Assembly: GCA_963678705.1 (NCBI GenBank)
Contig: OY783219.1
Span: 2,914,001 to 2,978,000, forward strand
Origin: Panorpa germanica
Lineage: Eukaryota > Arthropoda > Insecta > Mecoptera > Panorpidae
Direction: 5' to 3'
Length of the DNA: 64,000 nt
Positions 1 through 64,000 of the stretch are shown here, piece by piece (within the stretch, counting starts at the first letter, position 1; the number at the start of each line of letters is the position of its first letter). The notes below the pieces were generated by a model. That model made no database searches. It was not told where the DNA came from and saw nothing but the letters and a program-made list of their open reading frames with translations. A program made the translations under genes and the position numbers.

Positions 1-3000
1 GCGTTTTGCAAAACTCACTGAGATCCAATACATTTACTGGACGGCTACACACCTGATAATATTTTTACATACATAAAATTACATTGTGTGAATATAGCAC
101 GAGAACAGAAAGCAGAAAACAGAAAACATAGAACGAAGAGAAGGAGGTTGGCTATTTCTGTACAATAACTGGTGTTTTCTATGGCTAAACGATGCAACTG
201 CTGCTCCATCTGTGTATGCATTATGTAACTATTGTACACACTGTATCCCATAAATGAAACCACAACGAAATGAAATTGAATTTAATCGGAAAGCTGCTTT
301 TAATGTCGGGACTAAATTAAATCCGATAAGGATATTTTAAATAATTAAATAAAATGTTGTATAATTTTGTCTATATGGTTCAGTATTGGTTTTATTAGGT
401 TTTTTATTTTTATATTTAGGCCGAAAACGAAAAGCGAGCCGTGTTTCGGGACTCGGGGATTTTATTGTGTCGTATTTGTATGTATTTAAATACTTTTAAA
501 TAGTATTTGTACACATCTCTGCTGTCACCATCAATAGCATGCAACGTAATTGCCCTGCGACCAAGAAACACAGTCGCTCAAAACCAATTTCAAATCAGTT
601 TAGTTTCGATCGTGCCGTATGTGTTCTCTCACTCGTATACACGTGCGTTTTTTTACTAACAACACAGTTATTACAACACTACAATTATCTATTTTCTACA
701 ATTTACAAGTTTTTTTTAATATTTTCTACTACAGATGTAGCTTACTATTGCTGTACTATTCTTTCATGAATAACTCTCTGGCTTTACCGCGTTCTTTATC
801 CTTCTTGGTTTTTACCACAACTTTCGTAGTCGCTATTTAACTGCAAACTAGTCAAAACGTAGAACTCAACTAACCAACATCTTTCAGATAATTTGTACTC
901 ATCAATCATAGCAATCAACCAACGCTATCATATAACGACGCCGTGGACATTTTTAGTTTATTATTTATATTTAAAAATTATTTCAACTGATATTTGAAGC
1001 TCGCTTGGCTACGTTTAGCTGGGTTGGAACTGTCTATAAAAATGTTCAAATGTGTATGGGCCTTAATATAAACTGCAGAGCGCTTAAAACTAATTGCACA
1101 ATTGAACCATACGTCCACCAGTTTCTTTATAACTCAATTACTTTTCACTGTCACTATATTTTCCACATTTTCCACCTGTATTGTAGCATATTTACAACCA
1201 CCCTCATAACTCCAACTCGTTTTTGTGCAATTTTCCATATATTCCTACATTTACTTGTGCATTAGTAAATTCAATTAGGGTATTACTTTGCTATTAACAA
1301 ACCCACAGCGCGCGAATGGTAAATGCATATGAGCAACTAAAAACGCGCGGGAGTGGAAGTAGGAATGATGGTGGGAGGAGGAGACTTGCATCAGATATTG
1401 ATCACAACATAAATTTGAGATGTGAATACATGTTGTTCGATCGTAATTTTCGCGAGACTATCATTTCCTTATTGTTTTACTATATTAAACGCCGGTAAAC
1501 TAAGACAAAATCCAGTGGTTTACGATTAGTACATTCAGCTCTCACCTTGCCACCTCTTAAGATATCTGTAGTGTAGTATTCTTACTCCTTCCCACTTCCC
1601 TCCCCCCTCTGGTTGTATAATTCAACACAAGACAATGCTACATGAACACCCGGTGCATTGTACATCGCAGTTTGCAGAGTACAGCCTCTCGCAGAGCTGC
1701 TCTCCTGTTGCAGCATCCGTTGTATGGTTAAATAACATTACGTCATTGAATTCGATACTAAGCTGCTGAAAATTGTAATAACTAGTAACAACTGCAAATA
1801 AACCCCACACTGTAGTACCCCCCCACAGTCTCCTGATCCACTAGCGAGATACCCAACGATTTTGTATAACGTAGGATGCAGCTGATAATACTGGAGCAAA
1901 TTATTTGTTAAAACAACATAAATTATATCGACTGTATCGAATTATATCCTTAAATACAGTCACGGCAAAAACGTTTTATTGTGGTTGTTAGTTGTGTGAA
2001 GGTAATTTAATACATGGTTCATTTGAATTAGCTACAAATCTCAATATTAATTCAATTGTGTAACTAGAAAGAGATGAAAAAGTTTTTTTTTCGGTTTCTT
2101 TTTATTTGACTGTTAATTCAACATTGGCACTTACTTAAAAATCTTTTTGTAGATGTATATTATTAATCATAGGTTTACTTAATAATTGCATTTAATTTAG
2201 TTAAAGAAAATTGATTTTTATATTTTCTAGAACCAATAGCGTAAATGCTGTTTTAAATACCAAATCTCATATTTGAATTTCAAATATATTTTGAGGTTAG
2301 TAATTCTCTGCAATTTAAAATTCTATTAGCTTTATTCCATGCACTTTCCTCTGTTAAATCCGCTTAATTTACTTACCCTCAGTTGCCCCTTTTTTCCAAA
2401 TAATATTTTTGTTTGACTACTTCAAGGTAGCGGCGCTAAAACTGTTTTTCTATTAATAAATTGCTTTAATATAATTTATGAAAGAAACCGACAGGTGGCC
2501 TCTAAATATTTTATAAATGTATTTCGGGGTAGTCTCTATACCACACACTCGCACCAATATGAATTAAATTAGTTCTTCAAACATGATAGGGATGAGGAAC
2601 GGATTTGGATTGCAGCTTCGCACACATTTCAAAGCAAACACTTCTCGTAATAGAATACTCGTTACCAAATATTAATAACAAAGCGAAATAGTGAATCCAC
2701 ATTCCATGCGAGTGTTTATTTATAACATGTTTGTGTAAATTGCTGATTATTTGATTAAAATCGATCGGTTTCATCCAATCCAATCGACTCAATCTAATTA
2801 ATTACATTGTAAACTTATATAAAATTGTCTAATTCTAAATTGTAGTTAATTACCCCTTGTAATAGCATCTTACTTCAAAAATATTCCAGAACACTCCTAG
2901 TACTGTATATATACATATGTATGTATATATTCTGCAGACTGTAATGTTCCTAAATAATGAACCGTGAAAGCATCCAGCAGTGAAACAGGTCAGGAGTGAG

Positions 3001-4110
3001 GATTGTCGAATTTTCATATTTTATCGGATTTCGGAACACTGCACACTACGTTATACCGTCTATCGTCTATGGAACGCTTTACATTTTGTTTGTTTTATCA
3101 AAGTACATTCCAACAGAAAGCTTTTCTGACTATCCAGTATATATATATTCGAACCAATTCAAATGCCTTTAAATATTTTATGAAATTACATTGTTTCTAC
3201 TTGAATATGAGTTTATTTTTTATTTAAATTGAATTGTTCAGTGATGACGTCATTTTATAATACAATTTAAAATGTTCTGTGTATTCTCTGTTTTATTAAG
3301 TTTACTAGTTTATAAAGTTCAATATGTGCTAGTGGTACAGGTGTATGTTCAATTGTTGCAATCGTTTGTTTTAAATATTTAGTTTCCATAGATTCGTACG
3401 AATATTCTATTCACGTTTATGAATGATATGGAGTTTATTGTCAAATCGCTATTCATCGAGCGACGAATTTAGATCGATGTGAAATTTCAACATTTAATTT
3501 TAAATAAATTTAATCTACCTACATAATGCGAAAAGTGGTCTGTAGTTCTAGAAAGTCTAGAAGTCATAGATATATGTTATATCACTTGCCGTCAGTAAAT
3601 TTTAAACAGACTGCTAGCTTCATAAAGTTCTAAGACATTGGTCAAGCATTTAGACCAATTCTCTTATATATAATATATAACAATATAATTCATGAATCCT
3701 CATCAGAGGGCTTGGAAAGTTTGTAGTTCGATAATCGATAAGTTGTCGATGCTATTGTATCCTATCCTACCCCATCGGATCTGATCATGTTTTATCAGGA
3801 CTCCAGGGATGTTTTATGTTTACTCTTGCAAGAAGTTTCCATTTAAAATTTGTTTGCATTATTAATTGCCATAGAGATTATAAGAAAATAGGAATACATG
3901 TACAAGCATCCTCCTTAAAGTTTGCAACGAACTGCACAGAAGTATACGAGTTCCTTAAGAAATTAAACAAATATTTACTAAAATGTAAACTTTATTTAAT
4001 CTTGTTATATGCTATTTACATATACTATTGTATAACGTATTTATTTCCAGTAAATTCAGCTAGTGTGGCACTAGCGCACAGTGGTTTAAAACACGAGTAT
4101 TTTTTCGGGC
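1..4110. other. No supported gene; AT-rich non-coding DNA
   Basis: Only short chance reading frames (72-137 codons at most) with no recognisable motif, no codon-use signal and poor continuity. No RNA gene, array or clear transposon boundary was seen. Confidence 0.55.
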
Positions 4111-4122
4111 TTACTACATCGT

Positions 4123-4344
4123 TTACATTCCATTTAATCTTCCTCTCGTTTGTCCTCCATCCCCTTCTTCATCCTTCCCTTGCAATATCTCCTCGAAGCT
4201 TTCCACCTTCTTCCAACACGCACTCTTAATGTGTTCCAATTTCTCATCTACTTTCTTAGGCCTCCATTTCTTCATTCGTAATTTTAGTTTCGAACTACAC
4301 CTAATAGTTCGCTTCCATACATCAGGTAAATTAATTAATTTCAC
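4123..4344 (-). mobile_element. Probable LINE ORF2 C-terminal fragment
   Basis: A 73-codon minus-strand frame, rich in Lys and Glu, contains KWRPKKVDEKLEHIKSACWK. Its LEHIK...C resembles the LEHIKFE of the LINE end at 36634. The upstream Cys-x2-Cys is missing. It is diverged, so assignment rests on one short motif and overall composition. Confidence 0.45.
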
Positions 4345-6889
4345 CTATATCACTTTTTAATAATTCAAATTTAATCTAAGAACACCCGTGATATTTCAAA
4401 GTGTTAAGCTTACAATATCTAAGACATTGTCTTGCTGGAAGCTTTCGCACACGAAAGCTTTAAGCTCTAAAAGATAAATTTCTAATAACTTAGGTACATA
4501 TGTACTCTATGTAACAATTTCAGTTCAAAGTTATGTTACTAACACATAGAAAAATTATAATTAACAGTAATTTTCTTCAAAGAACAAGGATTTCCCGAGA
4601 TTAAAGGAAATTGTATCTCCAGGCAGTCGTCTGAATTTGACAATAGATAATGTGAGCTGAAAGAAGCTTTACAACTTTGACTTAAGGGTACATCAGAGCT
4701 TACAGAGTGTAGTGTATGATTTGAGGTATAAACCTCTTAAAAAAATATATAGTTAATTAATTTAATTAATCTTTAGCACATTAGAAATAACGGTGCTTAC
4801 TGAAGACTTTAAAAGATTCTTTGTTGTAATCTTAGAGTTTAATAGAGAAGATAATATGAAAAGCAATAGTAGATAATTATTAGCGAAATGCTTCACAACT
4901 TCTTTAGCGAAGCTTTTATAAAGCTCAAATTCATTTTATTTTATGGAGCGTAAGCACCTCCCCATTCACCCTCGCCACTGGATATAATTTTACTCTGTAA
5001 CTGTTTTATTCATGTTCAAGATTCTACTTAAAAATTTCTATTTAGGTTTTTCAAAATACCGACTTCCTCGAAAACTCAGTGAAAAATATGAATACCACAA
5101 AAGTTTGAGAAAAGCTTTCTCTACAAAATTACTGCAAGTTTTACTCTTGAGTTTTCAACTAGTGTGAAATATAAGAAGAAATATCTCTCCTTTGCCTTTA
5201 AGAACCTGTATCATCTATATCTTCTTTGAAAAGTGTTCAAAAGCGTTTAAATTTGAAGGTACCGTAGGTGAGTTCTATACTCTATATAAAATATATTCAA
5301 ATCACAAGCATCTCGTGCGTTTTCCTCAAGCGATTAACTACATATATTATCTGCTCCTTTGTTGAATCTGCTGATACAGCAAGGCATGTGTCTTGTCACC
5401 ATACACCCGTGAGCATGAGCGTCCGCAGGAGATTTATCATAGGAACCCAACCCTTCAGATTCTACTGCATCGCGTATAACTTTCTCAAAGTTTTTCATTC
5501 CACCTAGTAAAACAGTTGATAATAAGTAGGAGGTAATTGTCACGTTTGCCCCTATTCACGGACGCCACTGTGTCTACGAGCCAATACATGTCGGGTTAAA
5601 CGTTAAACGTATGATAGTGCGAAACACGGTTAGCGAAGGTATGAACAGAACAGCTCGATACAAATCAAATAAGTGTTCAACGCATGCGCAGAAGATCGCA
5701 TCGTTTGTGTTGTTTGCACATGTTATATTCCATTTGCATTGATTCGTTGATTCGTTAGGATTGAAAACAAAGGACAGGTGAAACACTGATGGGTTTAGTG
5801 GGCTAAACAAAGATTTTGAAAATGAAATGATACCAGGGAAATATTACCCGTGAAAATAAGCTGTTTACTGAATTGTAAAGCTACATGCTACATTTGAAAA
5901 TCAATTTGTGACTTTATTTGTTTAGGATTTAACTAATATTCAAGGAAAACTCTAATTAGGGATCATACATTTCATCAACCATCGGCCACCTTCAGTATAT
6001 AAACTTTATAAAATTAGAAATTTTCCTTTACTCGATTATAGATTTCGTCTACGTTGAATTTAGTTCTGGCATCTATTAGCCAATCCTCCACAGACTCCAC
6101 ATCCACGTCAACCCGAGACTAAGACCCAGACAGACTTACTTTACATTTTCTCTCTTCCATATTCGCCGACTCCCAAAAGGTTTTCTACTATTTTCATATC
6201 AATTCTACTCTCTGAATCATTTTTAATCATTACTCTATTTTAAAAAATGATTTATGAACATTTTCTTGTGTTAGTTTTTCTCATTTCTCCTACGGATAGA
6301 CTATCATCATCATCGTCACCGTCATCGGGGAAATCGATACCCTGGGGATGTATTTACTCGTTCAGTCTCTATACCAGACTACGAGTAATACTCTACTGAA
6401 GGATTTGGAAGTTTGGCTTTTGTGGAAGTACTATCCATTCGAATTCGAGTGACTACATTGCATTATGTATGTTCGAATGTGATCCTCTGTACCACGGCTT
6501 GGCATTTCGTATTGCCGTTGGAGTAAACACTGGATCTGGCACCAACTGCTGGAAAACTGGAGTGTATGCATTATCCCTGCATGTTTATGCGTCTGGAGAC
6601 AGGGTATTCAACAATTTTGGGTAGCTCAAGTAGACACATAGTTGTAAAGAATCCTTAACCTGTTTGCTTTGCTAGTGACTATATTCGCCTTGGACAAGAT
6701 GTTATTTACGTGCGACTGGTGAAAGAGATTATTCGAAATGCCTTTTCAGTTGTCAAATTCGATGCTATTCTAGAATCCGACCGTTTAGACTACATGGATG
6801 AAGACTGCCTTATTCTAGAAGCCTTAGCTTGACAGTTGTACACTGAAACAGACTTTAGGATCAATGATAAACAATAGGTTGCTATTTCA
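4345..6889. other. No supported gene; decayed sequence
   Basis: Includes a perfect 9-bp hairpin AAGCTTTCG-caca-CGAAAGCTT at 4439-4460 and an NRF-1-like palindrome CGCATGCGCA at 5681-5690. A + strand open stretch at about 6676-6830 (DYIRLGQDVIYVRLVKEIIR then NAFSVVKFDAI) looks like former coding sequence, probably of a transposon, but I cannot name it. Confidence 0.45.
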
Positions 6890-7075
6890 TCGTAATCATA
6901 TTGACGCTACAGCCTTTTCCCTTCCAATTCCTCATATCTATGTTGCTTGTATCCTACTCCACTTGTTCTTTCCAGCTAGCCCATGATCTTCCTTGCAGTC
7001 TTGCACCCTTTGGATTCTCTCCCATCAGTTTCTTAGCGGTTCTGTTCCTAATTTCCGTCATTGGTCAATCGGTTC
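6890..7075 (-). mobile_element. Probable LINE reverse-transcriptase C-terminal remnant
   Basis: Read on the minus strand, 7060-6900 gives RNRTAKKLMGENPKGARLQG followed by RSWASWKEQVE, a stop, DTSNIDMRNWKGKG. It resembles the C-terminal tail of RTE-like and related LINEs (NPxGxRxxGRPxxRWxDQVxxD...NW). The frame carries a stop, so it is a relic. Confidence 0.45.
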
Positions 7076-9373
7076 CATCGCTGTGTTTATTTGCTCATCT
7101 GATATGTTTATTGCATATACGATTTCTGGATCTAATCGGGAACAAAATCTGATAGTATCAGCTCAGATCTGATTTTAGATGCGATAATTAGACAGTTCAT
7201 CTGAATCTAAGACGTAATCTGTCTAAATAGGACTTCAAATGTTTGACAGTATATTGTTTAAAAACTTACATGTTGGAATCTTTTGCCAATCTAATTTTTC
7301 AGACATTTATTTAGCTTTGATGTGTCTTAAATGTGTGGCCGCCATTTGAACTAAATACGAGTGTTCAATAATGGATAATTTTCAAAACTCTGCTACGTAT
7401 TTGGTGGACCCTGTATTTCTATACCCCTATAAATTATGAGATGCATATTTGGCCGTTCTATTGCCCCATTCAATTGCCAAGTAATATGTCATCCATATTT
7501 CAAGCTCAAAATATATTCAATATTGATAAAAAACGTATTTTATGATTTTGTTAACAGATGGCACTGTTTGCAGATATATTTGTCATCATAAACTGCAAAT
7601 TTTTAGTCAATAAAATGCTATAAACAGCTAAACAACTAGAGCATAAATAAGCATGCTATCTCTGGAATAGCACACTTTTGTGTGTGTATGTTTTTTTTAA
7701 TGAAATTTGCTTTAACGTTTTATATTATTCGTAAGCCAATATATAATTTGACCAGATAAGGCTAGGGTGTTGTCACCATCTTCTCTAGAGTTACGTCAAA
7801 AAGGTAATAACAGTAAAAGTAATTAGAGTGTAGCAATAACACGTTCTGATAAACTACGAAAGGAGAAATAAATTTACAATTTTATTTATGTGTGTGTGTG
7901 TGTCAGTCAGACTACAAAGCCCTTTAACAAACAATTAATTAAAATGTTTTTATTAATTAACACATAAATCTTACTTAAGTAATTTTCCGCACGCCTGGAG
8001 TCGCCCTGCCCTCCCTTCCCACTTCGTTTTCATTTCGTTTAGTTTCACGTCCTATCCTATCGTCATCGCAATAAGATTAATAAATTATATAATAGATTGT
8101 TGCAGGCATTTATTGTCCATGGAATAGAATATTATATAATTAGAAAACTGAAGTAGGCACTTTACAGAATAATTACATTAAATATTCATTATTTCTATGG
8201 GAATTGAGTCCCGTCCCGTACTTTATGAAATATATTAGAATAACCTTTGTAGAAAACTCTTGCTTGGTGGAGGCGCCGGATATAAATTAGTGGGGTGCCT
8301 ACTTTAAAAATGTAATATTCGAATAGACAGGTAGAAAATTGCTTGCAGTGCAGTTTACTATTTAAAGTGTTATATTTCAATATTATAAAAAAGCTACAAT
8401 GAGTAGGAGGGTCGCGTTAGTATGCATAGAAAGGGCTGGTCGTGAGACTGTCTGGATCCATCGAAAATAAATGTCCACGTTAAATTCTTTGACACAACAC
8501 TAGTCCCAATATTTTACTGAGTTTCCAGTATACCGGGCTGCTTTATCCGTAAAAACTCTATCATCTCCAGTAGAAGTATACTTCAACATAATTCTGTTAT
8601 TTTTTAATTACATTTAAACGTGAATACTTGCTTGTAGTCGTCGTATACAGGTTCCAAGAAAATCTGTTTTGGATTTTATGAAATGAATCTCCTCGTTTCG
8701 TCTCGTCACGTGCTGATCAAACAGTTTAGCATAGAATTACGTCCGTGCCCGTTGTTGCTGCCAAATTTGATTAAACCTAATTTGTGTTATATTTGCGAGC
8801 GAATTGCTTTCGTTACGCCCAGGTAGATAATCCATTCATTACGTTAATGTAGCTACTTGAAATTTGTTGTGCCATTCAACATTTATTAGGTGTAACAATT
8901 AATTAAATATCTCTAGTTTTATTATTAGCATTTTTCAACTGGAGCTATGTTTAAACCCACCTGTAAGTGCTCATGCTTTGAAGATTTCTTTATATTTATC
9001 AAATGGCGACCACACAATGAAGAAGCAACCATCTTAAGACCTTGGAAACATATAAAGATGCACATAAGTCTATCTCAAAACATAATTGTTAGCGTTATCT
9101 CAGTGTGTTCTAAAGATAGTCCTTATTTTGTCGAACCATCCCTCATCAACACTATTACATAATAAATTCACATTATCTAATATTCACAAATAGTCTATTG
9201 TTTATCTATTGATACTCAAACCTTTAGTTATCTCGCAATGACAAAAAAACAGACTTGCCCTACTTTCACAATGAACGGCTCCTTGGTATATGTTTATGTA
9301 ATATGGTAACCATTATCGCATTTGCGTCATTTCTGAATAAGGCCATGAACTATTAAGACTGGTATATGTGCCC
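7076..9373. other. No supported gene
   Basis: AT-rich DNA with short GT/TG simple repeats near 7890. Reading frames are short and without recognisable content. Confidence 0.5.
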
Positions 9374-9394
9374 ACATATATATATATATATATA
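9374..9394. repeat. Short (TA)n microsatellite
   Basis: About ten TA units, next to the dispersed repeat copy at 9397. Similar short GT runs are at about 7890-7903 and 9664-9679. Confidence 0.8.
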
Positions 9395-9396
9395 AG

Positions 9397-9435
9397 CAAC
9401 ATATACTTATCCGGCTCGAAGGATCAGAATTGTGT
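9397..9435 (+). repeat. Dispersed repeat with TTATCCGGCTCGAAGGA, copy 1
   Basis: Contains AACATATACTTATCCGGCTC followed by GAAGGATCAGAAT. The same string occurs more completely at 10385-10490 and in altered form at 11680-11815. Confidence 0.65.
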
Positions 9436-10384
9436 GTGTGTACAGGCTAGGCGTGCTTTTGTTTATACCTTGTTAATGCCTGGGTATACAAGGATACTGT
9501 AATTCAATGCCCATATCTTACATGTCATTGTATCGAACAAGGACGTCCTCGTCCTGTGCTCTATAGATATCGATGATAGCACGTGGGGCTGTACCAATGA
9601 GATCGCTGCTGTTAATTGTGCTGCGAGATGACATGGTGCTATATCAATATATAGATATATACGTGTGTGTGTGTGTGTGGAAGAGAATTCTAAGATATTG
9701 TGGTGTAAACGGATTTCCACCCCTTCACTAACCATCACAGTTATGTAAGTCCTCTTAAGAATCGCGGATATCCTTCTGGCATTGACATTTTATTGAAGAA
9801 TTACAAATATAGGTAATAAAGATGGTGTTAAATGCTCGTAAATATGTTTTATAATTTGAAATACAAACTTATGTTCGCATCGAATATAGAGAGAGCTTCA
9901 TGTTGTTGTTTCTTGTTGTATCCTAAGAAAAACTGTCCAGTGATGGTGCTAAGTGACATACTACACTTTCCAGACAGTGATTCAATGACCTGTATCATAA
10001 ATAATAAATACAATATTACAAATAATCTGATAGAATATGCAAAGAAGATTACTTTATATGCAATAATAGAAGTACGACAATATTGTTTCTTTGAGAGCAG
10101 CAGCTTTACTTCCGGTTGAATAACCTAGTGCAGTTCGGAGTACAATATGATATTTATTGAATAAAGGAAAATGCGATGTTATGATGAGATGCTACTTTAA
10201 ATATTCAATGCTAAGTAATGCTACAAAGGACCGATTATTTATTTATTGTAAGACGATAGTGGGTTTAGTTTGAGAGCTGTGTTAGTAGTGGAACATCTTT
10301 GAGCACATAAATAAACTTAGGGTGAGAACTAATGAAATATTTCGTATTTTGAAGAAGTCTGCGCCAATTAATATTGTACTGCAT

Positions 10385-10490
10385 AACAACATATACTTGA
10401 CTTATCCGGCTCGAAGCACCAGAATATCATATCAATAAAGTTACTCGGAGCTTTGAGCTTTTAAGTATAAGTAATATCGTAGAAATTATA
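10385..10490 (+). repeat. Dispersed repeat, copy 2
   Basis: Contains AACATATACTTGACTTATCC, GGCTCGAAGCACCAGAATAT, CATATCAATAAAGT and then GAGCTTTTAAGTATAAGTAATATC. The last part is shared with 11760-11815. Confidence 0.7.
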
Positions 10491-11679
10491 CATTATTCAG
10501 AAATGTATGAGCCAAGATTTATTGAGTTGTATATATGTATGTATCGATAACTGTAACAGAATTTTAAGTACAGATGTTTAAGATTCTGTAGGTCTATAAT
10601 AAAAAACTTGTAGAAATAAAAATAACACAATAAAAAAACAATAAATAAAAATTAAGTTACCGAACACCACGGCAGCGTTCTTGTTTCTTGTCAAGGGCTG
10701 AAGACTAAGGGTTTACTTCGTGGTATAGCATTATTGCTGAGTCAGGTCGCGTCTCAATTGACCACCAACACCATCATACACTTTCCACCTCCCTTTTTCT
10801 CATCTACTGTTAGAACCACGGCTATACAATTTGGTATTTCTCACCCTTATTTCCTATTTACTATTTGGACCACAGTATTATTTGCAGGGGTAGTAGGCCA
10901 TGTCATTTGTGTCGTTCATGTCATAGAGGGACTTTATAAGAAAACCACATACACACACATACATACATCTTACTGTAAAAGGCTGATATTTGGTTCTTAT
11001 GTGTTTGCGTGTATATAAAGTAATGTAATACATCTAAATAAAAAAGTAAAGAATTACCAGCTATCAGGCCTTTACAGTTTTGTATATACAAAATGTAACT
11101 GTTATATATGTATAGATGGTCAATACATTTTTTTCACCAGACATGTTTCATATACTCCAAAAGAATTTTCTTTTAACATTTTCACGAGGTGTTAAGTGCA
11201 CAACAGAATTTTATTATTTTTGATGAAAGAAAAACTATTTCAGTTTTTATGAAGGGTGAACAAAAATTGTATACAAACATATTAATAAGTTGTATAAAAA
11301 GCGAAAATGTATATATACATTCCGTATTTTATATCTTAAATCATAAACAGTAGGCTGTGCTTTCTATATCAGAAACAAGACAAAACTGAAAACTTAGTAA
11401 CTTGAATATAGGTTATAATAAAATATATTTACAGAGTTTTGATAGAATAAAGAACATTAAGCTTTGCTTAAAATATTTATTTTAAAACCAAAAACAATTC
11501 CCTCTGAAGACCAGAGCGTCTAACGTTCCTTCTTATTCGTTAAAGAGACCACTCTCTAATATTACAAAATGTCAGCAACCCATAACAATATGAATAGATA
11601 ATTATGCAATAATATTTAATTACAAAATAACAATTATGTAATCATAATAATGATTAATCCATCAGCCATACACGTTACA

Positions 11680-11815
11680 TGACAACATACACTTGACATT
11701 CAACGTACAGGACACGTGACAACAAAGTGCGTCATCCGGCTAAAAGGACCAAAACATCATATCAGTAAAGTACCACACAGCTTTCAGCTTTTAGGTATAA
11801 GTAATATCATAGAAG
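11680..11815 (+). repeat. Dispersed repeat, copy 3
   Basis: Contains ACAACATACACTTGACATTC, CATCCGGCTAAAAGGACCAA, AACATCATATCAGTAAAGTA and TTAGGTATAAGTAATATCAT. An insert of about 30 bases separates the first two blocks relative to copy 2. The three copies within 2.4 kb suggest one decayed element family; the class is unknown. Confidence 0.65.
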
Positions 11816-14800
11816 GTCCAAATGTCCTGCGATCTCTGACCTAAACTGAAATCTATAGTTATGACCATTGTCTCTACGTATAAAGCTCCAACCCTTACTA
11901 CCACCTCCCATTATCACCCTGTTTATAAACAATATATATGAACAATGGAGCCTATACTGTTCCATGTGTCTTTGTTTGAAACGTGTCAGTTTGTATTTTG
12001 ATTTATTAAATTAGTTTGCTTACAAGCTTTAGTTTTTCCAGCCATATTATATACCTTTGGGTTTTTATGTTTGTTGGAAACAGAAACGGGGGATATTAGA
12101 TTAGATTATTTTTTGTGACACTTGAATGGGTGGGGTGGTATTTTGAAAGCTGCTTGTTGTATTATTTAGGAGGCATGTAATTTCATGTGATATTTTGTAA
12201 TTCTCTGTCATATTTTATTCAAAGATCGCAAGCATTGTTCCAAGGTAATATGTGCTTGTGGGAGTACAAAGATATTTTACCATATCCTTTTTAGAAATAC
12301 TAGAAGCTTATTTTAAATAAAGTTAGTGAACTGTTTAAGAAGAAAGCTTTGTCGTTAATCCAGATTTAATAGTCAATTGAAAATCAATTACAAGACCGAA
12401 CAAGAATAAGAAGACAAGTTTGACTAGCATTATAAAAGAAATCTCTGCGAAAAAAATGCAAGCGTTAACATTTAATATCAATACCAGAGAATTGCGCGCC
12501 ATCTGGTGCTCAATGCTGGCATAATCCATATAAAGTAAGTATTACAAAACCAGCGTCTGTGGATCAGACGACATGATAGAAATTGTGGCGACTAAGGGCC
12601 AGGCCACGTGATACGGTGAATTTGTAAAGCAATCATCAGACGTTGAGACGATTGCCATGTTCATCTCAGACTCTAACTCAGATTGTGAGTAGACAAGCAT
12701 CGAGGGATGGGTTTGTTCTAGATGTGCGGTGTGGTGGCGTAAGCCCCTTCCAAATCCCTTAAAGAGGACTGGTCCGTGGAACAGCCCACGATATTCCCAG
12801 AGCATCCTTAACAATGTTACAATGTTACCAGGTCCGGCTTATGGAGAACTAACCCTATTAACTATTGTAAACCCGGTAAACAAACACAAACCCCGGTATC
12901 GGAAGAGTTCTTCTTTTATTGGACTTTATATCATATAAATGTTTCAACAAAAGAATAAAATAAACTGGAAGAAGAAAGACTGATCATGCATCAAATTAAA
13001 TAATAATATTTAAAACTCCAATCAAGTAGTAGCAGTAGTTAGTAGAGTAACTAGGCCTGTTCTGGGCTGGGTTGAAGGAAATAGAGATGATGTTAAATGA
13101 GAGCCGGACCTGACACCCCAACACTTATGAACTGGGTGATGGTACAATCATTATCCCGAATGATTGTAGGACACACCCCACCCCTCTCTTATTCCCTCGC
13201 TCTCTTCTCACACTGTTACCGTTACCCTAACGACATTATAGTTACAACGTTGGGAACACGAAGATGTTACAACGACAGTCGTCACCACTATAGAACCACT
13301 GAAGAAGAAGAAGAGCCTTTTCCACCCACCCACATTTTATGGATAATAGATTATACTTGAAATGTTATTAATGACTTATTTTGTTCAACACACAAATAAA
13401 AAATGCATGAATAATCGGAGACATTTGTGGATGAAGAATGAAATGTGGGAATCGAGAGTACGATTAGTTTTGTGTTTGGAAATAATACAATGGGTTGTTA
13501 GATGTCACTCTTAAGTATCTAACCTTAAATTGACCTTCAACTTTTCATAAATTTCTACTTGTTAATGACGTCATCTTACCAAGTTAGAAGTGGGATATTA
13601 CGTTGCACTAAACATCATTGTGCATTTTGTATTTAGTTGCATCTCTCTCACTTTTAGTCAAAAATGAAGTAGATCGACGCTTACAACCGTGATATAAACT
13701 TAAGAAAAAATTAAATAACCAATTTTTTATGTCCTCTAAACACTGAGGCGAATTCATGTTCATTTAATGGACTCACTTTTTTATTTTAAAGATTTCAACA
13801 AGGTCTTATAATAAACAAGATAATGTAATAAAATTAAAAAAATACCTCTGCTAGAAAAACTATGAAGTAGAATTTCGTGCGACATTTGACTACGTAGCTA
13901 TGCAAAGAACATTCAAGTAGCATTAACGGGAAAGGGGGTGAGTGAGGGATAACCCCAAACACTACACTCTCACCCAACCACCGAGGTTTCTCAGCGACAT
14001 AAGACTATGCATTTTGCTGGAAATAAACTCGAAATACGTACAATTGTATACCATATATAAACATACCCCTGTACAGAACCATGTACTGGTACATACCATA
14101 CAATACGCTTGGAAACTATCCAAACTAGGGGCAATCAATTCTGGTGGCAGTCTCATTCTCTCACTCCACATCATGTGATAGAGAGAGAGGAAGAGTTATC
14201 ATTCACAATGGTTACCAAAAATTTAACATACTCTTATTGTGAAACATTCTCTAAATGAAATGATACCAAATAGTTGTTGCCGATTTGTCCTGAAAGAATC
14301 TGATTTCAATTTTTTATTTTATGAAGATAAGAACTTTCTTCTACTTTACAAATGGCTAAGTTAAGGGAATAAATTCTTTTTGGTGGGTGGGAACTACAAG
14401 TTTTTGGAGATGCTTGTTTATATTACTTGCGTTTGTTGGTAGAACTAATTTATAATTAACATAGCTTAACTCTAATTACATACAATTCAAACATGTTCCA
14501 GAACCTGCCTACCTTCTCTACTGACTATGTTTCATAAAACTTTATTTTAAAACATCAAGATACTTTTGATGTTGAAGTTTTTGGTACAATTCCATAGTTG
14601 TAGCGTTTATCATTTGATGATGATGATGCCTTTGCTACATACAGTTATCTTCACTTCTCTATCATGTTAAAAATGATTCGAATCAAAATTAATTCTATAA
14701 TATTGAATCTTTGCAAATAAAATTATAACTTTAATAAGAATAACAAGATATTAAAGAATTGGTCATAAATCAGTCCTCATATACGAGGACAAGTATATGT

Positions 14801-15348
14801 ATGGAACGACTGGAGACACGAATAGCTACTGAATAATAAAATAACCTTCTTCTGTGACGTCACCACACCACAGTCTGAATTTAAAGGGTGGGGGGTGGTG
14901 AAACGGTCTGTACAAGACTTCTGGGAGACAGGGGTGGGGGGGTTTGTCGCGTGGTTAGATTAAATTAACGAGGCATGTCTCGGAGCCATAAAAATATACA
15001 TCATGGTATCGTTAAATTCACGATCTTGTTTTAGATCACCAGTAAACATTAAACTAAGATGGTAGCTACTTAAATCAATCTTGTAGTACAATTTTAACAG
15101 TTTGAGAATATGTTTTTGTGTTATAGTGTCGTGTATTATACCATAAGTCATCACAACCAAGTGTTACTACTTTGAATCATGATTTTATAAGTATTTATAT
15201 ATTGTTGTGTTTTAAGTATATATGAAAAACGTAGCTATCGAGTTGCTAGGCTGTCTTGAGACAGTCATATCTCCTGGATAACATTATAAGTACATTAAAT
15301 AAGTTCGTAAGATGATGTATATAGTTCGATTAGCACCATTGCTTCGCT
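11816..15348. other. No supported gene
   Basis: Mixed AT-rich DNA with some G-rich patches (14885-14945, GGGTGGGGGGTGGTG). Frames at 12542-12938 and 13097-13360 overlap on both strands and show no family motif. Confidence 0.5.
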
Positions 15349-15453
15349 TGAACGGTGTTTTTCCCATTAAAAAGCAATTCTTTATCAGCAGTAGAAATTT
15401 AGATTTTTTTTGGTTTTAAAAATCACGAAAGTAGCGTCACTAAAACCACTGTA
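15349..15453 (+). repeat. Dispersed repeat shared with 30577-30683
   Basis: Shares with 30577-30683, in order and at the same spacing: AACGGT, TTTT(C/T)CCATTAAAAAGCAAT, TTTATCA, GAAATTTAGATTTTTT and ACTAAAACCACTG. The class is unknown. Confidence 0.65.
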
Positions 15454-16808
15454 ACTCGTAAACTAATGGTCGCAATGTTGTGAAATTTTTACACATATCG
15501 CTTGAAGGTTGCTACTATCTAAAACTATATCGCCATCTATATGTCGTCATACATACTTATTGAGTAATGTCTTACATAACCTGAAATCTCAAAATTCGAA
15601 TATTTTTATATCGTAGGTAAAACTAATAAAAGTTAACCAAGCCCAATAATTCAAAACGAACAAGAATATTTGAAAATCCAACAAGGAATTTATTTTCTGT
15701 TTACTTAACAAAAAAGCTTTTGGCTTTTACAATTTTCTTTCTACTTTTTTTTTCAACAAGGAAAACTTTATCGCTGGCTATCCGGACGTCGGATGAGGCC
15801 GGAAGCCATTATTTTGGCCACACTGTTATTTTTAAGTTCTGGACTTATTGCTTAGTGAATAATGGACATTTTCTTACACACACACACACATACAAATATA
15901 TTTTTTACAATATATTGTTAAAGCTTTTTGTTGTTGTTGTAGTTTTACATTGAACGTATTGTATTTTGTTCCCTAAGCTAAAGATTTTCAACTTTTTTTT
16001 ACTGATATTTGCTCAAAGTTAATCACGACTAATGCCTTAGCTTTTTAATTAGAAAGTTCTTAATTTAATTAATTAAATTTTAGCATATTATATTTACCAA
16101 TACTATTTTGTTTAGAAATGTTAACAAAATATTTTTTATGGCAAGTTTTAATAAATAAATTATTATACAAACTCGTATATATATAAAAGCAAGTTCTTCA
16201 ATATCTGCTTTCATTCATACATCTACCGCGTACTCCGTTTAACCTCTAATAATCAGAATTTAAATAACTTGCTTTGATCTCGTTGTAAGTGCATATAACA
16301 CAAGGTAAATTAATCGTGCCCCTCGTGGATGTAGGTCGCAGAAAAGTTTCTTTGCGTTTCTTAAGCCGGCTTCAAGCAATGCTTTAAACACCTTCCAACG
16401 TTGGTCGCATGATACTGGAACTAAGTGTGAAGAAGTTCGGGCTGTTGTTGGTCTTTTGACCCACGTCAAAAGTGATTTTTCTATCCCCACTACACACTTA
16501 ATCCACATGTCATGCACTACTGCACGAATCGTCCAACAAACGAAGGTTTTATACTTAAAAATTTCTTTATTTACTTGAATAATATCAACAAATTAATAAA
16601 ATAAATAAATCATTCGGATCAAACATTCGTTCCACCATGTAGTAGGAAGCAGTGCTTTCACAAGTTCTATAGAACGACCGTCCTTGATATATATATAACG
16701 TATTTACGAGTATAACTCTGTGTGCTTTGCCGTAATATTTCTAGCACTCTAGGGTTGCTTTTACTAGATGCTTTTCATAATAATAAATAGATGTTTGCAT
16801 AGCTCGAG
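15454..16808. other. No supported gene
   Basis: Contains an open minus-strand frame at 16260-16517 (85 codons, with WVKRPTTARTSSHLVPVSCD). It has balanced composition but no recognised motif, and could be a transposon relic. Confidence 0.45.
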
Positions 16809-16959
16809 TTAGGTGAATAGTTCTCGAGGTCCTCTGCGCTTCCTTGCTCCTGCTGTGGATGCTCTTTCTACGTAAGGTTCCATTTCTCCATGGTTCACTA
16901 TTTTAACAGGTGCGGTCTTGTACTTGTACTTAGGGAATCTTGGAATTCCGTAAAGTCTT
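16809..16959 (-). CDS. Speculative 3'-terminal coding exon of an unknown minus-strand gene
   Basis: The open frame reads RLYGIPRFPKYKYKTAPVKI, then VNHGEMEPYVERASTAGARK, then RRGPRELFT and stop. Its composition looks like protein rather than random AT-rich DNA. A plausible acceptor precedes it (ttactaat branch-like sequence, pyrimidine stretch, ttaag). I recognise no family. The phase fits the putative donor at 29912, but that would be met by chance one time in three. A transposon fragment is an alternative. Confidence 0.25.
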
Positions 16960-19375
16960 CTTAAGTCAATACAGGAAGATAGAGATAAATTAGTAAGAAC
17001 AAACATCAAAGCTCAAAGCTCTTGGTGTGCAAAAGCTCCTTGTTCCTTTAAATGCCTTTAAAGTCCTTACAGGAGTTTCTAATTTATTATATTTTAGTTA
17101 TTAATAGTTTTGTTTTCTTCTGTGCGTTTGATGTTCACTACTACTAGTACATATTGTGTTATTTGTGTGTGTTGGTAATCAAATGAAAATGTACGAGTTG
17201 TGAAATCGAAAGTTGTGCTTTTCTGTTTGTGGGAATTAATTATTAATTAATCTCTTGATTATTTTATGCGGAAAAAGATAGAAACTGTCTTAAAGCATTC
17301 TTGTCTCTTGTAAAAAATATTTTATAAGAATTTATTGATGAGTAAGCGAGGAGCACTTATGCATACATAGTAAGAGAACGAAAGAGATAGATATATAAGC
17401 GCTTATTCGAGATAGAAGAATTATTATTTTTATTATATTTATAAATAAATCATTGTGTAGAAAAGGTAGGTAGCCTCCGATTGTAGTATGTCTAGTGTGT
17501 GTAGCTTTGAACTACTTAATATTAATTACCTACAACGCCATTGCCACACAATCGGCAATGTTTGAAAACAAGTTCTTTGTTATGACAGTTGCAACTTAGG
17601 AGACTTACATAAACCACGTGTTTTGGTCAAGCGGGGGATTAGGTAGAAAGCTATGGGAGAGCTATAATCAAGCTACGTATTTTTCTTCATTTAGTTATAA
17701 TATATAAAACAAATATCGGCCTTGTTCGTTTTATACCTTAGAGCATGTTTATATATATGTTTCCTATAGATTAAAAGTGTGTCCAAGATGTGTGCGAGAG
17801 AGAAAGGTATATGTTCCTATTTGTTCTCTATGCGCATGCGTCGAAACTGACAGCTGTCAAGTCAGAGCTGTCTAGATTCTCTCTCCATTTACATATGCTC
17901 TAAGTTTTATACCCATTAGTTTTTTAATAGTTTTGTTAACAGAAAGCATAAATTGTCTTCTGACCTTTATTGGCAACAAACACGTTCTATTCAACGGGCA
18001 AGTGAAGTGCTACATAAAGAGAGTTGGGGAGGGGTTCTAAAGATTCCAATATGGAACCACATGGTTTTTTAATTGCTTCTTGGATAAGCGATATATTTCT
18101 ATAATTTGTGGTTAAATATCAGGAGCAATGTAGGAAATGTAATAAGAAGAGAGGGGAGGGGAGAGGGGAGATTTGCAGCTAATAAGCCTGTTGTTCTACA
18201 ATAAACAACTTTATTACATGTTAATATTCTGTACTACGATATTTTCATCCGTTTTTTTTTTAAACCACAAGGCAATTCCAGATTCGTCCGATTTTTTTAT
18301 ATCTCATCATTCTCAATTCTCACATCATACTGTGTCAGTATTATTTTCTAACATTTTTCGCAGGCCGTGTGAATGGGTCTTATATTATAACTAAATGTAA
18401 TATTTCTCATATAAAAAAAGTAATCTTCATATATAACCACAAAATGAAAGCAAGAAAAAAAAACCAAACAAAAAAAAATATGTAATATATATTTTTAAGT
18501 TCACACTATGTTAGACAAAAATATAGTCGTCCTACAGTCGTATTGTTTAGGCCGTTCTCTGTTAGATGGCAGTAGTGACTTGGAAGGATGTAAAGATACA
18601 AGGATCTGTGTGTTGGATCAGATTAAATTTCATCCTGCTCGTATTTGTTATCTGTCAACAACAATATATAAAATAAATGTGTTTTTGTGCAAATAAACAT
18701 CCAACTGAACGAGTGAGTATTCTCTGCTGTGTACCAGGAAAATCCCAGGAAAACTTGGAAAATGTCGTGTGGAAAAATACGTCATAGTATATATTGTTCT
18801 TGCGAAGTTACATACTAACACGTCACGAGACTCGAGCGTGAAATGGTTGAGAGATGAGGTGGGGGTTAGGGATGGGGAGCGGGAAGGAGATTCATTCTGG
18901 TGCAGGCTCATTGCAAGCGCAGGGCTCCCGATGAAGACTGGTACACCGATGTGACGCTTCTAATTTGCAGATAGTAATTTGTTACATTACTAAAATAAAC
19001 TGTTCTTGTTGAATTATCATAATTATCTAAAGACCTACGTTGCAAGAAGAATTGGTAATGATAGAGATGCATTGCAGACTGCACCCTAACCAAAGAAAGT
19101 GGGGTATTCCTAAGTAATCCATTGTATAGGGCCTTTCAACAAGAGGTGTCATTTTAAATCAACAGAAAAACGCAGTATTTTCGGGAAAATTTGTGATATT
19201 CTTATTTTAATCCAAAGTACAAACTCTGACGTTAGTAATTAAGCATAACATCTGCCAAATATCACTGCAATGACGGTTTTATGTTGACTATTTATAATTA
19301 CATAAAATCAGCGATCACCCAAATAGCGTCAATGTCGAAAATCGATAAATCAGTTAGCTAAAATGGTACTTATGA
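16960..19375. other. No supported gene; possible regulatory patch at 17780-17890
   Basis: 17785-17800 has GAGAGAG, 17831-17841 has TGCGCATGCGT (exact NRF-1/ewg-type palindrome) and 17850-17858 has CAGCTG. The cluster looks promoter-like but no adjacent gene start was found. A G/A-rich run, GAGGGGAGGGGAGAGGGGAG, lies at about 18152-18171. Confidence 0.35.
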
Positions 19376-19890
19376 TAATTTTATTTTATTGTTTTTGCTA
19401 TTAGACCTTAATCATTAAAATTTATATCATTGTGCTCAATTACATTTTCGGATCCTTATTCTGTGTACCCATCCTCACTCTTTCCAAAAGAGAAAAAAAA
19501 ATTAAATCAAAACAGATAAATTTAAACCTCTACTGCTTCTCATCCTCCAGTTTTTACTCTGCACTTCCTTCTTTTTCCTAGCTCTTTCTCTCTTGACATC
19601 CTCTTTTTAATGGCTGCACAATCTTCTTTTCACTTCTTACTCTTTTCTCACATGGATACTTAATGTGCTTGCTCGTTTCTATCTCTCTCTGTAGCACACC
19701 TTGCACATTCTTATCATCCTTATATAGTATCTGCTGTCTTTCTCTTTGTTTCCCAATCTAAATGTTGTTTCTTTTTCTCGCATGTATTCCGTTATCTCTC
19801 CCTCCCAAATCCTCTTGTATTGTACTAATTTATTTTGATTAAGGACAGTTTCGGTGTCCAGCCACGTCAGGAGCACTGTGCTTTTCCTCT
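19376..19890 (-). mobile_element. LINE 3' end, same family
   Basis: Minus-strand coding reads TTFRLGNKEKDSRYY...CKVC, the same C-terminal motif as the copy at 36634. The 3' flank (ATTGTGCTCAATTAC...GGATCCTTATT) resembles that of the 22137-22483 copy (ATTGTGCTTAATTC...TGATCCTTATT). Stops and frameshifts show it is dead. The 5' limit on the minus strand is approximate. Confidence 0.7.
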
Positions 19891-20982
19891 TTACATAATA
19901 AAATGCTGGAAATTCGTGTCATCCATGTATAAAACTGAGACAGGTTCGGGTTCGGGTTTGGAACGGAGTTGCATTTTATGCGATACTGACGCGCGCTAAA
20001 CATTTGTTTGTTTTCCTTACAATATGGCGCTATAATGTTTTAGCTGAGATCCTGGATGCATCCTGCATGCAGGATATGGAAGTTACATGGCCCGCGTTCC
20101 CGTAAGGAACCGACAATGACAACGGGAACGGGAACAAGATAGGGATAGGGACACAAAGCAAGGAACGTGCTTGAATTACCCGTCACTCGTTACTCATTTC
20201 CCAGAATCCTCTTTTATTATCTCACATAAAATATGAACTTCTATTTCATAATTTAAAGAAACTTTGTTTATTAGCTAAGATTATTATTTATTCAGGAGCC
20301 ATTATGCGCAGGATAAAGATGCTGCATGTTTAATATAAATATCCTATAGATATACATCCAGCAAATATAATACTTAGAGATAAATTAATATTTAATATGT
20401 CAAATCTTATTTGCTGAACTGTGTTTTACGACCTTCCTAAGCACCTTCTATACCATTTTGAAGTTATACAGGAAAGGGCTGTTTAAACTCTTGTAAAAAC
20501 TATAAGGGTTGTACCTGTTTCAAACCCTTCAAAATAGATATTGTCGTCTAATCTTGCAACTTGCTTCTGTTTGTGATATTCGAATTATCTTTGTATTCTA
20601 TACTTTTTAAATGTTTACAAATTTCGCCGCAGGACGTCGTTTTAGACTTAGGTCTTCTTCTTTGGTTTTCCACAACATCAAGACTAACGTAAACCGCTAC
20701 CCTTTTCAGTTTAACCTATACGCTATCTATATGTTTATCTCTTTCTATCTTAACTCTGCAATCTGACCTCCGTTGCCTTTTCTTAAACACCACAGAATCC
20801 TTTACTAAGTTTTAGGGCTTTTTTGCATTGGCGTAGCATAGACTGCTAACTTCACTTTAAGTTAAATGTCATATTTATTGGAGGCATACAATTTATTTAA
20901 AATCCAGTCATCTGTAGTTCAAACCAAGTAGTTACTTCTTCGTTTAAAGTGTTGCTGAATTATCTGGGTTGGGCACGTTTTC
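19891..20982. other. Probable decayed mobile element sequence
   Basis: Contains iterated GGTTCGGGTTCGGG (19942-19957), a 16-bp perfect palindrome ATCCTGCATGCAGGAT (20060-20075) and CAACGGGAACGGGAACAAG with GATAGGGATAGGGAC (20117-20152). It is GC-richer than its surroundings. No ORF. Its origin is unknown. Confidence 0.4.
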
Positions 20983-21105
20983 TGATATCGTGGGCTCATA
21001 TATATGCACTAGATGTGTAATAAGTTTATGATTATGTATGTACTTAATCAATTTAACTTAGTAACAGCCAAACCCAGAAGATACCTTATCTAAATCCTTT
21101 TTACT
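20983..21105 (-). repeat. Diverged copy of the same SINE body
   Basis: This stretch shares, in the same orientation, a chain of short matches with the SINE at 33752-33999: CGTGGGCTCATATAT, ATGATTATGTATG, TAACAGCCAAACCCAGAA and nearby spacing. It is older and lacks a recognisable tail or duplication. Confidence 0.6.
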
Positions 21106-22136
21106 AACTAGTTGAACAAAATAAAAGGCAATCAAGACTTGCCTAAAGTTTTCCTCTACAATAAATCAGTTCTCTTTTTAAATAGAAGATATACACCTAT
21201 GTTAAGACGATTCCTTTTTATACGTTGTAACTCACCTGTACTCGATCTCGTTTTACAACTGGTCAAAACATTTAAAAGTGCGGAATAAAATGAAGGGAAG
21301 GTTTTCCTGTCATCTACCCTACGTCACTGTATCAATTCAACGTTGTAGTGTGAGTATTTCTTATCCGCCACCTCACCACCTTCGTTTTTAGTAGTCAATG
21401 CTCCCCTTCCCCCATTCTCCTCCCCTGAGGGTATCACGGTTTTGCTTGTGACCGGTTGGGGCCCTTAGTAATTAGTATTCAAAACCTTACTTTAGTCTAA
21501 AGCTCTATCTCATCCCTATCTTCTTATTCGTGGTTTCCTTACACTAAGAAGAAAGTGAAAGTTTTAATCAAACCAAAAAGGACTTAAGAGGTTAAACGAA
21601 GACTTTGGAATAATATATATAGGATGGAGGGCAATCCAGGGTCGGTTTAGTGAGGAAACTGGTCGGGTTCTATCCTCAGGAAGACCTTGAGCTTATTTTA
21701 AAATCGAAAGCGTTCAGTTTTCTTTCTGTAAATGTATTGGTTATCAATTTTAACTTACTTCGTTCAATTAATTTTTGAAGAAGTAGCATCTTAAGTATCT
21801 GAGACAGCAGGTCGCTAAATATTACATCTAGATACCTTCTTATGGAAGACAGTTTAGTTAAATCACTGGCCGCAGCTAGCTTGGCGCTGCAGCCCGTTTT
21901 GTTGACCTAATTGTGCCGTACATTGTCGTTTGTTTCTAGCTCCATTTCGGATCTTTTCGATAATGGAAATGCGTCAATTGTTTAAGGATCATTTAAGTAT
22001 CGTCCCTCACATTTTTCCATAGAATAATCCAATGGTGACAAATCGCATGATTAAAAACCACCTACAATGCGCTTTTTTCCAAGTTCTGCTTATTCGATAA
22101 ATAGATCTATTTCTTACAACGGAGCTTTGACATTAT

Positions 22137-22483
22137 TATTATTTTATTTTTAATGTTTTTACCATTTGGCATTACTCATAACTCATTTATTTACATCTCA
22201 TTGTGCTTAATTCAAGTTTGATCCTTATTAAATCTAGACTTTCTCACTCCTTCCAAACGAAAAAAAAAATATAAATTTACCCTTATAAAAACAAAAACAT
22301 AACTACTACTACTTCGCTCCTCCTGCTACTACTCTCCCTTCTGTTTCTATTCTGCCATTTCTTCTCTTTCTTCGTTCCTTTTGTCTATCTCCGCCTTCCA
22401 CCTCTTCCTTTCACTGCCTCCCTTTAATAACTGCCCAATATTCTTTTCGCTTATTACCTTTTTTTCGCTTAATGTGCTCCACG
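22137..22483 (-). mobile_element. 5'-truncated LINE insertion with 18-bp target-site duplication
   Basis: ACGGAGCTTTGACATTAT occurs at 22119-22136 and again at 22484-22501, exactly bounding the insert. Read on the minus strand, the insert begins GGAGCACATTAAG and contains AATATTGG.CAG.TATTAAAGGGAGGCAGTGA, matching the LINE end at 36780-36870. It ends in an AT-rich tail. It is a clean example of target-primed insertion with severe 5' truncation. Confidence 0.88.
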
Positions 22484-22501
22484 ACGGAGCTTTGACATTA
22501 T

Positions 22502-24663
22502 AAGTCTGTCAATATGCCAAGCGCGTCAATATTACCAATGTCTAATTATATATAAATCAAGTACTAGACTCCGGCTCTGTCTTTCTCTATGTGGTAGATA
22601 CTAGAAGTTTCGAGAGAATATCTTGAGCTTCAGTTGGAGCTTGAGTGTTAGCGTGAAGATGATATTCAGACTAGGGGTCTGAGGGGGGCTTATTAATGGT
22701 GAACCGAGCCCTTCGACGTGATCTACTTAGATAAACTGAGTTTCTAATAATTATATTACATTATATTTAAATTTATTCAATTTATTAGTTTTAACTTCTG
22801 TAATAATCATTTACATTAATATAAATTATTATTATTTTATTATTTTAATTTAATATTATAATTTTAAAGCAAAGAATAATACAGCTTTAATATTTAATTG
22901 AAGTTACTAAGGGTGACATCTATTATTTAAAATTATATGTAAAATATCCGGCGTTTCCACCATCTGCAATATTTTGAAACGTTATTTTCATGTTGAGAGA
23001 GAAAAAGTAATGCGCAAAAATTAATAGAGACTCAGGTAAAATCTGTATCTGCACCGTTCCGAGATGGGGATTAGCTTGGTATAAAGTTTCTAGCTTACCG
23101 TAGACTTGAGTACCGTGCTTACGTAATACGTTAATTAAGAAAATTTCCAGAAGCTGATGAAATTGTAAACAAATTGAAATTATTTAGGAAGGCAACTCTA
23201 AATACTTTTGTAATTACTATATAATGGTAATCTGTGTTATTCTGAATTGGTATTTATATTTTGTTGGGTTATGTGAAAATAATAGAGCAGAATTTGTGCC
23301 ACGGTGTTAGCAGTTTTATACACAGGATTAATTAATTAAAGATATATAACTTACAAATTACCTGGAAAGAAAATTGTCTTCAGTACATATTTTAAGGCTA
23401 CTGTAAGCTAAATCTAGTGTTACTTTTTTAGCTCTCACAGAGAAATTGTAACGCAGTGTCTTAGGTTCAACTTGCTAGCGTACTACAAGCTAACGCTACC
23501 TGGGTCTCACAAGATATCTATATAACACAAAATTAATCGGTATATCATTGCATTGTCATCCACAAAGAGTGTATGCAAAATATGAGCTTAATAGCTTGAT
23601 AGGAAATAGTTTTAAAATTGGTTGCAAAGTTTCGTCCCTTTTATCCTTTCGTCCAATATGATGAAAAAATTTGCTGCTTTAAGATCTATACGCCCCATAT
23701 CTCTCTTGCAAATTATTTGTGTTTCATTAATACATTTTGATAAAAGAGCCAATTAAAACTCAATGCAAGTCCAATAATTTGACTGTATCTAAACTAAGGG
23801 GATCTACAAGAATGGGGTGAAGCGATGGAATTGACCAATCTGTTTGCCCTCCGCATGCTGTGGCTTCCATGAAGACCACATAAAATTGATTTAAATGGGA
23901 TTGTATTATAGTAGTTCCACTACTCCACCCCCACCCTCTAGTGGCAGTAGCGCCATCATCAGAGTAGATTTGAGTTTATAATATTGAACCAAAACTTCTG
24001 TAGAATGTGGTCATGTTAAAGGTCAAAATTAATCGTTTAAGGGGTAGATTTAGGTTAAAATCAAATAAAATATATATTAGAGGGTGACTCTGACTCTGGT
24101 TGCGTTGCATGTTCGAATAGAATTCAATTAAATAATATTATTAATTTGAGGTTGAATTAAATATGTATACGTATAACCCAGAAAGGTTATTGTGTCATTT
24201 GTTATATTAAATTTTATTAATTGAAAATACTGTGAAAATTCATACGGATCCATATGGAATAAATTGATGGAAATTATTTATTTTGTAATGTCAAATAAAC
24301 CGGAAAGTTGACAACCCCGGTATACCCAGCTTTGTATTCCGTGTGTCAATTGAATTAAATTGAACCTAAAATACATAGGTTGGGTACTATCTACTAACTA
24401 TAGTCGCAATTACGTTCAATAAGTTTTACAACGGCTTGACAGAACAAGAGTTTTCTTATTTAGTTTTAAGTGCAAAGAAAAAGAAAGAATCCACGAGGAT
24501 TCCCATCCCGTCCGACCAAGCAAGCATTTGTATCAATCAGTTTTCTCATTGGAGCTATTGTCATGGTCGCATGTACCATTTTTATTTGTTATATCTACAA
24601 TAAACTTATTCCTCGAATTTCATTCTTCAACAAATTCATTTCTCACCTCTTCTTCTATTCTCA
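22502..24663. other. No supported gene
   Basis: AT-rich DNA. Only short uninformative reading frames. Confidence 0.5.
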
Positions 24664-24960
24664 TTAAATTCTCGAGATCTCTTCTGTTGGTTTCGTATGT
24701 TCTCTTTGTCGTTTTTGCCATTTCAATCCTATTTCTCGGTTATATACCTCCATAGAGTAACTTTTGACATAAGACATAATGCCCTTTTTTGTCTCCATTG
24801 TGTGATCTGATGCGAATGCCGCATGCCGAATACCTCTCACCGCTGCCAGAGGCACAGCCAGTGTCAGTGTCGATTCCTCTGGAATGTACATTGGCAAACG
24901 TTTATCGTTACTCACTCCATCTGTATAAAAACTGGTGAAGTAATCTCAAAGAACGTCTGC
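24664..24960 (-). mobile_element. Possible LINE RNase H-like fragment
   Basis: The minus strand reads FTSFYTDGVSNDKRLPMYIP followed by EESTLTLAVPLAAV. FYTDG resembles the first catalytic-Asp motif of LINE RNase H domains, and the following lines fit the start of that fold loosely. The downstream part (KWQKRQREHTKPTEEISRI) is unassigned. Confidence 0.35.
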
Positions 24961-26534
24961 TCCAATCCAAATATCCACGATCGATTTCGTACGACTCTGT
25001 GAAAGATGTGTCTCATTAGTACTGCAAATTCTATCTGAGTACACTCACTAGGTGCGTTGGAATTATTGTAAGTTTAAAGTTTTAAAAATACATGTAATTA
25101 TGAGTAGATCACTTATTCGAATAAAATGAACGCTTTAAGGAGTTAAGAGTACTAAGAAGTTTGCTGGAGTTGGCGCAGTCAATAGGATTAGAAACCTTGA
25201 GATTATTCTCACATATTCCCATGGCTCGTATCGAGCAGCTAAATAGCTTAGGACAGTTAAGTCTTCACCAATCATATTTTTCTGCAACCATACTTATTTT
25301 AGCAAAAGATTTTTTCATAATGCTTGATACTTTATCAATTTTCACTGCTTTCAAGATATCGGTGTTGGCATTCTCTATAGTAACTTTTTAATACAAGTAA
25401 ATACAGGTTGAAGTATAAATAAAAGTATATGTACAATGTACAAGCAACTAGCATTGTGCGAATGTATGTGCGTTAGAATTACAAATGTGTTAGTGAAATT
25501 TGGTGAAAATTGTAAAACTGAAAAACAAAAGAACTGTAATGTCAGCAGCAGGATAGCGTACAGTCTATAAAATAGTGAAAATGTATGGCTAAACATATAA
25601 TCAAGCGTTTTAATTTGTAAAAGCTTTAAATACAATAATTACTTTTTGTGTAAATATCTTTGTATACTCATAAACGAATTAAAATTAAAATATATGTTGA
25701 TGGTATACGTCAACGCTCTCGGCGCGTTCATTTTTAAATAGATAACAATTTAACACTTGGTTATTTGTTAATAACTTATTTTTTACACGGTTGTGCAACG
25801 GGTCACTTCAAAGTGATCATGGTTCCTTTTTTCGGTCCGTAAATATCACATTTATCTAACTCTCTTCTCACTTGCTATTTGTAACCTAATTTTTAATATT
25901 CCATTTAATCTGAAGAGACAAAAAATGTTTTCCAACACAAAATGAAACTCTCATTAAATAAATTTTCAATATTGGTTCCCATAAATTTACAAAATTAAAA
26001 GCAACACAACCAAAATACCTTTTTAATTTTATATTTTATTTATTGTTATTTTTATACACTTTTATGTAATAACTATTATTTGCTATCATATGATTTATTT
26101 ATATATTTCACTAATTAATTAAAATAAATAATATTTAATTAAACAAATATATCAGTTCCATAATATAATAAACATTTTTAATGGATAAATTTATTCAATT
26201 ACTTTGAGCGCAGGTTCAGTAATTTAATTTTAATTTATTATAATTACATTTGTCACAATTTTTATTAATGTTGTTAATTATTTTGAGGTTTTTGGAACTC
26301 ATTAGAACAGTGATAGTTTTTACTTTTAGTGGATTTATTCTTCTTTTTCAAACGAAGAGATGAAGAGATTTCTATTACATTTCTAGTGACCTAAAGTCTG
26401 ATCAAATTGAAGACTAAGATTGGTATGGGAAGACCATACTATCAGATTTTATCGTTTGCAATCAGATAAACGAACGCGCCGATACGACTAACCGCTCACC
26501 GTCAGTTCTCTTGCAAGAGTGCTTTTGTGTGCAT
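24961..26534. other. No supported gene; extreme AT block at 25970-26300
   Basis: 25970-26300 is almost entirely A/T with poly(A)-signal-like strings. Nothing coding was recognised. Confidence 0.5.
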
Positions 26535-26591
26535 GTATAATTGTCAAGGTAAGGCTACAGCAATGAGATAGCCTTACCTTGACAATTATAC
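26535..26591. repeat. Perfect 23-bp hairpin with 11-nt loop
   Basis: 26535-26557 (starts GTATAATTGTC) is the exact reverse complement of 26569-26591 (ends GACAATTATAC), separated by CAGCAATGAGA. Weaker complementarity continues outside, for example TCAGTTCTCT near 26503 versus AGAGAACTGA near 26625, so it may be the core of a larger foldback element at about 26390-26700. It could also be a small-RNA precursor; sequence alone does not decide. Confidence 0.9.
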
Positions 26592-28647
26592 TATGGATAA
26601 TCTTCATCCATGTATGAATCGCAACACAGAGAACTGATCGGAAGTGAAACTAAAATTAAATCCGAATCAGATTGAAGTCTGATCGAGTAGCTTTCAAACG
26701 CGTTTTAATTAAATTATTAAATATAAATGTTTTGTTTTTAAATGCGAATATAAAGCTATTTTTAATAAACCTGCTGGAGGAGCTCTATGTGAAATGTTTT
26801 TAATTAGTTTGATGCGTTTAATTACATGGACTCCAGGCAGGTGCAGATGTAGCCACGCGTGTAATAATGTAATGCAAAATACATTCATTAAAACCAAATT
26901 ATCTAGTATAGTCCGAGTAGTATAAATGATAGAGATAAATATACTTTAGTAGTATGTGTGTAAGGGAGACAGCGAGTGATTGATGGTAGTTTTCCACGTA
27001 TAAATAGACGGCTTTGTATGTTTCCAATATGTAATTTGTTTTCCCAGTCCCAGGTGCAGTACAGGTGCACTGAAATCTACCTAATTAGTTCATTTTATGC
27101 GTTATTTAGATGTTGATTTGATTGGAATTATATATTTATTAATTTAATAAATTAATTTCATTTGCCAATTCGAAACCCCGGGCTAAATTTAATTACGTAA
27201 TGGAAAATTGCAAACGATTTTCTGTATCATTACATATTTCCTTTCATATGAATAACCAAAACCACGGCGATGATTTATTAAAATTTGATGCAATAGCATA
27301 ACTGATAACCAGTCGTCTTTTAGTAGGCTATCTAAAGTCCACGCCGTAAACATTTTGGAGTTCAGTTTCTCACAGTCGTTCATATAAAATGTTTGTTTTA
27401 TCAGCTACAAATGGCGAAACTATTCCACCTGTCGGAATACAAATGAAGATAAAGTTGAAGCGAACTATAATTGAACTGCACAACGTCACAAAACAGGACA
27501 TTTCGCCAAATTGTTTACTGGGCAGACAAGAAAAATTATACAAGTTTTATAATCATAATACTTTTTGTGCAATAAGTACACTAAAGTCTTATATTAGGGT
27601 ACTTTATGATTACAACCCGTTTTAAAATCTTTCATAAATATATTTTTTATAATTTTGTATCTTTTCCGAACATTAATTTAACGATGAACATTTAATGATT
27701 ATTTGTTAATTATTATTTACTTTTATAGACATTCTGTGCCCTCCTTCTATCATACACAACCCCCTTGTTGCTGTACGTTACCCCCTCCTTCCCTCTCTCC
27801 TTCAACGTCCATGACCACGTTATTATCAATTAGGGTTTGAGGTTTTGGTAATTAATAAAATATATAATTATATATGTAAACATCTGTGTCCCTTTTGACG
27901 TAATTACAAGGAAAAGTTTTGCTGGTGTTACTTGAGGAGTGGTGGAGTTACGGGAGGATGGTGAACTCACCCACCCCTCGTCTCTGTGGTGGTTTAATAG
28001 GGGTTGTTAATTGAATATTCTAATTAATCAAATGTTATATAATGTGAATATTCATTCATGCTTTTGATATTGAGATACGAAAAATAACGCTGATGTGTTG
28101 AAAAGCGAATTCAATTGAATGAGAAGGAGGAGGGGGTGAGGTGAAGACAATAGGAATGTCTTTCACGGTGAATTACGAAATATAAGCAATTATTGAATGA
28201 AGGGGCGGTGCTCTGAGCGCGGATGTTATTGTATACTTATGTATAGATGTAATTAACTTTCACATTATAGTATTTGCTTTTTAATAGAAATGTGTTAATT
28301 CTTTCTACTGAATAACGAGTTATTCTTGTTCACACTCACGTAATTTGCTCTTGAATCGCTCTGTAATCCAGTACATCGTATAAATTACATATGCAATACA
28401 CATTACAATGCCTGGTCATGATATTGGAAGCCATGGTCTGTTACAGGGGACCTAAGAGTATCGATAGTGCTAAAAACCGCTGTTGGCGTCATCATATCAA
28501 TCGGCGACTCAACCAACGAAGGGAATTGGTTCAGCTCCGTTGTTATTTTTATTATCAGAGCAGAGATTAGAATAAATTATTATATAATTCTTTATAATAT
28601 ACTTTAATTACAAACCCACAGTCCTTATCTGACATACGCTCATAGAA
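26592..28647. other. No supported gene
   Basis: 27740-27800 is a C/T-rich strand-asymmetric tract (CCCCCTTGTTGC..., CCCCCTCCTTCCCTCTCTCC). 28466-28567 has an open stretch, KNRCWRHHINRRLNQRRELV, faintly like a Harbinger nuclease start; not enough to call. Confidence 0.45.
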
Positions 28648-29150
28648 TCGCCGAGTAATTTTTGTTCATAGAAGATACATCAATAAATGGTGTCGCCAAA
28701 AGCGGTTCTTGAAGAGTATCTTCTTCCCCCCTCATTCTCTACTTATGTTGAGTTGCTTAGTAATTTCAGTTCAAAGAAGATACATCAATAAATGGTGTCG
28801 CCAAAAGCGGTTCTTGAAGAGTATCTTCTTCCCCCCTCATTCTCTACTTATGTTGAGTTGCTTAGTAATTTCAGTTCAAAGAAGATACATCAATAAATGG
28901 TGTCGCTAAAAGCGGTACTTGAAATGTATCTTCTTCCCTCCTCATTCTCTTCTTATTTTGTGTCGCCGAGTAATTGTTGTTCATAGAAGATACATCAATA
29001 AATGGTGTCGCTAAAAGCAGTTCTTGAAGAGTACCTTCTTCACCCCTCATTCTTTTCTTATTTTGAGTCGCTTAGTTATTTCAGTTCATAGAAGATATAT
29101 CAATAAATGATGTCGCTAAAGCGGTTCTTACAGTGTACCCTCTTAAGTGC
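28648..29150. repeat. 105-bp tandem array, about five copies
   Basis: GAAGATA(C/T)AT recurs at 28671, 28776, 28881, 28986 and 29091, an exact period of 105. Copies 1-2 and 2-3 are nearly identical; later copies differ by a few substitutions. Each unit contains GAAGATAC and, about 50 bases later, GTATCTTC (an 8-bp inverted repeat), with AATAAA between them. The array creates a short false reading frame at 28709-28909. Confidence 0.92.
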
Positions 29151-29911
29151 GGGCTCCAACGGTTGGACACCACTGATACAGTGTTTTTCATAGACTGGTT
29201 ATTTATAAAACTTCATTATGTTATATAAAAAGGTCCACTAAATTGTAACTTGTATAAACATAAACAACGTTCTGTGTATAATTTGATAAATTAGGTAGAC
29301 GACAATTCAAAACAAAAAAATTCATCGCAGCAAGCAATCCATTAACGTCTGTTTGAATATCAAAGGACTTCTCTTAATATAAATGAAAATGTAAAATACA
29401 GAAAAAAAAACAAAAACAAATAAAAGTTTCAAAAAGTTGTACGGTACTTATATTTATTTTAATAATTTATGTTCATTAGATCACAAAAAATGTAATAAAT
29501 TAAATTTGACCCAGTTCTTAAAGATTTTTAATTGCAAACTTTTGTATCGTTTTAGAAAAAGTCTAGGGAATTAGATTTAAAAAGTTTTTTTTTAAAAGAA
29601 ATGAAACTTGAAATTCGATTTAAATTATGAATAATAGGTAGAACAAAGAAAAACGAGAGCACAGGCCTGCCGACAGAAGCTGTACGTCATTTGTACGTCT
29701 TAAAAGATTACTCTGGGAGATGCGTGGGGGGCGGGGGGTGATGGAGAGGAGCACAGGTTATTTAGTAAATCTTGAGCAATGCAGTCGACCGTTCTAGATC
29801 TATAGCACCCAAAATAGACTGCAGATCGTTTATTATAACATACTAAAATTATTACGCAAGTTAGCTTGAAAGAAAGTTAATTTCAACTGCAAAAATTAAT
29901 TAATAACTCAC
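29151..29911. other. No supported gene
   Basis: AT-rich spacer between the 105-bp array and the CpG-rich segment left of the gap. Confidence 0.5.
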
Positions 29912-30092
29912 CTTGTACACCTCATTCTTCAGTCTTAGGCACATCGCACACTGCAAACGTATTTCAACGAATTTTGACCGGACGTATACGAGCCACTACG
30001 CCTTTTCCTATCCGAACCCTGTAAATGTAATGAACCGCCGCACACTGTAAGCGACAAAAACCGTCCGAATACACGCGTTACGTAGCTCTCAC
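29912..30092 (-). other. Speculative minus-strand first exon with strong splice donor
   Basis: On the minus strand this CpG-rich segment ends at a textbook donor, TACAAG/gtgagt (29911/29910). It has one ATG, 14 bases before the donor. The upstream end is lost in the gap. It could be a 5' exon of an unknown gene or simply repeat DNA, since two parts of it resemble each other. No protein similarity is available. Confidence 0.25.
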
Positions 30093-30292
30093 NNNNNNNN
30101 NNNNNNNNNNNNNNNNNNNNNNNNNNNNNNNNNNNNNNNNNNNNNNNNNNNNNNNNNNNNNNNNNNNNNNNNNNNNNNNNNNNNNNNNNNNNNNNNNNNN
30201 NNNNNNNNNNNNNNNNNNNNNNNNNNNNNNNNNNNNNNNNNNNNNNNNNNNNNNNNNNNNNNNNNNNNNNNNNNNNNNNNNNNNNNNNNNNN
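30093..30292. other. Assembly gap (200 N)
   Basis: Exactly 200 undetermined bases. The left flank (29930-30092) is unusually CpG-rich and contains two similar stretches around GCACACTG(C/T)AA, so a repeat or GC-rich block probably broke the assembly here. Confidence 0.99.
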
Positions 30293-30576
30293 TGTGTAAC
30301 TTAATGATGTAAATGTATTACATTATGATAAATATTCCCGCGAAAATCTCTTAGAAATTTTGTTTGTAATATCTTGGAGCTGTGAGCAAATAATCAAAAA
30401 CTAAAAGCGCAACGATTGCTTCATTTGCATACGATGACAAAATTATGCATGTATTATGTAATGTAATAGGCATACGTAAACTGATGTAGATTGCAGTTTA
30501 CTGCAAGCTTTAAAACAGCTTTTAATTATTTAAGTCATTAAGAATTTCCGAATAGCATTTGTCAAGTTATACCTCA

Positions 30577-30683
30577 CTTCAACGGTACTTTTCTCATTAA
30601 AAAGTAATGCTTTATCAACACACGAAATTCAGATTTTTTCATTGTTTTGGAAATTATGCGGATACCATCATTAAAACCACTGA
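30577..30683 (+). repeat. Dispersed repeat shared with 15349-15453
   Basis: Second copy, starting about 285 bases to the right of the assembly gap. It carries the matching chain AACGGTACTTTTCTCATTAA, AAAGTAATGCTTTATCA, GAAATTCAGATTTTTTC and TTAAAACCACTG. Confidence 0.65.
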
Positions 30684-31989
30684 TCTAAAAGTCATATGGA
30701 TTTGTCAGTAGTGGTGCCTCCACTTCTCCTCATTACTTAATCTAAATCTCGCTTCTTCTTCTTGTTTGTGTCCATTTCCTTTAAGTATCCTGCAAGAACC
30801 GTCTTAGTTTATCTACTGACGTCGTCACATAAGCAATCTCGACTGTCAGAATAGATTCATATTAAAAATCTTTCTCTTTTAAAAGCCATGCCTTCATCAG
30901 GATATCTAGATGCTGTCCGTTTCGTTTCTTTCTAGATTCCGCTACGAATTCTCTACGATATCTCATATTCTACCGCCTGAGAAATAGACAAGATGCTTGA
31001 CTCCACATTTTATATCATTTGCACAATAGTAATACAACACGGTTAATGTATTCTGCGAAGAAGAAGTCTTGATTAATATTAAGATATTAAAACCTAGTTC
31101 AATTCGTCAGTATTTCGTTCTCTAATCTTACCCCATTACATTTACTGTACAAGTATTTGTTTCTAATACCAACTCAGTTCAAATCCAGAGGGAACGTTCG
31201 TTAAAATATTTATTAATATGACGCGCCGAAATTGATATTATAATTTACAAACTTCACAGTCTGAAATATCATTTTCAAGAGTTGTTATAGAAGTTATTTG
31301 ATGTGTTCTTTGAGATGTAGACAGAGACAGAGACGCAGACGCTGCCAATTTAAAGTCTTGCTTCGTATTAAATTAATCTGGTTTTCCAGCTGTCTCAAAA
31401 ACCTACTTCAGTCTGTTAACTTTACGAAGACATAAAACATTTTATATATCTCTATCTCTTTCACACTTTTCTGATATATCTGATATATATTTCTGTTACT
31501 GTTAAGACTGGCAATTTAGTAATATAACGTAAGTTTTAAAAGGCAGACTCTCTTCTAACAATCTGGCTTTTACAGTAACTTAAATATAACCTATCTCATA
31601 GTTTAATACGGTAGATTTTAGATTGCTTTAACAAAGACAAAAGGCCTGAGGGTATGATCTCATTTTATTGTCTGAAGCCGGTAAAGCAGTGAACTATTGA
31701 CCTTTGATTGTAATCTAAGTTGTCTCTTGTCCATTTAAACAATGCTGGACAAAGTGTCTGGATAACATTCAGACCTAATGTTTAAATGGAAATTGAGAGT
31801 TTGTAGTAAATTACTATTACTATCTAATAGTCATAAGGAGAGATCTATTGTCTTTAAAGGTCAAGATTCTGTAACTTTTTATTTAAATATTTTGTCTTTC
31901 TTATTATCTTATTTTATATACGGTTTCTTTGCAAACATGATTATCATGCTACAACACTTCTAGAGCCTTAACCTTTTAAAGACTTTTCT
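30684..31989. other. No supported gene
   Basis: AT-rich; the only frames are short and unremarkable. Confidence 0.5.
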
Positions 31990-32222
31990 TCATTCCTTTC
32001 CATTAACGAACCTTACTCTTCTAATTGCTATATTCATTTTCGTTAGAACCTCCTCTACCATCCTCTTACCATCTCGCTCTGGCTTTTCCTCTAATTCTTG
32101 TTCACTGTGGGTTCCTTCCAGAAGTTTCGAATAGATCCTAATCGTTCTTCTTTTATTTCCTTTCCTGCGAATAAGGCTAAATACTGTAGTGACACATCCT
32201 CCTCTAGTCGGACTGATAGAAC
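31990..32222 (-). mobile_element. Possible LINE ORF1 fragment
   Basis: An open minus-strand stretch of about 77 codons ends in TGA: IRRKGNKRRTIRIYSKLLEG, then a Glu-rich segment, then MVEEVLTKMNIAIRRVRFVN and GKE. The order (basic patch, short strand, acidic helix, hydrophobic end) resembles the RRM-like part of LINE ORF1 proteins. There is no start codon or promoter. The family is not determined. Confidence 0.35.
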
Positions 32223-32269
32223 TGAAGTAAAGATATTTAAGGCGCCAAGTTTAAACTAAAGCAATTGCC

Positions 32270-32271
<2 letters not shown>

Positions 32272-32350
<79 letters not shown>
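32272..32350. repeat. (TA)n microsatellite, about 39 units
   Basis: An uninterrupted alternating AT/TA run, the longest simple repeat in the window. Runs of this length are prone to length change and assembly error. Confidence 0.97.
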
Positions 32351-32354
<4 letters not shown>

Positions 32355-33016
32355 ACAATTTTGTCGGTGCAGCTAGCCTTTTCAGGCTTCTAACACCAAA
32401 GGTTACAAACTTGATGAAGGGAGCCTAGTTGTGACTCCAATTATTACAAATTCGTTGGTGCGAAATTGGGAAGGGAGTTTGATTCTCGAACCTACGATAT
32501 ATCTCTAACCTAAATGTATGTATATACATATATATACGTTACGAATGTGTGTGTCTATGTATTTTGTATCCGTATCCTACATTCCTAAAATTAAAACTCA
32601 TTTCAAATTCCATTTTAACCAACATAACTTTTTGAATAAGTAAAACTCATACATACACCAAACAAAATATTGAAATTTATGTAAATGACATAATATAACA
32701 TCAATTAATAAAAGATTTACTCTATATTCTCTCTCTGAACCTCCACCTCCATCCCCCACCCCTCCCTCTAACCCTTACCACTCATCCCACTTTATTGTAC
32801 ATACTTTGTCAACGTGTGTTTCCATTAAAACTAATATTTTTGCATATCAAATGTTGATGCTACTTTTACCGTGATTGAAAAGATGAAAAGTGTTATTATT
32901 GTGTAACTAAATACTATCCTAAAACAAATAAAGTACCTACTATATAGAAAACAACTACAAAATGAAACTGTGTTTAAAAAGTAATATTACGATGATAATT
33001 ATATCGCATAAACAAA
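32351..33016. other. No supported gene
   Basis: AT-rich with a C-rich tract at 32740-32790 (CCTCCACCTCCATCCCCCAC). It lies between the (TA)n run and the Helitron. Confidence 0.5.
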
Positions 33017-33581
33017 TTAGCGCTGCATTCAACCGTTCAGTAGGGAGCCGACCGCGCGGGTGAGCCGCGCGGCATAGTATCTCGTTGAGCTACATACCCC
33101 TCCCGGCTTGCCCGCAAGCACCGCCTCTCTCCCGCCGCGCCGGCCAGCGCAGAGAGCGAGTTGGTTTTGTTTCGGAGTTATTTATCATTGTAATCTTTAA
33201 AGTTTTTTGTTGAAATACCATAAAAACGGTTTTTGTGAGTTAATCTTAAAAGATAGACATATACTATCGCGGACTGTTTTTTAGATCATTAAAAGAGCTA
33301 TTATTCTTTAATACATATTTTTTGTGTATCTTGAACCGTTTTCACGGCGCACGCAACGGAAGGCTTCAAAGACGAAATAATTTCTCCCGTTTTTTACACA
33401 TTTATCACTATATCTTTGCTCCTATTGGTCGTAGCGTGATGTTATATAGCCTATAGCCTTCCTCGATAACTGGACTATCCAACACAAAAAGAATTATTCA
33501 ATTCGAACCAGTAGTTTCGGAGATTAGCGCGTTCAAACAAACAAACAAACAAACTCTGTCGCTTTATAATATTAGTATAGA
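33017..33581 (-). mobile_element. Non-autonomous Helitron-like element
   Basis: On the minus strand the element starts TCTATACTAATATTATAAAG, followed by four to five TTTG units, a 5' end I recognise from lepidopteran Helitrons. The bases flanking the proposed ends are A (5') and T (3'), as expected for insertion between A and T. The 3' end is placed at GCGCTAA (CTRR type). A strong CCGCGCGG...CCGCGCGG hairpin lies about 30 bases inside that end, which is farther than usual, so the 3' boundary is provisional. The element is GC-richer than its surroundings and has no ORF. Confidence 0.7.
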
Positions 33582-33751
33582 TGTTATGTGTGTTCTTGCT
33601 TGCAAAAACTCTCGCATCAAACAAATTGAGGTTATTTAAATATCTATACATATGCACATGAATAGTAAAATACTGGTAATTTAGCACCAATACAGTCGCA
33701 ATCTCATGCTGATGACTCGGATGGAAGATGACACTTTACCGAAAACTATTT

Positions 33752-33999
33752 TTTTTTTTTTTTTTTTTTATTTTTTTTTTTTATTTAACGTCGGCCTATT
33801 TCCGATGCTGAGTCCTATCACCGACGACCTCCTTCAATGTTGGCAGTATTTATAGTGTCGTGGCTTCATATATGTGGGCTACACCACTGCCTAATAACTG
33901 TACGATTATGTATGACCATAATTAATATAAGTTCATAATAACCAAACCCAGAAAATATATATCTAGTCCGGGGATCGAACCCGAAGACACAGCAGTCGG
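33752..33999 (-). mobile_element. tRNA-derived SINE with 11-bp target-site duplication
   Basis: The exact repeat GAAAACTATTT lies at 33741-33751 and 34000-34010, directly flanking the element. On the minus strand it begins with a tRNA-like stretch containing an RNA polymerase III B-box-like GGGTTCGATCCCC, continues through TTTCTGGGTTTGG and CATCGGAAATAGGCCGACG, and ends in a long A-rich tail (poly-T on the + strand, 33752-33785). No good A box is visible, so the 5' end may be truncated. The intact duplication points to a fairly recent insertion. Confidence 0.85.
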
Positions 34000-34069
34000 G
34001 AAAACTATTTGGAAAAGTTATAACTTTTAAAAGAACTTTTGCAAATATCTGACGAACTAGAAAAGATAG

Positions 34070-36215
34070 AAAACTGAAATTTGGTGTGTGTATTGAGATC
34101 ATAATTGTGCACATTTGCCAATAGTTGGAAATTGGAAATTTAAGTTCAGTAGCGGCGTGAATTTCCGGGGGCAATGTTAGAATAGAGTTAGGACGTTGAA
34201 ATTTAATATGTAGGCTCGCTGTAGACAGTTATTAATGAAAAAAAATAAACAGCCCCAAATTTCCAGTGGCGGCGGGAGTTGAGGCAGTAAAAGCCAGAAA
34301 TATTAAAAATGTAGTATTATAACTTAGGGTATGTATGGAGATACTAATTGCGCATGTTTGCCAATAATTAGATTACCAAAATTTTAATTCAGTAGCGGCG
34401 TGATTTTTTGGGGGCAATGTCGCAACAGAGCTAGAACGTTAAAATTTGGAATGGGGGCCATATATAGAGTATCATTAAAGACACACTATAGAAATTTGCA
34501 ACTTTCCAGAGGCGGCGGGCGCTGGGGGCCAAAAACCAGATATTTGAAATATATGGAGATGAAAGGCTATAGTTTAGAATATATATTATTAGATACAAAT
34601 AAAATAGATCCTCGTGCTAAAATTTAACAAACTTGTTCAGTAGCGGAGGTTTGTGGGGGGTACTAATGCTAAAATATATATACAAAACTGAAATTTAGTA
34701 TGCAGATATAGATTGACATTATTATTACGAAAATATAAAAAAAACTACATTTTCTTAAGTGCAACATTAGAGTGGCGGGTGATAAACCGAATATAAGAAC
34801 AATATAGAGGTACAACGATGATATTTTGCATGTAGAATATTAAATAGAAGCTAAATAGTTCTCTATAAGTCAGATATTCAAATTACATTCAGTAGTAGAA
34901 TTGGATTGATTTTTGGTGCGTTTGTTGTGCTGTGAAATCGAACAGGAGTGAGAGGTATAGGGGGGAAATAGTTAACAGCCCCAAATATCAAAAAAAAAAG
35001 AAAAAGTGAAAAAATAGAAACTATGCACGTGCATATTTGCGAAAATAAATTTAACCTTAGTAGCGGCGTTAAATTGGGGAAGTGGGGGCGGGAAAACGCT
35101 TTGCCAAAGAACTCAATTTTGAAATTTCGATCATTTATAAAAGTAGGGGTAGATAAAGGTAGTGAGAGTTGTTACGAGCAAAATAGATTGCTATGCCTAA
35201 AATTTGACAATTTTATTTCAGCAGCGGGGATTAATGGGGAGACTAATATTATAACGTAAATATAAATACGAAATATAGAGTGTAAGATTACAGTACAGTT
35301 TTAATCATGTAAATGAATTGCTATAATATCGAATTGGTAGTGTCTGATTGGAGAAGAGTGTGGCGCTGGGGTTCAGTTCTAAGTAACAGTGGTGTTACAA
35401 GTAGTGGCGATAGATTATAATGGCTCTGGGAGGTAACCGTATTGCAGAATATGTGCTTTGGTGCTGAAAGTGAGGGTGGCGGGGTATGGGGATTGAATCG
35501 AAAGTGCAATAACGGTAAGGAAAAGGCCTAGAGATGAGATTATTAGGAGCGAACTGCTAGGCTTTCTTAAAAACATAAATGAATTGATGTAATTAGTAGG
35601 TTTACATTGAAATTAGTGAAAATTTTATCAAAGATTTATCTTATCGAATAATTATTAAAAAATAATGTACTTCTAAGAATGAAATTTAGTATGCAGGTTG
35701 CCAATAAAGTATTAATTTGGAAAACTAATTGTTAAGAGATTAGTACGCAGGGGGTGGAAGCGCAGAATTATTTAATGATTGCGCTAAACGGGGGGTATAG
35801 GAAAGTGCCCTAATAAGCGATGATGTTCAGTTAAGCTGTAGTGTTGCAAGTGGGCGCATTATGGCAAAGGTGCAGATGATTACATTTAAAAGTGCGAGAA
35901 CGATACAGAGCATGGAGCCAAGAGGTGCTTGATGTTTAGGGGCGGGGCAGTGGACATTGTTCAATACTGTGCTTTATTATGGTAAATGATAATATTACGC
36001 AGCGGGGGCGCTGTGAAAGTACTCTAAGGACCGACGATGCTCAGGGAAGAAGCGATGCAGAGTGCTAAAAGTAGGAGGCGCTTTATGGCAGAAGTTTAGA
36101 GGAATCAAATTAAAAGTTCGGAAACGTGAGAGAGCCAAGAGGTGACGATTGGGGCTTATGGGCGGGGGCACTGGAGACTGGTCAATACAGTGCTTTATTA
36201 CTGTAAATAAAGGAA
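34070..36215. repeat. Degenerate G-rich tandem repeats, about 245-bp units at first
   Basis: The landmark TTCAGTAGCGG(CG) recurs at about 34147, 34390, 34638 and 34890 (spacings near 243-252). A half-period partner CCAG(T/A)GGCGGCGGG occurs at 34263 and 34507, suggesting dimers of about 120-bp units. Beyond 35000 the spacing becomes irregular (about 160-180). A separate pair of long similar blocks follows at about 35830-35995 and 36050-36215, sharing GTGCTTTATTA and CAAGAGGTG. No ORF fits the period. It lies upstream of a Helitron 3' end and may be its body. Confidence 0.65.
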
Positions 36216-36479
36216 TTATAACAAAATAATATTTTGCATTTTATTTGCGATATATACAGCAGACTTGGAGGGGGTAATGGAAAGAGAACATGATGGGGGG
36301 TGCTAATAGGAAGACACTACAGGATATGGACTTTAGCATACGCTGACGATATAGTCCTGTAAAATACGAGGAGAAATTCCACAGAGTGGAAAGAAAAATT
36401 TTAAAGTAAATAAGAGAGGATAGCATAAAGAATGGGGAAAGGAGGAGGTACAAAAAAGAGAAAATAGTACTTTGAAAGG

Positions 36480-37020
36480 AATGGAATGGCGATCAAGGAG
36501 GCAGAGAGGAGAAGAGAAGAAGGTGGAAGAGGAGCTAAGGAGAAGGTATAAGGAGATACAACAGCAGGAGAGAATGGGAAAAATAGAAAAAAGTAACTAC
36601 AATAAAAGATATAAAAGGTTATAAGAAAATACTGTGCCTCAGTACCTTATAGAAAAAGACATAAAACACATAAGAAGAATAGCAAGGTTTAGATTGGGAA
36701 ATGAGAAAAAAGGAAACAGATACTGGGAAAAGAGTGAGGAAAGAAAGTGTAGAGTGTGCGGAGCGAAGGACGAAACACTGGAGCACATTAAGTTTGAGGG
36801 TAAGGAAAAAGTAGCTAGCGAAAGGAATATTGGCCAGCTATTAAAGGGAGGCAGTGAAGGAAAGAGGTGGATGGCGGAAATAGTAAGAAGGAAAGGAAAA
36901 ACAGAAGAATAAATAAGTTGGTGGAGAATAATGTAAATTTAATTGTAAGTTGAAGTATATGAAATGTATTAAGAATGTAGATTGTAAAGCCGAAAGGCGA
37001 ACAATAAACAATATTTCAGG
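36480..37020 (+). mobile_element. LINE 3' end (I/R1/Jockey-like ORF2 C-terminus)
   Basis: 36634-36912 encodes RIARFRLGNEKKGNRYWEKS, then ERKCRVCGAKDETLEHIKFE, the Cys-x2-Cys...His C-terminal end typical of several insect LINE ORF2 proteins. Upstream Glu/Lys/Arg-rich coding (36490-36610) belongs to the same ORF with breaks. The tail has GTAAAGCCGAAAGGCGAACAATAAA at about 36984-37010. The family recurs on the minus strand at 19376-19890 and 22137-22483. Confidence 0.8.
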
Positions 37021-37072
37021 ATTATTTTCTATTTATCAAATAACTTTTATTTATTCACAAATATTAAATACA

Positions 37073-37101
37073 CGTCGCTTTGCGACGGGGCGAAGCGCTA
37101 G
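37073..37101 (+). mobile_element. Helitron-type 3' terminus (hairpin plus CTAG)
   Basis: A perfect 6-bp stem with 3-base loop, CGTCGC-TTT-GCGACG (37073-37087), is followed ten bases later by CTAG and then T. A short hairpin about 10-12 bases before a CTRR end, with T following, is the classical Helitron 3' terminus. The matching plus-strand 5' TC end was not identified upstream. The LINE tail and G-rich repeats immediately 5' may be inside this element. Confidence 0.65.
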
Positions 37102-37386
37102 TTTAATTAAAAAACATACCTATGTACCTAATTTTTACTGGTATGTATGCGGAGCGTCTTAGTGAATACAAAGAATACTAAACTTCGATTAAACCAACTC
37201 TGAACCAAGATGGAAACGATAGAAACATTGCCACTTGTATACCAAAAGTAGGGTTAGAAATCGGCGGCCCGTTCATTTACGCCATGTACTGTAAGTGAGC
37301 TAGACAAGTGAGCGTCACTTTAACGTATCCATAAATATGAATAGCATTACACAAAATACTTTTAAATGTTGTCAATAATGCCTCGT

Positions 37387-37880
37387 ACAGATCCGTGCGA
37401 CATAAACTTGTGACATAAACTTGCGACATCCAACATTTATATATTTTCATTCATAAGTCGACATTATTTAGACATGAGTGTACTAAATATGTTGTACTTT
37501 TAACGTACAGACTAGTGCGACATAAACATGCGACACTAATAAAACCTTTACTTATGCTATTTTAAAAAATTCTAGGTTGTATTTTTATGAAAGAAAAATA
37601 TTTCAATCCTAAGTCACACCATCTAAAGAAATTCGGTTTTTAAATATGATCTCGATCTTGAGTCTGCAGTATAATCAAACTATGTTTGACAAGGGTAATC
37701 ACGAGTTAGCAGAGACCTTGTTAAATAACTTATAACGAGTTTTATTACTTTTTGAAAGAATTTGTTCGACATATGAAAGCTTCTCACGCATTTTGTTGCA
37801 TGTCGCACTAGTGTGGACGTATTGTACAACTTCTTACAACAAATGTTAGATGTCGCATCATTAAGTAAGCACGTACGTGT
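37387..37880. mobile_element. Foldback element with nested inverted repeats
   Basis: Inner arms: GACTAGTGCGACATAAACATG at about 37510 versus its complement in GCATGTCGCACTAGTGTG at about 37797. Outer arms: GCGACATCCAACATTT at about 37424 versus AAATGTTAGATGTCGC at about 37841. The motif GTGCGACATAAAC also repeats directly within the left arm. It has no coding capacity. It is consistent with a MITE or foldback element whose superfamily I cannot name. Confidence 0.65.
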
Positions 37881-40382
37881 ACGCAGCTTAATAAAACGTA
37901 ACTCCCTCTATCATTCCACCTTTAAATGTGTAACATATCACCTCTACCTGTTTGTAATACATTGATAAATATGATATATTTAAAACGTTAAAACAACATC
38001 GATCAAATAACCCCTATTTTACAACCTCATATTAATTTTAATTCATCCTCTCACGCACAGAATGCTCTGGTGTCGCTCCGATGACCAGCTATTCGACATT
38101 GTCTGCCCTATCCTATCCTATTCTGGTCTCTATGCTCTATTTAATTGGTGTCTGTGTTCGCCAGTTGGCGTGCTACGAATATCATTAATGTTAACTTAAC
38201 GGAAGAACATTTCAATTTATTTGATAGTAAGCGATTAATGTATTTATTTTTGAATGAATTATCTGCTAAATGTGATTATTGGTACGTTTTGAAAATTTTA
38301 ATGACGTCGCTGTGTTCCGCAATGTTATGTAAATCGATCACGCTGTACACAATAAATTGTTTAATGAGTGTAAAAGGTAGTCCGCCATCTAGAGGATAAA
38401 ATGTGTTCTAATTGCTTAGATAATAGAATAATGGTCTACATAAATAAAGTTAAATGTCTGTTTCGAATATATTTGACATCTTTGACGTCTAAATTTACGT
38501 TCCATTAACATACCAACGTTAAGTATTAAATTCATTCCTCGTTTTTCTAAATAATCCTTTGGATAATTTCATAAAACTGAATTCTTTATATAGAGATATA
38601 TAGAGTTTTCCAATAGGGGCGGCTCGATGTTGTTTTGACGGTATCTGTCAAATCTTTTGTTCATGCCAAATCACCATGACACAAGTTACACGATTGAGCA
38701 GCACGTGCAAATGATATAACTTTTGCGACGAGCACATTTTTGGATAAATAGCCATTAGGGGGGGGTAAAGTAAAAACGATAAAAAAAGCATATTTTCGAT
38801 AATGTTTTTTGACGACACAGTTAATATATATCCGCGTTATATCGAAACCGAGCAGTATTGGTACCACCTTCTTATTATAAAACGGTAATAAAATGATATA
38901 AACGATATTTAAATGATAAGTTAAGTTCCCATAAAACCACTGAACTGTAATTCTTGTTAGTAAACATTACTACATAATATATCATAAGGTTTGATTTAAT
39001 AATAAAGACAATAATATAATTCATCGTTTACTTGTGCACCTTCTAAGTGATGTTTATCGCATCTTACAATGCACCAGTGAACTGCTACAGCATCCCGATC
39101 TCCCCTCGCCACTGGAAGCTATGTGCAAACGAACAATTTAATTTAATTTTCATTATCATTTACACTACAAGTATATTTTAAGTCGTTACAAAACTACAAA
39201 TGTAAACTATTAAACTTCTAACCTCACTTTAATAGTTGTAAAATCCGCATCTAGATGGCGTTGGTGGTTACTTGGTGCATCTTCTGTTACGCAAGCTGCA
39301 ATAAAATGTTCCTCTCCCTCTTCTCTCCCATTCCTAACGTACAGCATCCTCCACGCTCTATTCAATCTGCCATAACAACTTTGCTCAACGGATTGAATAA
39401 TTCAATGATTTCTCTTCCAGTTCTATTGTTGATTTTAGATTTAAATAATTCGTGAAAATTCTTTCTATTTAATTGACACGATGAAATTCTTTGATTTTAT
39501 TCCATTTTCACCGTTAAATTTCATGTTATTTTCGTTTTTATAAGCTCTATTCTGTGGCTCATTGATTTATTACGCAGTAACATTACAGGGCCCTGATCGG
39601 GTACTCATAAGGTTTCACCAACTTAACTTATTTTTCTTATGAGCGTGTTATTAGGACTTTACAACATCTTGGGCAAAATTCTACTCATAAAACTACAGAG
39701 CTAATGCGGTTAAATTCTTTGCTTTCTATCATTTAGTTATTAATTATTTTCTACATATCTCAATAACTATCTGCCCTAGTAATTGCCCTCTTTTTCTGCT
39801 ACGGCGCCCTGTGTGCACACGCTGGCACGAACATACGCTTCGTCTGACTGTAATAAGCATATAGCACGGCATGTCGCACACGGCACGTAAAGCACGTTAA
39901 TGAATATGTATTTTAAATTAAATCAAATTGTCGACGTTTTCACGGTCAATGGGCACAACATATTTTTCCGACTCGTCTTTAATTCTGCTTCCGCTTTTAT
40001 TCACTGACTGTGAAATATGAAAACGTGATTTTCGCGTGTAACTAAGTCATTTTAGAATCAACATAAGAATTTTTATTTTTATTAATATTATGTATATTTT
40101 AAATTACGAGTTGCTTTATTATTTTTCGTCTTTTATTATCTTAATACAACGAAATTAAATTTAGATTCATTCAACTCTTATAAAAGGAGTGTTTCCATTC
40201 ATAAATGGTATTTTCTATCACTTGTAAACAAGAAGAAGGTTTTTTCTTAACACACGCTCTTAATATTTAATTCTTTATGACACAATTTCACTGTAAAGCA
40301 TTATTGCTATTTTATATCAAACATAATCAAATGTTGCATGGCTCGTTACTTCACAAACTTATGCTCTCATTTTATATTTCAG
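37881..40382. other. No supported exon upstream of the first visible receptor exon
   Basis: I looked here for a signal-peptide exon and an Ig1 exon (Trp-Thr-Lys-Asp-Gly / Tyr-x-Cys type) for the receptor and found none. The acceptor of the first visible exon is at 40381-40382 (ttttatatttcag), so this is probably part of a long intron. Confidence 0.5.
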
Positions 40383-43300
40383 CTCCACCCTCGTCAATTG
40401 AAATTGAAGGCCACGCCCAGCATTCTAAAGTTGAAGTACGTGAAAATCAAGAACTTTCTTTAAGATGTATTGTCGCTAATTCGAAGCCGGCAGCGCAGAT
40501 CGTCTGGTACCGAGGAAGCGTTGAACTTAAACCAGGTGAGACTACAACAAATTTCTTAACATTTGTCTTAATTTCGTTGTTCCGGAAAATGTATGCTTTT
40601 ATTTTTAAAATTTACTATTTATGTACATCGATAAATAAGATACAAATAATGATATTTTAACATGCAAAATTAAGGAGATGTATTTCAATATAATAAATAA
40701 GAATAATACCATAAAATTTATGTGGATACCAGGACATTGTGGAATAAGAGGAAACAAAATTGCGGATAAATTGGCAAAGGAATCAATAAATTTAGAAATT
40801 GACGAAAGTGAAATTACCTTCATATGAAATTTTTAATATAATCAAGAAAGTAAACTTCAATTTGAGAAACCAAAATGTCATTAAAAAAAAGTCAGTTAAA
40901 AGGAAGAGATTATTATATGTTACATCCAAATTTAAGTAAGAAAAGATGGTTTAGAAATGAGTCCCGCAAAATTATATCAACTATAATCAGAATCAAAAGT
41001 AATCATTGTAAAACTCACCTGTCCAGCTCACCTGTACAAAATTAATATTAAATCCTACGATAGATGTCAATGTGGTGAAAAAGTAACTTTGGATCATATT
41101 ATATTTGAATGCATAAATTATAGTTTAGAAAGATCAAAATTCAATAGTGAAATATTAGATGTGATTAAAACTTTTCCTGTTAATACTAAATTTTGTTAAG
41201 TGATTCAAAATTAATTAGTGAATTATTTCAATATTTAGAAATTTGTAAAATTGAATAATAAATTGTAAAATATGTATAAAAAATGTTTGATGGTGGCTAT
41301 GACGAATAAAAGTCAAGGTAAATAAATAAATAAATATAAAAAAAAGTTACGATACGTTGGAAAAGTGTCCAATAACATAAATTGAATCCAACTTTATTTA
41401 GTGAACTCACAGCAGATCCCCAGGAAGCGGTATAAAACTTAAACAATCCATTCAACGATGATCAATACACATTATCTCTAAACTTAAACCAATTATCCAG
41501 CAGACTCCAACAGAGTTACAAACCGTATATACTCATGTAGTCGTATCTATTCAGTCTTCCCCATAAACAATCTGCAGAGTTTTCTTTCTGGATCATTTAA
41601 CTGCAACAGTTTTTCCAAGATCGAATCTGACAACCTCGCGTTACCATCATGATTTTATCTCATTTCGTAGAATCTTACTTTAGCTCTTTGAACGATTTGT
41701 TGTTACGCCTGAATACATGCATTACTACTTACTCGTATTTCTGTGTGTTCCCCCACCACCACACCATTACCATTATCCATACCCCCCACCAGTACTGCTA
41801 CCGTTAACGCCACACCATCGCGATGTCTTTGTTCTTCTTCGTTTTCTTTTACTCTTCTCTTCTTTCTGCTGAACATGTCAATAACATTTATATTATATCA
41901 AATAATAATCCGAGGGAATTGTATTATCAGTCTTCTGATTATATATTTAGGTTGGGAGTACGTTTCTATCCATTTCTGGATAATTTTCCGTAAATTGGTT
42001 ATTTCATTTCGTTTATAATGTAAAGCTTTGATATTCTTGTTTGTAACTAACACAGCTCGTCTAAAAACACAGGAATTAATGGATAAATTTGTAGGTTATA
42101 AACGTCTAAATATAATAATAAATTCAAAACGAACATTGTAACTGTATTACAAATATTATACGTCAAACAATTCGTTATTACCTTTAATATTCCACCTCCA
42201 TTTTTTTTATTGACACAACCGCTATGAAAACACCCATAGAGAATTTTAATTCAATTTTTTACATTACCTTAAAAACATGACTCGGTCGGTACGTTAAATG
42301 TACTGAACAAATTCAATGAACTAGGATGATTGTAATCAATTGCAGTACTCGTGCTATCCCCTCCATGACTCCTGACATCCTCCCTCTGTGACTACCTTAC
42401 TAACTCTCCCTCCTCCATCACCTCCTACCTGACCTAACTCAATCACGTCGATCGTCGATCGAGCCACTAGTGACTAGTGACTGGTCACAGACAGTCTCTG
42501 GTGCGATGGTTTGAATGTTTGCTGGGCTGTTAAGTGATTATTGGTGAATTAAGCGAAAGAATGGATGACTTTTTATAGTATTACCTGATTACATACATCA
42601 ATTCGTAATAAAGTCTGACATTCATAAATTACATGGTTATTTAACCCCCAGTCTCCATAGTAACATCTTTTTCAAGCGCATAACCTAGATGTTATCTTGA
42701 TTGCATACACTTCAGGCGCTTTTTATTCATCAAATAATAGTATGGGCTTTTGTCTTATGTCTTAATTTCTATAAAAGTGTACTATATATTGATAAAGTAG
42801 GTTACTACAACCTGAAATGTTCAATAATTTCTTAATAACTCCTTATATGTTAAGAAATTGTAATAATTAAAAAAGTCATTTAGTCATGCGTGTGACATCA
42901 CAACCGCTGCCAACCTTACAGATCATAAATCTCTGCTATATGTATTCAAATATCAAAATATCAAATATTATTTACAGCTATTACAAGGAACAATAAAATT
43001 TCAATATTATGTCTACCGCAAAAGGGTTAAATAAAATAAAGACTTATTATTCTTTGACTTGACTTGATTATTTCGACTACCAACAGCTACAAAACATTAG
43101 CACAACACTGACCTACTCAACAAATAAGTTACGTTAAAATACATTTCACGTCATACAAATATGGCCGACCATTTCTAGCGCTAAAACTACAATTCAAACT
43201 TTCAATTGCTATATCTTCGTCAATATTTAGATATTTAATAAAATAGACACGCCAATACACATTTATTAACATCAATTTCAATCAACAATTGTAAAATCCA

Positions 43301-46300
43301 ACACTAAAAAATGAGGACACAAGCCCCATTAACAACTTTTCGATTTTTCAACGTTTGATTGAATAAGTAGATATTATTTTACATAATACATTTTACATAT
43401 TTTTCTAACCAATTGTTCTTCAAGTACCACTTTGTGTAATTATTTTATATATGAAAAATATAAAAGCAAATTTTGAAATAAACCGGGTTAAGAGCAATCA
43501 ATTTACCGGAAACTTTTTGAAATGGATAAAAGGATTATCAGAAGTGGGATAACGTTTTCAAAAGTAATTTGTAAGTACTTGTTAAATAAATGAATGTGAT
43601 AATTAATTTCTATTGTCTTTCTATCCCATTCGGAATGGATTCCATTTTTAAACGATGTTAAATATCTTGCTTTTTATACGACCAAAAGAAATTATATTGG
43701 TTATATATTATGCATTCAATTATTGAAATTTATCCAACATATTATTATAGCCACAAGATACTAAGTTTTTTTACTTTTTAACCACAAGTTTCACTAAAAG
43801 CATAATAATTTTACGAAGCATATTCTTAACCCACATATAAATATAATTTATTAAATATTTCCATGCCGGTATTATCATAAATTTTATCTAAATCCAGTAA
43901 GTTTGCCCCACAAATCAACATTCTGACATTTAATCCATCATATCGCATCGCAGTGCACTTATTCTGCAAGTGTATAGAGCACTTAATGTGTTACAGCGTG
44001 CTTAGAGATGTGAATCAAATGGAAACATCGATGTGTGCAAAGAAAATAAATTATATGTAGAAGAGATTGCATTATATGTTTCTGCAGGCGGATTACAATG
44101 ATATCCGCTGCAACCATCGATATTTTATTCTTTCCACTAGTTATAGGAATCTACAATACATCTGTCATGTAACAGTACTTTCTTTTGCATTGAAAATGCT
44201 TTAGAAAATATATATTTCATAAAATTACTTTGGGAATTCAACTGTACATTTGTTATTTAAATCGAAATCATTCGTTCCAACAGTACAAATACAATATATA
44301 TATGTGCATGTAAAACATGGTATATACATTGAATCTAGATAATATTTAATAATAAATGAAGAATAGAAGAGTTTTATTTCCAATGACATGCTTGTTTAAA
44401 ATACAAATAAAGAGTATGTGTTATAATAATTGCATGTAGTTTAGGGTTAATGTTATTATATTTGCCTACTTTATAATCAGGCGCAAATCTTTTTATGACG
44501 TCTTTACTTATTATTATACAATCTAAATATGTATTTTTTCAGATTCACGAAAAGATGAGACAACAGAACAGCCTGGAAAACGTTTCACGGTTTCATCTAA
44601 ATTAACTTTAAAACCAAATTCTGATGATGACTACACCGAGTATAGTTGCCAGGCTAAGCACCAGGCGCTCCAACCAGATATGCCAATGAGAGCTACAGTT
44701 CAACTCTCAGTGTTATGTGAGTATCAATTCAACTTTGAATTCCTGGAGGGCCTTTAAACATTTATCATGAGATTACTGAGATAAATACATTTCTCATATG
44801 ATAAACGTTTAATCAAAACAATTATTTTCTAATCAAAGATCACAGATGATGTAACTGCTTTGGTATCCACATAGTGTCAGGCGACAGCTGGTAAACTGTG
44901 GGAGTAGTATTCTACAAACGCGTGCCTGTTGTTTGATTAAATCAATTACAATTTCTGCAATGAATTCGGTGTTGCGTTGCAAACGGAACCAAACCATTGC
45001 TTCATTATATTCTGTTATACGATGTTCATGATACAAATAACACGATTCAAAATGATTAACAAGGTCCCAGCTGTAAAGAGCATGAAAAGCTTGATGTACA
45101 TGTATACACTGCTAAATATATACCCGTTGTAAAACAATAAAGTAGTTAAAATAACATTGTTTAAAAATACAATCATTTAAAAATAAACAGTATATGTTAT
45201 AATGATTGCATGTAGTTAAGGGAGCTGTTGACTGAGTATAAAACAACATGTGTTATTATATTTGCCTATTCTTTATTCAGGCGCAAATATATTGGTGCTT
45301 GTTATAAACTAATACTGCTTACATCTAGAGTATTATGTTTGCTTAAGCAAGGTAATTTAATTTTTATAACTTAATAAAAACACAGAACAAGATATAAAAT
45401 AAACATTTATAATATAATACAAAACTAACATATTTGTTACTTTACTAACTTTAAATTTTAATATTAACTTCTGTAATACCTGACTAGAACTTTTCTAAAG
45501 CTATTTTAAACATAAATTTAGTTTCATGACGCTAACGGGCTGTCCAAGTATTTTTAATATATTCATCTGTCAATCCAGCTATAGAGAACGAACGCATTAA
45601 ATCAGTTATATACATACCCGAGATATGAATTAAATTATATGTAGAAGGGATTGTATTTTATGTTTTTGCAGGCGGATTAAAAATAATTATGTGATTTGTG
45701 TTTTTTTAGTTTATTACTACATCTCTTAATCTAAAATGGGGAACATAAAATATGGCATTAAATTTTTAATCCGTGTAAAATTAGAAATCCTTGCAAATGT
45801 TAGAAGTAGCCGAGAGTAATAAGAATATATATTATGCATTAAATAGAGAGCACTTCCGTTTTTACCTCCATTAATTTATGCTTTTAATTATTTTTAAATA
45901 TTTAACAAATAAAGAAATTACAAATAAACTTGTAGGATGAAAATCTCAGCAGTTTATTTTAAATGTACATATAAAATAAATCATTAATTTTTACTTCTAG
46001 CTTACTTTGTATTTTCACACCTTTTAAAAAGAAGTTCAATTGTATCTTTGTTCTTCTCCTACTTCTCATGATTCCATTTGTTTACACACTATTACAGTAC
46101 AACAGATGTTACAGTATTTTTAATAGTACATGCATTGCAGAATTTTTAGTCTAGAAATAAATACAATATAATTTAAACACATAAATAAAACTAAGCGTGT
46201 ATATATTTGCCTAATGTCCAGGCGCTGCATAACAATAAAACTTTACAGAATTTTGTTTTAATCCTGGTAACAATATTTGTAATTTTATATTCAGATCCTC

Positions 46301-49300
46301 CTGGTGCACCATATATCGAGGGATATACTCCTGGGGAACAAACAAGAAGGGGGCAAACAGTAGAACTGGTATGCAGAAGTCGGGGTGGTAATCCACCTGC
46401 CCAATTAATTTGGTATAAAAATGGCGAACAGATCAGAATGGCTTACAGGTATTTTTATATACATGTTGTGAATATTGCTGTTTGTATTTATTTATTTCAA
46501 CGTTTATTAATATTTGATATATATTTACTCAGAACTGCTGGAAGACTTTCTGAGAATATTTATACCTTTACCGCAGAGGCTAGTGATGATAAAGCGCGGT
46601 ACCGCTGTGAAGCTAGCAATATTATGTCAAATGCTCCATTAAAAGCTGAAATAGAACTCAGTGTCTTATGTAAGTATATTTAATATATATTTATACCTAT
46701 ATATTAACATCAATAATTAATTATAACATAATTATTTCAGTTGCCCCCGCACATGTCACCATAAGTGGTCCCAGTGAAGCCCGTGTCGGCGACCCTGTCC
46801 CCCTACAGTGCGCAACGGCCCCCTCTAATCCCACTGCTGAAGTCAAGTGGATGGTGGCAGGAAAACAAATACGAAACGCCACCACCAGGACCGTCGTGTC
46901 ACCAGACGGTACGCTGAAATTAATTTATTTATATTATCCTCATATAATCCACCTTCATAATTTTATTTATCTATTTATTTCCTTTGGATATAATCCATCA
47001 TCTTCATTCAATTATAATTTAATACGAAATTAAATATTTATTTAAATTTTTCCACTTTTATTATTAGCTCGCACTCGGATGCTATATTGTAATTCTAATA
47101 TAGATCTAAATACGAATGAAATAATGTTGACTCAATTTCAATCTAGCCGCGAATATGTAAATAGTATTTATGCTAATAACGCCTGATGTTTTAATGTGTG
47201 GTTTAAAGCAAACAAAACAACTGCTAAAGTTATGTTAAGTAATTAAACGTATTATTCTCTTATATTCAAATCATGTAAATGCTCACATATATTTACAAGC
47301 GATTTTGAAATATGTAAATGTTATAATTTATCATTTACATTTAAAGACTTCTGAAAGATTAATTAGTATTTTTAATACTCTTTTAGAAATGTGTTCGTTC
47401 CATTTCTTAGTGAATTTATTGAAGTAGATATATCTTCACAATATATCGGATAAATTACTTTTTAAAAAAAGTCTTAATTTCCAACATACATCAAAGAACA
47501 AGCTGCTAAAAGCTCCGATATCTCTTGACGATACATCTTGACTAACAGCGCTATTTACAAGTGCAGCTACAGACAGAGATATAGAGTATGTACTGTTTCT
47601 AAATTGTAATTTAGAGTAACTGCATCGCATCTATTATTTTAGGTGGATGGGTCACTACCTCCAACATCACAGCTGTTGTGGAGCCCAACACTAGGTCCCT
47701 GGTGGTCATTTGTCACGGACTGAACATGCAACTAACGGAAAACGTCGTCAGCACACACACAGTGAATGTTTTGTGTAAGTATTCCACTATATCTCTGTTG
47801 AATTATTATCTTGAAAGTATTTTCAGAAACACCCTATAAATATATTGTTAAGATTTTCATCTAACAATCTATTGGAAATAAATCATGTTTTAAATGTTCT
47901 TTTTCTTAACCTTTGTGTAGATCCACCCTCTCCGCCTTTGATCACTGGCTACTTGGAGGGTTCTGTCATACCTGCGGGCTCTGTTCAAAGATTACTTTGC
48001 GTTTCATCTGGTGGAAATCCTTTGGCATCTCTTACTTGGTTCAAAAACGATAAGAAGGTATTTTACAAGATATTCATTAAAAATTTCCTTTATTCTTTAT
48101 CTTGATTAATATTTTACATCTAAATATCTATTTCAAATAAGTATATAGCTCCTATCAGATGTTGTCTGCCTTTGTTAAAGATGTAATTTATTATTTTTGT
48201 ACTAAATTAAACAATGTTTTTTATTATGTTTCAGATAAATTCTGTTCTAAAAACAAACGAGAAATCAGTATCCGCTGAATTAACAATTCTCGCAAACGTA
48301 ACTGATAATCTTGCGAGATATAGATGCGAAGCTGCAAATTCAGCGACAGAAATTCCATTGTTTGAGACAACAATACTAAGTGTTCATTGTAAGAAATTAT
48401 TATCTATATTGTTAAATCTTTTATATTATAAATTAATAAAGTGTTTATGTTTATGAAATTAATGGTAAAATAATTTTAGTTGCGCCGGAAGTTGTTAAGA
48501 TTCGAACAGAACCGTCTGAATGGAAGCCTGGCACTCAGGCGACTTTAATTTGTGATAGTAGCTCTAGTAATCCTCCAGCTAAACTGTCATGGTGGCAAGA
48601 TGGGATCCCAGTCTTAGGTAACTTATACAAAAACATACTTCACTTTTTCCAAGTTACATCTTTTCATATTGTAATTAAATTTTAGGATCAGCTAATAATA
48701 CCAAAGCTGGTTTACATGGAGGTACAGTATCTTCCATAGAAATGAAGTTAAATGTCACACAAGATATGAACGGACTGGTATATACATGCCAGGCGACTAA
48801 TGAAGCATTACAACGAAGTATTCACGAGACTGTCACCCTGCAAGTGCTATGTGAGTTATCTTGTTCATAACAATGTATTATTGTTAATTGTAGACTAGAT
48901 ATATCTACTAAATAATTGTCAACAGTTATGTTGTAAGCTAGTGATTTATATATCTGAGGTTACATTACTACTACCCTAAAATATAGGCAACATTTTTAAC
49001 ATATTACATTTAGTATATTACTTGTATTTCTCTTACACGTGAAAGCCGCATTTCTACCTAAATTAAATAGATTTAATTATATTACAGATCCACCAACATT
49101 TCATGAACATGATTCAATAACTACAGGAGTGGAAGGTGAAAGTCTTTTAGTTTCTTTAACTGCAAATGGAAATCCTCAGTCAATAACATATACTTGGGTG
49201 AAGGATGGGTTGCCTATTACTCAGGCGGGATCAGGAACAGGTACAATATTTTACATTTAAATAGCATGTTTTATATTTCTTTTATAAATGTTTCTATAAA

Positions 49301-52300
49301 TTTTAGGGTCAGACAGAATTGTTTCTGAGGGTCCTGTTCTAAATATAACCCGTTTAAGTCGTCATGATGCAGGTGTTTATACTTGTGAAGCTATAAACTC
49401 ACAAGGTTCGGTTGTCATAAATGTCACGATAGATGTTGAATGTAAGTTATTTTAAAATTTATTATATTTGTGTCGTTCAGTCGTACTGAAGGTGTATTTT
49501 TTCTTGTTTTTAGACGGTGCCACAATAAAATCAGTATCTGAAAATGTAATTGTCGAACCAAATGAAGAAGTTACATTGTCATGTACTGTTCAAGGTATGA
49601 CAAAGATATTTCTATAGTCTGCGTTGTTTTTATCATTATTAATTGTATTTTTATACTTATTAAGGTAATCCATTAACCGAACATAATATAAAATGGACGC
49701 GGGATGATTATGACATGGAAGCAAAAACATCAACCACTTATAATAATGGTACAAGCTACTTACATATTAAAAAAGCAGTTCGTGAAGATGTTGGAACATT
49801 TAAATGCGCTGCCGATAATAATATAGCAACACCTACAACACGAGATGTATTATTAATAGTAAAATGTAAGTAAAATCATGAATTCTAGTTTAATTCATTC
49901 GAATTTTATATTTATTTGAATTGTTTTGTTATTTAGATAAACCAGAAATATCAACGACTCCATCCCTGCTGCGAGCAGCCGCCGGTGCTGGAGGTCGTGG
50001 TAGAATACCATGCCGGGCATCTGCTGCTCCAAGACCTCGATTTAGTTGGGCTAGAAATGGGCAACCTCTGACCACTAATACTTCCAGCAAATATTATGTG
50101 GAATACAGACAGGTTTGAATTCTATTATCAAAATCAATATTTCTTTGTGAATAAAGAATACCAGATGTTAATATGGTTTTTTTTTTCTTACGTTACAGTT
50201 GGATCCTTTAACTTATGAGTCAACACTTTTAGTCGAAAATGTAGGAGGTGTTGATTATGGCTCATACGAATGTGTCGCAAGAAATGAATTAGGTTTTAGC
50301 ACATCTTCTGTTCGTTTAGACGTTACGTCAGCACCAGGTACGTATTATTATTTTATAAATGCTTCATATTACAAAGGGTGCGACATATATTGATTTCCTT
50401 TTTTCAGATCCTCCAATAACATTGACGGTATTGAATGTAACTCATGATTCGGTGCAACTAGGTTGGCAACCAGGGTTTGATGGTGGAATGATTCCGACAT
50501 ATCGAATTCGATACAGGTAAATAATTTAACAACTTAGATGTAAATCGCTGCACGTTATACTGCGCAGACGCAACATTAAAATCTTATAATAATTATATTT
50601 CGCTTTTACAGAGAAATTACATCAGAAAACTATCGTTACGAGGATGTTCCTCCTAGTAAACCTGGGGATCCCTTGCAGCACACAATATCTGGTTTAGGTT
50701 TATCAACGCAATATTTATTCAGCATTATGGCATTTAACAAATTAGGTCATAGCAAATATCTACCGGATTTAGTAAAAGCTAAAACCGCAAGTAAGTTTTA
50801 ACAATATTAAAATAAAACAAATAAATAATCACTTAACAATACTAACACAAGTATATTTGTTCCTTTCACGCTTACTAAAACATTCACCGATGGATTTTAT
50901 TTCACTTGTGTGTCCCTTTCTCTCTTTCAAATGCTTGATCAATTCACTATGACTAATGTAGTTGAAGCCCCACCTTCTAATCCTTCTCCAAGCCATGGAG
51001 GCGCTTCTGGCACTCCTGGGCTACTCCTGTTAATTGGTGTTGGTGCTGGCACCATTTTAGTTCTTCTGAATGTTGTGTTAATCGTCTGTTGCGTTCATAG
51101 ACGTGCGAAAAAACGTCTTACAGGTAAATTTCAATGATGAAACCTGCATGTTTCCTATTTCTTTACTTTGTGTGTCTGTATGTGTATTTTAAGTATAATT
51201 TGTGTTTTATTTCTTTGTAAAATATTTGTAATTTTATTTGTTATTTTTTTTTCTTTATAAAAGGCGCAACTGATTCAATTCCTGATGAACTTTTGGACAA
51301 AGCAGATCTACCAAGGCTTGTAATTGTTGGAGTAGCACTTGCAGCAGTTGGCCTTTTGTTGATAAACGCTGCTTTAGTTGCCTGTTACATATTAAGAAAA
51401 CGTGCTAGAGGTTATTTTTATTTATTATTATTTGAAGTTATTTAACAATATTATTATTTTAATAGCAGTATTTGTGTAGCATTTGTACTATTTCTTTTAT
51501 TTGTCCCTAATGTTTATGCAACACTTTTTACGTTATTATTTTTATAATCAACATGTGTAATATCTTTTGTATTTATAAAACTTATAATGTGCGTAAGAAA
51601 TGGTTATGTATACAGAGTTTAAAATTGATATATGCAATTTCTCATGAAACTATTTTGCATAGAAGCAAGTGGACAAAGCAGCAAATCAGCAACGATTGAG
51701 ATGTACGCCCCCAGCTCATACAACGATACAGTCACCGGCGAAACTCTAAGCTCAGTTTCAGAGAAGAGTGATAGTTATTCTAACGAAGATAGCCAACCTG
51801 ATTATATGGTATGAACTTACTTAGATCTTTCTTCAGATTATTGGTACATATTTGAGAAATAGTATATAAGTTATGGATGTTACAGGATGAAAACCGGAAG
51901 AAATCTTCAGCGTACATCTCCGATGGTGTGAACATGGCAGATATCCCACCTCCACGATATCAACATTCAGAAAACATCTCAATGCAACCTGTTAATTCAC
52001 TATCCATGATGGGTGGCTCAAATACAAGAACATTGCCGCATCCAAGAACGCAACATAACTCCCATGACATCACTCGCAGCCGAGACGCTGAATCGATCGG
52101 AAAAGGATATCTAACAGCACCCTCTCCAGCTCCTCCTATGGATGGATCGTACTACAATATGACCAGCGAGAGATATTTCTCTTACCCACCAATGGATTAC
52201 ACTCCTCCTTTAGATTACAACTGTAGTCCACCAGTGCAACCAACATCCGGTACTCTTCGTAGAACACGTGCAGCTCACAATACAGGCGTGCCACCAGATG

Positions 52301-52674
52301 TAACGGTCTTACATAATCAGTGTGGACAACCTTTGCATAACAGTACACCGTTGAGTCAAATATCCCATTTGCCGACAGGAAATAATGTACACTATAATCA
52401 TAGTAACCCAATTCATAATTCAAACCATCAGTTAGGAATTATGCCTTCTGGCAATCAAATGAAGCAACCGCATTCCATACTCAAAGATCCATCAAGGAAG
52501 ATGCATAATCCCAGTCCAACAAATCAGATGCTAAGAGAAGGGCATCAGATCTTGTCAGTTCAAAATGCTAGTTTAGGTAGTGTGGGAACTTATGATCCAA
52601 ATGGTCCAAATTTAAGCACATTTACCCAACCCGGATCCCTGAACTACCCCGAAACGGAAGGGCACCTTGTCTGA
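40383..52674 (+). CDS. sns: Nephrin-like Ig/FN3 adhesion receptor (sticks-and-stones/hibris family), 3' part of gene
   Basis: Single-pass surface receptor of the nephrin family. In flies these proteins bind Kirre/Rst partners on neighbouring cells in myoblast fusion, the nephrocyte diaphragm and eye patterning. Coding exons read by me: 40383-40535, 44543-44716, 46295-46448, 46533-46669, 46741-46908, 47643-47774, 47921-48057, 48235-48388, 48480-48617, 48686-48850, 49088-49240, 49307-49441, 49514-49594, 49665-49865, 49937-50112, 50199-50337, 50408-50516, 50612-50790, one of two transmembrane exons (50962-51123 or 51264-51410), 51663-51808, 51886-52674. All junctions are GT..AG and the joined frame stays open: about 1259 residues with the first transmembrane exon, 1254 with the second. 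Exon pairs encode eight Ig domains (Cys...Trp...Tyr-x-Cys), then FN3, membrane span and tail. The first exon starts inside a codon, so it is not the start of the protein. Fly relatives have, to my knowledge, nine Ig domains, so a signal peptide and Ig1 should lie upstream. The sns versus hibris assignment is not settled. Confidence 0.9.
40660..41345 (+). mobile_element. 5'-truncated LINE 3' end inside a receptor intron
   Basis: Non-LTR retrotransposon remnant lying in the intron between the first two Ig exons of the receptor, same strand as the gene. 40690-40815 reads NTIKFMWIPGHCGIRGNKIA then DKLAKESI, the C-terminal RNase H motif (WxPGHxGIxGNxxAD) of I/Jockey/R1-type LINEs. 41060-41200 gives a Cys/His end, IKSYDRCQCGEK...LDHIIFECINY, typical of the ORF2 C-terminus. 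It ends in a simple (TAAA)n-like tail at about 41315-41335. Frameshifts break the frame, so it is dead. The 5' limit is approximate. Confidence 0.8.
41350..44542 (+). other. Remainder of the large receptor intron
   Basis: AT-rich intronic DNA with no exon seen. It includes a C-rich patch at 41735-41870, a palindromic cluster with overlapping CGATCG and ACTAGTGAC repeats at 42447-42487, and one copy of a dispersed repeat at 43236-43330. Confidence 0.5.
43236..43330 (+). repeat. Dispersed repeat, copy 1 (inverted partner at 63909-64000)
   Basis: About 95 bases here match the reverse complement of 63909-64000 with only a few differences, including TAATAAAATAGACACGCC and the end ATGAGGACACAAGCC. 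The high identity implies a recently active family. It sits in a receptor intron. The element class is unknown because neither copy shows coding sequence. Confidence 0.75.
44048..45679 (+). repeat. Pairs of duplicated segments flanking the second Ig exon
   Basis: Two short sequences each occur twice as direct repeats. One is about 48 bases, from AAATTATATGTAGAAG to GCAGGCGGATTA, at 44048-44095 and 45632-45679. The other is about 80-100 bases, with TTGCATGTAGTT near its start and CAGGCGCAAAT at its end, at 44412-44489 and 45188-45289. Their order is swapped between the two places. They flank the exon 44543-44716. This may be an old segmental duplication with rearrangement, or small mobile elements; I cannot tell which. 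Confidence 0.55.
50408..50790 (+). other. sns: Fibronectin type III domain exons of the receptor
   Basis: Two exons (50408-50516 and 50612-50790) encode one FN3 domain between the last Ig domain and the membrane span. It opens with DPPITLTVLNV. The B-strand tryptophan is in VQLGWQPGFDGG and the C strand reads TYRIRYR. The second exon holds a typical GLGLSTQYLFSIMAFNKLG stretch (the L-x-P/S-x-T-x-Y motif region). A single membrane-proximal FN3 domain after a run of Ig domains is the diagnostic layout of nephrin, Sns and Hibris. The second exon ends one base into a codon (phase 1), which fits both downstream transmembrane exons. Confidence 0.9.
50962..51123 (+). other. sns: Transmembrane exon A of the receptor (162 nt, phase 1-1)
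   Basis: Encodes a Pro/Ser/Gly-rich juxtamembrane linker, then a hydrophobic span (LLLLIGVGAGTILVLLNVV and on to LIVCC), then a basic stop-transfer HRRAKKR. The acceptor is read as ...ctaatgtag before TTGAAGCC; an AG six bases downstream is also in frame and would remove two residues. The donor ACAG/gtaaat is good. It joins FN3 upstream and EASGQSS downstream in frame. It is clearly related to exon B, with a shared pattern of Leu/Ile, Gly-Val, Leu-Asn, Cys and Arg at matching spacing. Confidence 0.85.
51264..51410 (+). other. sns: Transmembrane exon B of the receptor (147 nt, phase 1-1), probable alternative to exon A
   Basis: Encodes an acidic linker (TDSIPDELLDKADLP), a hydrophobic span (RLVIVGVALAAVGLLLINAA and on to LVACY) and a basic stop-transfer ILRKRAR. 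The acceptor follows a T-rich tract and reads ttctttataaaag. The donor CTAGAG/gttatt is weak, but the same gttatt donor appears at the glyoxalase exon 1 boundary in this window, so it may well be usable. Both this exon and exon A start and end in phase 1 and have lengths divisible by three, so each can be used alone without shifting the frame. Using both would give two membrane spans and place the conserved tail outside the cell, so mutual exclusion is the sensible reading. Confidence 0.75.
51663..51808 (+). other. sns: Conserved first cytoplasmic exon of the receptor
   Basis: Encodes the most recognisable piece of the tail: SKSATIEMYAPSSYNDTVTG, then ETLSSVSEKSDSYSNEDSQP and DYM. From memory this block is strongly conserved among insect Sns/Hibris proteins, and its tyrosines are candidate phosphorylation and SH2-docking sites. 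The exon starts after tattttgcatag in phase 1, receiving G from either transmembrane exon to make Glu, and ends in phase 0 at ATG/gtatga. Confidence 0.88.
51886..52674 (+). other. sns: Terminal coding exon: intracellular tail with C-terminal GHLV
   Basis: A 262-codon open stretch plus stop, starting DENRKKSSAYISDG after ttacag and ending ETEGHLV at the TGA at 52672-52674. It is rich in Pro, Ser, Asn and His, as expected of a disordered signalling tail. Visible short motifs are PPRY (a PPxY-type WW-binding site), several Tyr in Pro-rich context (YPPMDY, TPPLDY) and YDPN. The last residues resemble the THLV end of vertebrate nephrin, a PDZ-binding terminus. A good splice-donor-like AAG/GTGAGA begins three bases after the stop, so a 3' UTR intron is possible. 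Confidence 0.88.
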
Positions 52675-52677
52675 AGG

Positions 52678-55600
52678 TGAGAGAACGTTCAGTTTGATAT
52701 TTCAAATGATCCAGACTTTGTTTAAAAAAGTTCAATGGATAAAGTTGATTGAAATTAGCCAAACATTTGTGTAATATAAATTTTTTGAAATTATTTACAA
52801 AGAAATAGTATTTTATTATTTAAAAACAATTTGAATCAACTGAAATATCAAACTGAAAAGAAACTTATTGTTAAAAATTACGTTAAGTTTTTTTTATTCA
52901 TTTTCGACTGTGAAAAAAATATATTGTGAAAATAATTTAAAAATAATTATTTGTAATAATGAATGTCGCAATTAGTTGATAGATTTTTTTTACGACAATA
53001 ATAATTTTAATTACAATAATTAAACGCAAATATGACAAGAAATTTCAAAAATTCAATTCCATCCAATTTATTTGTAAAAATATTTAAGTACGTTCAAATA
53101 TTTAAAAGTGCTAGTCATATTTAAGCATTTATTTATTTTAAAATAAATACCAAAGTTGTCGAAAAACGTACTTTAGAAAGTAAATTTACGAAGGCAATAC
53201 TCGTATATATTTTACAATACATTTATTAATTAAGTAATATATACTGCCGAATTCATATAATTCGTTTTTATTTAATTATTTTCTTGGTAAAACTTTAATA
53301 TAACGAAAATACAACCTTCGAATTTTAATTCGAAATGAAATTAATAAAAATGTATATATGTATAAATATCAGGGAAATTAGCATACTGTTAATTTTATGT
53401 CAGAAAATTATTATGTACTTGTAAAAAGACATTCTCAATGACGTAGATTTAAGTAAACATTTAATCGAGAATCTAAAAATTAAGTTAATATGTTAAATTA
53501 TGAAAATTAAGACGTGTTATAAGGAAAATCTTTTGCTCTTTAAGTTCATAAGGAGGATATGTTTGGAAGGAGCTTCCAATTGAAAAGGTATTTAATAATT
53601 TATTCAATTTATTTATTATGTTAAACTTTAGTAGCTAGCTGACAGAATACTCTGAATTAAATATAAACAATTTAGTTCTAGTTATAATGTTCGATTTAAT
53701 TGAAGATCTCATCTTATACATCTTTTGTATTTCATTTTTAATTCCTGTTACAATGTAGTGAAATGAAATTAGTAATAAGTTTACTAAATTTGTCAAATTT
53801 AAATTTTGTAGAGCTTCAAGATGAACATGACAATTATTATCATATTTTTAAATACACCAAAGAATTATTTTTATTATTGCAATATACTTGTAACATAATT
53901 ATTTTAAATTATTTACTTTAATGCCTACTTAAGTTATTGTAATATTTTTCCATTATTTGTTGTTATTTAACATCTTAATTTGCCACGGACTCTAGGGTAA
54001 GAAAAATACAAAAAATTAGTAATAATTTTAACTTAAATTAATATAGAAATTATTACTTAAATTTATATAATTATAGAACTAAAAGAGTTGTCAATATTTT
54101 ATTATTTGTCAGTATTCTTTAAAGTTTCTTGGAAATAATACGAAATTTAAAAACATATGTACGTTAATATTTGACAAATAAAAAAATAAACAAATAATGT
54201 ATATAAATAAATCATTCTATAGATATAATTGTTTAACAATCTAGTTAAACTCTCTGTTAATATAATCGCTGTTTACGCATACAATATATTGATGTATCTG
54301 AAATTTAAGAATCGCTTTTTCTCTAAAAAAAATATATAATAATAATAAAAAAAAAAAATGAAATATATAAAAAATTAAAGTATTTAAATATATTTAAAAT
54401 GTACTTCCATAAATTGCCAAAATTCATAAATAAATAATTAAAATACAGTATTAATTAGTAAAGACTTACATCGTAAATTTTTAATTACTATGATCGTATG
54501 TCTTTGTATTAAAAAAGTGCCTTTCTCCATAATTACTTAAAACTAACAATATTTGCTATTTGTGGTAACAAAGAATTTAAAACAGAGTTCTAATCTCAGT
54601 TGTAATGATTATCAGTAAAGCTCATCTCCAGAAATAGTTAAAATATTTGACAAAGTCACAGATAATTGGAAATTTAGAAATTCTTATTATATTTTTAAAT
54701 TCAATTAAAAATGCTGAGATTAGGTAAAGTAGAGAAATTAATTAAAGTGTTTAATAAAGTTCGTTAAAATTTTATAAAAATTTAAATTTATATAAAAGAA
54801 AAATAAGTTCCAATCGAAAAACATCGATGCCAAATAACATTTATAAAAAATCAAAATAAAATTATTATTATTTTGCAAGTACGAGTATTTAGGTAGTACT
54901 TTTAATTCCGTGCACGAATTCGTATGGCTGTCTTAAATTAAATAGCACATTTACATTCATTTACATAAAAATCACCATTAAAAAGTTGTATGTAAAAAGT
55001 TATATTAATAAAAAGTTAAAAACAAATAGAAAATTCAATCAATCATTAAATTTAATTATAATGATTAAGTTAAGAGACTAAAACCGTCTGAAAATATTGT
55101 AAATAAATCTGAATTAATTAAAATTGTTAATAATTAACAATTTTAAATGCGTAACTAAGTAAAAATGTAAATATGTCTCCCCCTCTTGTTATTAAACAAA
55201 AAATTGATATAAAAATACAATTTTCAAAATATAAATATTAGTAAATAAATATTAATATTACAATTATAATTATTAACTTACTATAAAACATTATTGTCCA
55301 TAAAATATGAATGTATTGGTATCGCAAGAATGTAATGTTTTAAATAATTCAAAAAAAAAGAGATAAGTCTAAGAGACAATTTTTTTGAACTTATTTTTAA
55401 CAACAATAATCTATGTTATTGTATTGTTACTATGTCTTATGATTATTATAATTGTAGTTAAAATAATAAAATAAATAATATCCAACTCATAATTTATTTA
55501 GCAGCGGATCCTGCTTCCTTGGGATGTTTGGAGGAGGAGATTCCAAACATGATTTGAAGAGTTATTTGTTCCGTTTTCTAATCCCATCCTTTTGTCCTGG

Positions 55601-56323
55601 AGCCTTCTTCTTCAAATTTCCTTCACAAAATTGATTATTCGATATCTACCATAAATAAAGGGGTTGTGGCTCGCCAAGAAAAGGTAACAGTTTGACTAGA
55701 TACAATTGGTTTCATGTGGAACCTAATCACGAGAGAAAATTTATATTTTGTAATATATACTTTTTTATTTTATAATAATAGTGCAGCGGAGAATTTTTCC
55801 TTTTAAGTATAGGCTTCATAGACAACAACCTACGGGCCCGCGCCACCACAAAGAGAAACACAACTATTGTGACAAGATACAATTCATTTTGCAGAACAGT
55901 TAGTCAAAAGATCATTGCAAGATTGTCAGACAATTTCGACTAGATATAATTAATTTTGACTGGTATTTGTTATTAGATACAATTGATTTGCGTGGGTGCT
56001 CGAAGCTAAATCTGACAATGTACTGCAGGTAAAGTAAAGTATGCATAAGTAATGAGTAAAATAGATTGTTTTATTAAGTTTGTGTGCGTAATTAAATTAT
56101 ATTTTTTTATTTAAAACTTCGCGGGATATAAGATGATAAAACCTTATAATGAAATACACTGTTGCTTTATGTTGGTAACTCTTGGTCCATTGATAATATT
56201 TTCTTCATGCTTCATATCAATGGTGACGTTTGATGTATATAGATAACCTTTAAAACTCTTAATCTGTTCTTAAGACTGTTGTAAATAATTTACGTGTGAA
56301 TATATAATTAATTGACATTAAAC
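52678..56323. other. Receptor 3' UTR plus intergenic region upstream of Glo1
   Basis: Very AT-rich. 52678-55490 has many aataaa-like strings, any of which could end the receptor mRNA, and nothing recognisable as coding. 55500-56000 is less AT-rich and carries four degenerate copies of a motif close to TAGATACAATTGATTT (about 55696, 55871, 55942, 55974). The Glo1 promoter should lie just upstream of 56324; no clear TATA box or other core element was identified. Confidence 0.5.
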
Positions 56324-57230
56324 ATGGGTGAACCAACTGGATTATCAAATTCGGAAGCAAAAACCTTATGCAAAGAGCCAGATGCATCGACAAAGGTTAT
56401 TTATGCCAGGCTTTTATAGTGTTTTTAATTGTTTGTTACGTAATATTAATTTGGAATGTTTATGTTTTGTAATTGTTTAACACATTTTGATGATATATTA
56501 GTTCTTAACTATCAGTAAGAATGTATGTCTATATTTTACATTAAAATCTTACTGATGTGTATTTTGTTTAATTCTGAGATTATCAATTGTTCATTTATTA
56601 ACAAATTGTTGTTATTTATTTTCAGGATTTCTTATTCCAACAAACCATGTACCGTATTAAAGATCCCAGAAAGTCTTTGCCATTTTATACTGAAGTTCTT
56701 GGAATGACTTTGCTTCAAAAATTAGATTTTCCTGAGATGAAGTTTTCTCTTTATTTTATGGGGTATATAGCCTGGAATACATCATTTAAAGATTTTGCTT
56801 GATGATTTTAATATTTAATACATTTTAGATATGAAAATGCTGCTGAAATACCAAAAGATGACGTCGAGAGACGTGAATGGGCTATGAGCCGCAAAGCAAC
56901 TGTAGAGCTTACGCAGTTAGTTCATTTACATTACGAAGATTTATCTTTTTTCTTAATTTATTAAAGTATTTAGTTATTTACAGCAATTGGGGAACTGAAA
57001 CTGACCCAGACTTTAAATATCACACCGGTAATTCGGACCCTAGAGGTTTTGGACATATTGGATTGATGGTTCCAGACGTACAAGCCGCTTGTGATCGATT
57101 TGAAAAGTTTGGTGTTAATTTTGTTAAAAGACCACAAGATGGAAAAATGAAAGGCCTTGCATTTATCACAGACCCTGATGGTTATTGGATTGAAATTTTC
57201 AATGCAAAGCACGTCGCGACTAGTTCTTAA
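56324..57230 (+). CDS. Glo1: Glyoxalase I (lactoylglutathione lyase), complete four-exon gene
   Basis: Converts the hemithioacetal of methylglyoxal and glutathione to S-lactoylglutathione, the first step of the cytosolic glyoxalase detoxification pathway. Exons: 56324-56395, 56626-56762, 56829-56915, 56984-57230, totalling 543 nt and 180 residues plus TAA (human is 184). The protein follows the human enzyme closely: [73 protein letters not shown]. The four expected metal ligands are present at about Gln30, Glu96, His123 and Glu169. The start ATG sits in good context (aacATGG). Donor 1 is the unusual AAG/gttatt. No signal peptide is seen. It lies about 3.6 kb downstream of the receptor stop and about 750 bases upstream of the next start codon. 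Confidence 0.96.
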
Positions 57231-57639
57231 CTGCAGGAGTTCAACCCAGCATCACTGTTTCTTTGCATTTTCTAAAACCCCATGTATATTTCTTATATAT
57301 CTGTTTTGTCTAAATAATATATTTTTTGTAAACTATATTATGATTATGTGTTTTTGTTTGTTTCATAGCGCTAATTATAAATGTAATTAGAATGACATGG
57401 TTCACGAACCTACACAAAATATTCTTTGAACCATGGCTTCATTAATGATTTAATTTGTATACTTCCGCCATTAATATTTAACGAAGGTAATTTTTTATTA
57501 ACTAAATGTTTATTATAATTATATTAATTTAACATATGTATAAAAATGTAATTATTTTTCATATATTGATTACTAATTTTTAGCTCTACGTGAATCAAAA
57601 CAATGCAAATAGCACTATTTTCTTGCGCGGAGGTATATG
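57231..57639. other. Spacer between Glo1 stop and RhoGEF2 leader
   Basis: AT-rich DNA that should contain the Glo1 3' UTR and poly(A) site, although I could not single out one poly(A) signal. No open reading frame with recognisable content was seen. Confidence 0.5.
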
Positions 57640-57760
57640 TTGTACAGCGCCTGCGAAAAGCAATTTTGTAGCAGTCAGAAATTCAAGATGGCGCCCACTT
57701 GTTGGATGTGTGACTGAGTGCGTTTGTCAAACAAAAATGTAATATTTGTGCCTTAAATTG
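57640..57760 (+). promoter_or_regulatory. Putative promoter / 5' leader of the RhoGEF2 gene
   Basis: The stretch upstream of the RhoGEF2 start is locally richer in CpG than its AT-rich surroundings. It contains CAAGATGGCGCC at 57684-57695, which matches the core of the YY1/Pho consensus (AAGATGGCGGC), and a GCGCCTGCGA stretch just upstream resembling an imperfect NRF-1 site. YY1 motifs are known to sit at or just after transcription starts in metazoan promoters. The transcription start itself cannot be read from sequence. Confidence 0.4.
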
Positions 57761-57978
57761 TGCTTAAAACAATGAATATAGAAGTGTTACTAAATCATCA
57801 ATGCATTATTTATAGCTTTATAATAATAAAATAAGTGATAATATGTGTAATATAGTTTAAAGTGTATAAATACAATTAATGTTTGTGTGTATGCCATATT
57901 TTTGGCAATGTACTTTTTACGCGTAGATTTAAGGTTTTGTTATTGTTTAGTATTTTATATGTATACGTAAATAATAAT

Positions 57979-60900
57979 ATGGATAATTATCACTCAGGAA
58001 ATCACTCTGAAAAGTAAGTTTACAGAATTTAATATACTATAATAATTAAGAAAACAATGAGTGCATATAGCTTAAGTTGAGTAACGGGTTACGACATACT
58101 CCCACTTACTTTCTTATTTCGATGCATTTGTTTTATACGGATGAGATCAGAAACGTATGTTTTTTATTGGGCCAAATGAGATATATGTCTTTCATGTCAT
58201 CATTCATCTGAGCAATGTAATTTGCTTTCATAATGGTTACATCAATTCTTTCTTGTGGTCAAAGCTTATTTGAAATGAGTGGGGAATTGAATGAATCTAT
58301 TAAAACCTCATCTTTTATTTATAAAACACTATTAATAACATATATTTCATGTATGAAGCATATTTATTAATAGGATTTAGGAAATCATAATCTAATAAAT
58401 TTGACAGATTACTGTGGACTAGGTAGTACAGTCTACCTATTATCTCGTTATGAATTCCATCAACTACTCTTTACAGCGATATTTACATGATGATTAAAGA
58501 ATGTGTGTTTTCTTCTGTAGAAAAAACAATAACTTTCAAACTTTTTATTGGTGTAAAGGTTTCCAAGAAAATGAAATTCAAAATAGTGACAATAAAAGTA
58601 TGCTATAAAAAAACACGCCCCTGTTTATAAAGTCTCTATCTCACCGTATTATAATAAAGCAGGAACTTCAACTAAAAATAAATTACACGGAACGAATAAC
58701 GATAATGCTACCACTTTAAACGTCACGATTATCGATGAAACACAAAGAAAACAGATTCTTTCGTTTTTACGGTGTTATTAGATATACAATAAGTATCAAA
58801 ATGTTTGTGTTCTATTGATCTGTGTTTGCTTTATTGTTATTGGTACGAAAATTACAAAACAACTTTAGTGTTTATTTACATTTCTGATAATCTACATGGT
58901 TTCAATTTGTAACATGAACAAAATCTTTTTAAAGGCTAGATATCGGGTAATTTGTTTGCTTATCGATAAAAGAAATTCAGGCTATCTAATACATTTTACA
59001 AGATCTGTCATTTTAACTAACAGTGAGTTCAGCAATTGATGCATGTATCTGCAGAACTCAGACTTAATCCTATTTAAGTACTTACACAATACACACATTA
59101 TTTTAGAACATTTTGACTTTTTCGTAATTTGTAAAAGGTTTCTGCACCTTCAGCTAATAGTTTTGTAAAAGTAGGTGTTCTGACGCACGCAAAAATACCA
59201 AAATTGTAATGTTTGTTCTCGGATTGACGTCAGAGATGGGTTAATCGCTCATGAAACTAGACAGTATTTGAAATCGTTGATAAAATAAAGGCAACGGTAA
59301 AAATATTGTCAATAAATGTCCTTCGCACGTGCGCTTTTCTTTACTACCTGTGTCAAAGAAAGGCAAGACAAGTGTAAAACTGTAAATTTTGACAGTCCCC
59401 TAAACTGTCATGGTGCAAAAAAAGTGCAGAAATAAACAATGATAAAAAACGTATTAAGAATGTGAAATAAATATTCTTGAGATATTAAAACACATAAATA
59501 TAAATCTTTATTTATTCATTATTTATGTTTGTTTTTTTAATACGATTTCGTAAATGTTATAATTCAATTTGCGCGATTACTTTTTTGACGTTGAAGACTT
59601 AATATAACTTAATAATAAATAAACATTTGTATTTGTATCGTATAAATAATCAAAACATACATAGAATTATCATTTTTGTTTATATTTATTCATGAATGAA
59701 TGTTGTTATAGTAAATTACAAATTCCAATAACTTTCTATTTTAAAAATATTGCGATGAACGTAGTTATCTATTCAATGAGTTACTTTCAAAGATATGCAT
59801 TAATAAATTATGTATTTTATTTGATCAATAATCTTATGTTATAGTAGCACAACGATCGGTTTTATTTGCGTGGTATTTCATGCTGACTTTGGGTAGAGGG
59901 ATAAATTTATTTATTAGTAGTCCTTCACTGGATTTACGATTGTCTTAAAGACAGTTCTGTTTTTATCGTAGAACTCCTGAAGGTTTTTGTCCGACAATAA
60001 ACTGGCAGTTTGCAAAAATGTATGAAAAGATTAACGTATTTATTGGCCAAATTTTCCGGACATCCGGTTATTCCTAGATAGCTGATATAATATGAAATAA
60101 TTATCAGCAACATTGGAATAATAATGAAATATCTATATTTAAAACTATGACACTAAAATACGTCTAATAATGACAGAATTATTTATTATAATTGATGTCA
60201 ATTTTCAAGGCTGGTGGGATCGCGAGGTCTAGTGGGTCTAACAAGCTAAGTAGGTGTTCTGAAATATCCATACCTAAACGTCTTAGGATCCAGATTCAAG
60301 TTTATTCCTATTGTTCCAAAAATGTATAAATCACATCATTAACTTTGTTTAAAAATACAAATTTATCAAGATGCTGATGCTATCTCAAATTATAAATTCA
60401 AATTTTGTGTTCTTTTGTTTTTGAAGATTAAGAGAGCATTAAAAGTAGCTGCATTAATTGCTGAAATGTAAACATTATGTTAATCGCATTGTTTTCTGTA
60501 AAGTATCATCCACACTGCTGCAAACTTCTCTAATAAGTAGTACCAAATTCAATTCAAGCACACCTTCATCGATATTAATTCACTCTGTAACTAAAAACTG
60601 ATAAAAACAAAAATGTGTGCTTAATGAACAGGACTATGCATATATTCATTGTTATAATACAGTAGTGTTTCAAATTTGCTATCGTCCTAAGCCTATTTAC
60701 AAATTATTATATTATTTACCAGTGGCGTACTTAAAAATGTTGACACAGGACTTACAAAACTTCAGGTGTCCTTTATATCTAATGTAAATTTATCACTGAG
60801 TTTATTATATGTAGTATCAAAATGTAAAAAAGGAAGGGGAAAGAGTTCCGGTTGCCCCAACCAGTAGACGCTTATGCTATATTATTTAGTTACAAAAGTC

Positions 60901-63073
60901 TCTTCGTTTTTGATAACACATGCATCGTGTTAAACAAAACACAAAAATAGAAAATTTAGAAAATTCTTTCCATTTATATAACAATTTTTATAAATATAGT
61001 GAAGCTAATTTTAACCAGGTTAAGTTAAAATTATTTTTCACATTATTTCAGCTTTAATATTATTAGATAGTGCAGTTTTAGTGTAACGAAAAGTGTGCGT
61101 TCAGCCAAGATTTGACTACTTTGTGTTTTGTGAAATTGTTATCAAAGTTATCCACTTGTTATTGGAATACACATGTCTATTATATATGCAAAGCAATAAA
61201 TAAATAAACCTAAATCAATAAAATTATTGCGAAAAGGTAAATAAAGTTAATAAAACTTGAAAAAATTAAATTATAGTAAGTACAGCAGTGCTGACATAAT
61301 TCGAACGCCCCTAAATTTGAGAAAACATTTGTTTTTGTTGGAAATAAATTACATAAGTCGAGTAGGGTAGCCTTTTTACTTTATTTGTAATGTATATTTC
61401 ATTTTGTTCTACTTTTAAAAAATGTACCCGTTTTTGAACCCGAATTAAATCTGTAGCAAATTTAAGAAAATATTTCACAGTGTGTAAAACACCGATTACA
61501 TTAAAATTTACAGGCAGTGTCATAGGTTGGTCATTCTTATCATTTGTCATTACTTAGCACAAAACATTTTGTATAGTATACATATATTTAATTTATACGG
61601 GAGCTAATGTACTATATGCACTCGTTGTTTAATTATATAAATATCAATATAAAAAAAATCGATAATATCTAATTAAACATATTTTTTAATTACAGTTCAC
61701 GGCCTATTTCCGGTCTCTCTCTGAATGGAGGTGCTTCATTCCGGAGTAGTCCAGGATCAGTTCCGGGAACTCCAGTGCTTTCCATGATGCCCCCCGCCAC
61801 GGTAATTGTCAATAAGGATGGCGGGGGGTACGGCATGAAGGTAATTTTATCACTTATTGTATTCATATTTTTTTTAACAAACCTTTTTAAGATTTTTTGA
61901 AACCTCTCTACCCCTAAGTTTTGACGGAAATACCAAGGATAAATAACTTTGCAAACGATTTTATGTGTAACAGACTTTAAAATTTGTCTGTTACATTTTT
62001 TGTCTCTCCCTTGTAATATAATATCTTGACATATATTTTCAGTCACGCAAAAATCACCAAACATACTCGTAAATTAATCACAAAGTTAATTCGAGTATTC
62101 GTGAATTTATAAACAAATTTCTAATGACAGTGATATTGACATTAATTCAAAGACAATCGAATATCAATATATTTGTGTATTCATTCTTTCATACCATTCC
62201 TAAATTAGACAAGAGTAATTATAACATGTTTTGTAAATATACGAGTACATCAAGTCAAGATTACACATTGAACTGACGTGTTCAATTATTTTTGTGTGTT
62301 TATATATATTTACTTCTGTATTTATTGTTTTAGGTATCTGGAGACAAACCTGTGTATGTTCAAAGTGTGAAAGAAGGTGGCGCTGCACAGAGAGCAGGTC
62401 TACATAGCGGGGATAAGATCATCAAAGTAAGTTTGAGAGACCAAATTAGGAAAAGGATCGATTATGATAGATATCCTCGATCCAGCGCTATATTTTCTGG
62501 GTTACGCTGTGTTTTACGGTGCAGAGAATCAATCTCTCGCAAAAATCACTTTACATTCACACCTATTGTTCGATTTAGGCAAAACGTTCAGGGCCTGTAT
62601 TCTTGAGTCTTGCGAACAATGATCGTGATCGAACAGATATGATTAATATGAGTGAAACATTTTACGAATCACTTTTAGAACAGTATTCCTTAACTATAAT
62701 ATTAACTAATAATGAAATCAGGAAGAGTACAGGAATATTCTTTTAAAACTAATTCATAAAATGTTTCACTCATATAAATCAGATCTGTTCGATCACGATT
62801 AATGCTCGCAAGACTCAGGAATACGAGTCCAGGTCCTCACTGCCATCGAACCTATCGAATTTTATTGAATAAAACGTGGAAGAGAAAAAAGCAGCTGCGA
62901 TCAAAGTTGTTTTTAAAAGCAACCCAATTTTACGGGGCTAGACAAATAATATTTTATATATATTCAATAAGTACCCTGACTTTTTACTAATCTTTGACCT
63001 ATTTTTTTGTTACAGGTGAACGGCGTTGATGTCACGGAATCGACTCACACTGAAGTTGTCGCACTTATCAGAT
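57979..63073 (+). CDS. RhoGEF2: PDZ-RhoGEF (RhoGEF2 / ARHGEF11-12 family), 5' part of gene, runs off window
   Basis: Guanine-nucleotide exchange factor for Rho; in flies RhoGEF2 acts downstream of G12/13 signalling in apical constriction. Exons seen: 57979-58013, 61696-61840, 62334-62426, 63016-63073 (ends in phase 1 at AGA T/gtaagt). The start MDNYHSGNHSE is the first in-frame ATG after an in-frame TAA at 57877. After a Ser/Gly/Pro linker comes a PDZ domain: VIVNKDGGGYGMKVSGDKPV, then VQSVKEGGAAQRAGLHSGDK, IIKVNGVDVTESTHTEVVAL and IR. This matches the PDZ of ARHGEF12 in order and in hallmark residues (SGDxPVxVQSVKExGAA, GDxIIKVNG). The carboxylate-binding loop reads GYGM. The RGS-like, DH and PH domains expected for the family lie beyond 64000. 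Confidence 0.92.
58014..61695 (+). other. Intron 1 of RhoGEF2
   Basis: A 3.7-kb AT-rich intron bounded by AA/gtaagt and ttacag/TT. I see no coding exon, RNA gene or clear transposon in it. Short A/T runs and aataaa-like strings are frequent, as expected for this composition. Confidence 0.6.
62427..62588 (+). other. Intronic sequence 5' of the foldback element
   Basis: Follows the good donor AAA/gtaagt of the PDZ exon. It is locally less AT-rich than typical intron here (GGATCGATTATGATAG..., GGTTACGCTGTG) but contains no supported exon. Confidence 0.4.
62589..62838. mobile_element. Foldback / MITE-like element in a RhoGEF2 intron
   Basis: The two halves are near-complete reverse complements over about 100 bases each. 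The left arm runs from CAGGGCCTG through GAGTCTTGCGAAC and GATCGTGATCGAACAGAT to GAGTGAAACATTTTACGAAT. The right arm mirrors this from AATTCATAAAATGTTTCACTC to AGACTCAGGAATAC and CCAGGTCC. There is no coding capacity. It is consistent with a non-autonomous DNA transposon with long terminal inverted repeats; the superfamily is uncertain. Confidence 0.8.
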
Positions 63074-63908
63074 GTAAGTGATCAACTTTTTTCAAATTTA
63101 CCGCCAATTTAATATCCTAATGATTGTAAAGAGTCTTTTTAATAGGCGGCGACACTGTTCAACGTACTTCACTATCGTTTATTTAATTTTCCAACCTACA
63201 ATTAGAGAGTGTCAGTAACTACTTCTTTCTTAAGTATAGTCATTTCTTTATAGGTTCAGTTTATTCTTAGAATCTAATAATTTCCAACTCATTTTTACTT
63301 TGATGATTAGCTAAATTAATGGAATTAACATTCGTCAAATTAATCGCTTACGTAATCATTTTTTTTATACATTTATAACAGGTGTGATTTTTTATAAAAC
63401 ACGAAATGTAAAATATAATTATTTTGCATTAAATTAATAATATTACTCGCTAGAACTTATATGAATATTTATAAATATTAGTCAGATGTTTGGAATGTTT
63501 AAATCGACCTAATATTAGTAATTTTGACCGACTTTTCCTTAATCGCAAGTTGATTACTTTAGAGGATTATTGTTTTAATTTGGATAAAGAAATCATCATC
63601 CTTGTATTTTATTTGAGAATATAAAAAGAGTTTTTTAGTACTTGTAATTCTCGGCCTGCATCCTACCTGGCATTATTTTATCGTCGGTAGTCTTCATAAA
63701 ATTTATTACGGAGACATATTGGCCGAGAAGATTTAGGGTTTCTCACACTGGAACATACTTGACTTTTTCAGTACTGCTAACAGTTATATATCCAAACTCT
63801 TTGGTACAGAACGACCTTCTGTCTGTTAACTATATCATGAACACCGGATCGTTGAGAAGAGAAAACGATACAGATGTATAATATGCACTTTTATTACCTT
63901 CGATACAA

Positions 63909-64000
63909 TGGGCTTGTGTCCTCATTTTTTAGTGGTCGATTTTTCAATTGTTGATTGAAATTGATGTTAATAAATGTGTATTGGCGTGTCTATTTTATTA
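63909..64000 (-). repeat. Dispersed repeat, copy 2 (inverted partner at 43236-43330), cut by window edge
   Basis: Reverse-complement copy of the repeat in the receptor intron. It lies downstream of the last visible RhoGEF2 exon and continues past the window. Similarity stops near GGGCTTGTGTCCTCA, which probably marks one end of the element. Confidence 0.75.

Follow-up and report, generated by a model that had tools for sequence, protein, structure and literature searches.

Candidate alternative membrane-anchor exons in a nephrin-type adhesion receptor gene of Panorpa germanica

Near the 3′ end of a receptor gene of Panorpa germanica, two adjacent exons, here called A and B, each encode a membrane span. 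This arrangement raises the question as to whether the gene provides one membrane anchor or two. From our analysis of the window, by which we mean the whole stretch of 64,000 nucleotides, we consider it likely that A and B are alternative membrane-anchor exons, and that each mature mRNA carries one of the two, A or B, with ectodomain and tail unchanged, much as Dscam1 uses its exon 17 variants. From the layout of the locus we infer splicing of both exons, the presence of one of them in each mRNA, and a possible functional difference between the two forms.

The gene lies on the forward strand of the window. In our model, 17 upstream exons coding for Ig and fibronectin III domains (40383..50516) are followed by a constant exon that completes the fibronectin III domain (50612..50790) and ends in phase 1 at the donor CAA/gtaagt. 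One of the upstream exons was modelled from position 46545, where its acceptor has the worst score of all; 46533 is the likelier start. Downstream of the A/B pair, a first constant exon with a weak acceptor (51663..51808) begins the tail, and the last coding exon (51886..52674) encodes the remainder up to the C-terminus ...ETEGHLV and the stop codon. The C-terminus of vertebrate nephrin is similar to this GHLV end.

When spliced, the model (40383 to 52674) contains Ig_3 in seven stretches and fn3 in one, followed by the span in exon A or B. In a search against solved structures (best 60 of 694), SYG-2 (4ofy_D) matched query residues 1-288 in one stretch with an E value of 3e-40, and titin stood in the top row (E 1e-41, best 60 of 694) with its best match over the later Ig region (query 742-840). 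Together, the SYG-2 match and the domain order support the prediction that the gene encodes an adhesion receptor of the nephrin/Sns/Hibris/SYG-2 type, and the identity proposed in the preliminary description, a nephrin-like receptor, holds up. The B span and tail alone gave a single match to solved structures, a weak one to a ribosomal protein (E 0.061). Scans of viral contigs and of prokaryote genome contigs found no relatives; these collections are uninformative on conservation among insects.

The 5′ end of the gene may lie outside the window. About 1.9 kb before it, an exon at L040:7852-8031 is phase-compatible with exon 40383 and has Ig1-type matches to SYG-1 (5.9e-9) and Kirre (5.5e-8), with no SYG-2 among the 10 matches listed. 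If this putative Ig1 exon belongs to the nephrin-like gene, an intron of about 42 kb would occupy most of the window. Several other features were seen along this DNA. A tandem repeat with a unit of 105 bases is present in 4.5 copies at 28654-29129 (89% matches), and a run of 200 N at 30093-30292 is probably an assembly gap. The intron 3′ of exon 40383-40535 holds an RNase H fragment (40639-40824, E 1.2e-7), probably the remnant of a retroelement. An open frame with a glyoxalase domain (56877-57227, E 1.2e-13) is probably part of a neighbouring gene.

Exon A (50962..51123, 162 nt) is preceded by an intron of 171 nt (50791..50961) in which a pyrimidine-rich stretch lies far upstream of the acceptor. 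It encodes, in order, a linker rich in Pro, Ser and Gly, a membrane span with CCV at its end and the basic sequence HRRAKKR, and it ends at the donor CAG/gtaaat. After a further intron of 140 nt (51124..51263), exon B (51264..51410, 147 nt) encodes an acidic linker followed by a membrane span and the basic sequence RKRAR; it has a good acceptor and a weak donor, GAG/gttatt. Both exons have GT-AG splice sites, begin and end in phase 1, and are divisible by three in length. The coordinates, lengths, phases, spacing and order of linker, span and basic stop-transfer sequence are all as first described, and the tandem anchor feature as such is confirmed.

How unusual is such a pair? For comparison we located Dscam1 in the same genome by way of a C-terminal family match (E 8.2e-31). 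This gene contains an exon 17-type pair at L037:4607-4777 and 4892-5071, with exons of 171 and 180 nt that lie 114 nt apart and are both phase 1-1; the end of the second exon (5071) was chosen between two candidate donors. We then scanned 385,408 strand-bases, comprising both strands of the window and of 13 loci of 9.9 kb from the same genome, for cassettes delimited by AG and GT with an open, phase-matched frame, an uncharged stretch of 21 residues with a mean hydropathy of at least 2.5, and at least three basic residues after it. The only matches to this strict scan were A, B, Dscam1 17.1 and Dscam1 17.2, a result to be read with the facts that the thresholds were picked after A and B had been seen and that the loci were partly chosen for Dscam and cadherin genes. 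Because ties were merged, the scan prints A with an inner donor at 51114. Lowering the hydropathy threshold to 2.2 added one further place, a hydrophobic open cassette with a basic flank at window positions 62260-62397, and a threshold of 2.0 with two basic residues added three (window 10814-11002, one in L035 and one in L038). A plainer scan that disregards splice sites returned six open hydrophobic frames flanked by basic residues on the two strands of the window. Two of these are A and B, and one of the other four (51511-51696) is in the intron 3′ of B. At the settings used, cassettes of the A/B type are rare.

The preliminary description had gone further and called A and B homologous, with the look of an exon duplication. 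This part is not borne out by direct comparison. Local alignment of A with B gives a score of 49, or 0.21 of the self-score of B, with P values of 0.041 and 0.038 in two composition-matched shuffle tests, and the best ungapped DNA match between them is 7 bases. Exon A scores higher, at 51, against the unrelated exon 17.2 of Dscam1. By the same test the Panorpa Dscam1 pair is no more alike internally than A and B (P 0.14 vs 0.04), where the former value was obtained with the longer 17.2 end; the shorter 17.2 end leaves the score unchanged at 51. Since the Dscam1 pair itself fails, the test has little power, and alignment of such short spans cannot separate duplication from convergence. What stands of the original proposal is that of two receptor forms with one ectodomain and one tail on different anchors, which is the best reading of the locus and matches the layout of Dscam1.

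The principal alternative to two working anchors is that only one of the exons serves in this role and that its neighbor is a relic or seldom used, B being the likelier candidate for this. The scores of the two exons bear on this question. Ranked by codon composition against 700 stop-free background windows, A falls within the top 0.9% and B within the top 9.7%. Of the 18 upstream exons, which were themselves part of the training set, 17 score higher than B. The splice-site scores, built on the gene's own sites, are 3.94 for the acceptor and 9.31 for the donor of A, and 7.73 for the acceptor of B. The donor of B scores 1.51, the lowest among 21 donors. These scores discriminate poorly, with non-sites in the same interval reaching 7.81 (acceptor-like, 51438) and 8.18 (donor-like, 51588). 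As to the acceptor of A, its AG-free zone of 108 nt is the longest among the 21 acceptors measured, and this long zone together with the pyrimidine stretch far upstream suggests that a distant branch point may be used. The weak donor and the modest codon score of B are what a relic might display. A relic would also be expected to accumulate stop codons, whereas B has an open, phase-matched frame and a good acceptor, and encodes a complete span with its stop-transfer sequence, in a scan where such cassettes are rare. On balance, we regard a defunct or little-used B as unlikely.

The weak donor of B also suits a different fate of this exon, in which B is read through into the following intron to give an alternative end and a receptor with a short tail. 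The reading frame would then continue only as far as ...RKRARGYFYLLLFEVI and a stop codon. The intron in question (51411..51662, 252 nt) contains one TATAAA and neither AATAAA nor ATTAAA, and the donor of B is in phase with the exon that follows. With these observations against it, we think such an ending very unlikely.

Two alternative anchors, used one at a time, are favored over these readings by the phase, length and splice sites of A and B, by the rarity of such cassettes, by the identity of the gene, and by the presence of Dscam1 and N-cadherin pairs in the same genome. This leads to the question as to how one exon would be chosen. Mutually exclusive tandem exons are described as adjacent, of the same phase and of similar length (PMC3923563); similarity in sequence is a further property expected of them. 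A and B lie 140 nt apart, are both phase 1-1, and measure 162 vs 147 nt, which corresponds to the first three of these properties. The choice between such exons may be enforced by the reading frame, by crowding of the branch point against the upstream donor or by competing intron pairing, none of which is obligatory. All four possible splice outcomes (A, B, A with B, and neither) run in frame to one shared stop codon; therefore, the reading frame does not enforce a choice. Steric hindrance is an unlikely cause as well, because the last AG before the acceptor of B lies 68 nt from the donor of A, with the branch point probably beyond that AG, and introns as short as 66 nt occur in the gene model.

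The donor of A and the acceptor of B both score well, so that nothing visible stands in the way of splicing A to B; the joined product is in frame. An mRNA containing both exons would encode a protein with two spans. According to topology rules, the tail of this protein would face the outside, with the basic flank of B on the wrong side of the membrane, which makes us consider a regular product of this kind extremely improbable. The form containing neither A nor B would lack a span. A splice variant of nephrin without the membrane region is reported to be expressed in humans and rodents (PMC3144718).

Candidates for enforcing the choice between A and B are competing intron pairing and the binding of a regulator. 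The two introns that flank B are predicted to pair with −44.1 kcal/mol, where 1000 shuffles average −32.9 kcal/mol (P 0.013). This pairing ranks first among 31 intron pairs of which another also gave P 0.013 (150 shuffles), and the introns flanking A gave P 0.142. Pairing around B would loop out this exon and bring the donor of A near the acceptor of the tail; inclusion of B would call for pairing of the introns around A. As a mechanism of choice, the pairing around B is only suggestive, and we report it as a lead.

If one anchor is used at a time, form A would be anchored by a span that has two cysteines at its inner end, with a flexible Pro/Ser/Gly linker before it and HRRAKKR after it, and form B would have an acidic linker and RKRAR. 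Switching between them would alter the stalk, the span, the lipid or helix contacts and the juxtamembrane contacts, leaving ligand and tail unchanged. The swap might thereby shift the location of the receptor or the tightness of its clustering. Receptors of the Sns type are reported to have roles in myoblast fusion, in nephrocyte slit diaphragms and in the spacing of sense organs. With such roles, an anchor switch would be testable in established assays.

We also considered whether the two anchors may stand in for a second gene. Flies have two nephrin-type genes, Sns and Hibris. A search of the Panorpa genome for a second nephrin gene, with 37 of 105 candidates scored, gave 48 matches; its 20 best rows show the gene described here, and the matches elsewhere share 23 to 33% identity with the query and all fall in the Ig/FN3 part. 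A single-copy nephrin-type gene with two anchors is a possible reading of this genome. The broader proposal, that Panorpa has one such gene where flies have Sns and Hibris and that splicing of A or B supplies the division of labor that flies obtained through gene duplication, appears quite unlikely to us.

How does this pair of candidate anchors compare with known systems? Like nephrin, Sns, Hibris and SYG-2, the predicted receptor combines Ig repeats with a single FN3 domain, one span and a tail. It differs from them in its candidate pair of alternative spans: exons of this kind in the nephrin/Sns/Hibris/SYG-2 family are not reported among the matches listed from open-access papers.

A second comparison is offered by N-cadherin. 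The ME-18 exons of arthropod N-cadherin each carry part of the span (PMC2655722). A tandem pair on the minus strand of L028 (reverse-complement positions about 5469-5729 and 6872-7120), which codes for an EGF-like part and the start of a span, resembles these exons and is named on that ground; the two are 33% identical over 83 query residues. Two further cadherin-type loci, L029 and L030, were scanned for spans. N-cadherin ME-18a/18b resemble A and B in that tandem alternative exons hold part of the membrane span; they differ in that they encode an EGF-like part and a partial span, and in Panorpa the two exons lie about 1.1 kb apart. Graded homophilic interactions are reported for the 18a and 18b isoforms (PMC2655722), and the same source describes no difference in neuronal targeting between 18a and 18b in the fly. 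It also cites Dscam membrane variants as being sent to distinct neuronal compartments (PMC2655722). By analogy with these systems, a role of the A/B switch in targeting or affinity is plausible, though not to be taken for granted.

The closest counterpart is Dscam1. In insects, the membrane region of this receptor is reported to come in two variants of exon 17, present as an alternative cassette (PMC1397879, PMC8042237). Exons 17.1 and 17.2 share with A and B the tandem arrangement, the 1-1 phase, the combination of linker, span and basic flank in each exon, and the setting in an Ig/FN3 receptor. Dscam1 is a separate gene with three ectodomain clusters, and the exclusive use of its variants is established (PMC1397879), whereas for A and B we infer it. 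If both anchors are used, the Panorpa gene would be a third adhesion gene, beside Dscam1 and N-cadherin, in which splicing swaps the membrane anchor alone, and anchor swapping would then be a recurrent solution and no longer a mere oddity.
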